Both the position numbers and the translations under genes were made by a program. Shown in pieces: positions 1 to 64,000 of a stretch of 64,000 nucleotides of DNA. Origin of the DNA: Phymorhynchus buccinoides (Eukaryota; Mollusca; Gastropoda; Neogastropoda; Raphitomidae); the NCBI GenBank assembly GCA_017654935.2, contig CM065690.1, positions 18,541,540 to 18,605,539 on the forward strand. Reading direction: 5' to 3'. The stretch's first letter is position 1. Every line of letters starts with the position of its first letter. The notes under the pieces are model-generated. The model saw only the letters and a list, made by a program, of their open reading frames with translations. It searched no databases and was not told the DNA's origin.

Positions 1-960
1 TTTTCTTGTTGGGAGGGGGGCGGTAGAGGCAGAAAAGCTGTAGGCAGTGCTGACGGAGAGTAACGGAGAGCTGGGCCAGTTCAAAGGAGGAGTGTGGAAT
101 GGGGAAGAGGGAGGTAGAGGTGAGATGGAGGCACAGTTTTTCACGCACGACAAAGGCAATGCCTCCGCCACGTGAAGAGCGAGGATAGGAGATGGTTTTG
201 TAGCCAGGGGGAGAGAGATCAGCGCATTTAGCTTCATCACCCGAAGGCAGAAGCCAGGATTCAGTGATGCAGAAAATATCAACATCGTTCTCTACAATGA
301 AATAATTAATAGAAGAACGTTTCTGTGGGACGCCAACGGAACGGGGGTTAAACTGGGCAACAATAAAATTAGCATCTTTTGTAGGCGAAGCAACGGGAAC
401 AGTAAGTAAGTTAGAAATACTCATCCGTTTGGTAGGTGAAGGGGGAGGGCGAGGAATTGAGCAGACGACAGAAATCTTCCGTTGCTTCCTTTTTCCTCCT
501 CTGCAGCCTCGCGTGCGTGGAAGATTAATCCCTATACACAGATGACGTAGCGTGGCAACAAGGGCAGAGTCAGGGGTCGAAGGTTGTACAGCCAGTAACG
601 CATTGCGGCTGTACTGCAGTGGGGGAGAGGGGAGCTGGCAGAGTGGTGGCGCACGCACGGGTGTTGCGTGCTTGTAGTGGTCAGGCAGAGGGAAGGAAGA
701 GGGAGACTGAAGAAAAAGGATGGTAGGCAATTTAGGCATGGCGTTGTTTGGCCGGTGCTGGAAACATGGCTGGCTTGGAGAATCCAACAAGCCAACCAGT
801 CTCGTCAAGAAAATAAACCAAATTACTCTCATGTCCGGAGGCAGAGAGGCACAGAAAACAGCCCCAAATAATGTGCAGTTCATCACGAACACACAGACAC
901 AAAACAACAACTCAAGCACTACTGGAAACACACCAACAAAAGAATAATGACGAGAGTAAA
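1..960 (-). mobile_element. CR1/L2-like LINE, 5' part with endonuclease start
   Basis: On the minus strand an open frame starts at an ATG at 424 and runs off the window edge at 1. It reads like the N-terminus of a non-LTR retrotransposon ORF2: an NPRSVG motif, then FIVENDVDIFCITESWL, SPPGYKTISYPR, RGGGIAFVVR and LYRPPPNKK. This is the order of the apurinic endonuclease domain of CR1/L2-type LINEs, which nicks target DNA. The upstream 430-960 stretch reads as the weakly coding 5' region of the same element. No intact host gene is seen here. The exact 5' end is uncertain; clade is inferred from motif wording only. Confidence 0.75.
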
Positions 961-1005
961 TGATTCAGCCGGCTAGGCGAAAAACTCCCGCTTAAAGATA
1001 ATGAT

Positions 1006-1590
1006 CTTACCGTGGTGTGTCCCCTTAACCTTTGTCAGTGTCTGTAGATACAAGAAGATAATAAGATAATGATCAATGACAGACTTACCGTGGTGTGTCC
1101 CCTTAACTTTTGTCAATGTCTGTAGATACAAGAAGATAATAAGATAATGATCAATGACAGACTTACCGTGGTGTGTCCCCTTAACTTTTGTCAATGTCTG
1201 TAGATACAAGAAGATAATAAGATAATGATCAATGACAGACTTACCGTGGTGTGTCCCCTTAACTTTTGTCAATGTCTGTAGATACAAGAAGATAATAAGA
1301 TAATGATCAATGACAATGAGACTTACCGTGGTGTGTCCCCTTAACTTTTGTCAATGTCTGTAGATATAAGAAGATAATAAGATAATGATCAATGACAGAC
1401 TTACCGTGGTGTGTCCCCTTAACTTTTGTCAGTGTCTGTAGATACAAGAAGATAATAAGATAATGATCAATGACAGACTTACCGTGGTGTGTCCCCTTAA
1501 CTTTTGTCAGTGTCTGTAGATACCAAAAAATAATAAGATAATGATCAATGACTGACTTACTGTGGTGTGTCCCCATAACTCATTCAAGTC
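1006..1590. repeat. 78-bp minisatellite, about 8 units
   Basis: CTTACCGTGGTGTGTCC begins at 1006, 1084, 1162, 1240, 1322, 1400, 1478 and, diverged, 1556. Spacing is 78 bp, with one unit of 82. Each unit carries CCCTTAACTTTTGTCAG, a branch-point-like motif plus an acceptor-like CAG. Because 78 is a multiple of 3, frames on both strands stay open without being coding. Confidence 0.95.
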
Positions 1591-1985
1591 GTTCCGGCCG
1601 TATATGTCCGGAATTAATAGATAACTGTCAGTTTGATGCATTTGCTTCAAGGGAAGTAAATCTGTGTGCACACCATACCTTGGTCACTTCTAAACTCGCT
1701 TCGCTTCCTCAGACCACAATTTTGTCTCTAAGTCTAAATTTACTTTTGTAGTGGTTTGTTGTGGGGAAACCAATCGGTGTTGAGAGTTTTTCTATATAAA
1801 GTCTATATATGAAAAAAAAGTCTGATCTACCACTTCCCTATGTCTAAACCTGAAGTAAAACCCCATAATCTTCCTTCATTTCTCCATTTTGTTTTTGTAC
1901 GCTTTGTTTGTGTGAATGGCTGGAGTGATTTGTGAGGTTTTTTTTAATAATTCAAAATCGTTGCGATGCGAATGAGTTAATTTTC
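1591..1985. other. unique-looking spacer inside the repeat block
   Basis: No gene, tRNA or clear repeat is recognised. It separates the main 78-bp array from a further diverged unit. Confidence 0.5.
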
Positions 1986-2078
1986 GTAGATATAAGAAAA
2001 TAATAAGATAATGATCTATGACTGACTTACTGTGGTGTGTCCCCTTAACTTTTGTCAGTGTCTGTAGATATAAAAAGA
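1986..2078. repeat. stray 78-bp unit; another at 3121-3177
   Basis: One diverged unit (GATCTATGACTGACTTACTGTGG and onward) precedes the LINE at 2,080. A partial unit resumes at 3,121-3,177 after the LINE, and another ends at 5,935 against an ADAM10 exon. The LINE and the MITE block therefore appear to have inserted into one older array. Confidence 0.8.
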
Positions 2079-2079
2079 T

Positions 2080-2301
2080 AATAATAATAATAATAATAGT
2101 ACATTTATATAGCGCTTTACCTCAGATGAGCCCAAAGTGCTTTACAATCAATTATTCATCAACAGACAACAAAAACAGCATTCAAGAGTGACACCAACCA
2201 GCAACAGCGCATATACAAAGCAACTCTCTCTCTCTCTAACACACACACACACGCACACGCACACGCACACGCACACGCACACACACACGCACACGCACAT
2301 G

Positions 2302-2339
<38 letters not shown>

Positions 2340-2577
2340 TATCGATGCCAACTCGTTCATACCCCATTCAGTAAGCCACAGCAACCGAGCCGCCTGGACT
2401 GACCACATACACCAACACACATACACAAACACCCTCACACACAACGTACGCACGCAGACAGACACACAGACACGCACACAGACACAGACACACACACACA
2501 TGCGTGCACACACAACCCACAAAACCAAAATACACACAAGCACACATGTATGCACACATTCATGCTCACACACACAC

Positions 2578-2616
<39 letters not shown>

Positions 2617-3142
2617 CACAAAACACAGCACAAACCTCTTATTCAATCTTCCCTCACGTGCACACAACGATAGACAACTGATCAAATATTTAGGGCGCAG
2701 CAGGAAAAAGATGGGTTTTAAGAGAGGTTTTGAATGAGGAGACTGAGTTGGAGTGTCGGAGAGGAGAAGGCAGAGAATTCCACAGAGATGGTGCTTGACA
2801 AGAAAAAGAACGTTGGCCAGCAGATTTGAGACGGATGGAGGAAATGGAAAGGAGACGAGAATCAGAAGACGAACGTAGTTGGCGAGCTGGGACATAGAGA
2901 TGAAGAAGATCAGAGAGATACAGGGGAGCTTGATCATTCAGTGACTTGAAGGCAAGGAGGAGAATTTTGTAGTCAATACGTGATTGAACTGGGAGCCAAT
3001 GTAGGGAATGAAGAACCGGAGTGATGTGATCATACCTAGGGGAGCAAGAAATGAGACGAGCAGCATTATTCTGGACCCGTTGGAGCTTAGAGATGAGAAT
3101 TGATGGACAGCCAGCAAGAAGTGATAATAAGATAATGATCAA
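2080..3142 (-). mobile_element. L2/CR1-like LINE 3' end
   Basis: The minus-strand frame 3142-2690 encodes the C-terminal part of a LINE reverse transcriptase. It shows LQRVQNNAARLI, YDHITPVLHSLHWLPV, RIDYKILLLAFK, LRSSSDSRLL, AQ-APSLWNSLPSPLR and FKTSLKTHLFP, the usual tail of L2/CR1 elements. The 3' UTR holds CA repeats and ends in GCGCTATATAAATGTAC followed by (ATT)n at 2,080-2,100, the expected simple-repeat tail. It is 5'-truncated: the polymerase core and endonuclease are absent. It interrupts the 78-bp array. Confidence 0.85.
2232..2632. repeat. CA-rich microsatellites in the LINE 3' region
   Basis: Runs of CA/CACG at 2,240-2,335, 2,455-2,510 and 2,575-2,613. Long frames of alternating H/T or C/V residues here are repeat artefacts. 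Confidence 0.95.
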
Positions 3143-3177
3143 TGTGTCCCCTTGACTTTTGTCAGTATCTGTAAATA

Positions 3178-5674
3178 CAATGGAACCTCCCTATTAATGA
3201 CTTGAAAAAAACATCCAAAATAAGGTCTTGAGTGGAAGGGATTGTAATAGAGAGGTCATTTTAATACTTACATAGAAGGGCAATGTCTCAGAGAAGTATA
3301 GGTCTTAAGTGAGAGGGAGTCGTAATAGGGAAGGTCTTATGTTATAAGGACAGGACAGTCTCGCACTCAGTGACAGTCACAGGCACTACGTGGGGTAGTA
3401 GGCGTATTTATTGCGTTTTCTTCCCAACAAAGCACACCTGGAAAATACACAGAGCCAGGCATAAGCATCAACCCAGTATACATGCATAAATATGTCGTCA
3501 TCAACAAACACACTGATCAGGATCCTACCACTATTTTCGGAATCTGCAATGCAAACCGATTATGTGACACCCATGTATATTTTATACACAAACCTAGTGA
3601 GCCTACCAGTCAACAGACTCGCTACAGACAGGCCTATCTAGCCTGCGATCCAACCCACTAATATAAGGGGTGCTTATTGAGGGAGGGCGAGAGAGATTAA
3701 TACATGCATTTTGTATTAACAGTCTCACTTATTTTTAATGTTTATATTCATTGATACTTGTCTTCATGTTGATTATTCTTGGCTTGGTGTTTATCTGTAT
3801 GTTCGTGTTTAGGCCTTTGTTCAGCGCTTTGAGCACCCTGCAAAGGGAGTTAAGCGCTCTATAAATAACCAGTATTATTATTATTATTATTATTATTGCC
3901 ATACTCGGCTACTGAGTGGCAAAGATAGAACCATAACTGGTGCTAATGTGTCACTTAACAAACTGATAGTGGCTAGGCTGATCAAGTCCAAAATAGATGA
4001 CACACGCACAACTTAATCCATACCCCAAATTGTTTTATTAAGAAAAGTAAGAATGAAAACTAAGCTACTAAACAACATTTGAATGAAGAAAAAGATAATA
4101 AACCATCGCCTATACCAATCACATAGACTAAGTGTCTACTTCCTCAAAAGTGTCAACATGACTCGGTGATTGGTATCCAAAAACCTATGTGTAACTCAAA
4201 ACTCATCTTTTGTAGCCCTCGGGTCTAATAGTTACCTAGCATTTGTTGCATATCAGTAACTGCCATTACACGTGAAGAGGCTGTCAAACATAGTTACACA
4301 TCATGTAATACCCCAAAATCAAGCCAAAGCTTCACAACCCCAAACAAGTGCTTGCAAGCATAATAGTACTCAACACGGTTAACCAGTAAAATAATAGCTG
4401 CAAAATGAGACAACAAAACAATAACATGAAAAGAGATAAAGGCATTGAGGAGAAGGGGAGGGGAGGCAGAAGAGAGACAAGGAAATGAGTAAAGAGAGAA
4501 AAGAGGGGGGGCACCAAGAAAGAGGAACGCGTGACTGTAAAACTCGGCTAGCCATTGCGGCCTAGCAAGAAATCTCATCACATGATTAGGCCTGTCGTAA
4601 TGACATGCTACGATCCTATCCATCCAGCCATTAACTAGACTAGCTAAGATGAGTCGGCGTAAGTCGCCACAATAACCATCATTGCGTAACTGTAGAACCA
4701 ATCATGTGTATCGGTGAATCGCTTACACACATTAGTGGTTCTAGAACAAAAACCCAGTTTCACCATCTGACACAACATGGAAACAATTTTACATCAAAAT
4801 GTGTGCTTTCATCAAACAACAAAAGTTTCGTCCCCAAAGCAAATCAATCAGCATGATATTCAAATGAAACAACACAAATGCAAAACAGAAACACGCAACT
4901 GATAATGTGAGAATGTAGAGACAGAGAGAAAGGGGGGGGGGGGGGAAGAGAGATAGGTGGGGGTGGGGGGGCGTGGGGGGGAAGAGAGATAGATTCCGCA
5001 GCGCGCAGTCATTAATTCTTGACTAGCCGACAATTATCCGGCGATGGGGCTCACAGCGCGAGCAACATTGTTTTATCAACACAACGCCTGCACAATGGAG
5101 GCTAATTACACAAAGCCGGTTTGAAAGCCTGAAGATCTAGATCAAAGTCCTTTCCGTCATCATCGCCTCAGTAAGCAAGTTAGTTTTAGAAAGATAAATC
5201 CAACATTTGATGATTAGATCAAACTGCTCTTTGCCACTTTACCGATTTGCCGCGATCGTAGGAAATGCATAATACGACCATAATATTAATCTACTGAACA
5301 TAGGCACATGTTTATAATATTCTAGCATCACATAAACAACACAATAACAATTTAAATGTTCAAATATACTCACAGCATTGGCTATCGCCAAAGTCAGTCT
5401 CAAAACAGCTTCAACCAAAGGTAGGCCTACAACTTAACTTCGTCGCCGCCGGTCTGAATTCAAAAGAGAGACACTACGGCTAGTCAAACAAGGGAGAGGG
5501 GGAGCACCGATTAGCCAATCAGTTCAAAGTTAATCAATGCTGACCAACCGGCACGCGAGTCTGGGATCTTCCTCATGACTGACCATCTTCCTCGTGACTG
5601 ACCAGCTAACGTTGGCCTGACGCACTATGGCGTTAAACTGCACCCTACTACACTTAATAGGGAGGTTTCCACAG
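3178..5674. mobile_element. pogo-like MITE split by a 2.3-kb insertion
   Basis: The left part starts TA-CAATGGAACCTCCCT and follows the MITE family seen intact at 10,909 and 18,753 up to about 3,350. The right end (AATAGGGAGGTTTCCACAG-TA) reappears at 5,654-5,674. Together they rebuild one element of about 195 bp, so the interval between looks like a later insertion. Confidence 0.65.
3350..5653. other. unidentified inserted segment
   Basis: About 2.3 kb lies between the two MITE halves. It contains a LINE/SINE-like tail (AAGCGCTCTATAAATAACCAG plus ATT repeats, 3,850-3,895) and a G-rich run at 4,932-4,980. I recognise no transposase, polymerase or long plausible frame. The 135-codon minus frame at 4,294-4,701 has no familiar motif. 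Confidence 0.45.
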
Positions 5675-5887
5675 TATGAGAAGATAATGCAATAACAGTG
5701 ATGTACCGAGGATCGAAAAGTGATAGGACAAACTGTCCTGAGATAAAATAAATCAATAGGACATTGTCCTGGCTCTTGCAGAAATCAGTAAGACAAAGCG
5801 TGCCATTTGTCCTGACAGGGGAGAGCACAATAGGGACATTTTCAATTTGAATAGGTCAATGGCCTATGACCGGGGCCTTGGGACATC

Positions 5888-5935
5888 ACTGAGATAATGA
5901 TCAATGACTGACTTACTGTGGTGTGTCCGTTTCAG
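5888..5935 (+). other. splice acceptor built from a 78-bp unit
   Basis: GATAATGATCAATGACTGACTTACTGTGGTG and onward matches the minisatellite unit right up to the TTTCAG acceptor at 5,930-5,935. The functional 3' splice site of the next exon therefore either derives from, or seeded, the minisatellite. Confidence 0.7.
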
Positions 5936-6099
5936 ATCCCAATGTCGGTGTGTGTGGGCGCCATGTGTATGTCAACCGCGACACCAAGGAGAGCTTTAAC
6001 ACCGGCATTGTCACCATCATCAACTTTGGCCGCACCGTCCCCAACCCCATCTCCCAACTCACCTTCGCTCACGAGGCGGGACACAACTTTGGCTCGCCG
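5936..6099 (+). CDS. ADAM10: ADAM10 exon: catalytic domain with zinc site
   Basis: First exon of the protease in this window. It encodes the end of the metalloprotease domain: NVGVCGRHVYVN, FNTGIVTIINFG, QLTFAHEAGHNFGSP. HEAGHNFGSP plus the following exon's HD gives the HExxHxxGxxH zinc-binding motif, with the glutamate as general base. ADAM10 is a membrane sheddase that cleaves Notch, cadherins and other ectodomains. The acceptor is TTTCAG at 5,935 (entry phase 1) and the donor GTGAGT at 6,100 (phase 0). Closest family wording is ADAM10 (FAHEVGHNFGSPHD in vertebrates) rather than ADAM17. Upstream exons are outside the window. Confidence 0.95.
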
Positions 6100-6139
6100 G
6101 TGAGTAATGCTCATGAGATAATGTGCGCGGCGCGCACAG

Positions 6140-6820
<681 letters not shown>

Positions 6821-6856
6821 CTGACTTGTTGAGAAAAAGCATGTCATTTGCTTATA

Positions 6857-7217
6857 CAGTGGAATCCGTTTAATTGGCCATCGGATAATCGGCCAAAGCC
6901 GCTTAATCTGACAATTTCCTCTGGAACAGAATTTTTTCTTCTTAAGCATGTGTTATTTTGTTCGTTTTTACGGCCAAAGCTGAAATCTTCAATTTCGCTT
7001 TATTGGCCACTTTTTCTCTCTAATTTTTCCTCTTTACCCCTTTTTGAGAGGGAGAACAACAGACAAACTGACAACACGCTTTTGACGTTTACATGGTTGA
7101 GTGTGAAGTTGGAAGGTGAGCTGTTGTCACTTGAGAGACCCTGCATGGCGTTAAAATCACTCAATAAAACAAAATCATTGTCTTTTACTCGTGCTTCTGT
7201 CAAGTTGTAGGATTAAT

Positions 7218-7267
<50 letters not shown>

Positions 7268-7441
7268 CGCAAAAAAGGGAAAGAATTTGAATTTGAACTG
7301 CAACATTTAATTTTGACGTCATTGCTTTTGACTTGCATAATTGCGTCATACAGTATCTCGATGTTCGTTTTATCGGCCAAATCGCTTTATCAGCCATATT
7401 TTTCCTGGTCCCAAAAGTGGCCGATTAAGCGGATTCCACTG
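6857..7441. mobile_element. pogo/Tc1-like non-autonomous element
   Basis: Inverted ends CAGTGGAATCCGTTTAATTGGCC and GGCCGATTAAGCGGATTCCACTG are flanked by TA on both sides, the target duplication of Tc1/mariner-pogo transposons. There is no transposase frame. A (CA)n run at 7,222-7,266 lies inside. Confidence 0.85.
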
Positions 7442-7549
7442 TACAATGTTCCCATATGGAAATAACATTTTGACTTGACTTGACTTGACTACTAGTTTTA
7501 CTGAAGTTACTCGCCACCCCCCCCACCTCCCCTAACCTTCCCTCTCCAG

Positions 7550-7680
7550 CACGACAAGGACGAGGCTGAGTGCGCCCCCTATGGCACTGATCGTCCCGAC
7601 GCCAGCCAGGGAAACTACATCATGTACCCTAAGGCCACCAGCGGCAACAAACCGCACAACAGCCAGTTCTCTCCTTGCAG
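7550..7680 (+). CDS. ADAM10: ADAM10 exon: HD of zinc motif and Met-turn
   Basis: The exon opens with HDKDEAECAP, completing the zinc-binding site begun in the exon ending at 6,099. It continues through GNYIMYPKATSG, the Met-turn region (YIMYP), to NSQFSPCS. The acceptor is CCTCTCCAG at 7,549 and the donor CAG|GTACGA at 7,681; 131 bp, entry phase 0, exit phase 2. Histidine, aspartate and the structural methionine are all present, so the encoded protease should be catalytically competent. The preceding intron contains the pogo-like element at 6,857. Confidence 0.95.
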
Positions 7681-8249
7681 GTACGAATGGGTGTGTGCGT
7701 GCGTGCGACACAGTTGGATGCCAGTGTGCTGTAATCACTAATACAAATCGTCGGTGAAATGCAAAAACCTTGTATCTCAATTTTGGTAGTTTTGAGAAAA
7801 ATGTTTTAAAAATTAACCGCGTTGACCACGATTGATTAACTATGATGAATAAGTTGTTCAAGACATTGCGAATTTAGTCCTGTATTTTGTTAAAATTACT
7901 TAAAAAAAAAAAAAAATAGACTCGAAAAGAACAAAGATACGAGGTTTTTGTCCTTAACTAGATCTGAATTTGGGACTTACAAGTTTTTCTTCTATTTTCA
8001 CAAAATAATTTACCCCAGATAGAAAGTCGTTAGAGATACAAGCTTTTGGTGGAAGGTGGCGGGAAAAATTAGAGAGCTGACTATGTATCTTATAACTCAA
8101 ACCCCCCAAAAATCGAGATACGAGATTTTTGAATTTCACAGACGAAATGCAATTCAATACATTATAATGCAGTGCAATGTAGTGCACTCCAATCCAATGC
8201 AGTATGATACAATGCGATGCAATACAGCGGAATGCAATCCAAACCGCTG

Positions 8250-8645
8250 CAGTTCAGTTGGTTGAGTCGCTGGCTTGTGATCCGTCAGGTTTGCGAGTGT
8301 ACGGGTTCGAATACAGCTCGGGTTGCAGTGGTAAGTTCTTGGGAAAGGCACTTTACTCCTATTTTCCTCACTCGACCTAGGTGAAAATGGGTACCTGACG
8401 TCAGTTGGGGGAAAAGTCTTTCAGACGAGACTTAAAACCAAGGTCCCGTGTGCGAACGCATGCACAAAGATCTTGCGCACACGTTAAAGCCTATTCTACT
8501 ATTCGGTAGGAGTAGGCCATGTTGTGTCGGTGGAATGGATTACACGAACTCACACAGCATGGATTCTGTGCGCCAGTTGCAGTCTTAATGAAGTCTTTGG
8601 GCGTGGGGCAGGATAAACATCCCCAATAGGAAGAAGAAGAAGAAC
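8250..8645 (+). mobile_element. tRNA-headed SINE
   Basis: The head TCAGTTGGTTGAGTCGCTGG gives a box A-like motif and GGTTCGAATAC at 8,304 a box B, an internal RNA polymerase III promoter. A conserved body follows (CTTGGGAAAGGCACTTTACTC, then AGGTGAAAATGGGTACC), of the kind shared by many metazoan SINEs. It ends with (GAA)n at 8,630. It is not a functional tRNA because the cloverleaf is not closed. CAATGCAATCC-type imperfect repeats flank it on both sides. Confidence 0.8.
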
Positions 8646-8885
8646 CAATCCAATCCAACATAATAAAATTCAATCCAAAAGTCCAATGCAAAACTTTAAT
8701 GAAATGGTGAATGTGTGCAGTAAGGTTGTGGGTACACGACAGAGTTGTATGACAAACGAGCAGTTAAAAAAGCCAGGAAAATTCTTATTGATAACAGTCA
8801 CTTTTTAGCGAAATACTATGAGCTCTTACCATCAATACAGAAATAACTCTGAAGCTTAAAACAAGAGCACCAAAAAACTTTAATA

Positions 8886-9455
8886 CAGACAAACCTCTAT
8901 TTTAAGACTTCCAAAATGTCCGGAAAAATCGGTCGTAAATTGGAGAGGTCGTATGACGGAGGTTTTCACTGGCAGCCATAGAAAGAAAAAGTTCAGCACA
9001 GTTCATACTCTCTTCTTCATGCACACATACAATGACATATTAAAACTGGATTTGAGTCTTTCCAACTCCATAGGATTGTGCAATCGATGTACATGTATTA
9101 CAGTTTCACTTCGCCGACTTCTGTTAATCACCTCCACTCTCGTCCAAAGTCAGTGGTTTTCTTTTTCAAAGTCAGTGGTTTTCGTGCTTTTCCTACACTT
9201 TCCGCCATCTTTTCTACAACAAGGGAAGCGACTCCGCTTTCAGGCCCTTGACCGTGGTTGTTTCCCTTTGCTCGAAGTCTATGCAGACGACAACAACAGT
9301 CGTAAAAACCAACAAAATGGCGGTCGTAAGTCGCGTTTTAGAGGAAGTCGTTTAAGAGAGGTCGTTTACATAGTAAAATGCATCCGTGCCAACAAATCCG
9401 GTCTCAAATGAGAGGTGGTCGCTTAACAGAGGGTCGTAAAACAGGGGTTTGTCTG
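8886..9455. mobile_element. TA-flanked MITE, diverged family
   Basis: Ends CAGACAAACCTCTATTTTAAGAC and GTAAAACAGGGGTTTGTCTG are inverted repeats flanked by TA. Internal GGTCGT-rich subterminal repeats occur near both ends. No transposase is seen. Confidence 0.75.
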
Positions 9456-10317
9456 TACTGAGGTCAATCCATCTTCTGGACTCTTAAAATCTACTCAACA
9501 AATGATTGTTTTATGACGCAGCTTGTCCGTTAACTTGGGATTCTATTTTGCGCAAGCATATTCATTTTTGTAAGCCTTGTTATGGAGAAAAAATTGGTTT
9601 TGTATGTATGCCTTTTTTAAGTCGTTATCTTGAATGTTTGCAAGGAGGGTGATGTCACTGTCTGAAATGGTTGGGAGGAGAGGGTGGAGGTACTAACATT
9701 AATTCTTTTGTGGTTTTAAGTGTTGCTCTTGGCATGTTTTAACTGCTTATGTTTGTATCCTCTGAGGTTAAAATGTATTTAAAATGTGTTGCGTTTTAAC
9801 CAGCATTACTCGCTCATATTTTGTCTATTTGCTTATGATGATGCTGCAGTGTTTTCAGAACGTTATAATTATGACTTCTGCGTTGGTTCAATATGCTTAA
9901 TAACGTTGTGTTCATTGTGGTGTTTGTTGAGCTTACCTGGCTGTAGTTTCTCAGTCTCTGAGATAATAAAGTGGATTTGAATTGAATTTGAAAGTGCAAT
10001 GCAATGCAGTAATATATACTGATCGGCAAAAGAAACTACACACGTGCATTTTATATGCGCTTAAAAGAACGGCTCATTCAAATCATTTCAAATTTTGCAG
10101 AAGTCTAATACAATTATTCGTGTACACAAAATCGTAAGTGTTATTGCATTCGTGCGGTTAATTGCGATACAATAGCTCAACAAACAATACCACCCTCCAA
10201 TTTGAAAATCACAAAATTTGAGATCACCAGAAAGACAGCCTTTTCAAGGATCGGAACACTTACTTTGCTCTGGTTTCCTAGAAATCAAAAGGGGATTTTT
10301 CCTCTCACTTTGCACTA
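9456..10317. other. intron without recognised gene
   Basis: No coding signal. At 10,220-10,317 (GATCACCAGAAAGACAGCCTTTTCAAGG and onward) there is a partial copy of the foldback element found complete at 44,742-45,302. Confidence 0.6.
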
Positions 10318-10606
10318 GGCCTTACTGTCTGAACGTGGAGTCTTTCGGATGAGACGATAAACCAAGGTCCTGTGTGCCCATGCACTTAGCACATTAAACC
10401 TAGTGGCAACGAAAAAGTTGTCATTTGGTCAACATTTACCCCCGCCCCCCTTTCTTTCCTCATCAGTCACACAAAAACCGCATGCAAAATTTTTTTTTTT
10501 TAATTGGGTGGCGCGCCTCTGGCTGCGACGCGCTCTCCAGGTGGGAGCAACCCGAATTTCACAGAGACGCCTCTGTGACTATGAAGTACCTAATACCTAA
10601 TACATA
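10318..10606 (+). repeat. dispersed SINE-like repeat, copy 1 of 3
   Basis: The segment TTCGGATGAGACGATAAACC ... GTGGCAACGAAAAAGTTGTCATTTGG ... GGTGGGAGCAACCCGAATTTC ... GACTATGAAGTACC recurs at 45,340-45,545 and 56,765-57,075. All copies lie on the + strand and end in (CCTAATA)n. Confidence 0.85.
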
Positions 10607-10908
10607 ATACCTAAAAAGCGTGGCTCAAAAAGTGAAAATTGGGTGTGTCCACTGTTGCTGACAAAGCAAAATGTTTACACAATGTCTCATGAACCCCCTC
10701 AGTGTGTCCAGAAAGCCCCGAGGAACTGCTACTTACACAGTTAAAAGTTATTGCTGTTTGGGTGGGCATACCCAATTTTGACACATTTTGAGCAGCTGTG
10801 TTTTGTGATGTTAAGGTCTGATTTATACGTAATTGAATTACTGTTATGTGAAATATCTAAGGGTTTGACCGTGCCATTTTTGTTCTGCGCTCTTAACAAA
10901 AAGTGATA

Positions 10909-11084
10909 CAGTGGAACCTCCCTTATAAGACCTTCAAAAATCATCCAAAATGAGGTCTTATAAGGGAGGGGTCTTATAAGGTAGGTAATTTTAATACTTA
11001 CAAAGAAGGGCAATGTCTCAGAGAAGTAGTTCTTATGTGGGAGGGAGTCTTATAATGGGAGGTCTTATAAGGGATGTTCCACTG
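10909..11084. mobile_element. pogo-like MITE, intact copy
   Basis: Bounded by TA and inverted ends CAGTGGAACCTCCCTTATAAG and CTTATAAGGGATGTTCCACTG, 176 bp. The family is also present at 13,342, 18,753, 45,592, 51,786 and, broken, at 3,178. Confidence 0.9.
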
Positions 11085-11139
11085 TAATTAACTTTTGTTG
11101 CACTATGTGACACACTTGGAAAACCTAGCTATCAATTTG

Positions 11140-11392
11140 GTCATACCAGGCAGCGGGATTTCTCCCTGCTCTTACCGACTTTCAACTGCCGTGGGATTTT
11201 TACGTGCGTAAAGCGCACGTGTCAGACTAGCTTTAAGTTCCCATCCGAAGGACTGGACGTTCAGTTCGATTTTCCTGTCAAACTAGAAGGAAAGGGCGAG
11301 GCTGGGATTCGAACCCGGGTCACTCACGCTGCAGTCATGCATTACATTTGGCAGGCGAACGTCTTAACCACTCTGCCACCTTTCTCCCCACT
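11140..11392 (-). mobile_element. tRNA-headed SINE, second family
   Basis: Read on the minus strand the head GGTGGCAGAGTGGTTAAGAC (11,363-11,382) and GGGTTCGAATCCCAGC (11,301-11,316) give box A and box B of a tRNA-Leu/Ser-like promoter. A non-tRNA body extends to about 11,140. Different from the SINE at 8,250. Confidence 0.8.
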
Positions 11393-12397
11393 TTTCTTTT
11401 TTAGTGTGTGTGTGGTGGAGGGGGGGGGGGGGGGGGGCTTGCATGTATGGGGCTGACATGTATGCATGTGTGTTTGCAATCAGTATAGAACAAAAAATCT
11501 TTTTTAGATAATACATATCGCTGTGTGCAAAACATAGAGACGTAAGTCGAAAGGCGTCACTTCACATAAGGTTTGGAAAACTCAATATTTCTGTCATTTC
11601 CGGTCAAATTACGTCATTTTTGTCCATTTAGCATCACCATTGGTGACTTATCTTTGCAAATTGTTATTTTTTTAATTTTTACATCTTTGTTAGATGATGC
11701 CTCTTGCCTTGATCAACTGGTAAGTCCAACAGGTTGTAGTTTACCAGATTTTGGTTATGTGTGTAGCCCATTATTTGAGCACAGCGAAATGATCAAGAGG
11801 TTAATCATGCTAGATGATACCCGTGGGGATACCGGGGGTCTTTCATAAAAAAATAGTTCCCCCACCTTCTTGAAGTTCTGTATTTGTAACTTCCTCTAAT
11901 CTGCCACTATCTTTGACTCTGCCTTTTTCCTTTGTTTTCTATCATCTAGTGTCTTTCTGACTTCTCCTGTCTTTTAAAAAAACCACTTCTAAATAATTTT
12001 TCTGTATTATTTTGTAACTTCCTCTAATCTGCCACTCTCTTTGACTCTGCCTTTTCCATTTGTTTTCTATCATCTACTGTCTTTCTGACTTATTGGCCCA
12101 TTCTCCTGGGTTTTTTCTCCCAAAAAATCTTCTAAATAATTGTTCTCCTTTGAGCTCCTCCGAAATTGGAATGTGTCGGCTGTATGCAGCGGGAAGACCA
12201 GTGAAAACTGAAAACCGGGCAATACGTACCTTACCCATTATGGCCACTTGGCCTGGGAATGCAGTAGAAAAAGAAGAAGAAGAAGCTAGATGCTGCTGTT
12301 AGCCTTCTTTATTTTCTTTTGTCATAGTTCTCGGTAGATTTTAAACCCTTAGATTATGTTACTTTTATTGTTTTAATGATGATTTTGTTCCCTGCAG
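11393..12397. other. intron with short dispersed repeats
   Basis: A G-run lies at 11,420-11,438. The segment CTTCCTCTAATCTGCCACT is tandemly duplicated (11,890 and 12,018). 12,190-12,295 ends GGCCACTTGGCCTGGGAATGCAGTAG plus (GAA)n, matching in inverse orientation the block at 42,420-42,500. No gene is seen. Confidence 0.6.
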
Positions 12398-12468
12398 CCG
12401 TCAGTACATCACACGCATCATCAAGGAGGTGTTGGACGACAAAACCCCGCGCTACATGTGTTTCGAAG
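12398..12468 (+). CDS. ADAM10: ADAM10 exon: end of catalytic domain
   Basis: A 71-bp exon reading RQYITRIIKEVLDDKTPRYM then CFE. It matches the C-terminal helix of the ADAM10 metalloprotease domain and the linker to the disintegrin module. The acceptor is CCTGCAG at 12,397 (entry phase 2, restoring a serine codon with AG from the previous exon) and the donor GAAG|GTAAGT (exit phase 1). The frame is uninterrupted across both junctions, which argues for a functional gene rather than a relic. Confidence 0.93.
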
Positions 12469-12639
12469 GTAAGTGTGTGCGTATCTGCATACTACACATG
12501 TTTGCGGGTGCATATTTATGTGGTGTGCATGTACACATGTCAGCGTGGAAGCATGTGGGTTTTTTGTGTGTGTGTGTGTGTTTAGGGTGATTTCTTTTTA
12601 TGTTATTAGTTAAGCATCTTGAGTAGTCTCTCTAGAATG

Positions 12640-13120
12640 TGATTTTCTTGAATTTCAGTTCTTCTTCTTCTTCCTTTCCTCAGTTCTTCATCTTCTCCTC
12701 CTCCTCCTTCGTTTCATCATCCTCATCTTTCTTCTTCTCCTCCTCTTCCTTCTTCTTCTTTTTTTTCTTCCTTTTCCACCTACTTTTTGTTCTCATCATC
12801 ACCATAATGATAATAATAATGGGCCGATGATGAGAACGTCGGCGATGATGATGACGACATTGATGATAATGATGATGACGATGACGACGGCAATGATGAT
12901 GATGATGATGATGTTGGCATGATGATGGAAATGATGATTATGATGACTACGACAATAAGGATGATGATGATGAAAGCAATGATGATGATGATAACATTGG
13001 CATAAAAAATGATGATGACTTTGATGATAATGATCATCATGACGATGATGATGATGATGATGATGATGACGACAACGACGGCAATGATGATGACAGTGAT
13101 GATGACAATGCTGCTGCTAT
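12640..13120. repeat. TTC/TCC tract then long GAT microsatellite
   Basis: A pyrimidine (TTC/TCC)n tract at 12,655-12,780 is followed by (GAT)n at 12,805-13,118. The GAT array runs to within about 20 bp of the next acceptor, which leaves that exon with a weak pyrimidine tract (GCTGCTGCTATTGCAG). Confidence 0.95.
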
Positions 13121-13125
13121 TGCAG

Positions 13126-13282
13126 AATCAGGCCAGGCGTCGTGCGGTAACAGGATCACGGAAGTAGGCGAGGAGTGCGACTGTGGCTTTATGAACGACT
13201 GTGGCGATGCAAACTGCTGTGTGGGAAGGGGCTCTGAAACTGACAGTTCGGGCTGCACGCTGAAAAACAGCACACAGTGCAG
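13126..13282 (+). CDS. ADAM10: ADAM10 exon: disintegrin-like domain
   Basis: A 157-bp exon beginning ESGQASCGNRITEVGEECDC, then GFMNDCGDANCC and GCTLKNSTQCS. CGN-x-EVGEECDCG is the signature opening of the ADAM disintegrin module; paired cysteines follow the ADAM10 pattern. The NST triplet is a possible N-glycosylation site. The acceptor is ATTGCAG at 13,125 (phase 1) and the donor CAG|GTAAGG (phase 2). The acceptor follows the GAT array directly. Confidence 0.95.
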
Positions 13283-13341
13283 GTAAGGATTCTGATTCCG
13301 TGGGTGCTACTCTTTCATTTTTACACTGCATGATTTCAGTA

Positions 13342-13523
13342 CAGTGGAACCTTCCTTATAAGACCTCCCATTAATAGACTCCCTCCCATATAAGACCTAC
13401 TTTTCTGAGACATTGCCCTTCTTTGTAAGTATTAAAATTACCTCCCTTTTAAGACCCCTCCCTTATAAGACCTTATTTTGGATTATATTTGAAGGTCTTA
13501 TAAGGGACTCGGAGGTTCCACTG
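13342..13523. mobile_element. pogo-like MITE copy
   Basis: TA-CAGTGGAACCTTCCTTATAAG ... GGAGGTTCCACTG-TA, 182 bp. It lies 60 bp downstream of the disintegrin exon donor. Confidence 0.9.
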
Positions 13524-13529
13524 TATTTT

Positions 13530-14560
13530 TAATTTTACCAGAAACTGAACTTCAGTTGTTTTTTAATTCAACCTCCCAAAATTTGACCACAAGCGATTTG
13601 GCACGTAATGAACTTAGTTGTTTTATCTTGGAAGTTTACAAAGGCAATGTAATAATTTTACAAGGCTTATCCGTCTCGAACCGTCTATGGCTATCATTTT
13701 AACTGTCTGTCTGTCTCGTTATATCTCTCTCTTAAGTTGCCCCCCTGAATCGTCCGACGGGGCTCTGCCCCTGTACCCTGCCGGGGCCATGGGTCCCTGG
13801 ACCCCTGCCTTTCAGGTTTTTTTTTTTTCATTTTGGGGAGTTGCACCCATGTGATTCTGATATATATGACGCTGCATGAGCTGTCCCTCCGGACACTTAT
13901 ACAGTGTTGTGCGTTGCGCGTTGCGGCAGGAAGAAAAATAAACAGCTTAATATCAACAGAAAAATAATCGTAAACTGCTCTTTTATTTTGGAAAGTAATT
14001 TTTGTCCCTTCTGTGAGCGTGTGTTTGTGTGCAGTGTGTGGTTTGTGCGGGCGTGTGTTGTGTGGTGTGGTGTGGTGGTGTGTGTGTGTGTGTGTGCGCG
14101 TTTGTGTGTGTGTGTATGCGAAGCAATTTTTGACATTCTCAATTTTTTTACTGCTTTTTTTTTGGGGGGGGGTATTCATTTATTTGTTTATTATTGTAAG
14201 CGCTTAGGGCTTGTTTAAGAATAAGCGCATATAAATGCTCATTATTATTATTATTCATATTATTATTCAAATAAAGAAATTATAAAAAATAGAGGTCTCC
14301 CCAGCATTTCGTACCGTAGCGGCCCCCTGGGACAAACCCCGACCGGCACAGCCCCCAACCTTCATCGTCATTTTTTGCTGGGGAGGGAGCGATACATTAA
14401 GAATGAGAGTGTGTTCAGGTCCCGCTTGAAATATGCCAAGCTGGGAGCTTCTGCGGCAGATGCCAGAAAAGAATTCCAGACAGGAACAGTTCTAGGAAAA
14501 AAGCTGTACTTGAAGCAACGTTGATGACAACAATAACAATATCAAGGACAACATCAATGA
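13530..14560. other. intron with dispersed repeats and a LINE/SINE tail
   Basis: 13,770-13,855 is a second copy of the repeat near 6,365-6,430. GT-rich tracts lie at 14,015-14,120. 14,195-14,275 (GTAAGCGCTTAGGGCTTG ... TATAAATGCTC plus ATT repeats) is a 3' tail of a LINE or SINE on the + strand. No gene is seen. Confidence 0.65.
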
Positions 14561-14565
14561 AAGTA

Positions 14566-14760
14566 CAGTGGAACCGCTTCATTACGACCTCCTCCTTTAC
14601 GATTCCCTCCCTCCTATGCAACCCAAAACGTTTCACCAATTTTTTTTCTTACTAAGCCAATTAATTCTTGACTCCTTATAATAACCCCCTCCCTAACCCA
14701 ACTTATGATCGGCTCGATCTGCGTCTAATTTGACTCTTGCACAAAAAGTCGTCTGATGAA
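14566..14760. mobile_element. possible one-ended pogo-like MITE remnant
   Basis: Starts TA-CAGTGGAACCGCTTCATTACGACC like the other family members, but no matching right end is seen. It is followed by an A-rich run at 14,770-14,803. Confidence 0.4.
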
Positions 14761-15019
14761 TAATACACCCCCCCCCAAAAAAAAAAAAAAAAAAAAAAAA
14801 AAAATGAATGTACCAAAACATGATAGAAGCCTAACTAAGAAATCGTTAGGCCCAGCATGTTCCGACTTCGGCTGAAGAAATCTTTGTAAGAAATTTATAG
14901 AAAAAAGGCAGGAGAATGAACCAGTAAGATCCAGCCGAAGTCGGATATGCTGGGACTAATTGTTTCTTACTTAGGCACATAACGGCAGCATGACGCATCT
15001 GCGCTCATAATGAGGTGTT

Positions 15020-15250
15020 ATGCTACTCCTTGCAGAGACGAAAGGGCGATAATTTTAGGGCCGAACTGCCGATGCCCCCTGGTGACAAGTCAGGAGCAGA
15101 TAATCTTCTGTGGCTACATACCACTAGTTCCTGACAGGCAAGGGCGATTCGCATTTTAGGTCGCGAGACAGGGGCAGATAATTTTTGGTATAAAGCCTCA
15201 TTGACAGGCAACTGTCTGAGCGATCGAAGAGGAAGAAGAAGAAGAAGAAG
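15020..15250. repeat. dispersed palindromic repeat, copy 1
   Basis: ATGCTACTCCTTGCAGAGACG ... GGGCGATAATTTTAGGGCCGAACTGCCGATGCCCCCTGGTGA ... TAAAGCCTCATTGACAG and (GAA)n. The same block occurs inverted at 54,380-54,600. Repeated GATAATTTT motifs give it internal symmetry. Confidence 0.8.
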
Positions 15251-15670
15251 AAGAACCAGTAAAATAGAAAGATAGCAGATGACAGTAAGCAAAGGGAAAA
15301 GGCAGAGTCAAAGAGAGTGACAGATTCGAGGAAGTTACAAGCACAGAACTTGCAGAATGTGGGGGAACTGTTTGTATGAAAGACCACCCAGTATCCCCAC
15401 GGGGAGTTGATGCCTCTTTATTTTAAGAGGTTCACCTGAATATTTAAGGAACTCTTTTTTTTAAAAGTTAGCTTCCTTTTTTTAAAATTGTGCTTCCGAT
15501 GAAAATTTGCTACGTTTTGTGACACGCAGGCTGAAATCCAATGCTTCAGATGTGGAGATTCGAAAGGCATAGACGTACATCTGTACCTAAGAGCTACTAA
15601 CGCTGTATTGTACCCATTTGCTTCGTGGTTTACTTTTTCTTTTTTTTCTTCTTTTTTGTGTGTCCAACAG

Positions 15671-15766
15671 TCCAGACTCGGGGCGCTGCTGTACGGAGGA
15701 CTGTAGGTTCGAACATGTCAAGAAGTGTGAGGACGAGAGTGAGTGCAAGCTGGCCTCGCAGTGCAC
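15671..15766 (+). CDS. ADAM10: ADAM10 exon: disintegrin/cysteine-rich, before AT-AC intron
   Basis: The exon reads PDSGRCCTEDCRFEHVKKCE and DESECKLASQC plus the first two bases of a threonine codon. It matches the CC-x-x-x-C and C-x-x-x-S-x-C patterns of the ADAM10 disintegrin end. The acceptor is TCCAACAG at 15,670 (phase 2). No GT donor gives a sensible join. Ending at GTGCAC (15,766) and resuming at 16,451 yields QCTGNDFRCPDA in perfect family register. The intron so defined starts ATATCCTTTC, the U12-type AT-AC donor. Confidence 0.92.
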
Positions 15767-15776
15767 ATATCCTTTC
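15767..15776 (+). other. U12-type 5' splice site (AT-AC)
   Basis: ATATCCTTTC directly follows the exon. The minor-spliceosome 5' consensus for AT-AC introns is ATATCCTTT, so the match is complete over its diagnostic length. Confidence 0.88.
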
Positions 15777-15789
15777 AGTGAAGCGGTTC

Positions 15790-16065
15790 AGTAACGCTGT
15801 TGGTGGTGATGATGGTGATGGTGATGATGATGATGGTGGTGGTGGTGATGATGATGGTGATGATGATGATGGTGACGATGATGATGGTTGTGATGATGAT
15901 GAGGAGGACTGTGATGATGATGGTGTCGTTGATAGTGATGATTAGTGTACGGACGGTAATGATGATGATGATGATGGTGAAGTGTGTGTGGTGTGTGTGT
16001 GTGTTGTGTTTGTGTGTGTGTGTGTGTGTGTTCATTCTCATGTGTGTGTGCGTGTGTGTGTCTGT
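15790..16065. repeat. GAT/GGT then GT microsatellites in the U12 intron
   Basis: (GAT/GGT)n at 15,800-15,982 and GT-rich at 15,985-16,060. Open frames here are repeat artefacts. Confidence 0.95.
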
Positions 16066-16433
16066 GCAGGGGTGAATATTAAGTTTTTATAGTATTTGCC
16101 CAATAACACAAAAACCTGTTTGGTTGGTATGCCCCCTACTTTGAGCGTCAGCTCTCACTTGTCTGTCTATTATCCAGTATGCAGACTTCTGCAGCAAACA
16201 TATTTTTTAAATGGGCTTGAAACGAGTTTCGGGTCATTCACAAATTGTCAATCATCTTTAATTTTTTTTAAAAGTCTTTGTATTTGCTGTGAGTAGCTTA
16301 TAATCTGTCCCTCCTATTTCACGCTTGTCTGGTGTTTGTCCAACCTTTTGATGGGGAGGGGAGGACAGCTGTATTTTGCAATATAAAGACACTGCACTGT
16401 TTCTCAGAAAAGGAATGTGAGTGGAATTGAAGC

Positions 16434-16450
16434 TCCTTAACCCGATGCAC
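16434..16450 (+). other. U12-type branch site and AC acceptor
   Basis: TCCTTAAC at 16,434-16,441 matches the U12 branch consensus (TTCCTTAAC) at all but the first base. The intron ends CCCGATGCAC at 16,450. The branch adenosine lies 10-11 bases before the AC, inside the usual short range for this class. Confidence 0.87.
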
Positions 16451-16535
16451 TGGCAATGATTTCCGATGCCCTGATGCTGTGCCCAAAGCCAACGGAACTT
16501 ACTGCAACAGCTTCAGTAAAGTCTGCTTCGCAGGG
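16451..16535 (+). CDS. ADAM10: ADAM10 exon: cysteine-rich domain start
   Basis: Continues the threonine codon and reads GNDFRCPDAVPKANGTYCNS then FSKVCFAG. It corresponds to the CNGFTALCP ... DCN ... VC-x-x-G segment of ADAM10. NGT is a possible N-glycosylation site. Entry is through the AC acceptor at 16,450 and exit through GGG|GTAAGG at 16,536 (phase 0), so a U12 intron is followed by an ordinary U2 intron. The next exon starts ECIGSVC, keeping the family order. Confidence 0.92.
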
Positions 16536-16940
16536 GTAAGGAGAACTCCATGTCTGTGTCTGTGCCTGTTTGATGTGAGACAGAGACAGACAGACACAGA
16601 CGGACAGTAGACAGACATACAGAAAGTAATTTTACAAGTCTTGGTATAACAATGTACAATTTTCGCCCATTTATTGACTAACCATTTATGTAGAAGCTGC
16701 TAATAGTCATGCTGAGCTGAATATTTTGTAAAAAAAAAAAGAGATGTCTATGTGTTTGTTGTGTGATCAGTTAAATCCTTCACAAATTGTAATGACATTG
16801 TATGTGCCTTTTTTCCACCTTGTAAAGAAAGACATATTTATATTCAGTGTAACCAAACAGCCTAAATACAAAGAGTGATTAGTTCGCAGCCCACAAATCT
16901 TGCAAAGAATGAAGCCAACTTTCTTACTTCCCACCTGCAA

Positions 16941-18280
16941 GGTGAAAAGGTGGAAGGTGGGAAGTGTTAAGTATGGTAACAGAGGCAGTGAGTGAGTTCA
17001 CAATGATCCCTACCTGTAGTGTAGGTGAAAAGGTGGAAGGTGGGAAGTGTTAAGTATGGTAACAGAGGCAGTGAGTGAGTTCACTATGATCCCTACCTGA
17101 AGTGTAGGTGAAAAGGTGGAAGGTGGGAAGTGTTAAGTATGGTAACAGAGGCAGTGAGTTCACAATGATCCCCACCTGTAGTGTAGGTGAAAGGGTGGAA
17201 GGTGGGAAGTGTTAAGTATGGTAACAGAGGCAGTGAGTGAGTTCACAATGATCCCCACCTGTAGTGTAGGTGAAAGGGTGGAAGGTGGGAAGTGTTAAGT
17301 ATGGTAGCAGAGGCAGTGAGTGAGTTCACAATGATCCCCACCTGTAGTGTAGGTGAAAGGGTGGAAGGTGGGAAGTGTTAAGTATGGTAACAGAGGCAGT
17401 GAGTGAGTTCACAATGATCCCCACCTGTAGTGTAGGTGAAAGGGTGGAAGGTGGGAAGTGTTAAGTATGGTAACAGAGGCAGTGAGTGAGTTCACTATGA
17501 TCCCCACCTGTAGTGTAGGTGAAAGGGTGGAAGGTGGGAAGTGTTAAGTATGGTAACAGAGGCAGTGAGTGAGTTCACAATGATCCCCACCTGTAGTGTA
17601 GGTGAAAGGGTGGAAGGTGGGAAGTGTTAAGTATGGTAACAGAGGCAGTGAGTGAGTTCACAATGATCCCCACCTGTAGTGTAGGTGAAAAGGTGGAAGG
17701 TGGGAAGTGTTAAGTATGGTAACAGAGGCAGTGATTGAGTTCACAATGATCCCCACCTGTAGTGTAGGTGAAAAGGTGGAAGGTGGGAAGTGTTAAGTAT
17801 GGTAACAGAGGCAGTGATTGAGTTCACAATGATCCCCACCTGTAGTGTAGGTGAAAAGGTGGAAGGTGGGAAGTGTTAAGTATGGTAACAGAGGCAGTGA
17901 GTGAGTTCACAATGATCCCCACCTGTAGTGTAGGTGAAAAGGTGGAAGGTGGGAAGTGTTAAGTATGGTAACAGAGGCAGTGAGTGAGTTCACAATGATC
18001 CCCACCTGTAGTGTAGGTGAAAAGGTGGAAGGTGGGAAGTGTTAAGTATGGTAACAGAGGCAGTGAGTGAGTTCACAATGATCCCCACCTGTAGTGTAGG
18101 TGAAAAGGTGGAAGGTGGGAAGTGTTAAGTATGGTAACAGAGGCAGTGATTGAGTTCACAATGATCCCCACCTGTAGTGTAGGTGAAAAGGTGGAAGGTG
18201 GGAAGTGTTAAGTATGGTAACAGAGGCAGTGATTGAGTTCACAATGATCCCCACCTGTAGTGTTAGTGAGAGGGTGGGAG
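16941..18280. repeat. 83-bp minisatellite, about 16 units
   Basis: GGTGAAAAGGTGGAAGGTGG recurs every 83 bp from 16,941 to 18,182 (one unit is 79 bp, lacking GTGA), with a final partial unit. Units are over 95 percent alike by eye, so recent homogenisation is likely. Each contains GGCAGTGAGTGAG, a donor-like GTGAGT. Confidence 0.97.
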
Positions 18281-18750
18281 TAAAAAAAAAAAAGGCTTCA
18301 GTCAGCTGCAGAGTTTTCACTCTTAGTATATTCAGGCTTTTTGGTGTAACTTTGTGTGTGTTTCCCTTTTTTTCTTTCTTATCAAAATAAAGGCACTATT
18401 TTCTTATATGTCCGGCATTTAACATGGACTCTGAAGTCAGTGAACATGAATTGTCGTGATCAGAATGAAAATATAATGTAGAGTGGAATCCTCCAGGTAA
18501 TTAAAAAACAAACAACTGGATCACTTGTAATAATTGTTTGGTCTGAGTTTTATGATTTTCATGTGAAAAGGTCTCTTTGTATGAAATTATACTGGCCATC
18601 TCAAAATATAACTTTAGTCCCTTCAATTTTGACTTAAGGGGCTGACTTGCACATCCGACTTAAGTCGTACGACTGTCCAACTGTGACGACATCTGTTATG
18701 CATGATTCTGGAGAAATACTACTGTCTAAAGGATTCTGATGAAATCCTAC
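18281..18750. other. intron, nothing recognised
   Basis: A/T-rich stretch without gene or clear repeat. Confidence 0.5.
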
Positions 18751-18752
18751 TA

Positions 18753-18928
18753 CAGTAGAACCTCCCTTATAAGACCTCCCATTATAAGACTCCCTCCCAC
18801 ATAAGACCTACTTCTCTGAGACACTGCCATTCTTTGTAAGTATTAAAATTACCTCCCTTATAAGACCCCTCCCTTATAAGACCTCATTTTGGATGATTTT
18901 TGAAGGTTTTATAATGGAGGTTCCACTG
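18753..18928. mobile_element. pogo-like MITE copy
   Basis: TA-CAGTAGAACCTCCCTTATAAG ... ATGGAGGTTCCACTG-TA, 176 bp, TA flanks present. A LINE/SINE-like tail (AAGCGCTTAGGAGAATAAGC plus ATT repeats) lies further on at 19,268-19,322. Confidence 0.9.
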
Positions 18929-19421
18929 TAGTAACGAAGACCCCAACCCTACACAAATCTGATATATTTTCTGATACAGAAACATGGATATATTTCATCA
19001 GATTTTTGCATGATGAACTACTACAGATATTGAGAACGAAACTAGTAGGATGTCATCAGATTCAGGGAGGGTAGTGTGAGAAAATGCCTTTTGCGTGGAA
19101 AACGCTATTTGTAATGGTTTGGATTCTAGTGGAGTGTGAATGGGGTGGTGGGGGGGGGGATGTGACATAGATGTAGTTATCGTGATTTTGTTTCGTGTTG
19201 TTCCTTATTATGTGATAAGTGTGTGTTTTTGTGTGTGATTTTTGGCTCCGATTTTTAACTTCTTTGTGAAGCGCTTAGGAGAATAAGCGCTATTAAAATG
19301 GTCATTATTATTATTATTATTTAGACAGTAGTAGTATGTCATGAGAATCATGCTTCACAAATGTTAGCCAGTTGGATATCTGTACACCTGCAGCTGGACA
19401 AATGGGTCTGCCTGTTTGACT

Positions 19422-19523
19422 AGATCTCCAGTGTATGTTGCGTTTATGCTCTTGTTTGTAAGCATAGGAGTTCTGCCAGATCTCCAGTGTATATTGCGTT
19501 TATGCTCTTGTTTGTAAACCTAG
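19422..19523 (+). repeat. 56-bp tandem duplication of a splice acceptor region
   Basis: AGATCTCCAGTGTATGTTGC ... TTGTTTGTAAGCATAG (to 19,467) is repeated at 19,478 as AGATCTCCAGTGTATATTGC ... TTGTTTGTAAACCTAG (to 19,523). The second copy is the real acceptor of the next exon; the first is a decoy TAG acceptor 56 bp upstream. Confidence 0.9.
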
Positions 19524-19635
19524 GAATGCATCGGCTCAGTGTGTTCCAACATCAACGATTCTAACGGAACTTGGGACGGGTGTTTCTTGACCTTGAACGA
19601 CGGAGACAGTGACAGTCTTTGCTTCTTGTCTTGCA
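19524..19635 (+). CDS. ADAM10: ADAM10 exon: cysteine-rich domain
   Basis: Reads ECIGSVCSNINDSNGTWDGC, FLTLNDGDSDSLCFLSC. It aligns with the Q-C-A-G-S-I-C ... L-C-H-V-C-C segment of ADAM10. NGT is a possible glycosylation site. The acceptor is CCTAG at 19,523 (phase 0) and the donor GCA|GTGAGT at 19,636 (phase 1). The last C lines up with one of the paired cysteines in the vertebrate protein. Confidence 0.92.
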
Positions 19636-19639
19636 GTGA

Positions 19640-20160
19640 GTTGACCGTTACCTCTGCTGAGGAAATGTATTATTATGTTTTCCTGTCTGTAACCGCCCCT
19701 ATCTCGTGCGCGTCTGTGTGGCTGAGTGGTGTGGGTGCGTATGTGCTTGCTTGCATGCGTGGGCGTGTGTGTGTCAGGCATGAAAGAATTCAGCGTTTCG
19801 CGGAAAATCCGCGGACATTTTTCAAAACTTCTGCGTTAAAAAAAAAATCCGCGTAAAGGACCGATCTTGCCGTATTCTTATATCTACAAGTCTTTATTTG
19901 GCGGGATTCTCAAACTGGTTAACCGGAAGTTGCTTTAGCTCACTCGCTTCAATTGTGCGAAGGAAGGCGAAATGAGTAGCTCCCGCTCAACAAAAGTAGC
20001 GAAAGTCTGGGTGGAAGGATTTTTCTCGGCTGAAAAGAATCTCATTCTTTGAAGCTTGAAAGATGTTTGTGCTTGAGAAAAAATTTTGGGAACGTTCGCC
20101 AGTTTACCGCTCCAGTTTAACTGAGAGTTGTTGCGCTATATAAAAAAATCAATATTATTA
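19640..20160. other. intron, LINE/SINE-like tail only
   Basis: The GTTGCGCTATATAAA plus ATTATT tail at 20,130-20,165 resembles other element 3' ends. Otherwise nothing is recognised. Confidence 0.5.
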
Positions 20161-20169
20161 TTATCTCAA

Positions 20170-20863
20170 TATCTGGTGTGGTGATCTTTGCAGAAAGTAC
20201 CAGCTAACTAACTCCCTGTAACCACTCCTATCTGGGTGTGGTGATCTTTGCAGAAAGTACCAGCTAACTAACCCCCTGTAACCACTCCTATCTGGGTGTG
20301 GTGATCTTTGCAGAAAGCCCCAGCTCAGGCACGTGCATCAGCTCCGAGGACTGATTTTCACTTACAATGCCAGGGCAATGTTGTCGTACAATGTTAGACC
20401 AATGTTGTCTCAATATTGGCATGCTGTCTGGGTCGTATCTGGGTGTGGTGATCTTTGCAGAAAGCCCCAAGTAACTAACTCCATGTAACAACTCCTATCT
20501 GGGTGTGGTAATCTTTGCAGAAAGCCCCAGCTCAGGGACGTGCCTCAGCTCCAAGGCTGATTTTCACTTACAATTTCACTTACAATGCCAGGGCAATGTT
20601 GTCGTACAATGTTAATGTTAATGTTAATGTTGAAGCAATATTGTCCCAATTTCGGCATACTGTGTGGGCGATCCTATGTGGGTGTGGTAATCTTTTCCAG
20701 AAAGCACCAGCTCGGGCACATGCATTGGCTCCAAGGACCTGATTTTCACTTACAATGCCAGGCAATGTTGTCATACAATGTTGATGCCGATGTTGGAGCA
20801 ATGTTGTCTCAATATCGGCATGCTGCCTGGGCGATCCTGTCTGGGTGTGGTGATCTTTTCCAG
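20170..20863 (+). repeat. tandem partial duplications of exon 20864 and its acceptor
   Basis: The block GGGTGTGGTGATCTTTGCAG|AAAGCCCCAGCTC is repeated with acceptor ends at 20,193, 20,253, 20,313, 20,460, 20,520 and 20,700 before the functional one at 20,863. Copies at 20,314, 20,521 and 20,701 retain 35-45 bp of exon-like sequence (ACGTGCATCAGCTCC). In the 20,314 copy, and by similarity the others, the coding frame soon hits a stop. ATGTTAATGTTAATG-type microrepeats lie between copies. Confidence 0.9.
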
Positions 20864-21037
20864 AAAGCCCCATCTCGGCAACGTGCATCAGTTCCAAGGA
20901 CTTGGACCAGCTGTCCGAGGCGGAGAACCAGCCCTTCAAGGCCATGCTGGAGGATGTTGCCGCCCGCCGCCGCACGCCCTCCAGCCGCCGCAGCAACGAC
21001 TCCGGTGCCAACGACATCGCCATCGGCCTGCCCGCCA
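20864..21037 (+). CDS. ADAM10: ADAM10 exon: cysteine-rich domain and stalk
   Basis: Frame from the phase-1 entry reads SPISATCISSKDLDQLSEAE, NQPFKAMLEDVAARRR and SNDSGANDIAIGLPA. The start matches the CCMKKMDPSTCAS region of ADAM10. The middle is longer and more charged than the vertebrate equivalent and may be a lineage-specific insertion. The acceptor is TTTTCCAG at 20,863; the donor CCA|GTGAGT at 21,038 (phase 1). Six upstream acceptor copies compete with it. Confidence 0.88.
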
Positions 21038-21496
21038 GTGAGTCACGGCAGTGGGAAGTCGGAACTGTTTCTGCTCTTAGTAAAAGCCGCCTCACACTAC
21101 TATATCCAACGAAAAGTCGGATGAAAAAAAAATGGTTGCGACCTTTCCCGCAGTTTTTCCCTTTCTTTTGACGGAGTGAGTCGAAATCACAAATAGAAAT
21201 TTTGGTCGGATGAAACCCTTCCACCATGGGTCGATCGGAAGGAATTTGCGACTGCACCATTTACTTCCAACTCAACTCAGGCAGTTGTGGGGAATAGGTT
21301 AACTACAATACTTGCTGGTAGTGAAGACAGCACGCAGCCACAGGTAGTTGAATAGAGTTCACAAACTGTCTTTGCTTCCAATTAAAAAGGTTGGATAGTG
21401 TGAGGCAGGTTTTAAAATTATTTTGAACCCAATTCTTTGTAGAAAGATCCAAAACACCTAATTTCCCTGCGGTAGCCGTTTTGAATTCAGAGAGGG
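21038..21496. other. intron, nothing recognised
   Basis: No gene or clear repeat. Confidence 0.5.
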
Positions 21497-21660
21497 GTAC
21501 CATATTTTTCAGACTATAAGGTGATACTTTTTTTCCACCCAGAGTGCGCCTTGTAAAATGACTACTAATATATTAAGAAAATATAATAATAAATCCTGAT
21601 TTTTTTGAAAAGTTTTGGAGGTGGGCCTTATAGTCCCCCAAAATGCGATAGGTATACCTA
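21497..21660. mobile_element. MITE of the TATTTTTC-GGACTATAAGG type
   Basis: The left end ACCATATTTTTCAGACTATAAGG and the inverse right end (GGGCCTTATAGTCCCCCAAAATGCG) form diverged inverted repeats. 21,690-21,720 (GGGGCAGTGAAGGGGTTAATA) resembles the end of the MITE at 60,130. Confidence 0.6.
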
Positions 21661-21814
21661 ATCTTCTTACCAAAAAGTATGATGGATGTATCCATCATGG
21701 GGCAGTGAAGGGGTTAATATGGTTTTTTTTAATAGAATAGTATCTCCTGAATGTCTGACTTCAAATAGATGTAAAATGATAGCCTTCAAGAATATTATTT
21801 ATGTCTGTTTTGTG

Positions 21815-22860
21815 AGTGTGTGACAGGTATCTACCAATACTTCGCGTTTCTCCCTATTCGACCTGACCCAAACAACGCCAGTCAGCAACTTCCTGCCGAG
21901 GATGCGAACGACGTCGTCACCAAGTTTGACGCATACTTCAACAAGCGCATACTTCAACAATGCTTCAAGAACATTTCTGGTACAATCTGCGGCGAAAATG
22001 GTCAATCAATTGAAGCATGGCTAGGAACGGTCAAAGAGAAGGCACAAGAATGTAAATTTGCCAACACAGACACCATGATCCGTGACAAACTTGTGTTTTC
22101 ATGCAAGGACGAATGGGGCAAAGATGAAACTCTATGACATAGGTGCCAGTCTTAACATTTGAAAAGACAGTCGAAATGTTATCTGTGAGAGAGCTGCACA
22201 TTGCGAAAGCAGCGACAGTTGATGCAGTAGGCCGACTGTCCCAGTCCGCAGGTGCGAAAACAGAAAACTGGATGGGTGGCCACACACCTAATCATGAAAT
22301 CGACGACCAGCCACCCAGAGTGTCAGCAAACTGTGGCTACTGCAACAGGAGACATGAGAGATGGAAGAAAATCTGTCCAGCTGCAAACGCATGCTGCAGA
22401 AAATGCAACAACAAAGTGGGACGTATACTTTGCCATTGTCTGCAGAAGCCCAGCAGCAGTCAGAGAGGTGCAAGAAGAAGAGGAGCAACAACCTGAGAAG
22501 TACTTTAATTGTTTTGAGGTGTGCAGACAGATAGCCTCTCAGATCCAGGATGGCACATCAAACTGAGGATTGGTTCACAGGAACTCACCTGGTGTATTGA
22601 CACTGGAGCCTAAGTTTCGGGTCATGCCAGATCATATCTTCAAAGCAGCATTTGGAAAACTACACCATCCTGATCGCCAGCTCCTTGGGCCTGGAGACCT
22701 AGAGGTCAAAGGGTTTGCCTACATCAAGTTTTCCCATGGCAAGACCAGCATTAGTGAGAAGGTTTACGTTGGGAAGACCTCCAAACAAGACTGCCACACA
22801 CTTTCAGTGAATTTACTTTCTGGTCTTAATGAATAGGTCACTGCACATTTCACACAAAGA
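21815..22860 (+). mobile_element. Ty3/gypsy-like gag and protease fragment
   Basis: The frame at 21,820-22,137 reads as retrotransposon Gag capsid: VVTKFDAYFNKR, IEAWLGTVKEKAQECKF, TMIRDKLVFSC. 22,143-22,496 carries a zinc-knuckle-like CGYCNRRHERW ... CRKCNNK broken by a frameshift. 22,575-22,836 follows WCIDTGA with a retropepsin-like body (VSVMPDHIF, LLGPGDLEVKGF). No reverse transcriptase, integrase or LTRs are seen. It is a decayed piece inside an ADAM10 intron, 130 bp before the next exon. Confidence 0.7.
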
Positions 22861-22991
22861 CTACACCTTTCAGCTACCCAGACTACAAGACTGTAGGGGG
22901 TAAACATGTTTGCGCACGGCCCAAAGTTATGGGAAAGAATGTTGTGGCTTACAAAGTCAGTAAATCTATGTGTTCATTTTTTTAATTTTAG

Positions 22992-23131
22992 GTTCTGTGT
23001 GCGACAACTACCGTGGCTACTGTGACATATTCAGCGTGTGTCAGCTCGTGGATGCCGAGGGTCCCTTCGAGCAGCTGACCAATATGATCTTTGACCCCAT
23101 CACCCTCAGCAAGGTCAAGGACTGGATGGTG
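22992..23131 (+). CDS. ADAM10: ADAM10 exon: last cysteine-rich/stalk segment
   Basis: Reads SVCDNYRGYCDIFSVCQLVD, AEGPFEQLTNMIFDP, ITLSKVKDWMV. This is a close counterpart of the [23 protein letters not shown] motif that marks ADAM10. In vertebrates the tryptophan lies just before the membrane helix. The acceptor is TTAATTTTAG at 22,991 (entry phase 1) and the donor GTG|GTGAGT at 23,132 (phase 0). The following intron is about 19.6 kb, the longest here, and holds most of the mobile elements. Confidence 0.95.
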
Positions 23132-23159
23132 GTGAGTATTTGGTCGGTCAATTTCATTT

Positions 23160-23540
23160 ACATACTCACACACGCACTCACGCATGCACACACACTGGAC
23201 ACAGGACATAAACACGGGACACAAAACCGCATGCTGCAAACACACACACGCATGCACACATACAGGCATACACAAACACACACAAACACACACACGCACA
23301 CACACTTACATGCACACACACATACACAGACATGCACACCAGACACACACACACACACAGACATGCACACACATACACACACACACACACACACACAGGC
23401 ATGCGCAAACACATACCAAACGCATGCACACACAGAGACACGCACACACACATACTGCACAAACACACATTCACACAGAGGCATGCACACACATATGCTA
23501 CACACACACACATTCACACAGAGGCATGCCCACACACATA

Positions 23541-23579
<39 letters not shown>

Positions 23580-23635
23580 TACATGCACACACAGAGGCAT
23601 GTGCATGCACACTTACATATGACACACACACGGTA
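23160..23635. repeat. CA-rich microsatellite block
   Basis: Interrupted CA/CACG/CATG repeats immediately after the donor; all long frames in it are repeat artefacts. Confidence 0.95.
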
Positions 23636-23639
23636 TATG

Positions 23640-24845
23640 CTGATCGAACTTCAAGTGCTGCCAATCAGATTTGCTGATTGCCCTAACTTTATTTAAGCGT
23701 ATTCTAGCATGTTCTACTCATGGACATCTCCGACACTTCATGCTTATATTTGTATATGAGAGAGACAAAGAGAGACACAAACGGACACAGAGAGAGAGAC
23801 AGACACAAAGGCCAGATAAACTCTGAAACTCTTAAACTCTGAAAAGTTTAATTGTAAGGCCATCGGCCTGTATGCAATGGCTACACGTTCATGAAACAAA
23901 AGGGGAAGTAATTTGCTTCTAAAGACACAAAGCAACCACTTGCAAGGGAGAAAATTTGAATTCAGGAACCAATAACTTCAAAAAGACAGCAACACGCTAT
24001 AAAACCGACTTATTTCGTAAGTGAAATCCATGACAAAATATACATTTAATTATCGTTTAAAAGTTCATATCTAGTTTTGAGTGTATAAAAAATATACATG
24101 GCCAAATTTCTTAGGATCAAGACGTTTTCAGACTGCAACATATGAATTAAGCATTCCTTGTCTAAATATGAATAGTATTATCTATTATAATCATACTGTA
24201 CCAACACTCAAAACAATAGCATATCATACCAATTGGCTGGAAAAACCTTAAGCGTGAACGCTTAGTTACCAAATAACAAAGAGCAAGTCACTCCAGTGAC
24301 CGTGGGGTTATCCCCCCTTTCCCACTTCCGGTCACGTACATCCACTTCCGGCCCCAACTCATTCTCTATTTACCATGCTTCAAGGCTGTTGATGATAAAC
24401 CTTTCTCCCATTCTTTTTCCTTTTCAAGTGTTCTTGGTGGGTTTGTTCTAGTTCTGTAGTTACCTTGTTACTAGCCTTCTCTTTTTATTCTTCATTACTT
24501 AGTGTTTGGCCTAGCCGGTTTTCACACTGGTTAGTCATCCATTTTTGGGGTTTATTCTTGCCAGTCTTTTTATACATGTAGTTAACTCAGTTTATTTGAT
24601 AATTTTCTTAGTATATATTTTTCATGTAAACTTGAGTACTTTGGGCATTCAAACAAAAAAACAAAGGCAAACAGAGAGAGAATGAGAGAGACAGATGGGC
24701 AGAGAGAATGAATTTTTTTTATTTTTTTTATTTAACCGGGAAAACATGAGATAAACAATGCAATGCTTTTTTTCCACCCAGCCCTTGGGCTGAGAGAGAT
24801 ATAGCTATTCACTGAGATTTTTCTTTCATACTATATATCATATAT
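23640..24845. other. intron, nothing recognised
   Basis: A/T-rich; GAGA microsatellites at 23,757-23,800 and 24,670-24,710. No coding or RNA gene is seen. Confidence 0.5.
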
Positions 24846-24849
24846 ATAC

Positions 24850-25160
24850 TATACTATATTTCATATATATATATATAAACGTACAAGAATTGAAGAAGAA
24901 AAAACAACCACACCTTTAAACTTTCCTCTTATATACTTTGTTTGTGTCCAATGTAAAAGTTTGTGAACCTAAGAGAGAAACTCAATCAATTTAATTTTAA
25001 CTTTCCGATTTGTTCTATGTGTTCTGAAAAGAATAAAAGAAAATAATGTGCTGATTTACTTTTTCTCCCAATGAGGGAGATAGACAATGCCTATGCAAAG
25101 ACAGCTGTTTCGTCTTTGAGAAAGACTCTTCAGTCTGCATATCGGCCTGCAAAGAATGCC
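24850..25160 (-). mobile_element. hammerhead-bearing element, minus copy
   Basis: Reverse complement of this segment matches 40,300-40,610 along its length: ribozyme, CATTGGGAGAAAAAGTAAATCAGCAC, TCTTTTCAG, the TTAGG..CACAAACTT block and the CAATTCTTGTACGT tail. It lies 68 bp from the left end of the DIRS element. Confidence 0.85.
25092..25141 (-). ncRNA. hammerhead ribozyme (type I, minimal stem III)
   Basis: On the minus strand: stem I TATGCAGA/TTTGCATA (8 bp, one G-U), core CTGAAGA, stem II GTCTTT-CTC-AAAGAC (6 bp), GAAA, stem III palindrome CAGCTG, cleavage triplet GTC. All invariant core bases are present; the A in CTGAAGA falls at variable position 7. Identical in design to the copies at 40,317 and 40,980. 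Confidence 0.9.
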
Positions 25161-25227
25161 GAATGAAATATAGTGTTTTACGTCCTCTCGGCCCGGCAGG
25201 GCACATATGGGACATTTGTAATTGATT

Positions 25228-25425
25228 AATCTATTCTATCATGTTACCGTTTCACTACGAATGAGTTATTCCTTCCAATTTGGAGCAAATGCCAATTTAC
25301 CAAAGACCAAAAAGTTATAGTCTTTACAAGACTAAATTACTTCCCTTGGTCTAGCCAGCCAATACCACTAAGCTGCCGTGGATCCCACTCGCTACGTCAC
25401 TTCCGGGGAGGCAACTTTAAATCAT
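25228..25425. repeat. DIRS left inverted terminal repeat
   Basis: AATCTATTCTATCATGTTACCG through GGCAACTTTAAATCAT pairs with the reverse complement of 31,524-31,747. The right copy is longer near its tip by an A/T-rich insertion. Confidence 0.93.
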
Positions 25426-25654
25426 AATACATTTTTTCCAACTTGGAGCAGCCATGTTGTTCTTTGCTCTTGCAATTAATTTGTTTATCTAACTTAATCT
25501 GTCGCCATCCTCCCTTCTGTTTGGGTTGCCCCTTTGCTTTGGGGCTACAGGTTTGTCGGCACGTAGTTTGTGTGAATTATTTTCACGTTTTTCATTGCTA
25601 AATAATTTTTTGAAATATTTCGTTGTACTTACATGCTTTGTGCCCCCGGTCGCC

Positions 25655-28177
25655 ATGTCGTCCGTCGATCCTGTAGTATCGACTCGGTCTAGTGGGGCTT
25701 CCAGTAAGCAATCTCGGGATGATAAGGGGAAGTTTTCGAATACGCCTCAGGCTTCTTCTTCTTCTAGTTCTCGCAAACATTCTAGTTCGAAGTCTAAGTC
25801 TTCCTCTTCTTCGTCGTCGAAGAAGGAGCAACCCCCCACCCCTCCTCTCCCTCAACCTGTTGTTTCTGAGTCTCCTGCGGTTGTTTCAGAGCAGATTATT
25901 TCCTTGGTGGATTCTTCTTCTCTGGTGTCAGATATGCTTGCGGAGTTTAAGAGTAAGGGGTTAGTTTTGGTTCCGTCGGCCTCTTTGTCCGATTTGTCAG
26001 TTAGACCTGGTAGGCCTTCGGACACGACAACTGACTTGACTACGGACAAACTCGCAAGGTACTCTCATGAGAGTCAAGGAAATAACCAGTGTGTACATTC
26101 GCCTCTCTTTGCCACGGATGATAATGATTTTCCTACTCTGTACTCAGTTGAGCAGCTGGCCCAAAGAGAGCGGACTACGGGCATCTCCATCTTCCCACGG
26201 GAGGAAGACCTCGAGCGGGATGGACGGTCCTTCACCCAACGTGACGTGGAAGCTGATCGCTCCCTCGACCGCCACAGGAAGCCCCAGACGGACTCCGTTC
26301 CTGACTACGGTTCTCGTACTCGTGAAAGCGAATATCTCCACACTCAAAGTGAATGGCAATTCCGTAGCCCGCGCAGGGCCAGTGGTACGGATACTCTCGA
26401 TGATCAACAGTTCCGTAGCCCGCGTAGGGCAAGAGGTACGGACTCTCCCAATGATCAGCAGTCTCGTAGCCCGCGTAGGGCGAGAAGTACGGACTTGCAT
26501 TATACCCAGCAGAGCCGTTGCCCGCGTAGGGCCTTGTCGAGGCGGACTCTTGAACCTAGAAATATCGATGACGGCTACGGCTACCCGTCACGGCCCATTC
26601 ACGGACCAACCGTGTCCGTTACCCGTGCCAGCGGCACACGGCCACCCATCTCCACCGTCACGGACACCCGTCACGGAGCGGCACCATCGGCGGCGGACCG
26701 GCCGATGCCTACTCTGGAGCCTGTTTCACGTCATCCTGGCCCGCGTCGTATGGATGAGTTTCAGCTTCCAACGGATGCTTATCTGGCCAGACACCCCTCG
26801 AAGCATTATGAAGCGCTGCCACGAGAGTCATCCGTGGATGAAGAATTTGAGTTGTCGCCTCGTGAAGATTTGGATGACTTCGACTTAGCCGTCCGTGACG
26901 AAGTATTTCGCATCATGAGAACTGGGTTTCCGGGATCTCAGCGGTCCCCGACGAGATCTGACCACGACGACGATCAATTCTCTCAGTCTGAGCGGAGCAG
27001 TGGTGTGACTGAACCCCCTGTGTATTCCGACCCAATCCCTTCGACGGGCAATTATCAAGGCTATCTGCATATCCTTCAGCCCTACTGCAGGGACATCAAG
27101 CCGATGGTGCAGCTCGAATCAGCTCAGACGGCGGGACAGCCACAGTTTTTTGGCGAGCTGCAGGCGCAGAAGGAAGCTCGACTAGCGCTTCACACCTCTC
27201 CGTTCGTTCGGCAGGCACTTCGTAAGGCTGACTCTATCCTGTGGTCTCAACCGCCACCGTTGCCTGTGGATGACGACGACGTCTCTCCTCCCCCTCAGCC
27301 GGAACCTGTCCCGTCTCAACCCGGCGCCTTTGTGAAGAAGGACTTCTTCCCACCGTTTCAGCTTGCTAATCCCTTTGTGCCTGTGCCTTCGCACTCGGAT
27401 GTGTCCCCGCAGGAGCGTTCCTCCCTTAGCTATAGGCGCAGAATGAGGCAAACTTCAGTCTTCATGGGCCAGCCGGCCTTCAACAACTTGGAGAGATCCA
27501 TGTACTCTATTCTTCGAGCCTCGTCGTTAGCCACGTCAATGCTTTAGTCCCTGGCGCACATCGCCGGTTCAACGAACACTTCCAAACCTGAAGACTTTAG
27601 GCTGCGTGATGACGTCGATGAGCGTGCCTTGGGGGCTGCCTTGGCTTCACTCAACCAAGCTGTGAGCTCCATTTCGTCCGTGGCCTCCTCTTCTAAGGTG
27701 CAACTAGCGGCCACGTTCAGGGACGCGGACCTCAAGGACCGTAAAGTTCCTCTCTCCCTGCTGGATCGTTCGACCATTCGTTCTGGCCCCACTGATCCTC
27801 GCTCTACTTTTCATCAGGCTTCCCTCAAGGACAACCTGGAGCGGGTCAAGAAACGGAGACTGGACTGGGGCCAGGAACGCATCATGGAGTTGGCTACCAG
27901 GGCTGCCGGCCAGGGGTTTGCTTCCCCCCAAGCCAAGCACGCGCGCATGGACTTCAGGCCTCCTCCTCATGTCTCCACGAGAACCAGTTCGTCTCGAGGG
28001 CGTACCTTTCGCTACCCCAACTACCAGTCAGCGGGCCAGCGACAACGTCCCCCTTTCCAGCGTCGCCCTTTTTCCTCTAGCCGCCGTCCCCCGTTCTCGG
28101 GACGGGGTTCGGGCACCTCGGGTCCGTCCCGATATGGCCGTACCCCGTTCCCAGTCCGGAAACAGCCTTTTCAGTAG
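25655..28177 (+). pseudogene. DIRS gag-like protein, one in-frame stop
   Basis: The likely start is ATG 25,655 (MSSVDPVVSTRSSG), downstream of an earlier in-frame ATG at 25,526. The N-terminus is serine-rich (SSSSSSRKHSSSKSKSSSSS). A central block repeats RSPRRARGTD-type RS motifs four times (26,360-26,540). The C-terminus is basic and arginine/glycine-rich (PPFQRRPFSSSRRPPFSGRG), fit for nucleic-acid binding. TAG at 27,545-27,547 interrupts the frame (MLstopSLAHIAG); the same frame continues to a second stop at 28,175. Single-base decay of an otherwise intact gene is the simplest reading. Function by position, as DIRS gag proteins are poorly conserved. Confidence 0.8.
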
Positions 28178-31143
28178 TGCCCGCACGACCTTTGGAGGAC
28201 TCAGGCGCTTCGACTGGCTCAAGTGTGGGTTCCCTTCTGAAATGCCTTTCAGAATGGGAGCACTTGGTCGAAAGCCCTTGGGTCCTTCAGGTCGTGCGGG
28301 TCGGCTTCAGGTTCCCCTTTTCCAGGGAACCTCCCTTGTCTGCCCAACCCATCTCGTTCCCGCCCCCGCAAGACCAGTCAAAATTCGAAGCGATCGACAG
28401 AGAAGTCACTGCGCTCTGTCAAAAGGGAGCCATTGTACAGATTGTGCCTACGGAACCGGGATTCTACTCTCGTCTGTTCGAGCGGAGAATTTCGCCCGGT
28501 CTTGGACTTGTCCCCCCTCAACAAGTTTATTCGCACCGACAAGTTCAAAATGGAAACAGCGGCTTCAATCCGTCTCTCCATTCTCCCGAACGACTGGGCT
28601 ACTTCCATCGACCTGAGAGACGCATATTTTCACGTGGGCATCCATCCTTCACGTCAGCGTTTCCTTCGCTTCGTCTGGAAACACAGGACTTATCAGTTTG
28701 TTGCCCTTCCGTTCGGCCTGTCCCCGGCCCCTTGGATTTTCTCAAGAATCACCAAGGAGCTCGTTCGTCTGGCCAGATCCCAGGCAATTCGTCTACACGT
28801 TTACCTGGACGATTGGTTGTTGCTAGCAGCTTCGCAAGCCCTGTGCCTTTCGCAAACAGACACTCTTGTTCGACTGTCCAAGACTCTGGGTTTTCGCATT
28901 CACGACGGAAAATCGGAGCTGACTCCGTCAACCTCCTTCAGCTACCTCGGCATGAAGTTCGATACGGAGCGGTTTTCAGTGCAACCATCGGAAACTCGGG
29001 TCAAAGCCATCTTCGAGATTGTTTCGACGTTCAGACAAAAGACTTCGCTCTCTGCTCGTCAGCTTCTCCGTCTCCTGGGACTTATGGAATCGGTAGTGGA
29101 TTTGCTTCCTCTCGCACGGGTGCACAAACGGCCACTGCAACGACTACTGTCGCAAAGGAAACTGTCTCAGCTGCCTCTCGAGCAACTAGTGTCTCTCGGC
29201 AGTTGGTTCCTCGAGTCGACGGAACAGTGGATGAATCTCGAGTGGCTCAACAGCTCGGTACCTATCCGTCCCATGCAACAGCAGCAATTTCTTCACACAG
29301 ATGCCTCGACGACGGGCTGGGGCGCCCATTTGGATTGAGTCGAAGTTTCGGGTCAGTGGACTTCGGCAGAGAAGAAATTTCACATCAACCTCTTGGAGAT
29401 GGAGGCAGTAGCCAGGGCCCTGAAGTCTTTTGCAGTCCTTCTCTCCGGGAAATGGGTCACCGTCTGCGGAGACAATACGACAGCTCTCTCATATCTTCGT
29501 CGCCAGGGAGGAACACGGTCTCCGGCTCTTTCAAGGAAAGTAGAAGAGATTCTCCTCTGGGCCCAATCGAGACAGATCGTGCTTTCAGTGGAATACGTTC
29601 CGGGAAAGTTGAACGTCCTAGCGGATCAGCTGAGCAGGAAAGGACAACTTCTCCCCACAGAATGGACCGTCGCTCACCGATCCCTCCTCCCACTGTGGCT
29701 CCTTTGGGGGAAACCTCACGTGGACCTTTTTGCCACAAAGTACAACTGCAGGCTTCCTCTCTATGTGTCACCTATGAGGGACCCCCAGGCACTAGCGCGC
29801 AACGCTTTCTTGATCTCCTGGACAGGAATGTCAACTTATGCGTACCCTCCGACGTCACTTCTCACCAAAGTGCTGGAGAAATACTGCCGCGACAGGCCCC
29901 GCATGATTGTCATCGCCCCGTTCTGGGAAACAAGCCCATGGTTCCCAGAGCTCAAGAGCCTGTCTCACGTCCCAAGCTTTCCGCTTCGTCTCACAAGAGA
30001 CACTCTGCTTCAGCCTCGCACCGGTGTAGGACACGCCAACCCCCAACTGATTCAGTTGACCGCATGGCTACTATGCGGGCCGGACTGCGAGCACGACTCT
30101 TACCAGACAAGACTGTTGACCTAGTCCTTAAGGCTCGTAGACAGAGTACCAATAAGCTATATGACATTAGGTGGGCTTCTTGGTTCGGGTTTTGCACGGC
30201 CCATGACATTCCTCCCTTAGCCCCGTCTGGTCCACAGTTCACCCAGTTTTTAGCTCACCTGTATCAGGACCGCGGCTTATCCGCCCAAACTTTGAGTGGT
30301 TACAGGTCTGCCGTTACTCATACCGTTGCTGTGGCAACTGGCAAGAAGTCTCCTGCTTTTTCTTCAGCCATTGAAGTCTCTCATCTCATTGATGCTGTAC
30401 GCAATGTTTCTGTTTCGTCCGGTGTTCGCCTCCCTCAGTGGGATGTTTTTCTGGTCCTCTCATTTTTTAGGGATAAATGTGAGCCCATGTCCTCTTTGTC
30501 TTTGAAGTTGCTAACATTCAAAACGGTTTTTCTTCTCTCTCTGGCCACTGCTAGGCGGGTTAGCGGTGTTCATGCTCTTAGTGGTCTTGGTTCCGACGTT
30601 GAGTTCAATACTTCGGATCAGTCAGTCACTTTGTCCTTTCTGCCCGAGTTTAGGGCCAAGAATCAGCCTGCTCAGATTGCTTCTCCCTCGGTTACGGTTC
30701 AAAGTCTTCGCACTATTCTCGGCCCTGATGATTATGATAGACTCCTGTGCCCTGTCAGAGCTCTTAAGTTTTACCTTAAGAGGACCTCCCCCTTCCGGGG
30801 GCACAAACGCCGTCTGTTCATTTCTTTGAACGAGAAGTACATGAGGGATATTTCGAAGTCAACCATTTCTAGGTGGTTAGTGAACGCTATTAAGCTAGCG
30901 TATATAAGTGCCGACAAGTCATTGCCCACTAATCCCCTGAGAGCCCATGAAATCCGAGCTATCAGCACATCCCTGGCTATGATTAAGGGAGTGGCGCTGT
31001 CCAGCGTTATGGAAGCTGCGTACTGGAAGTCACAGTCCACGTTTACTAGCTTCTACCTTCGCCATTTCTCCGCCAGAAGGCAGGACGACACCTTTGGCAT
31101 CAGGAAGGTGGTGCTTGCGCAGACTCCTGTTTCTCTGGCCTAA
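28177..31143 (+). CDS. DIRS tyrosine recombinase (C-terminal part of an overlapping frame)
   Basis: One frame stays open for 988 codons, but only the part from about 30,040 reads as protein. It shows a SAM-like N-terminal domain (LKARRQSTNKLYDIRW, LSAQTLSGYRSAVTHT) then the catalytic domain: arginine in ATARRVSGVHAL (about 30,548), RAHEIR (HxxR, about 30,945), and AAYWKSQSTFTSFYLRHF with the nucleophilic tyrosine. It would integrate the circular DIRS DNA. The upstream two thirds overlaps the polymerase gene in another frame, as is usual in DIRS elements. No stop lies in the recombinase part, so it may be active. Confidence 0.88.
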   Translation: MPARPLEDSGASTGSSVGSLLKCLSEWEHLVESPWVLQVVRVGFRFPFSREPPLSAQPISFPPPQDQSKFEAIDREVTALCQKGAIVQIVPTEPGFYSRLFERRISPGLGLVPPQQVYSHRQVQNGNSGFNPSLHSPERLGYFHRPERRIFSRGHPSFTSAFPSLRLETQDLSVCCPSVRPVPGPLDFLKNHQGARSSGQIPGNSSTRLPGRLVVASSFASPVPFANRHSCSTVQDSGFSHSRRKIGADSVNLLQLPRHEVRYGAVFSATIGNSGQSHLRDCFDVQTKDFALCSSASPSPGTYGIGSGFASSRTGAQTATATTTVAKETVSAASRATSVSRQLVPRVDGTVDESRVAQQLGTYPSHATAAISSHRCLDDGLGRPFGLSRSFGSVDFGREEISHQPLGDGGSSQGPEVFCSPSLREMGHRLRRQYDSSLISSSPGRNTVSGSFKESRRDSPLGPIETDRAFSGIRSGKVERPSGSAEQERTTSPHRMDRRSPIPPPTVAPLGETSRGPFCHKVQLQASSLCVTYEGPPGTSAQRFLDLLDRNVNLCVPSDVTSHQSAGEILPRQAPHDCHRPVLGNKPMVPRAQEPVSRPKLSASSHKRHSASASHRCRTRQPPTDSVDRMATMRAGLRARLLPDKTVDLVLKARRQSTNKLYDIRWASWFGFCTAHDIPPLAPSGPQFTQFLAHLYQDRGLSAQTLSGYRSAVTHTVAVATGKKSPAFSSAIEVSHLIDAVRNVSVSSGVRLPQWDVFLVLSFFRDKCEPMSSLSLKLLTFKTVFLLSLATARRVSGVHALSGLGSDVEFNTSDQSVTLSFLPEFRAKNQPAQIASPSVTVQSLRTILGPDDYDRLLCPVRALKFYLKRTSPFRGHKRRLFISLNEKYMRDISKSTISRWLVNAIKLAYISADKSLPTNPLRAHEIRAISTSLAMIKGVALSSVMEAAYWKSQSTFTSFYLRHFSARRQDDTFGIRKVVLAQTPVSLA
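28178..30124 (+). pseudogene. DIRS reverse transcriptase-RNase H, two lesions
   Basis: The N-terminal part (WVLQVVRVGFRFPFS, KGAIVQIVPTEPGFYSRLF) lies in one frame up to about 28,478. The rest continues in the next frame (GEFRPVLDLSPLNKFI), pointing to a small deletion where a VPKK-like motif is expected. Motifs: ATSIDLRDAYFHVGI, FVALPFGLSPAPWIFSRI, catalytic YLDD at about 28,803, FSYLGMKFD. RNase H follows: HTDASTTGWGAHLD, LLEMEAVARAL, GDNTTALSYL, NVLADQLSR. TGA at 29,336-29,338 breaks it between the first two. The end (VDLFATKYNCRLPLYVSP, AYPPTSLL, MIVIAPFWETSPWFPE) is the conserved DIRS post-RNase H region. These lesions should prevent a full-length product. Confidence 0.88.
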
Positions 31144-31359
31144 CGGTAAACTTATGTTATTTTTTGTTCTGGTGTTGGTATGCATATGTATATGCTGTTT
31201 GGGGGTATGGATGTTTTGGGTTGTCTAATTGCTATAATGTCCTCTCCCTTACAGGTTATCCCTGGTGTATCCTGTCAGGATTGTCTTGTGGGTATTGTTT
31301 TTTGTTTGTTGGAGTAAAGTTTGAACAATGTTTTCTTACCCACCTCCTCGCTGGGAATC

Positions 31360-31460
31360 AACTCATTCGTAGTGAAACGGTAACATGATAGAATAGATTG
31401 AATGATTTTAATTAATATAACTATCTATTCTATCTATATACTTACCGTTTCACTACGATC
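31360..31460. repeat. DIRS internal complementary region
   Basis: AACTCATTCGTAGTGAAACGG ... AGAATAGATT|GAATGATTTT ... ACCGTTTCACTACG. It fuses the reverse complements of the two outer ends, the template thought to regenerate the termini. The fusion point defines the element ends at 25,228 and 31,747. Confidence 0.88.
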
Positions 31461-31523
31461 AAAGGTTCCCACCCTCCTCCCTCTGACGAAAACATCATTG
31501 GGAAGGTTGGTCTAAAATTTATC

Positions 31524-31747
31524 ATGATTTAAAGTTGCCTCCCCGGAAGTGACGTAGCGAGTGGGATCCACGGCAGCTTAGTGGTATTGGCTGGCTAGAC
31601 CAAGGGAAGTAATCTAGTCTTGTAAAGACTATAACTTTTTGGTCTTTGGTAAATTGGCATTTGCTCCAAATTGGAAGGAATAACTCATTCGTAGTGAAAC
31701 GGTAAGTATATAGATAGAATAGATAGTTATATTAATTAAAATCATTC
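31524..31747. repeat. DIRS right inverted terminal repeat
   Basis: Begins ATGATTTAAAGTTGCCTCCCC and ends AATTAAAATCATTC. Near identity to the left repeat argues for recent insertion. Confidence 0.93.
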
Positions 31748-32865
31748 AGTTGTTTGAAAATAAAATAAAACAAACACAACAAAGGTGGAAGATACAAGAC
31801 GTGGACAAACAGTAAATATGAAAATGGGGTAGTGGGAGAATTAAAAAAGCACAAGTCAAGTTATTTTGAAAATATGTAAAATTTATAAAAAGTTTAATTT
31901 ATTATTAATGTTTGATAAAATAGCTATGGAGATATAAAAGTGTTGCGTTAAATATTACTTTGGTATTTTGGCCTGAGGTGAAAGAAACCAACCCTCCCAA
32001 GTTGATTAAAGCTTCAGGGCTATGAGTTAAAATTCAAGTTTTTATTTTATTATTAAAAACCAAATATGGCCCTTATATTATGTTAAAACAAACGTTTTAT
32101 ACAAATATTTACTTTTATTAACAAAAATATACATTATTTCTTTTATTTACAAAAGATTGAGAAAAAAGTTTATGTCCAGCCGGGGGGGAGCAAACTTCTC
32201 CACCGGGACTTCCCTGTCTAAAGTGACAGGGGAAATATTTACATCAAGGACAAAATATGTACAGATTTCTTTTCTTATTTAGGAGTGATAATATTTGGGG
32301 GGGTATTTTTAATTTATGGAAGGGTCCTTTTTATAATTTATTTTATTTAGAAGAGGGTTGGGGTATGAGGGTGGGGGGGGGACTCGGAGTGTATCAACGA
32401 CATGGCGGGGGGCGCACCTCCCGGGGAAGGACACGCAAGACATCCTTACGTCACCTCCCCGGGGGGCGGGCCACCCGATGCGGAGGTCCAACTCACGGAT
32501 CTTTAATTTAAGGGGGAAGAACCCTCACATTTAGTCATGTGGAAAAATAAGAGTATTGGTAAAATTTGTATAATTATTAGTCAACATTTGCAGCAATAAA
32601 ATTTCTTTGTTTTTTGATGCACTTAGAAATATGTAATTTGTAAAAGTCTTGTGATTAAAAAGGTAAATAAGAGAAAAACTATCCTTTGCAGTGTATACAG
32701 AGTGCGACAAAAACGCACTAATAGACCCCCGGCCAGCGTTCTAGCAAACCGGTCAGGTAATTATTAATTAGATTTAAACTATTCCGACAAACTTTTATTT
32801 AACAAACAATTGTTTGTAATTTGGGAGCATAAATTAAATAGGTTGTAATCTGTAAAATAATATAA
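31748..32865. other. intron between DIRS and LINE, no gene
   Basis: A/T-rich with a G/C-rich island at 32,385-32,490 (CTCCCGGGGAAGG, CTCCCCGGGGGG near-palindromes). No protein or RNA gene is recognised. Confidence 0.5.
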
Positions 32866-32939
32866 TATAATGAAAATTATGATATAATCTGTTATGATAA
32901 TTTGTTATAATATGGTATAATATGATATAATATGGTGTA

Positions 32940-33675
32940 ATATGGTGGGGGTAGCTAACGATTCTTACATACTCGAGGCGGAGGGAGGTAGGGAGAGGGG
33001 CCCCTCCTCCCCGCCCCGAGCAGTGGAAAGGCGTCGCTTAAGTAGTCCCAAAAAAGGGGGGGGAGCACCAACGCAATAGCGAGACGACTACGAAAGTGAC
33101 ATCCGGCGCGCACGCCGGACACGTGTCTACTGGGGTGAGAGGGAATTAAAAGAAAGTGGGCTCAAAAAAGCCACTTCAGCCCCTCGGGCACACTCTTAAT
33201 TAAAAAGGAAGAAAAAAGGGGGGGAAGGGGAGCTGGAGTGTAGACAGGTGTCCGGCCCACGGACCGGAGGTACCCCACCCCCACCATTTAAATAATGTCA
33301 AAATGACGCCGAAAGTTAACTATTACATTAATCGATTATACATGACATGATAAAAAAGATAAACAAATCGAGGGGATGGTTAGCGATTCGATCATGGGAG
33401 AGCGGGGGGGAGGGAGGGAGGAAGGGACCGAGACCCCTCCCCCCCGGCTCTAGCAGAGGAAAGTCGTCGTAAAGAGTCCGTGCTAAGTGAGCGGGGGGAC
33501 TCTGCTAGGCTGAAAAGGCGCCACGACTACGAAAGCGTCCCCCCCGGGTGGCGTTTCACGCGCGGGCCCATGCCTCAAAATCCAAGGGATAGGGCGTGGA
33601 CACTAGCGCCGGCCGACCCGAGGGGGGGCCCCACCCTCTCAATGCGAGACATGTACATAATCGGGTCATTTTAGC
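32940..33675 (-). repeat. LINE 3' UTR with two related G/C-rich modules
   Basis: Two modules at about 33,000-33,130 and 33,400-33,570 share, on the minus strand, CTTTCGTAGTCGT then a C/T-rich stretch, GACGcCTTTCC-type, CTGCT-GGGGC-GGGGAGGGG and ATCGnTAgCTA/ATCGCTAACCA. They look like a tandemly duplicated 3' structural element. Confidence 0.6.
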
Positions 33676-33679
33676 TTTT

Positions 33680-36600
33680 TTAGAAATTGTGGCCAAAAGA
33701 TGATTTCAAAATTGCCTCGGCAAACCAAACGAGTGGGGACCACTCCCTTGGACCAAAAGCAAAAATGGAGTTTTGGGTAAATGTAATATTGGCTGTTTTT
33801 AGTTGTTGAAAAAAGTTTGTAAATTGAAATTGAATATAATTACATGGGTTAAATAAGTGATCTAAATTTAGGGTTTTTTCGCATTCACAAGTAAGGTTTT
33901 TAAACTTACAGTAATGGGAACTGGTTCTGAGTCGAAATATTAGGGATTGAATTTTAGGTGTTACGGAGAGAAATAGCCCTCCCTGGACTATTTTATGATC
34001 CCAGGAGTGAGCTTTGGCATATATTTCCAATTCTTTGGCCCACTCCTGGGCAACTGAGGTTTTGAGTAAAGTTTTAATTTCCCTAACCGACAGATTGATG
34101 TTAACGACGCTGCCGGCTTGACCCGAAGCGGCCCTTTTGGCCTCTCTGTCGGCCGCGTCGTTACCTGCCAGGGCACAATGGGAGGGAATCCATACAAGTA
34201 AAACTGTTGTTCCTTTGAGATGTAATTGTTGCACTAGTCTATATTTCTTATTTCGTTTTTTATTTCGGACCGATTTTGATTATTTCCCTGTAAAGAGTGG
34301 ATTGAAGAAAGGGAATCTGAAAATATAACTATTTGTGTGGGGGAGTTGGGTAAATTATCAATAAATACCAGGGCTTCCAAAATGGCCCAGAGCTCAGCGG
34401 AAAAAATGGAAATATTATTATTTCATTGAAATGCTTTTGAAATTTTCAGGTCAGGGATACTAAAGGCACATCCTATTTGATGGTTACTTAATAGGGACCC
34501 ATCAGTAAATATGGATAAGTGTCTTAATTTATAGATTTTCTCCTTGGCTGCAACGGTTAAACGGTTCAGGTCATTCTGTTTGTCATATAAATGGTGAAGG
34601 GATATGTCAATGTCAGGGGGATCCCAGTCCCATTCGGGGGGTCTGTGTTGTGGAAAGGGTGCAATATTTTCCAAAAGGAGATCTGAACTTTCAAAACGTT
34701 TTTCCGAAAAGTCATAAATATTAATGTGTTTTCCAGTTGCAAACCAAGGATCCGAAAAGGAAGAAAGAAATTCTCCCTCCGAAAAGTTATTGGATGCGTG
34801 TACTCTAGTTAGAAATGTAGCACAATTTAATTTTAAAAGGTGGGTCAGTGGCAACCAGTCAATATCTCTGTATAATAGTTGGGTTACAGCGTATCTTGGG
34901 AGACGTAGGGCAGTTTTAAGCGCTTTAGTTTCCGCTCTTTGTAAAGTGGTTACATTAGTTTTGGTAAGAGAATAGTATGCTTCCATTCCATACGTTAGTC
35001 TAGATCTGACGAGCGTACGGACTAAATAAGTCAAAAATTTAGGGTCTTTAGCCCATGATTGTCTGGCTATTACTTTAATAAAATTTAATGCTTTAGAGGC
35101 TTTACTAGTCAGATGTTCAATGTGTTGAGTCCATGACAAACCTTTAGTCAGGATAACACCCAAAAATTTAACAGACTTGACTGCGTTTTTTACTTCGTCA
35201 AGAATTCTGAGACTGTAGTCACAGTCACCGTATGTGGAAAAAACCATAAAGTCACATTTATTAGGGGATAAGGTAAAGCCGTTATTATGTAAATATTCAA
35301 TGATTCTGTTAGTGTTAATTTGGTGAATTAATAGTTCAGGATCAAGATTGGTTTTATGGCCGCGGGGGGTGTTAATAGACCAGATGGCGATGTCATCCGC
35401 GTACATGGATATTTTACAATTTTTAAGTTTTAGTTTTGAAATATCATATATCATAATATTGAAAAGGGTGGGGGCTATTATGCTACCCTGGGGCACCCCC
35501 ATGTCAAGCTGATGAGCAGAGGAGACTGATTGGCCTACCCTGACTCGCATACTTCTGTTATGTAAAAAGGACATTATAAAGTTAAACATATTACCCTCAA
35601 TGCCGAGGTTGCTGAGTTTATCTAAGAGCCTCCCATGCCAGACGGAGTCGCATGCTCCTTTTATGTCAAAAAAGGTGGCAAAGACTTTTCTGCGACGTGC
35701 AAAAGATCGTCTGACGTGGGAGGTTAACCTTACTACTTGTTCCATACAATTTCTGTGTCTTCTAAAACCTGCTTGGAACTTGGGGATAATATTGTTTTTA
35801 TCGAGATAGTACTCGAGTCTGTTTTTTACGATACGTTCGTAGATCTTTCCAAGGTGGGGGGTGAGGGAGATGGGGCGGTAACTTTTGGGATCCCTAGCCG
35901 GCTTTCCAGGCTTAAGGATCCCAACCACCTGTGCTTCCTTCCAGGCTTGCGGCACGGTTCCCTCACCCCAACATCTGGAGTAAAAATCGTGAATTATTTT
36001 ACGAAACACTAAGGGGAGTTGTTTTATAATTTGATAGGAGATAGGATCATCTCCTGTTGCTTTACTGACTTTCTTAATTTGATTTATGGATGCAGCAAGC
36101 TCGGCAAATTTGAGTGGGGAATTAATATAGTGGGAGTTATCTTGTGATTTTACATGATGGGGATTACTTTGGCGTTTTATTTTTTCTTTAGTGGGAAGGA
36201 ATTTAATTTGACTAGCTTCGGCAAATGTCTCTGCCATAACATTTGCCGTTTCTAAGTTAGTTGTGGTAAATTTATTGTTTTTAATCACTCTGGGCTCCCT
36301 TACTTTATTCCGATTATTCATGCTTCTAAGCTTTTTCCAAGCCTTACTGAGGTCTCTGTAATCGAGGATTTCCTCTTTATTAAAGTAGTCCCGTTTAGCT
36401 TGATTAATAATATCATTACAGTATTCTTCCGCCTCTAACTTTAAAATATGATTAGGGGGGGTGGGATGTATGTCAAAGCGATTGCAAGCTTTTTTCTTTG
36501 CTTGTACTGCCCTTTTGACCTTCGTTCCACCATGGTTTACTTTTAGGTTTATTTGTATTTATTTGAGGCAAAAGGGGAATAGCTATATTACAGGCGTGCA

Positions 36601-36700
36601 AAACAGTTGTCCGTATATTGCCGTTTTTTTGGCCTTTGTGTATCACCCCCCGTGGGGCCACAAGCCAGTGTGGCTAAGCGCATCAAGTTGCTGTTCGGTC
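33680..36700 (-). pseudogene. LINE ORF2: reverse transcriptase and RNase H
   Basis: It begins around INTNKPKSKPWWN (about 36,530), the linker after a LINE endonuclease, with nothing of the endonuclease before it. RT motifs: SYRPISLTPHLGKIYERIV, FQAGFRRHRNC, TFFDIKGACDSVWH, GVPQGSIIAPTLFN, catalytic YADD (about 35,395), KFLGVILTKGLSW. RNase H: IFTDGSL, SAELWAILEAL, FSDSLSS, WIPSHCALAGNDAADREAK. A TGA at 34,423-34,425 and a frameshift near 34,245 interrupt RNase H; a frame break near 36,480 precedes RT. It ends SSFGHNF at 33,680. In I-type elements this enzyme copies the RNA at the nicked target; this copy cannot. Confidence 0.88.
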
Positions 36701-36749
36701 CCATAGAGATGGCTGTTGGGTTACTAGATGGAGGGAAGAGGGAGACTAG

Positions 36750-38677
36750 TCCCTCGAGTAATCATTCTGGCTTGTTCGTTGTTCTAGCTTTCGCCATGTG
36801 TGTGAGAATGTCTGTCATAAGGGTTTCGGCTGTGTGTTTTCCTGATTGTTGATCGCGATTAAATTCAGAAGGGGGAGGGCATTGGGGTCGAGTGGTCGTT
36901 GTCGTAGAGGAGTGTGGTTGTCTGATGTCAGTTTGTGTGTCTGTAGGTGTGAGTGCTTTGAAGAGTCTGTCCATGTGTGTTGTCAGTTTTTCAATGGCTG
37001 TTGTCATGTGTCGGTTTATCTGTTCAGTCACCAACGTCTCAATCTGATGTAAGGTTGCTTTTTTTGTCAGTTGTTGTTTTCTCTCAAGTGCCTTAAGTCG
37101 AAGGGCACGAGTTTGTGTGCTAGTCAGTCTGGGTCTAGTTGGGTATCTGACTCTGGGGGGTCTGTTTGAGTGGGGGGGGGTTGATGAGGGGAACGTGGGG
37201 GCGGGCGTTCCTTTCATTGTTGAATTATTTCCCTTGTTATTGGTTGTGTTTACGTTGGGGGCAGGTTGTTTTTTGGGTGGGGTATGTGGTTTTGTCAACA
37301 CACTAGCGTATGTGTTGTTTGCTGATGTGGGCTTGGGCTCTGTGTTCCACCAGGGGTCAAGTTGTAATTGGGGGGGGGGGGGGGGGTGGGGGGGTCATCA
37401 GGGGGGGGGGGGGGGGGGGGGGGGGGGAGGGGGGTAGTACTTTTGATTGTTTTTCTGTTTCCAGTGCCTGTTTGGCCCGGCGGATTGCTTCTGAGTAGGG
37501 GATAAACACCTCGGCCCTGATTTTATTGGCTTTGAGGTGAAGCTGGTATTCTGGGCAGCCATTGTATGCGGCGGAATGCGGGCCCCCACAGTTGATGCAT
37601 TTAGCTGTGGTGGCCTCACAGTCCTTGGCCACATGACCGGACCCTGTGCATTTTGTGCATATGAGCTTCTTTGCACGGCACTGTTCGGCATTGTGGCCGT
37701 ACCGTGCACACTGTCTACATCTCCTGACAGGGGCAACAAAGGGATAAACACTATATTCGGTAGCAGAGATCTGAATGTATGATGGCAAGGTTGGATTATT
37801 AAAAGTGATTTTAAGGGCCCTGGAGTTCGACCCGTCCCTGTTTCTCAGACGCATGATGGATTTGGCGTTTTCAATATAGGGAAGTAGGTCTTGGGCGTCC
37901 TCACCGAGGGGTATAGGTTTGATCACCCCCTCAGTGGTGGCGGTTGGTATGTAACATTTAATTGGGATATTTGATATTTGCTGCAACCGAGCCAGTCGGG
38001 TTTGCTGATCGGCGGACTGACACCCGATCAGCCAGCGGTTGTTGGCCAGGGGTCTCCTTGACTGTTTATAAAATTCCAATGGAGCCCTTCCACATTTTCA
38101 TGGCGGACACGGGGCCAATACCACTGATGGTGGCTGGCCCCGTACATAGATCCTGTACAATGACAGGAAACCTGACAAATGTGGGTGGTGGTAGGGGCTG
38201 GTTGGAATGAGATGGTTTGTATGGGCGTGGTGGTACATTTTTCTGGGGGTTCTGTTTTTGTTGTTGGTCCTCTGACTTAGCTCGGGGGATTTTGAATTTG
38301 TGGACATGGCCATCTCTACTTCGTTTGTTTGATTGTTTGTGCTGGCAATTGTGTCCATGCTGTTGGAGGCACGAACAGGGGTCGTGACCTCTCTGTCGTG
38401 TTCCTCCTCGTGATCTGCGTGAGTTTCGGGGTCAGAATGGGTTTGAGAGCGAGCGCTCTCTCCCTCCATGTTTCTGAGCTCTTCTTTCGGTTTTTTTGGG
38501 GGTCTTTTTCTTTTGTGGGACTGGGACTGGACCCTGACCCTGGTTTTCTCAGTCTTTTACGGGAGGGAGTGAAAAGGACAAAGACCCCCTCTGTTGTTGA
38601 CGCTCTTGGCGTGGTGTTGTTGTCGCTAAAGACTGCGTCGTCTGGCGAGTTATTTGGCGATTCCTGTACTATTTGTT

Positions 38678-38718
<41 letters not shown>

Positions 38719-38850
38719 GGGGGAGGGGGGTGGGGGGGGGGGGGGGAGGGGGGGGGGGGGGGGGGGGGGGTGGGGGGGGGCGCGGCGGGCCTGAGGGGGG
38801 GGGGGGGGTCTGCCTCCCCCCTAGCTTTGTCTGGCTTTCACTCATTTTAA
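36750..38850 (-). pseudogene. LINE ORF1: gag-like with three CCHC knuckles
   Basis: It starts MSESQTKLGG at about 38,845, then a polyproline run coded by the long C tract. A frame change follows within it to a polar region, and another near 38,100 leads into SADQQTRLARLQQI. The central part carries CRQCARYGHNAEQC, CTKCTGSGHVAKDC and CINCGGPHSAAYNGC, three CCHC zinc knuckles typical of I-clade ORF1, at about 37,570-37,725. After a second polyproline stretch (37,370-37,435) the C-terminal part (37,301-36,762) is Thr/Gln-rich with a helix ALERKQQLTKKATLHQIETL. The length changes of the C tracts have wrecked the frame. Confidence 0.8.
38680..38815. repeat. poly-G (poly-C) tract inside ORF1; second at 37369-37435
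   Basis: Nearly pure G with few interruptions over about 130 bp, and a shorter run at 37,369-37,435. Both code for polyproline on the minus strand; lengths may be affected by sequencing error. Confidence 0.95.
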
Positions 38851-39085
38851 CACTATGAAAATTTTTTATGTACACATCCAAGAAACAAAAGACATGGGAA
38901 AAATCATAAAGGGAAAGTGGGTAAAATATTGGGTTAGAAAAAATATATATATACACACAAAATATTTATCAATGCGGCCTGCCGAGCCAAGAGGAACTAC
39001 ACTTTACTTGTTAATTTTCGACCCCAGCGAAACTCGGGACTCGAGCAAGCTCGAGATTTTAATGTACCGACTTTTTAAATCTTTG

Positions 39086-39670
39086 AAGGCTGGGAGGAAA
39101 GGGCCCGGAGCCCCTGTGGTCCCGTAGAGTAGAAGGGGCGTCGCATGGAGTGAAGTCCTATTTAGGCAGTGGCGAGCATTGATATTGACGGGTGGGTGGT
39201 GGTGGGGCAACGCGGCTCCTCTTCTTTTCTTCGCCTGCGGTGGTAGGCAGGCAAGCTGAGCAGAGTAGCGTGACTGCGTTGCGCTGTGGCTTTCTTCGCT
39301 TCTCTTCTTTTTCACGTTCTCGCTTGAGCTGAGCTGAGCTGTTGTCGCTTCGGCGGCCAACCTTTTCTTTTCTAAATTTTTGTAGGCTGGGAGGAAAGGG
39401 CCCGGAGACGGAGTCCCCGTGGTCCCGTAGTGTAAAGGGAGCGTGGTATGGAGCGAAGTCCTCTTTAGGCAGTGGCGAGCATTGATATTGACGGGTGGGT
39501 GGGTGGTGGTGGTGGTGGGGCAACGCGGCTCCTCTTTTTTTCTTTGCTTTGCAGTAGTAGGCAGGCAAGCTGAGCAGTGTAGCGTGACTGCTTTTGCGCT
39601 GTGGCTTTCTTATCTTCTCTTTCTTTTTTCTCGTTCTCGCTTGAGCTGTTGTCGCTTCGGCGGCCAACCT
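39086..39670 (-). repeat. two 297-bp tandem monomers upstream of LINE ORF1
   Basis: GGCTGGGAGGAAAGGGCCCGG starts at 39,088 and 39,385. Both copies hold GGCAGTGGCGAGCATTGATA and end TTGTCGCTTCGGCGGCCAACC. Position 5' of a minus-strand LINE suggests promoter monomers, but they could be an unrelated duplication. Confidence 0.8.
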
Positions 39671-39734
39671 CTGAATCCTTCGTATTGGTTTCTTCGGTCG
39701 CGAGGTAAGTATGGGAATCGACTTCGGCTTCGGC

Positions 39735-39895
39735 CTGTTGCAAAGAATGCCCACAGTGAACATTCAAAAACTGAGCTAGAAGACTTTCTCCAAGAGAAAG
39801 GTTGTCCTCTTTGCACCAGATTGAAAGTCCACAATAAAAGCCAAACCAGCACTTAATTCAAAAGAAAATGATAAAAATCTTGTGTAAAATAAAAA
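39735..39895 (-). repeat. inverted arm of the hammerhead element
   Basis: TGCAAAGAATGCCCACAGTG ... TTGTCCTCTTTGCACCAGATTG ... TTGTGTAAAAT is the reverse complement of 40,160-40,320, so this end can fold back on the first tandem unit. Confidence 0.85.
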
Positions 39896-40316
39896 AAATA
39901 ATAATGTTCTAAAATGTTCTAGATATGTTTCTATAAATGTTTCTATAAATGTTTTTGGAAGAAGGAAAGCGTATCAGTCTACCTGATCCAGGCACACCTC
40001 TCTACAATTCCTCTCCTCACCGGGAGTATGTTGGTGTTTTACTACGATTTCTATGACCTCCCTTATTGAATCCTTCACTGGATCCACCAACATGGCATCC
40101 CATCTCTTCTACTCTCTTCGAGGGATTGTAACTTTAGAACATTATTATTATTTTTGTTATTTTACACAAGATTGTTACCATTTCTTTTTGAATTAAGTGC
40201 TGGTTTGTTTTTTTTATTGTGGACTTTCAATCTGGTGCAAAGAGGACAACCTTTCTCTTGTAGAAAGTCTTCTAGCTCAGTTTGAATGTTCACTGTGGAC
40301 ATACTTTGCAGGCCGA

Positions 40317-40366
40317 TATGCAGACTGAAGAGTCTTTCTCAAAGACGAAACAGCTGTCTTTGCATA
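40317..40366 (+). ncRNA. hammerhead ribozyme, unit 1
   Basis: Stem I TATGCAGA (40,317-40,324) with TTTGCATA (40,359-40,366); core CTGAAGA; stem II GTCTTT/AAAGAC with loop CTC; GAAA; CAGCTG as minimal stem III; GTC at 40,356-40,358 with predicted cleavage after 40,358. The palindromic stem III suggests it works best as a dimer. Confidence 0.92.
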
Positions 40367-40979
40367 GGCATTGTCTATCTCCCCCATTGGGAGAAAAAGT
40401 AAATCAGCACATTATTTTCTTTTATTCTTTTCAGAACACAGAACAAATCGTAAAGTTAAAATTAAAGTTATTCAGTTTCTTTCTTAGGCTCACAAACTTA
40501 AATATTGGACACAAAACAAGTTTTTTTCAAGCAAACTACTATTATATATAAGAGGAAAGTTTAATGGTTTTGGTTGTTTTTTTTTCTTCAATTCTTGTAC
40601 GTTTTTATATTATACTTGGAAGAAGGGAAAGCTGCATCAGTCTACCTGATCCAGGCACACCTCTCTACATTCCTCCTCACTGGGAGTATGTTGGTGTTTA
40701 CTAACGATTTCTATGACCTCCCCTTTATTGAATCCTTCACTGGATCCACCAACATGGCATCCCATCTCTTCTACTCTCTTCGAGGGATTGTTAACTTTAG
40801 AAAAACATTATTTTTTTTGTTATTTTACACAAGATTTGTTACCATTTCTTTTTTAATTAAGTGCTGGTTTGCTTTTATTGTGGACTTTCAAATCTGGTGC
40901 AAAGAGGACAACCTTTCTCTTGTAGAAAGTCTTCTAGCTCAGTTTGAATGTTCACTGTGGACATACTTTTGCAGGCCGA

Positions 40980-41029
40980 TATGCAGACTGAAGAGTCTTT
41001 CTCAAAGACGAAACAGCTGTCTTTGCATA
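40980..41029 (+). ncRNA. hammerhead ribozyme, unit 2
   Basis: Identical 50-nt sequence to the copy at 40,317. Predicted cleavage follows 41,021, exactly 663 nt after the first site. Confidence 0.92.
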
Positions 41030-41374
41030 GGCATTGTCTATCTCCCCCATTGGGAGAAAAAGTAAATCAGCACATTATTTTTTTCTTTTATTCTTTTCAG
41101 AACACAGAATTAAATTGTAAAGTTAAAGAAAAAATTAAAGTTATTCAGTTTCTTTCTTACTTACTTACTTAGGCTTTACAAACTTAAATATTGGACACAA
41201 AACAAGTTTTTTTCAAGCAAAACTATATATATAAGAGGAAAGTTTTTAATGGTGTGTGTTGTGTTTTTTCTTCTTCAATTCTTGAATGTTTCTTATATAT
41301 ATATATAAAAAGTAATATAGAAAAAGTATAGAAAAAGATAGTATATAGAAAAAGATAACCATATATATAGGTAT

Positions 41375-41725
41375 GAACAAATTTCAGTATACTGCTGGCA
41401 CCATTCCCCCCAGCCTACGGGACTCAAAAGTTAGAGCATTTGAAATGCAATAATAATAGAATTTTATGAAACTTTTTTTGTCCCTATGTCTTTGATGTGA
41501 ACATTTAAAAATCAAAACCAGTTAAAATAATTTGGTGTTTGATTATGTTCTTTAAAAAAAAAAAAAAGATGAAATAAAGAGTGCTAGATTAGTTTTTCCT
41601 CCTTATTAGGGAGGCAATGGCAGAACCCAGCCGAGGACAGCTGTTTCGACTCTAGGGAGTCTTCATCAGCTCGGCAGTTGATTGAAGACTCCCCTAGAGT
41701 CGGAAACAGCTTCCGCAAAATTGTA
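41375..41725 (-). mobile_element. second hammerhead-element family, copy A
   Basis: Matches 55,680-55,985 over TGCTGGCACCATTCCCC, GTTAGAGCATTTGAAATGC, AAAGAGTGCTAG and AGGGAGGCAATGGCAGAA. It keeps the order of the 663-bp family (GTGCT-AGATTAGTTTTTCCTCC, GGGAG, CAATG, ribozyme) though the sequence differs. 41,680-41,720 carries a decayed inverse ribozyme (GAAGACTCCCCTAGAGTCGG, AAACAGCTTCC). Confidence 0.8.
41630..41675 (-). ncRNA. hammerhead ribozyme, second family
   Basis: Minus strand: stem I GCCGAG/CTCGGC (6 bp), CTGATGA, stem II GACTC-CCTA-GAGTC (5 bp), GAAA, CAGCTG, GTC. The core matches the consensus at every position, while the stems differ from the other family but keep pairing. Confidence 0.93.
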
Positions 41726-41899
41726 CTGTACAAGTCTGACAAATGCAGTTGTGTTGTGAGGATGCAGATATGCATGCATGTGTTGAAAACTTGATCTTCA
41801 TCAAGTTTTCTTTTGACATCCATCCATCCGTCATCTGAGAGCCATTTGCAAAACATTTAACGCCATTGCCGTTTCCCAAGCCCGGATGAAAAAGGAGGA

Positions 41900-42265
41900 G
41901 GGTTGGGCGAGGGGTTAGCAGCTTACCCCTCCCTGTCAAAAACCTTACTGCTACAAAAACGCCAACAAGAGATCCAACAAACATGGCGGTACTGTGAGAG
42001 GATGGACCTTCACCTTAGAGGACTTATAACGCGGAGTGGTGAAAGCCGGAGAAGTCTGGAAGCCACTCAGCCGACTACCATTCTTTCAACCAGGGCAACC
42101 ACCATTATCGGAACATGGAATGTGAGGACCATGTACGAGGCAGAGGAAGACAGCACAGTTTTTGCTGCAGAGATGAAGACATAATGGCCTCGACATCTTA
42201 GGAATCAGCGAGGCAAGATGGACAGGCCAGCAGTCAAAAAAGACTTTCTACAGGAGAGTTGTTGC
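41900..42265 (+). mobile_element. RTE/BovB-like LINE endonuclease start
   Basis: The frame 41,903-42,184 ends with TTIIGTWNVRTMYEAEEDST then AAEMKT and a stop; the next frame continues RHLRNQRGKMDRPA, a corruption of the usual LDILGISEARWTGSGQ. IGTWNVRTMYEAGKT opens the endonuclease of many RTE-like LINEs. Only the first ~100 codons remain. It lies 500 bp upstream of the transmembrane exon. Confidence 0.75.
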
Positions 42266-42269
42266 TGTT

Positions 42270-42745
42270 TTCAGGCCATGAAGAGGACAGCGCTTTTACC
42301 ATTGTTTAACATTAATTGGTCATAAGGGCGAAGCAGAAAGTCTGAGAGTTGTGCAATAAATTATTTTCTACAGCAATGGAAAATAATCATGGCACAGCTT
42401 TGTCTTTTGTGGAAGACAATGACTTTCTTCTTCTTCTGCGTTTTCAGGCCATATGGCCATAATCAATGGGTAAGGTACATATGTGTCCGTTTTCCAGTTT
42501 TTTCGCATTTCTTGCTACGCAACTCAATGCGCTTACCCCACACCAGGTGTCCTCAAAGAGTCCTTGGGATTGGGGATGTGCCCCGAGCAAGGCATCTCTG
42601 CTATTTGATTTTAGCCAAGCCTTCCAGAATTAGTAGCTGCCCCCCCGTTCTACTATCTCGCCAGTTATAGTAGTCAGAAATGACTGGCATACAAAGAAAA
42701 TAAGTTTGTGTGTATGTGTGTGACGCTCTCACTTTACTCTTGGCA
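42270..42745. other. intron with short dispersed repeat
   Basis: 42,420-42,500 (TTCTTCTTCTTCTGCGTTTTCAGGCC, CCATAATCAATGGGTAAGG) is an inverse copy of 12,215-12,295. No gene until the next acceptor. Confidence 0.55.
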
Positions 42746-42761
42746 TGTGTGTGGTGTCAAG

Positions 42762-42917
42762 GAGCGCTGGTGGGCGGTGCTGCTGATGTGCATGGGTCTG
42801 GTGGTGTTCATGGGGCTGTTCGTCAAGGTGTGTAGCTACAACACTCCCCCCTTCGACCCCAAGAAAGCGAGGCAGCAGGAGCAGCGACTCCAAAGACGGG
42901 TCGCCCAGGCCAGAGGG
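42762..42917 (+). CDS. ADAM10: ADAM10 exon: transmembrane helix and juxtamembrane tail
   Basis: Reads ERWWAVLLMCMGLVVFMGLF then VKVCSYNTPPFDPKKARQQE and QRLQRRVAQARG. The hydrophobic stretch is the single membrane span (AHWWAVLLMGIALIMLMAGF in vertebrates); the basic run after it is the cytosolic stop-transfer region. The acceptor GTGTCAAG at 42,761 has little pyrimidine, but the phase-0 join DWMV|ERWW matches the family exactly. The donor is GGG|GTGAGT at 42,918 (phase 0). The cytoplasmic tail must continue in a later exon. Confidence 0.95.
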
Positions 42918-42949
42918 GTGAGTGGCCCATAACAGCACCTTGCAACCCT

Positions 42950-44400
42950 CCCTACTCACTCCACGGGTTTTAGGGTTGTACTTGTAGTGCTAGATTGTAA
43001 ACTCTTTTCATGTTATAGTGTTAGGTTGTTACTCGATCTCTACTCATGTCACTAGTTTTATTGCTAGGTTGTAACAATGCTCATGCCATTGGTTTTTGGA
43101 ATGTTGTAACTCTGCTAATGCCTTCAGTTTTAGGGATGGGCTAAGTTGTAACCCTGCTAATGCCTTGGGTTTTAGGGTGGTTGTGCTAAGTTGAAACTCT
43201 GCTAATGCCTTCAGTTTTAGGGATGTTGTGCTAAGTTGTATCACTGCTAACGCCTTGGGGTTTAGGGTAGTTGTGCTAAGTTGTAACCCTGCTAATGCTT
43301 TGGGTTTTAGGGATGTGCTAAGTTGTAACTCTGCTAATGCCTTGGGTTGTTTGTTTTGTTGCACTAAGTTGTAACAATACTCATGCCATTGGTTTTAGGG
43401 ATGTTGTGCTAAGTTGTAACCCTGCTAATGCCTTGGGTTTTAGGGATGTTGTGCTAAGTTGTAACTCTGCTAATGCCATTGGTTTTAGGGTTTTAGTGCT
43501 AAGTTGTAACTGCTAACGCCATTTGTTTTAGGGTTTTAGGGTTTTAGTGCTAAGTTGTAACTCTGCTAACGCCATTGGTTTTAGGGTTTTAGGGTTTTAG
43601 TGCTAAGTTGTAACTCTGCTAATGCCATTGGTTTTAGGGTTTTAGTGCTAACGTTGTAACTCTGCTAACGCCATTGGTTTTAGGGTTTTAGTGCTAAGTT
43701 GTAACTCTGCTAACGCCATGGGTTTTAGGGTTTTAGTGCTAAGTTGTAACTCTGCTAACGCCATTGGTTTTAGGGTTTTAGTGCTAAGTTGTAACTCTGC
43801 TAACGCCATGGGTTTTAGGGTTTTAGTGCTAAGTTGTAACTCTGCTAACGCCATGGGTTTTAGGGTTTTAGTGCTAAGTTGTAACTCTGCTAACGCCATG
43901 GGTTTTAGGGTTTTAGTGCTAAGTTGTAACTCTGCTAACGCCATGGGTTTTAGGGTTTTAGTGCAAGGTTTAACCCTACTCACGCCATGGGGTTTAGAGT
44001 TGTAGTGCTGGGTTGTAACCCTACTCATGCCATGGGTTTTAGGGTTGTAGTGCTGGGTTGTAACCCTACTCACGCCATGGGTTTTAGGGTTGTAGTGCTG
44101 GGTTGTAACCCTACTCATGCCATGGGTTTTAGGGTTGTAGTGCTGGGTTGTAGCCCTACTCATGCCATGGGTTTTAGGGTTGTAGTGCTGGGTTGTAACC
44201 CTACTCACGCCATGGGTTTTAGGGTTGTAGTGCTGGGTTGTAACCCTACTCACGCCATGGGTTTTAGGGTTGTAGTGCTGGGTTGTAACCCTACTCACGC
44301 CATGGGTTTTAGGGTTGTAGTGCTGGGTTGTAACCCTACTCACGCCATGGGTTTTAGGGTTGTAGTGCTGGGTTGTAACCCTACTCACGCCATGAGTTTT
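42950..44400. repeat. 45-bp minisatellite, telomere-like core
   Basis: The unit GTTTTAGGGTTGTAGTGCTGGGTTGTAACCCTACTCACGCCATGG is near-perfect from 43,980 to 44,400 and decays toward 43,000. It starts about 35 bp after the transmembrane exon donor. The length is a multiple of 3, so long frames appear on both strands; they are not genes. TTTTAGGG motifs resemble telomeric repeats. Confidence 0.96.
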
Positions 44401-44741
44401 AGCATTTTAGTGCCAGATGCCTACCATCACAGCAGGCTTGTATTTGTCCCGGAAAGTAAGAAAATGTGGAAAATTAAAATTTTCACTGCCTGTTCCAGTA
44501 GATAAAAAATCGCCAATTATAGAAATTATGAACTGCCATAATTGTGGAATGCAGCCGTTATCAAAGCTTCTGATTGGCTGATGTTACTTCCTGTCAGAAA
44601 TGGTGCAAAATAGTTGAATAAACCCAAAGGGTATTTTGACTGGGTTGCGCAAATGTTTTCTTCAGCAAAGAAGGAAGTAACTATTAAACAATCCCTGATG
44701 TGGATAAGGGCTGTTCATCAAGAAAACAAAACATCTACTTT

Positions 44742-45302
44742 CTTAAAGAGACACCCTGACGGATGAGTTTTTTGCAAGAAACATGTTGAGGTCACCGGAA
44801 AGACAGCCTTTTCAAGGGTCGGAACACTCATTTTGCTCTGGTTTCCTAGAAATCAAACTGTCAAAACGGCGATTCCTCCTTGGCGGAGTTGCCGGAGAGA
44901 GAAGCCATTTTGGACGGGGTGGGTGGAGGCCACTCAGGGTGTTGAAGCTTTTTCTTCTTTGTAGTGCCGTAAAACAAAAATTGGAGCAATTTCCTTTGTT
45001 GTGAGTGAAACTCCTTTTGGTAAACTATAAAAACTGTTTCAAAAGGCTTGTATATGGACATTTTGTTCAAATGATTTGGTGTAACTCAGGTGGCTATTAG
45101 AAAAGAGAAGTCACATGCTTTCTCTTTCTTTCACTGAAAGAATTTGACTCCCAATACCTCCGCCAAGGAGGAATCGCTGATTTGATGGTTTGATTTCTAG
45201 GAAACCGGAGCAAAATGAATGTTGCGATCTCTGTAAAGGGTGTTTTCCTGGTGATCTCGATGTGTTTCTTGCAAAAACTAATCTGTCAGGGTACCCCTTT
45301 AA
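44742..45302. mobile_element. foldback MITE with TTAA-type ends
   Basis: The left arm TTAAAGAGACACCCTGACGG ... GGTTTCCTAGAAATCAAAC ... TTCCTCCTTGGCGG is mirrored by CCGCCAAGGAGGAATCGC ... GATTTCTAGGAAACC ... GTCAGGGTACCCCTTTAA. Arms are about 140 bp with a 200-bp loop. A partial arm is at 10,220-10,317. Confidence 0.85.
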
Positions 45303-45339
45303 GTTTTTATGAACTTTACTCTTAATTGTGACTTACCTT

Positions 45340-45545
45340 AGCACACGTTAAACCCAGTGGCAACGAAAAAGTTGTCATTTGGTCAAAATTTACCCCCCAC
45401 CCCCTTCCTTCCTCATCAGTCACACAAAAATCGCATGCAAAAAAAAAAAAAAAACGGTGGCGCGCTCTCCAGGTGGGAGCAACCTGAATTTCACAGAGAC
45501 GCCTCTGTGACTATGAAGTACCTAATACCAATACCTAATACTATA
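45340..45545 (+). repeat. dispersed SINE-like repeat, copy 2 of 3
   Basis: Matches 10,390-10,606, with a shorter middle after the poly-A tract. Confidence 0.85.
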
Positions 45546-45591
45546 GCAAGAGCCCTGAGTTTAGTGCTGAGGAGGAAGCACATTGGTGATA

Positions 45592-45906
45592 CAGTGGAAC
45601 CTCCCTTATAAGCCCTTCAAAAATCATCCAAAATGAGGTCTTATAAGGGAGGTAATTTTAATACTTACAAAGAAGGGCAATGTCTCAGAAAAGTAGGTCC
45701 ATTGGGACAAAAAGTAAACCGGCACAATCTTCTACTTTTACTTTTATTTTATTTTTTTCACAGTTAGTGGTGTTTGTGGTTTCTTTGATCATATAATCCT
45801 AAAACAAAGTAGGTCTTATATGGGAGGGAGTCTTATACTGGGAGGTCTTATATGGAAAACAAGAGTGGGGTAAGTGGAGTCTTAATACTGTCTTATATAA
45901 CCACTG
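45592..45906. mobile_element. pogo-like MITE carrying a small insertion
   Basis: TA-CAGTGGAACCTCCCTTATAAG ... CCACTG-TA. It is longer than its relatives because 106 bp plus a duplicated AAAGTAGGTC interrupt it at 45,700. Confidence 0.88.
45700..45805 (+). mobile_element. 5'-truncated hammerhead-family insertion with target duplication
   Basis: CATTGGGACAAAAAGTAAACCGGCACAAT matches the sequence 3' of the ribozymes (CATTGGGAGAAAAAGTAAATCAGCACATT). AAAGTAGGTC flanks it on both sides (45,690-45,699, 45,806-45,815); intact MITE copies have this site once. Confidence 0.78.
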
Positions 45907-45940
45907 TAGTAGCTAGTAAACTACATTTTCTTGCCATGTT

Positions 45941-46349
45941 CTTAAAGACCCACTGACCCAGCAAAAGTAAGTCTCTTGATTTGTTCTGGCCAGGTGGGAC
46001 CCACATACAAATTTCTCCAAATTCAAAACGAGGCTGCTCTTTCAAAGTGATGTTTTGTTTTGAATTTGGGGTAATTTGTATGGGAGTCACACATTTTCTT
46101 GCCATGTTCTTAAAGACCCACTGACCCAGCAAAATTAAGGCCCGTGATTTGTTCTGGCCAGGTGGGACCCACATACAAATTTTACCTAAATTCAAAATGA
46201 GGCTGCTCTTCAAAGTGATGTTTTGTTTTGAATTTGGGGTAATTTGTATGGGAGTCACACCTGGCCAAAATAAGATTTCTTACCAGCGATAAGAGGGAAA
46301 ACACGTGATAATCGCTGATTTTGACACGTGGCGTGGTGGGTCTTTAAAA
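45941..46349. mobile_element. foldback MITE with internal duplication; second at 46371-46608
   Basis: Ends TTAAAGACCCACTGACCCAGC and CGTGGTGGGTCTTTAA. An inner 160-bp block (CACATTTTCTTGCCATGTTC ... TTTGTATGGGAGTCACA) is duplicated. A related shorter element with TTAAAGACACACTGACGCACC and GGTGGGTCTTTAA ends lies at 46,371-46,608. Confidence 0.8.
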
Positions 46350-46849
46350 ATCATGGTGTGTACTGGAGTTTTAAAGACACACTGACGCACCACGATTAAG
46401 TCCCTTGGTTTTTTTCTGGGTAGCTGTGACCCACATACAAATGTCCCCAACTTCAAATTGAGGCTGTTCTTTAAAATGATGTTTCGTTTTCAATTTGGGG
46501 ACATTTGTATGGGAGTCAAACCTGGTCAAAACAAGATTTCTTACCTGCTATAAGATGGAAAACATGTGAAACCCGTAATTTTGACACGTGACCTGGTGGG
46601 TCTTTAAGCCTGTTGTGCCTGAAAATTGGAATTCGGGTTGGCATCTCTGTAACTCTACTCAGGCTATGGTGGGTTTTTTTAGTGTTTTAATGTTGTAACT
46701 CTACCCGCATCAATGGACTATAAGGCAATAATTATTAGTTATCAAGTCTGAGATCTCTGCATAAGTATGGAAAGATATACTGTAATAGGAAACTGTTATT
46801 ACAAAACTTTGTGTAAAACTTGGGGGCAGGGGTGGGTGTGGTCTTAGAC

Positions 46850-47340
46850 TATATCGCTGCCCGCATGCAATACAGACGTAACTCAATTTTTATCGATTTT
46901 GAGATTTTTTGCTTATACATAGTACAAGACAAGCACAAAGGGAAAATGAAGCACAAAGCAATATAAAGCATGCAAAACACAACTGTATATATTAACACGA
47001 CAATATCAAAATCAAATAAATTTAGAAGGAAACACACGAATGCAATTATGATAATTAACTGCATTAACCTCAATTCCAAAAGATAAAGACGCTGTGATCA
47101 AAATAAGCTTGTTGAACTTCACGCACTTGCTTCAAAAGTTTCCACAAAGCACAATTGTCTGTCATTTGACGTCATTTTACCTTTTTGACGTCATAATTTC
47201 AGAAGAAGATAAACAAAAAAATTGCCTTTAGCGAAAACTAATGGCTTTAAGATCGCCGCCCGCATGCAATACAGACGTAACTCAAATGTTTTCGATTTTG
47301 AGATTTTTTGATTTCATGTGTTTGTCCATTATTAGCCGTT
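46850..47340. repeat. dispersed repeat with CGCATGCAATACAGACGTAA ends
   Basis: ATCGC-GCCCGCATGCAATACAGACGTAA starts at 46,850 and again at 47,253, and occurs inverted at 51,728-51,760. The 46,930-47,060 body recurs at 52,505-52,625. Confidence 0.75.
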
Positions 47341-48004
47341 TTAGGTGGGGTTGTTACTTCCCTTGGTTTGGTGGCTCACTGATACAGTCCCCTTGTTTGC
47401 TATAACTTCCGGTGGCGAGTTGGGCAGCTACCGTAGATAGTAGATCGACTTTCCTGTTTCTGTTTGCTTCGCAGACGCCACTTCTGACGATAAATCGCGA
47501 TGTTGATACGAACATGAATGTTTTGCTGTCCCTAGACATGATTACGCGAGTTTTACTACTCCTTATTTGCTTCAATAACATTTACTTTGTCACCATCTTT
47601 ACCCTGCGCTTTTTGTTTTGTTTCTTTTCATGGTAGGCCTATGACGATAATGTGTTTACTGTTTACCACATCTGTGTAAATAATTACGGTGTGGCGAGAG
47701 CGCCGTATGCTTTGGTTTGTTCCATAATTCCTTTGATGGTTTTACAACAAATAAAATAATCTGAGTTTGAATTTTGATATGGTTGAGGGGAAAGGGGGCA
47801 TGCAAGCAAACGGGGGATTATACTAGAGGGTGGGTGGGTCGTGGATGAAGGATTTTCACTATGATTTTGGAATGGGTAGAACTAGAAGGGTGGGAGTAAA
47901 GTGGGGCGGATGGGGGAAGGGGCTCGCACAGTGACACGCATACATGTACAGAGATAATTATATATATATAGTTTTACATCAGTTTAAAGAGGCAATGCTA
48001 TGGC
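47341..48004. other. intron, nothing recognised
   Basis: No gene or clear repeat. Confidence 0.5.
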
Positions 48005-48745
48005 ATAGCAGGCACCTTTCTAGAATGGGTTAACCAGTGACATAATTATAAGCCTTTTACTACTTGCCTTATATGCAAATTCCTTGATGTTGACTAACTC
48101 TACTTTTAAGTTGCGATGGAGGAAGCCAAGGGTCTTACTGACTTTGCTGCGCACATTTGAGATGTGGGTGTCCCATCTAAGGTCTTGTGATATTGTAAAG
48201 CCCAGACATTTATTTTCATCTCTATCCAATCCAGGTCCTGGCCATATAGTTGGTAGTTCTTTATCAGGGGATTTTTCTTCCTGATCACATGGAGGCTCTT
48301 GCATTTGTCGGGATGGAAGGACATCCATTTGTTTTCCCATGATGCTAATTCATTTAGGTCTGGTTGGAGATCATTGAGGTCTCTGGGAGGGTCCACAGCT
48401 CGGTGACAGAGTCGTCCACAAAGAGAAAGGAAGTTGGAAGATAGTTGCCTCGAAAGACCATTGATGCCAACAGGAAAAGGGTCGGCCCAAGCACAGATCC
48501 TTGGGGGACTCCTGATTCTACAGGAATAGCTTCGGATGCAGCTCAATCAACAACTATTTTTTCCTGCCTGCCTGCAAGGAAGCTCTCAATTAATCTATTG
48601 ACTGAACTTCTGATCCCATAGTGGCAAAATTATTCATAAGGAGATAGTGATAAATCTTATCAAAGGCCTTTTTAAAATCCACGACTAGGACGTTGGTCCT
48701 TCCAGATAAAAATTTTTTAAAAAGCGACAAAAATGTGCTTGATAG
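48005..48745 (-). mobile_element. non-LTR reverse transcriptase remnant
   Basis: Minus-strand pieces in several frames: TNVLVVDFKKAFDKIYHYLL, SGVPQGS-like decay, LFLLAINGLSRQL, ELASWENKWMSFHPDKCKSL, NKCLGFTISQDLRWDTHISN, KTLGFLHRNL. This is the order of a jockey/CR1-like LINE polymerase palm and thumb. The catalytic YxDD region is degraded (LSLCGRLCH). No ends are visible. Confidence 0.85.
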
Positions 48746-48777
48746 TGGTGGTGAGAAATACTGGGTCACCAACTCGC

Positions 48778-49142
48778 TCACACACACACACACCACAACT
48801 CACATACACACACAACACAACTCACACACACACACGCATGCACACACACGCACACACAGAGGCACGTGAAGGTCGAGAGGGTATACAGTCGTATATTGTA
48901 AAGACAAACAATTTATCATGTGTGTGTGTGTGTGTGTGTCACTGACTGAGTCAGTTGTGTCTGACTATAACTTTTTCATAGCAGATAAAGCGACTGCTAT
49001 TCTACTTCTACAGGGCTGGACTGAAATTTGTTTTCATTGGTGGTAGGTGATAGAAGCTGTGAAGCAGTGACCGACACCTAGGCATCTATATAAAAAAAAA
49101 AGACAAACAATGTATCGTGTGTGTGTCACAGTGTGTGTGTCA

Positions 49143-49191
<49 letters not shown>

Positions 49192-49345
49192 ACTGACTGA
49201 GTCAGCTGACTATGACTTTCACATAGCAGATAAAGCTACTGCTATTCTACTTAGAACTACAGGGCTGGACTGAAATTTGTTTTCAGTGGTGGTAGGTGAT
49301 AGAAGCTGTAAAACAGTGACAGACACCTAGGCATCCATTGTTTCA
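48778..49345. repeat. CA/GT microsatellites within a 210-bp tandem duplication
   Basis: AGACAAACAATTTATCATGTGTG ... CACTGACTGAGTCAG ... GGGCTGGACTGAAATTTG ... GACACCTAGGCATC occurs at 48,900-49,090 and 49,102-49,340. Confidence 0.9.
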
Positions 49346-49389
49346 GAAGGCGTAAAATCTCTATTTTTCTCTCTCTAGGCATCCATAAA

Positions 49390-49640
49390 ATAAGTTTTAA
49401 AAAAAGGACCTAGAATACTACCTTGAGGAACACTACTGCTAACATGTGCAGCCTACAGACTGATTTCACATCTTTACTATTACAATACTGAGTTCTGTTA
49501 CATGAAAAGTCTTCTATCCATTTAAGTAAATTGTTGTGGATTCCATAACCATGTAATTTAATTTTATGTTGTAGGCCTACTTACAACAGTTGTGTTGTAA
49601 TGGAAAGAGTGACTTGTTTTGGGCTTAAATTAAAAGCTGA
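49390..49640 (-). mobile_element. second non-LTR reverse transcriptase remnant
   Basis: Minus-strand reading gives LHGYGIHNNLLKWIEDFSCN, RTQYCNSKD and, after a frame change, SSVPQGSILGPF. These are the palm motifs of a jockey/CR1-like LINE. About 80 codons survive. Confidence 0.8.
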
Positions 49641-51710
49641 TTAAGTTCTTTTAAAACATTTATTATTTATTTTGTTATTATTTGTTTTTAAATAAATAGA
49701 TCTAGCGCAGGCCAAACAATGTCTTAGCGTGTACTATTTCACTTCTGAGTACTGGGTGCACTATCCCAGGTTGTTGGGGTGATGGCTTATGCACACTTTC
49801 TTATTTCAAGCACTGGGAGAGGGGTGGAAGTAAAGTACATTTTCTTACTACACATTTCATAATTTGCACACCATTTCAACGCCCCAGGAGAAATATCAGT
49901 ATGCAGTACACTTTCTTGTTACAAACTTGCTGTTTGTATACCCTTTGAAAATCCAAAATAAACCTTTTTTTTAAAAAGCGTGAATAGCAAATTTCTCCTT
50001 TACATCCTGCAGTCCTGAAGATTACAGGCACATGGGAGGGAACATGACAATCAGTGAACAATTGACATCATTGGTAGTGCAACATACTGGGAATGAGATT
50101 TAAATTATTTTTAAATTTTGTCTGAAATTGAGAGGATGTGGGGATACCCGGATAGTGTTGGTTAAAATAATGTGAGTATGTCTTTCTTTGTTGTGTCAGT
50201 GTATTTGTATTTAATGCTGTCATAAAGTAAAGTACACCTGTGCATGCGCATTAATTTTGAATAAAATCATACCAGCCCCGAAAGTCTCAAAACCTTTTCG
50301 TACGAACCTCCCCCCTTCCTCACTTTTTCTTTAATTGAAGAGTGTTTACTAGGCAAACGTGTTTTGAATAGGCAAACGTGTATGTAATTTTTTTGGGCGT
50401 GGTTTCATGATCACAATAGCAGGCAAATGTATTTCACTTTTACCAAAACCGTTTTGAGAAAAAAAATGTAACGAAGCCTACCTAACTGCCCCCTTCCCTC
50501 CCCTTTTTGGGGGTAAGATTTACTAACTATCCTGGGATAAACACTGATTTTAAGCACTGAGAGAAAGAGCATCATCACCCTAAGCTAAGTGACCCAGCCA
50601 GTCAGGATCCTTTCAGCGGACACCCAACATTATGAAACATAATAGAAAAGGAACATTATGCCTAAGCTAATGAAAAAAGTTATGTTCTGTGGCTTTTTCG
50701 TGCAAGACAGTATGAGTTTGCTCAGTTGCAGGGTTTGTGATCGAATACATAATCACAACTGAGCCAAACAAATAAGATCGTGATCTGTGATGAGAAACAC
50801 ACAGTGTTGTGTAAAAGTAGAGCTGATTAATTTAAAAAAATCAGTGACAAAATTGTGTGTCAGAGATTCAATGCGAGATCTGCAAGCTGCACGCACATCT
50901 TTGGTTGTTCCTTGCCCATTACTTGTCGTCAGGCAAACATTCAGCCCCATCGGCTCGGAAGTGAGTAGATCACTTTTCGCGACTCCGCGCGCTAGAGATA
51001 AACAAGCGCATTCACTCTTGCAAACCGGCTTCGATAAAACGGCTAATAGAGGGTGTGTAGTGCAGAGTGCATGTGAGTTTTTTTAATCATTGTTTTGTTG
51101 ATTTTTTTTCATTAGTTTTGAGCTTGCATGTGTCTTTTAATAAATGTTTCAACTTACACCAGCAGACAAGAATAAGATAGCAACATTCATTGAGTTAAAT
51201 CAACAAATACTTTTCACAATTTCTCCCCATGGTGAAAATGATGTTTTACGTCCTCTCGGTCATAGACACATATGGGACATTTGTAAATACAAAGATGGTG
51301 GGAACAATACTGGCTGCAATGCCCGGAGGCAGTGCAACACCAGTAAAGTCCCGAGTTTTTAGCAATATAGATAAGTGTAGCGGTAACCACGCCTCGGTTA
51401 AACCTCATCGGCTATGGTACCGCCACATTTGTAATTTCTCCCCATTATTTTGTATCTAAAAAATATATTGGAGGGCGTATTGGAGTGCCAAGGTAGCTTT
51501 TATTTTGGACTAAAATTAATTTTCTTCTCAGTCTAAAACCATGATTTGGGGGCAAAATTTCTTATTTCAATATTTCTTAAATAAGTCGTGATTTATTTTA
51601 AAAACTGAAGTGACAAAGTTATTTGATGGCTCGAAATAAAGCCATTATGAAAAAATCTGAAACAATTTGACTTGAAATGACCGAAATAATCAGTTTTTTT
51701 GCTTCTCCTG
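49641..51710. other. intron or intergenic, nothing convincing
   Basis: A short similarity (TGTTTTACGTCCTCTCGG ... CATATGGGACATTTGTAA) links 51,240-51,290 with 25,170-25,220. Short frames at 50,787 and 51,144 have no recognisable motif. Confidence 0.45.
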
Positions 51711-51785
51711 TGAAGTGAGGTCTTTCGACTTACGTCTGTATTGCATGCGGGCGGCGATATGATGCGTCATATACATGTACTTATA

Positions 51786-51945
51786 CAGTGGAACCTCCCT
51801 TATAAGACCTCCCATTATAAGACTCCCTCCCATGTAAGACCTACTTCTCTGAGACATTGCCCTTCTTTGTAAGTATTAAAATTACCTCCCTTATAAGACC
51901 TCATTTTGGATGATTTTTGAAGGTCTTATAACGGAGGTTCCACTA
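51786..51945. mobile_element. pogo-like MITE copy
   Basis: TA-CAGTGGAACCTCCCTTATAAG ... ACGGAGGTTCCACTA-TA, 160 bp, with TA flanks. Confidence 0.9.
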
Positions 51946-52035
51946 TAGTCTGTAAGATATGGTACTTTTTTTTTATATATACTCTCATCTATCTGTCAGC
52001 CATACATGTGCTTTTTCCACTCTTTTTAATATCAG

Positions 52036-52084
52036 GAAAAGCCTACCCGCTTTGAAGAAATCAAGCAAAAACTAGGCCTACAAG
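52036..52084 (+). CDS. candidate ADAM10 cytoplasmic exon
   Basis: A strong acceptor (CTTTTTCCACTCTTTTTAATATCAG) precedes 49 bp reading EKPTRFEEIKQKLGLQ plus one base. A weak donor G|GTTTCA follows. Entry phase 0 fits the transmembrane exon and exit phase 1 fits the acceptor at 61,955. Peptide composition is plausible for a cytosolic tail. There is no homology I can name, so this rests on splice signals and phase only. If the donor is not used, the frame stops 30 codons later. Confidence 0.45.
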
Positions 52085-52374
52085 GTTTCAGAGTTTATTT
52101 TACTTTTGTTTTGTTATGGGTTTTTTTTCTTCTTGCTTTTGCTTTTGTGCGGGTTTTTTCATTTTGGAGTATATGATGAAATGCAATTGAAATCATTAAA
52201 TTGCGTGATTTTTGTTTTGAAAATAGAAGTAGACTGTCTTTTATGACAGTACATTTCATAATTAAGTTGAGTGACTGTAACTTGGGTAACTTTAGAATGT
52301 AACCATAAGTCTTGTGAAGTGATTTAACATATACATACTCGCACCTAATTTTAGCCAAATAAAATGAGTGTGAG

Positions 52375-52942
52375 AGAGAGAGAGAGAGCAACTTTTTATT
52401 TTTTTTTATTGAAGGTAATAGAATAAGCAGTTACATGTACATGTTTTTTACATCCAGCCCTCAAAAATAAAAACCACATAAATAAAAGTAAAGATGAAAA
52501 AAAGAGGGAAAATGAAGCACAAAGCAATATAAAGCATGTAAAACACTACTGTATACAGTAACACAACAATATCAAAATCAAATACATTTAGAAGTAAACA
52601 CACGAATGCAATTATGATAATAGTACATTCGATTAAGGTTTATGTTGGAAGCATGGAGTCAGCAGCATTAGAAATGGTCTAATGCAGTCAGTTAAAGTGG
52701 TTACTGTCGGGCTAAGATGAATTCAGATTTTGTAAACGTCATGTGCATATGAGATTGAGAGAGAGAGAGAGAGTGTGTGTGTGTGTGTGCGTGTGCGCGT
52801 GTGTGCGTGTGTGTATGTGTGAGAGAGAGAGAGAGAGAGAGTCTGAGTTAGTACAGTTTAGTATTAGGCCAAATGCCCGTCTCAATGGGTGAATACAGGT
52901 ATATAAAATATTTAGCAATCAAACATAATAATGTTAAAAACA

Positions 52943-52990
<48 letters not shown>

Positions 52991-53000
52991 ATCACTGCTG
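52375..53000. repeat. GA/GT microsatellites and a dispersed repeat
   Basis: GA runs at 52,373-52,388, 52,758-52,845 (with GT) and 52,948-52,990. 52,505-52,625 copies 46,940-47,060. Confidence 0.9.
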
Positions 53001-53059
53001 ATCTCTGCCATCACTAGTTTAAACAAAGATATAATTATCTAATAGGCAGTGTTTTTTAA

Positions 53060-53275
53060 TTAAGAGTTGATAATATTTGACTGATCATGCAATAGCAATG
53101 GATCTCCTCTTGGTTATAGTTTAGGCAAAGGGAGATCATCTGAGAGCCCATTCTTGGAGAAAAGAAACAAGGGCTACAGCTCCAAGGGTACCAACTCAAA
53201 CTGTGGTGGGAGTACGTACCCTCCCTTTACTGCTATGCCTGGAGTCAAATGTCGCTCACTGTGAATATCAGTTAT
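53060..53275. repeat. dispersed repeat, inverse copy at 58450-58650
   Basis: GTTGATAATATTTGACTGATC ... GGGAGATCATCTGAGAGCCC ... GCTATGCCTGGAGTC ... CACTGTGAATATCAGTT is the reverse complement of 58,450-58,650. Palindromic sequence with TGTCAAATATTAACTCT ends lies beside the second copy. Confidence 0.85.
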
Positions 53276-53315
53276 CTCCTTAGTTATTCACTTCAAACAC
53301 TGAACATCGCTGAAA

Positions 53316-54056
53316 TTGTTGACGGAACATAGCGGAAAAATGGTGAATGTGCGAATCATTTCAGCACTACTGCTCTTTCATCAGTGCCAAATATTCTTTC
53401 ACTTTTGTTGTTGTTGCTATCTGCACAGGCATACGTCCTCCAGTACTTCAAGACTAACCACAGTAACCAACCAGCACAACATCTCTATCAAGTCCTATAT
53501 CTGGTTAGGCAGAAGAAAGAGCAGGGTGGGTGGGGAGAAGGAGGAGGAGGGTGGGCAGGAGACGGAGCAGGGTGGGCAGGAGACGGAGCAGGGTGGGCAG
53601 GAGAAAGATCAGGGTGGGCAGGAGACGGAGCAGGGTGGACAGGAGACGGAGCAGGGTGGACAGGAGACGGAGCAGGGTGGACAGGAGATGGAGCAGGGTG
53701 GGCAGGAGAAAGATCAGTGTGGGCAGGAAACGGATATGGGTAGGCAGAAGATGGAGCAGGGTGGGCAGGAAACGGAGCAGGGTGGGCAGGAGATGGAGCA
53801 GGGTGGGCAGGAGACGGAGCAGGATCAGGGTGGGCAGGAGATGGAGCAGGAGAAGGATCAGGGTGGGCAGGAGATGGAGCAGGGTGGGCAGGAGACGGAG
53901 CAGGATCAGGGTGGGCAGGAGATGAAGCAGGAGAAGGATCAGGGTGGGCAGGAGGAGGAACCAGGTGATCAGGGTGGGCAGGAGGAGGACAGTAGTCAGG
54001 AGGAGGAGCGGACCAGAAAAATACAGCGTTTCTTCAAGGGCTTCAGCTGGCAGTAG
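53316..54056 (+). repeat. 21-bp minisatellite with open GQETEQG frame
   Basis: GGGCAGGAGACGGAGCAGGGT repeats with variants from about 53,525 to 53,990. One + frame (246 codons) reads MVNVRIISALLLFHQ, then GGQETEQ repeats, and ends RKIQRFFKGFSWQ. Opposite and shifted frames are also open because the unit is a multiple of 3. A possible acceptor (CTGCACAG, 53,430) would need phase 2, which no neighbouring exon offers. Coding is possible but unproven. Confidence 0.75.
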
Positions 54057-54379
54057 AGAACTCTCGGAGGCCAGGGAAGCCCAACGTCTTACCTCCTGCC
54101 CTCTGGTCCTCTGTGGCAGGGGTGGGTGGTGGTTAACCAGTAAGGGTGTTCTAACCGAGCTGGAGCTGGGCTTCATTGGATTGTGTGGATCCATATTGTG
54201 CACAGGGTTTGGCTCTTGATTGGAAAACCTAAGGGAACGAAAGCAAGAAAACTCGTCCGGACCAGTTCGACCAGCTCAGAACCGACGCAGACCCACGCCT
54301 GCACGAGACCCACTCTTCATCTTCATCGCCCTTCATCCACGGGAAGACCAAGTCTTCAGGAACATTGTTCCTTAAGGGC

Positions 54380-54605
54380 TCTGTCAATGAGGCTTTGCAC
54401 CGAAAATTCTCTGCCCCTGTCTCTTGACCTGAGATGTGAACGCCCCCTACTTTAAGATTATCGCCCTTGCCTGTCAGGAACTAGTAGTGTATAGGCACAG
54501 AAAATTATCTGCTCCTGACTCATCACCAGGGGGCATCGGCAGTTCGGGCCTAAAATTATCGCCCTTTCGTGTCGGCAAGGAGTAGTATAAAGCCTCATTG
54601 GACGT
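54380..54605. repeat. dispersed palindromic repeat, copy 2
   Basis: CTGTCAATGAGGCTTTGCACC ... TTATCGCCCTT ... TAAAGCCTCATTGGAC; inverse of 15,020-15,210, with self-complementary ends. Confidence 0.85.
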
Positions 54606-54834
54606 AAAACAAACCAACTCCAGTAGGGAACGCAGGTTTTTTCAGTGGTTCGTCATTCCTTTCCTTGATCAACAAATCCCTCTGTTGGTTGTCTATAATC
54701 CAGAATCCTAAAGAAGAAAAAATAATGTGATACAATGAGACAAGTGTGATTCATAAGGACAAAACAAGAACTTTATTAATTTAATTATGTTCAGAATGTT
54801 ATGCAATGAAACAACCGTCATCTATTGGCCACTG

Positions 54835-55075
54835 CAAGTAGGTTTATTAACGCCCTTGATGGCAAGAGTTAAGCCCTTGTTGATCAGTACCCAAAAGGGC
54901 AGTCACTCTTGCAAAAGGAAGCCATTAAGTGGCCTCAAATAGGGTTATTGGGGAGAGTTATTCCCTTCTTGTTTGGTCAGTACTCAACCATCTTCCCCCA
55001 CCCACCAAGGGCATTCACTCTGGCAAAAAGGTGTTCTCTGCAGTGGCCAATAAAAGCTGTTTACCATTACCATTG
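54835..55075. repeat. dispersed repeat pair, copies at 54835 and 61580
   Basis: TTTATTAACGCCCTTGATGG ... AGGAAGCCATTAAGTGGCCTCAAATAGGG ... CCAAGGGCATTCACTC matches 61,585-61,800 in the same orientation. Confidence 0.85.
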
Positions 55076-55675
55076 TTGTTAGCTTCAAAGAAAGAAAGTG
55101 ATATAAGCGGAATCTGGCCCTTTTTACGTATAAAGATTTCCAATTTAGAGAAATTGCTATGTCATAGTCCTTCTTCTGCCATTTTCTGACTGGATATTAA
55201 CTGCCATCTGACTGAAGCAATTGTTATATGTAGCGACACTAGTATCATGTGTATTGATTATTGATGATGATTTGTATTCCTTTTTTAAAATTATTTGATG
55301 GATTGCTAAGTTTATTATGGCTGTTGATCTTCGTTTGTTCACTTCCCATTCATAAGGGGGATTGGCCTATTGAATAAATTATTCGCATTCTCTCTCTCTC
55401 TCTCTCACTCACTCACCTCCCACCCCCACCCCAACTTTGCAGGAAGTTGATAACAATGCTTGATGATGATCGTTGCCCTTGGGTTCCTAAGAGCATTTTT
55501 TCAGAATGGAATTCATCATAGGAATATTTTTGTAAAGCAGAAATGTGTTTTTTGTGGAAAAAAATTACGCAGATTTCTGCAGAAAACAATGTAAATACAT
55601 GTATCTTGTTTCCTTCAGTTCAGCACGAGTAGATGTTTAAAAATACAAGCAAAGTGAGATAATTATTTTTAGTTG
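55076..55675. other. no gene recognised
   Basis: A short TC run at 55,390-55,406; otherwise nothing. Confidence 0.5.
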
Positions 55676-55679
55676 TCAA

Positions 55680-55985
55680 AAAATCCCAGTTTATTGCTAG
55701 CACCGTTCCCCTGATCTATAGGACTTAAAAAAGTTAGAGCATTTAAAATGCAGCAATAATAAAATGTAATGAAACTTTTGTGTCCAAATGCCTTTAGATG
55801 AGAACATTAGAGTCAAAACTAGTTAACTTGGAATTATGATCTATGTTCTAAAAAAGAGAATAAAAACATAAAGAGTGCTAGTTTTGGTGTTTTTTGTCCT
55901 TGATAGGGAGGCAATGGCAGAAACCTAGAGAGGACAGCTGTTTTGACCCTTGGGGGTCTCATCAGCTCGGTATTGGATGGGTTCT
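55680..55985 (-). mobile_element. second hammerhead-element family, copy B
   Basis: Full-length match to 41,375-41,680 with moderate divergence. Confidence 0.8.
55928..55970 (-). ncRNA. degenerate hammerhead ribozyme
   Basis: Minus strand CTGATGA, stem II GACCC/GGGTC, but AAAAC replaces GAAAC and stem I is reduced to about 3 bp. Probably inactive. Confidence 0.75.
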
Positions 55986-56161
55986 TGCTCTACCAAAGTG
56001 GAGTTCTCTCACCTCAACAAGAAGAAAATAATTTATGGGGTCGGGTTGTGATGCTTCTTCATTAATTTTGTATTGGTAATACTTGTGCGTGTTAGGTAGG
56101 ACTACTTTCGCTTTCGTCTCAAAAGGTTGTCTTAACTTCCGTTCCGGAAGTTCAGGAGGGG

Positions 56162-56765
56162 ATGGATCAGTTGCTACTTGGGGAAGAGATGAGTTTTCAA
56201 ATGACTTTTGAATGTGGGCAGAGAATGAGAGTATCTGAGAGAGTGAGGCAACTGATTCCAGATGACAGGAGCTTGATAGGCGAAGGAGCGTTGACCAAAC
56301 GTTTTAGTGCAGACAGTGGGGATTCGATAGAGGCGGGTGTCAGAAGAGGAGCGAAGAGCTCAAGATGGCCTGTAGAGATGCAACAGTTCAGTGAGATATT
56401 CAGGACATGAAGACTCGATAGATTTGAAGCAGAGAGAAGCAATCTTGTAGGATATTCTTTGCTGAACAGGGAGCCAGTGGAGAGACTGCAGCAATAGTTA
56501 CATGGTCGTATTTAGAAGAGTGGAAGATGAGCTGGGCAGCATGATTTTGAACTGTTTTAAAATTTGGTGATGAGGTGTGAGGGGGAACCAGACAAAAGTG
56601 CATTCCAATAATCAAGGCGGGTTAGCACAAATGCGCAGACAAGAGCTTTTGTGGTATCTTCTGAAAGGAGATGGCGGATAGAAGCAATTTGACGGAGTTG
56701 CAAGAAAGCAGGTGCGACAATATATATATATATTGCTGACGTGCTGTTGAAAGGACAGGGTTTGA
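56162..56765 (-). mobile_element. L2/CR1-like LINE reverse transcriptase remnant
   Basis: Minus-strand pieces TTKALVCAFVLTRLDYWNAL, FKTVQNHAAQLIFHSSKYDH, SFAYQAP-like decay and SLPTFKS-like C-terminus are spread over three frames with stops. Related to, but diverged from, the LINE at 2,080-3,142. Confidence 0.8.
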
Positions 56766-57075
56766 TCAAGAGTAGGCCTTAGGGTCTGAACGTGGAGTGT
56801 TTCGGATGAGACGATAAAATGAGGTCCCGTGTGCCCATGCACTTAGCACACGTTAATCCCAGTGGCAACAAAAAAGTTGTCATTTGGTCAAAATTTACAC
56901 CCCCCCCCCCCCCCCCCCCCTCTTTCCTTCCTCGTCAGTCACACAAAATTCGCATGCAAAAAACAAAAAAAAGAGGTGGCGCACCTCTGGCTGCGACGCG
57001 CTCTCCAGGTGGGAGCAACCCGAATTTCACAGAGACGCCTCTGTGACTATAAAGTACCTAATACCTAATAAATCG
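56765..57075 (+). repeat. dispersed SINE-like repeat, copy 3 of 3
   Basis: GGTCTGAACGTGGAGTGTTTCGG ... AAAGTACCTAATACC; includes a poly-C run at 56,900-56,920. Confidence 0.88.
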
Positions 57076-57204
57076 GTGTCCCTGGCTCGAAACACGTGAC
57101 GGCCCAGAGTAAAGAATAGAATGTTCTAGATGTGTGTGCTATATAAGTGCCAATTATTATTATTATTATTAAAGAATGAACACAACAAAATGTAATACAC
57201 GTAC

Positions 57205-57361
57205 ATGTAGCGGAAAACTGGTGAAGCAGTCCAGTACCTGCAGGTCGTTAAGACTGCCACGGAGTGGAACCAACTGAGTGAGGCCACTGTCACCGCAGGC
57301 TCTGTCAGCTCATTTTCATCAGCGCTGACCAGATCGACATCTGAGTCTGATTCCACTGACC
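57205..57361 (+). mobile_element. possible LINE C-terminal fragment
   Basis: A + frame reads RKTGEAVQYLQVVKTATEWN, QLSEATVTAGSVSSFSSALT, RSTSESDSTDH and a stop. VV..WN-L-E-VTA-SV-SF-AL resembles the end of several LINE polymerases. An ADAM tail exon is a weaker alternative. Confidence 0.35.
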
Positions 57362-57640
57362 ACTAGGGTTTTCTTTCTTCTTTTTTTTTCTTTCTTTTTT
57401 TCTTGCTTGCTTCTGGAAGTGGGGCCTGGGCCTTCCCAGCTGAACTGGGGGGGTTTTAATGGTCTTAACCCAGGGTAAGCAGTAGGTCTTTCTCCTTTCT
57501 ATCTTTTTCTAATAAGGTATGCGCCCTCCTAGTTCCGTACGTCACATCTATCGTCAGAAGTGGCGTCTGCGACGTATTCTACCAGATCCTGATCCAGATC
57601 CAGTGCCAAGTCCGGTGATGAGTCTCAGTTTGGTAAGGGG

Positions 57641-57879
57641 TGTCGCATGAAAAAAGTAGCTCGTAAAAATAAGTAGCTCGCTACTATGAGAGTCTGTATT
57701 TGCGACAACCACAAATTTCACTTTTTCTGTACTTTAACCATTTACCTAACCCTAACCCTAACCCTATCCCTAACCCTAGAAAAAAAGTGAAATTTGTGGT
57801 TCATGCTCAATGTCGCAAATACACACTGTCATAGGTAGCGAGCTACTTATTTTTACGAGCTACCTTTTTTCATGCGACA
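57641..57879. mobile_element. MITE with telomere-like loop
   Basis: Long inverted arms TGTCGCATGAAAAAAGTAGC ... and ... GCTACCTTTTTTCATGCGACA, further pairing through TAGCGAGCTACTTATTTTTACG and GTGAAATTTGTGGTT. The loop at 57,745-57,778 is (CCTAAC)n. GGTAAGGG flanks both sides (57,632 and 57,883), a likely 8-bp target duplication. Confidence 0.85.
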
Positions 57880-58274
57880 GGGGGTAAGGGAGTGGTGGAA
57901 GGTGGATGCACTAGAAAGGTGAAGTTAAGAAGAGGGTGGGGGGTGGGGGACAGGGAGTTGAAGGGGAGTAGGAGGGGGTAGTGTGGAGAGGGATGGTGGT
58001 GGTTAGGTTTGGTTCTTGAAGGCTTCCACCGTGGCTGATGACACTGCCACCGGTGGAAGAGCATCCCCACTCAAGCGATGGTGCTGCGAGGGAACAGTGA
58101 CTGACTGCTGGTGGTACAGAGTCCTGCGTATGAATGCTGGTAAGACTTGGCATGCAGGGAGCGGGTTGACCTTGTTTGGGGGGTTGGGGGATCTTAAGGC
58201 TTCCTGGTGGAGTTGATCGATCACCCACTCGATCAGAGAGGAATCGTTTCCTATTTCTTCCCTCCTCCTTTTTG

Positions 58275-58410
58275 CGAGCCTGCTATCTGTCAAATATTAA
58301 CTCTAACTAAAAATACACCCCTCCCTTCCCTACCCCTACCCCCCCACCCCTTTTTTATTTTTTTTTAATCGGTAGCATTAGTATTTTTAGTAGAGTTAAT
58401 ATTTGACATT
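58275..58410. repeat. palindrome with TGTCAAATATTAACTCT ends
   Basis: TGTCAAATATTAACTCTAAC and GTAGAGTTAATATTTGACA form an inverted pair around a C/T-rich centre; probably a small MITE. Confidence 0.7.
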
Positions 58411-58978
58411 AACATCCCTCCCCGCTAATTTCGCCGAAAGTTGACAACTGATATTCACAGTGAGAGCGTCACGCGACTCCAGGTATAGCAGTAAGGGGAG
58501 AGTACTCCCACCACAGGTTGAGTATCCTTAGTAGGCGCTTCAGCCCTTTTTCTTTTCTCTAAGAATGGGCTCTTGGGTGATCTCCCTTTGCCTAAGCTAA
58601 CCAAGAGGAGATCTATTGCTATCAGTCAAATATTAACTATTATAAAAATACTAATTTTACTGAGCAACATTTCATAAAAAAGCAAAATGCCAGTTTGGTT
58701 TAAACCATTTTTGTTTTTGTTTATTTCTATGTTATTTGTTTGTTTATTTGCTGCCTTGTTTACCTGCTTGCTTTCATCTTGTCTTTCATTAAAGCAACTT
58801 TCTGTCGTTCTTTTTCTGCGCTTATTGAGTGTCCCCTGTGTTTTACTTTCTCTTCATTTAATATTCTCTTTGAGGGTGTTAATGTTTACTGTTATGGACA
58901 GAAGTCAGAATCTTTTATTTACCTTGTACTAAGATAAGAAATTTTTATCATATGAATATATTTTATATACTTATGCAG

Positions 58979-59056
58979 GCCCGGCGCATGCTCTGTAAAA
59001 GTGGTGAGGCCACTCCATTGCCTCCATGCCTTGATCATCAAAGATCAAATGTGTAA
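58979..59056 (+). CDS. candidate alternative terminal exon of ADAM10
   Basis: After TTATGCAG at 58,978, a phase-0 frame compatible with the transmembrane exon reads ARRMLCKSGEATPLPPCLDH, QRSNV and TAA. AATAAA polyadenylation signals follow at 59,381 and 59,392. This would give a short tail of about 25 residues in place of the long repeat tail. No homology is recognised and the polypyrimidine tract is poor, so this is tentative. Confidence 0.35.
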   Translation, partial: ARRMLCKSGEATPLPPCLDHQRSNV

Positions 59057-60126
59057 CTTACCACTCAATCAATCGACCCATCGTGTAAAGGGAAAGGCTG
59101 AAATCATCACAAACTGGTCTCGTGCAGAGTTGTTGCTTTTAGCTACTGATCTTTCCGGAAGTGAAGCTTGTTGAAGTGTTCAACTTATGACCGAAATCGA
59201 AAGTAAAATCAACACACTTTGTTTGGCCACTGTGGAACAGGCGTGCCCTTCTCTTCCCCCTCTCTCTTTTTTTTTTTTTTTCTTTTTTTTTTTTTTCCCC
59301 AAAAAGTGGTACGGCCATGACCGTGGCACCGTACCTGGATACGCCGGGCCTGTTATAATTTGAGGCATGGCTTTGTTAAAAATAAAATTAAAATAAAGAC
59401 ATACTATATAAGCCCTAAGATGGAGAGCAAGCAAAAAGTTCAATATTAGATGGAATAAAAAAAAACCCGTGCATTTTATGGAAGTGATTTTGAATGGACA
59501 TTGAAACACAAGGGGTCACTATTAGAGAAGTATGAAATATTGACAATCGCATCAGTATTGTTCATGGGTAGTTTTTCGGTCTATTTACCGTAATTTAGAT
59601 GTGTGTTTGGAGGGTTTTGCCATGGCCTCTTGTCTACATTTAAAAAAAGATTATCATGAAGTAAAAACGGTTGACTAGGAATGCCAGTTTGCTTTTCAAA
59701 ATTTTGCTTTTTAGTTTACATTTATTTTATTTTCCATGTTTGTAAAGTTGCCTTTTCCAGGAATGCCATTTCACTGCTTTGCACCCAAAAAAAAAAAGAA
59801 GTTTTTATGGCATGTGTGCATTTTTATTTTGTTTTGTTTTGTTTTAAATTCAAATAACTTTTTTTTTTAATGGAATGTGGTAAGCATGTATGAGTTGTTT
59901 TTGTTTTTAATTCAAAGAAGATACTTTATTTTTTAATGGAATATGGTAAGCGTGTATATGTTTTTGGGGGGTGTTTTTGTAAGCAGATTAATATTTAAAC
60001 TAAATTATGGGAAAGATGTTTTCAACTGACCTTGTTAATGAAAAGATAATATGAGTTCAACTGTTAAAAAAAGCTATAGAGTGCAATCAGTTAATTTCTG
60101 TATATTAGGCATTTGGTAACTTTTAT
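59057..60126. other. non-coding, possible 3' UTR of the short form
   Basis: A/T-rich, AATAAA at 59,381 and 59,392; no repeat family recognised. Confidence 0.4.
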
Positions 60127-60129
60127 TAA

Positions 60130-60368
60130 CCCTTTCACTGCCAGCCATATTTCAGCCAAAAATGCCCATTGAAATGACCTGGGTAGAGAACAAAATCCAT
60201 CTGCAGTATTGGGGATTCTTCTGTGACATATATGAAATAAGGTCTATCCTTACTTCCCCAAACTAAGACAAAAGGGTCTTTGGATAATAGACCCCGAATT
60301 GATGCTTTTTAGTGACATAGGTGTTGAATCACTGTGGTGCTAAAATGCGAGTTTGGCGGTGAAAGGGA
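60130..60368. mobile_element. MITE with CCCTTTCACTGCC ends
   Basis: ACCCTTTCACTGCCAGCC and GGCGGTGAAAGGG are inverted ends, 239 bp apart. Confidence 0.75.
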
Positions 60369-61576
60369 TAATTACCATTGACTGGCGCTCATAGCTTTGC
60401 CTTTTAATATGGCGGTGCTTTAAAAAAAAAATTCAGTTATGAATTTATATCATTACTTTAGTCATTTACATGCAGTTGATTGTTGATAGCCGTACTTGTC
60501 TGCTTGTTATAAGCCCCCCCCCCCCCCCCCCCCCCCCTCCCACTGCATTTTCAGTTTGTAGAAATAGCAATTTGTTTCGCAATCGTATGCTGCTTATTGG
60601 TTTTACCTGTGATGGTTTTGTTTAAATAGGGCTTTTGCCAAACGTGTTCGTATTCTATACTAGACTACTAAATTTCCCGCGCTCGTTCTGTCCGAGTTGC
60701 GTTGACCTTTGTAATTCAACTCTCTAATTTTAACTCAGCAAATCTCACAGCAAATGCCCTATTGGTGCCTGTGTTCATTTTCCTGTCTATTTGAGCAACA
60801 TTATTCCTAAAAGACATTTATCAACAAATATGCCATGATTAATTAAAATTTGTTAGGACAGCCTCTGACAGAGCTTTGTTTCAATTTTTAGAATTAATGT
60901 GGATTGCCATTTTGGATAGAGGACTTTGAAATAACTTGTTTTTATTTGACTTGGGGGGGGGAAATAATGCTTTACGCCCTCTTATTTGACTCTTTTTTTT
61001 TGCTGGCTTATGAACAAATTGTGTTTACAAAATTGAACAAAGGGGGAAAACTCTGTCTAATTAACTCCCCTCCACCAAAGGTGATTACGATACCAATCAT
61101 CTAGCAATGCGTGGATCAGAGCCAAAGTGAGACAAAGAAAGCATCATTCTCAAGTTTAGAAACTTTACAGTTTGTGGAAAATTAGGGAAAATTGTATGTG
61201 AAAATGTATCCCATAAACATTTCACGTCTTTGGGACATGACGCGCTTACTAGTTTGTTTTAATCTGTAACGCTGGTTGTCTACTAATGTTAGCCTAACCC
61301 TGTAAAGGGATGCAACTGTTGCTTGGTGCGATCTCTCATTTCTCCCAACAATGTTTTATAGCATCAGAGTTTTTAGGTTTTGCTTTCTCCTGAGAGGAAG
61401 AGGTTGTTAGTGTTACCTCCCTAAAGGGAAATAATTGATGAAGGAAAAGTCAAAGAACTTAACATGCTGCTTTTTCAGGTAAATATATGATCTTCTCTTA
61501 CAAGATTAAAGAAAAAAGAGTGGATGTTACCAATAACTTTGCTAAGTTGTGTGGAACAATTAGTTAATGACAAATA
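60369..61576. other. no gene recognised
   Basis: A poly-C run at 60,514-60,537. The rest is A/T-rich with no coding signal. Confidence 0.5.
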
Positions 61577-61579
61577 TTG

Positions 61580-61800
61580 GCCTCTGCAACTAGGGTTATT
61601 AACGCCCTTGACAGTGAGAGTGAAGTCCTTAATTGTTGGTTAGTACTGAAAAGGGCATTCACTCTTGCGAAAGGCAGCCATTTAGTGGCCTCAAATAGGG
61701 TAATCAGCGAGAATTATACCCTTGTTTGGTCAGTACTCAAGCATCTACCAAGGGCATTCACTCCAGCAAAACATGGTTGTTGCAGTGGTCAATACGATGG
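61580..61800. repeat. dispersed repeat, second copy
   Basis: See 54,835; lies just upstream of the repeat exon. Confidence 0.85.
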
Positions 61801-61955
61801 CAATTTAAAAAAATGTCGTTTGAAAGTGTGTTCATGCTCTGTCCTTTCTTGATAAAGACAATTAACGACAAACATTTGAAATGCCTACGCTATGTACCCC
61901 CCTCCCGTAAAAAAAACTATGCTGGTGTTTCATTTGAAGTTTGCTTGTTTGCCAG

Positions 61956-63160
61956 GAGCAGGGATTCAAAATGCGGGTGCCGCAGCAGCGGGTGCCGCAG
62001 CAGCGGGTGCCGCAGCAACGGCCTTACCAGAACAGCCTGTCCACATACGTCTACATCTTCGCGTACCCGAGGATGCCCCACAATTGGCAGGGCCGATAGC
62101 TCTGCCATCAATTAAAATATCCAGCCTTGCCGATCTCTCTCAACAACAAATCCGTCTGCCCCCGGAGGCCTCAGAGCATTTTAAGAAATTTTCATCATCA
62201 TCACCCGGGGGGCCCCCGCAAATGCGTCTGCCCCCGGAGGCCGTAGAGAAAATTAAGAAAATTTCGACAACGTTGCCGCAAACTATGGGCCCCCGTTTTC
62301 CCACGCCAATGCAGCAAAAGGTCAAGGACCCCGAATCGCCTCTAGGATCGCTGGCGAAAAAAGTTAAAGCCCACTTACCCTCGAAAACCACCAGCCACTT
62401 TCCTTCGCCTAAACAAACGCAGGATCCGCGCCAACCGCAACTGGCAGGGCCAATAACGCTGCCAGAAATCCCCATTACACCATCACCAGCGTTGCCGCAA
62501 ACTACGGGCCCACATTTTCCCACACCAACTCAGCAAAATGTCAAGAAGGGCCTTCTAGGATCGCTGACGAACAAAGTTAAAGCCCACTTACCCTCGAAAA
62601 CCACCAGCCACTTTCCTTCGCCTAAACAAACGCAGGATCCGCGCCAACCGCAACTGGCAGGGCCAATAACGCTGCCAGAAATCCCCATTACACCATCACC
62701 AGCGTTGCCGCAAACTACGGGCCCACGTTTTCCCACACCAACTCAGCAAAATGTCAAGAAGGGCCTTCTAGGATCGCTGACGAACAAAGTTAAAGCCCAC
62801 CTACCCTCGAAAACCGCCAGCCGCTTTCCGTCACCGAAACAAACGCAGGATCCGGGCCAAGCGCAGAAAAAGGGTGCAAAACTTCCACACGGGTCGTTAG
62901 CTGCCTCCCCCCTTCCTCCAACGCAGCTGGGTCAGAAATCGCTTGCAGGAAACCGGTCGATAAATGTCGGCCCCCAATTGCTTCCAGAAGCTCTGCTGCA
63001 GACTACCACCTCCTTACCGCCAGCACCTGCCCAACTTGCTGGGGATGAAATTCATAAGCGTAGAGTATCACTCATATCTCCGCGAATACTCAAGCAGTTT
63101 TCAACAGCACAAGAAGACGACGTCGATACACCCTTAGACACGAAGGAAAATGCTGTTTGA
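61956..63160 (+). CDS. long proline-rich repeat exon, candidate ADAM10 tail
   Basis: An open frame of about 400 codons from the acceptor GTTTGCCAG (61,955, entry phase 1) to TGA at 63,158. An in-frame ATG upstream at 61,892 is a possible start if it is a separate gene. It opens with alanine/glycine repeats (NAGAAAAGAAAAGAAAT, 15-bp units), then LRVPEDAPQLAGPIALPSI and IRLPPEASEHFKKF. Next come nearly three copies of a 71-residue unit (GSLTNKVKAHLPSK, FPSPKQTQDP, QLAGPITLPEIPI, LPQTTG). It ends KRRVSLISPRILKQF, QEDDVDTPLDTKENAV. No signal peptide or membrane span. PxxP motifs would suit SH3 partners, as in Kuzbanian tails. The phase fits 52,084; linkage is inferred. Confidence 0.65.
62272..62850 (+). 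repeat. 213-bp coding tandem repeat
   Basis: TCGAAAACC starts at 62,381, 62,594 and 62,807, exactly 213 bp apart. Units are almost identical, with a more diverged half unit before them. Confidence 0.95.
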
Positions 63161-64000
63161 ACATTTTGCTAACAACAAAAAAAGACAAAAGAAAGAAATT
63201 GTTTTGCTGGATACTTGTGACTGTGTTTGAGAAATTATGCATGAACTGAAATTTCGATTGTGAAAGATGTTGCGGAGATTCCAAATTTAATATGATACAG
63301 AGAACGGAGTTTAAATGTCTTCGCTAGTTTTGATTTTACTTTATTTTTTTAAATTTTAAAGTCGTTGGAAATTTGACGTCCAATCTACAATGATTTTGAA
63401 ACTCCGACATAAAAAAAAAGTTCTGTTTTTGTTGTTGCTGTTGATTTGGTTTTTAAAAAAAAATGATGGCATAGATAAAGAACTCATTCAAATTTTGATC
63501 TCATAATCTGGATATTGGATTACATAGAATTAGAGATAGATATTACATAGAATTAGAGATAGATATTACATAGAATTAGAGATAGATATGCCCTATTGGT
63601 ATTTCTAAGGCTTGTTGGGCATGGTTTGTTTTTTATTTTAAAAAATATGCGGTGCAATTTATGTAAGGTTTTCTCAGGCACAGTCACAATTATGTTCGAA
63701 TTGGGTTTTTTAGACGTTCAGTTTAGAAGAGGCAAGGAAAGCAGTGTTGGTGTTTGCTCACAGTGTTTGATTGTTAATGAAAACAAAACGGTTGGTTAAA
63801 AAGAGAAAAATTAAATATAAAAAAAAATGTGTTGGATACATTTTGTTCAAACTCCTGTTGAAAAGAGGAAAGGAAAGGAAAGGTTGATGATTTTTGTACG
63901 TTTGTTTTGCATGTTTGTTCTTTTTTTCTGTTTCTCCAAACGTTGATTTGAGAAGAAAAAGTTGTGTTCGATATTTTCTGATACGTTTTGCTGAGAACGG
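63161..64000 (+). other. 3' UTR of the repeat exon
   Basis: A/T-rich, no gene. A 23-bp unit ATTACATAGAATTAGAGATA(GAT) is repeated three times at 63,519-63,587. ATTAAA at 63,811 followed by an A-run could be a polyadenylation signal. Confidence 0.55.

Follow-up and report, generated by a model that had tools for sequence, protein, structure and literature searches.

We found that two identical hammerhead motifs in a 64,000-nt stretch of the Phymorhynchus buccinoides genome (hereafter the window, meaning the whole stretch that was analysed) belong to a dispersed repeat family that is best explained, with a probability of about two in three, as a long retrozyme-like, non-autonomous retroelement, which carries a hammerhead of the type found in Penelope-like elements (PLEs) and would be copied from a fixed point by a borrowed reverse transcriptase. 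This reading builds on the hammerhead motif and its copy number, the anatomy of the arrays, their ends and microsatellite flanks, and covariation within the fold.

The window contains two letter-identical 50-nt minimal type I hammerheads, 663 nt apart, on head-to-tail copies of a repeat unit. The preliminary description of this DNA had claimed two identical hammerheads at exactly this spacing, and both their coordinates and their letter identity were confirmed; a third copy of the hammerhead (25,141-25,092, minus strand) had gone unmentioned there.

40,317-40,366, plus strand: predicted hammerhead ribozyme 1, minimal type I, dimer type (descriptor, identity check, dimer fold); predicted cleavage after 40,358.
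40,980-41,029, plus strand: predicted hammerhead ribozyme 2, identical (descriptor, identity check); predicted cleavage after 41,021.
25,092-25,141, minus strand: predicted hammerhead ribozyme 3, letter-identical (descriptor, identity check); predicted cleavage between 25,100 and 25,099.

Each hammerhead consists of an 8-bp stem I, the core CUGAAGA, a 6-bp stem II with a 3-nt loop, GAAA, and a stem III of sequence CAGCUG. In the window hammerheads this last stem is the palindrome CAGCTG without a loop of its own, which supports the earlier suggestion of a self-complementary, dimer-type minimal form. Stem I is uninterrupted over its 8 bp and loop II has 3 nt, so that contacts between loop 1 and loop 2 are not evident when judged by eye. 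A strict descriptor matched three times in the 64-kb window, and a match was found in 1 of 200 Markov-shuffled windows. The Rfam hammerhead models, proposed earlier as a check, gave no hammerhead hit when the whole window was scanned at gathering scores, and none at E ≤ 10 between positions 39,400 and 42,000; the loop-less stem III is, we infer, the likely reason for this miss. A hammerhead-like motif of a different family lies just right of the element, at about 41,675-41,630 on the minus strand, with CTGATGA, one extra A, a GACTC/GAGTC stem, GAAACAGCTGTC and a 6-bp stem I (GCCGAG/CTCGGC); a degenerate, head-to-head inverted partner of this motif occupies about 41,676-41,715 on the plus strand.

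Monomer positions are counted from the base that follows the predicted cut, with 40,359 as position 1 and 41,021 as position 663. Copies of the unit in the window are arranged as follows.

40,359-41,021, plus strand: predicted product of double cleavage, a monomer of 663 nt with 35% GC and without recognisable protein.
39,955-40,615, plus strand: unit copy 1, with which the direct array begins (monomer position 258).
40,616-41,303, plus strand: unit copy 2, ending in a TA run at the usual 3' end of the family (equivalent to monomer 256).
39,730-39,913, minus strand: partial copy in inverted orientation, covering monomer about 446-621 and facing copy 1 head-to-head.
24,866-25,158, minus strand: solo 5'-truncated copy of the family with a TA run at its end, beside a DIRS-like element.

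The two direct copies are 90.7% identical when copy 1 (39,955-40,614) is aligned to copy 2 (40,616-41,303). The foldback arm noted earlier at 39,735 proved to be real: the inverted copy at 39,730-39,913 is 89% identical to 40,133-40,316, and its outer end corresponds to monomer 621, immediately before the hammerhead would start at 622. Inverted copies that abut the 5' end at 85% identity or more are a minority feature, present in the window, L019 and L025 (3 of 39 loci), and L015 has a more diverged one. The 166-aa frame at 40,565-41,062 gives little ground for a coding unit: it had no Pfam match and is present in 1 of 99 units, that of the window. Read round the circle, the longest frame varies from 68 to 210 aa among the 99 units, and the longest ATG-started frame on the plus strand is 75 aa in 61 of them; with copies only ~1% diverged, the unit may still carry a small ORF. 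No match to the element was found in a plasmid collection.

Other repeats surround these copies. The solo hammerhead copy adjoins a DIRS-like retroelement on the plus strand (25,493-31,143), with a reverse transcriptase recognised by Pfam and a tyrosine-recombinase-like end recognised by eye only. Next to a minus-strand LINE (ORFs 33,680-38,097), on the side of its 5' end, are two direct repeats of ~300-317 bp (39,072-39,735) that may be its tandem promoter monomers, and tandem peptide-coding-like repeats, open on both strands, occupy 43,648-44,505.

The hammerhead is abundant throughout the 2.12-Gb assembly that contains the window. Among the protein matches that bear an organism name, Batillaria and Nucella rank best, with a coral, an abalone, a spider and a bacterial bin at lower ranks, as would fit a gastropod host. 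We obtained 1,872 matches (926 + 946) to the 53-nt hammerhead at up to three mismatches, and 5,859 (2,928 + 2,931) to the relaxed motif CTGANGAN{8,30}GAAACAGCTGTC; reversed controls gave 0 + 0 in both cases. Stems I and II both reach at least 4 bp in 140 of 145 matches in loci of this genome (L009-L046 and L077), and in 0 of 141 among the matches listed in the fetched prokaryote and IMG/VR loci that served as a control. At a first look, 39 were scored among 1,797 candidates. Our array sample consists of 38 fetched stretches from the listed best matches, plus the window, and because these stretches were picked from the best-scoring listed places, it represents the young, similar end of the family. 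The sample contains 41 array chains of 0-8 full units each, along with partial ones; 39 of these chains have at least one full unit, and the 99 full units in these 39 arrays (window included) range from 633 to 663 nt, with a median of 646. The unit of 663 nt described earlier is therefore right for the window copy and wrong as a length for the family; the window copy is also the most divergent of the mapped arrays (mean 0.030). The broader claim, a tandem hammerhead element without recognisable protein, held up: it is a multicopy family with other tandem arrays across the genome. A lack of other tandem copies had been named among the grounds for giving the idea up, and further arrays lie on many contigs. 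Older related families with the same CAGCTG and different stem II sequences occur at L024 (reverse complement 40-986), L022, L033 and L018; at L024 the starts of two copies are separated by 568 bp, which means that the wider family has shorter units as well.

We found that the 3' ends of the arrays are nearly fixed and the 5' ends are not. The 3' flank is readable in 37 chains, and 31 of these stop at monomer 256, which is 256 nt downstream of the predicted cleavage site (four other chains are masked), with the following exceptions.

L013 and L015: 3' ends at 222 and 219, respectively, each followed by a TA run.
L019: 3' end at 251, against an inverted copy.
L036 and L045: 3' ends at 195 and 180, respectively.
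L032: a break in the chain, the final piece of which likewise stops at 256.

The 39 readable 5' ends are scattered over 32 positions, from monomer 2 to 621. TATATA or ATATAT occurs within 12 nt of the end in 28 of 39 5' flanks and 26 of 37 3' flanks, over a background of 934 in 35,423 random 12-mers (0.026) drawn from the non-array parts of these loci. The pattern of a constant 3' end, variable 5' ends and a single favoured target suggests target-primed reverse transcription with 5' truncation. Because the 3' end lies 256 nt past the last cut and the sequence is continuous across the cut site where units join, the template would have been a circle or an uncut multimer; judged from the sequence of the ends, a simple linear RNA cut at both hammerheads is excluded as the insertion template.

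Units are more alike within arrays (mean distance 0.0045, 151 pairs) than between them (0.0094, 4,700 pairs; 0 of 2,000 permutations). L035 is an exception, being no more uniform inside (0.0114) than outside (0.0099). A unit had its nearest neighbour within the same array in just 31 of 80 cases, a figure in which many units are identical and ties were broken by order. Two hammerhead haplotypes, with A-U or G-C at one stem II pair, are about equally common in the sample (44 and 42 full units), a ratio that is based on the fetched arrays. Both haplotypes occur together in 3 of the 35 arrays with at least two scored hammerheads (L017, L021 and L035), a count that leaves out hammerheads missed by the pattern in our script; when haplotypes were shuffled, the mean was 24.7 mixed arrays and none of 5,000 shuffles was as low as 3. 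This uniformity within arrays and the rarity of haplotype mixing suggest that an array usually grows from one unit. Arrays are not perfect clones, or simply copies of one circle, since 30 of the 85 variants in 12 arrays of at least four units are at intermediate frequency (38 occur in one unit and 17 in all). Units that share such an intermediate variant are not preferentially neighbours (68 switches against 66.5 expected, in 26 patterns), which speaks against local duplication by crossing-over, and unequal crossing-over is accordingly not favoured as the source of the arrays. The variation is compatible with rolling-circle copying with error hot spots or with the copying of multimers, both of which would fit.

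The two haplotypes represent a natural compensatory change at a single stem II pair (G-C or A-U), which suggests that the fold is under selection. Genome-wide, we counted 252 exact places with the A-U haplotype and 28 with the G-U intermediate, the one intermediate included in this count. In 18 distinct motifs among the 45 matches listed, 67 of 72 cells in the first four stem II pairs hold standard pairs, compared with a maximum of 61 in 5,000 shuffles. Among seven chosen relatives, four of five stem II pairs are changed on both sides; this count was reached by 17 of 500 shuffles and the covariation score by 0 of 500, and further pair types numbered five against 6.0 in shuffles, which is below chance. 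Stem I is nearly invariant among relatives and so gives no covariation test, and young copies show no extra conservation of the hammerhead over the rest of the unit (10 of 51 columns polymorphic versus 87 of 592). Across these comparisons, the hammerhead seems to be constrained as a fold between haplotypes and families: its core and stem II are conserved and covarying, as in functional hammerheads, and helix III takes the expected form only as a dimer.

As a single strand, the hammerhead has a non-native best fold (-13.2 kcal/mol), with native stems I and II alone at -8.9. For two strands, the lowest-energy fold is exactly a double hammerhead with an intermolecular stem III made from the palindrome (-32.1 kcal/mol). 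The predicted dimer gain of -5.7 kcal/mol was bettered by 3 of 29 shuffled-hexamer draws and nearly equalled by others; we dropped dimer free energy as evidence, since shuffled hexamers were no worse and CAGCUG was not singled out. The argument for a dimer comes instead from conservation of the palindrome, present without a loop in 16 of 16 diverged rows that reach this site (from BLAST without that constraint), and from published dimer behaviour in newts, axolotl and PLEs. Because stem III is a loop-less palindrome, cleavage should need two hammerheads, and the cutter appears to need a partner copy, by analogy with newts and PLEs. Folded as a 663-nt circle, the unit is somewhat stabler than shuffles (z -2.7, 60 shuffles).

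Compared with published systems, the element is retrozyme-like and, as far as its anatomy indicates, works like both animal retrozymes and PLEs. It shares with animal non-LTR retrozymes (Cervera and de la Pena 2020, PMC7229834) tandem copies from dimers to long multimers (0-8 full units here), low GC (35% in the window monomer), a type I hammerhead in the unit, the lack of LTR, PBS and PPT, and thousands of copies. Axolotl retrozymes in that paper also cut better as dimers, one class having a helix III with a palindromic tetraloop. Animal retrozyme units are described there as about 150-450 bp long, mostly with canonical loop-loop hammerheads, whereas here the units are ~646 bp (633-663 nt in 99 units), loop 1-loop 2 contacts are not evident by eye, insertions usually end 256 nt beyond the cut and the target is a TA repeat; mussel members, too, are without most of the contact nucleotides. 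Plant LTR retrozymes (PMC7229834) are non-coding and resemble the element in having 600-800 nt between hammerheads, but they have type III hammerheads in LTRs, GC above 55% and 4-bp target duplications, in contrast to the type I topology and 35% GC found here. Satellite hammerheads of newts and axolotl (PMC6155905, PMC7229834) resemble the element in their tandem units, very short helix III and dimer activity, published for them and predicted here, and differ in their ~330-350-bp units and in the conserved loop contacts of one of the two axolotl classes.

With PLEs (PMC7761336, PMC6155905, PMC3846280, PMC11167929), the element shares a minimal type I hammerhead without helix III, tandem pseudo-LTR (pLTR) copies, a head-to-head inverted copy (a partial terminal repeat, in 3 of 39 loci here), 5'-truncated copies, a start of reverse transcription downstream of the hammerhead and a preference for AT-rich DNA. 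Unlike PLEs, it has no reverse transcriptase or GIY-YIG ORF within or between units. We thus do not class it as a canonical animal retrozyme, because of its unit length and loop contacts, or as a PLE, because it has no such ORF. The preliminary description had taken tandem hammerheads as the mark of a retrozyme, which the published animal definition does not support, the unit being too long and the contacts not evident. It had also suggested that the family may be undescribed: we found no description of the family in the literature searched, and the kind of element is already known. No gastropod element of this kind is described in the open-access literature searched, and the primary PLE-hammerhead papers may hold one.

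PLEs with GIY-YIG domains are numerous in the genome, with 150 scored among 705 candidates. Using 7 of 109 PLE homologues as tblastn queries, we detected PLE coding sequence in 2 of 38 array stretches, in the flanks, and none in the window. At L053 the TA end of a unit abuts a PLE ORF, and at L029 the TA run of an array is followed by a PLE endonuclease fragment. L063 is the sole one of 30 GIY-YIG loci with a unit-type hammerhead in the ~0.7-1.75 kb downstream of the stop; its unit is 5'-truncated at monomer 189 and lies ~27 nt after the PLE stop codon. The other 29 loci had none over the same distance, some stretches being masked, and further loose hammerhead matches near PLE stops have 0-1 stem II pairs and are not hammerheads. 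We rejected L063 as an autonomous parent whose 3' UTR gave rise to the unit, and read it as a junction formed by a template jump or an insertion, because L053, L055 and L056, from the same PLE family, carry a different 3' UTR. The 3' regions of five sampled PLE loci resemble the monomer over short stretches only (best E 0.009). A published PLE enzyme initiates within its template at a point downstream of the hammerhead and favours AT-rich DNA, and in vitro it can work without hammerhead cleavage (PMC11167929); this start and this preference match the ends found here. A few suggestive junctions thus make it likely that PLEs mobilise the element, though the tie is weak. No solved structure was found for the PLE protein of L048. 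We also observed a third hammerhead-like type, CTGACGAAGCTTC..GAAGCGAAAC without helix III, in L034 (reverse complement ~3,790-3,840), where it stands upstream of PLE coding sequence, and in L077 (~1,320-1,370); this type is possibly the ribozyme of autonomous PLEs.

The units could instead be debris, each a pLTR plus UTR of an autonomous PLE that has lost its ORF, with copies made from PLE mRNA. Minimal hammerheads without helix III are published as a PLE kind (PMC6155905, PMC7761336), a head-to-head inverted pLTR beside direct pLTRs is published PLE anatomy (PMC3846280) that recurs in the window, L019 and L025, and the position of the L063 unit just after a PLE stop codon would be expected. 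We nevertheless consider this origin unlikely, given that all 99 full units follow one another in their arrays without gap or ORF, that sampled PLE 3' regions share so little with the monomer, and that 29 of 30 PLE loci, some of them with masked stretches, show no hammerhead downstream.

Two further readings are less likely still. Satellite DNA, with arrays made by unequal crossing-over and the hammerhead a relic, is consistent with tandem arrays and with listed same-strand A-U-haplotype motifs that span ~14.3 kb on one contig (C6:52,006,188-52,020,454); it is very improbable in view of the dispersal of arrays over many contigs, their usual 3' end, the TA repeats at most ends, the unclustered intermediate variants and the compensatory stem II changes. 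Nor do we give much credence to an animal non-LTR retrozyme of the published type whose hammerhead has merely degenerated: the tandem structure, 35% GC and type I hammerhead agree with it, as do the published mollusc retrozymes, of which those of mussels are without most of the conserved contact nucleotides (PMC7229834), but the unit, at 633-663 nt, exceeds about 150-450 bp, no loop contact is evident with an uninterrupted 8-bp stem I and a loop II of 3 nt, and the loop-less CAGCTG persists in all 16 diverged rows that reach the site.

Under the preferred reading of a non-autonomous, retrozyme-like element, a transcript through at least two units would bring two hammerheads together. Their palindromic CAGCUG strands would pair as a shared stem III, and both hammerheads would then cut, as predicted from sequence and fold. 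The unit-length RNAs may be circularised by a host RNA ligase, on the model of published retrozymes. A borrowed reverse transcriptase and endonuclease, most likely those of a PLE, would open a TA microsatellite, and copying would start from one constant site inside the unit, 256 nt beyond the predicted cut, on the circle or on an uncut multimer. Copying of several rounds or units, stopping anywhere, would give arrays that mostly share a 3' end, differ in their 5' ends and have TA repeats on either side. The complete sequence of events, in which dimer-only hammerheads free units that become circles and are copied by PLE-type rolling-circle copying from one point into TA microsatellites to give near-clonal arrays, is a tentative proposal that we regard as possible rather than probable. 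If true, a dimer-only cutter would make the element self-limiting, because single-copy transcripts would stay whole and tandem ones would be processed.

Both the movement of retrozymes and the role of minimal PLE hammerheads are called open in the literature drawn on here. There are thousands of copies in the P. buccinoides genome, many of those sampled standing in near-uniform arrays whose ends are exact, and the compensatory stem II pair (G-C or A-U) provides a natural marker of individual arrays. With these features two questions can be tested: is the template a circle, and do PLE enzymes mobilise hammerhead RNAs lacking an enzyme of their own? Also present here is an abundant class of hammerheads that Rfam models did not report in the window scan.
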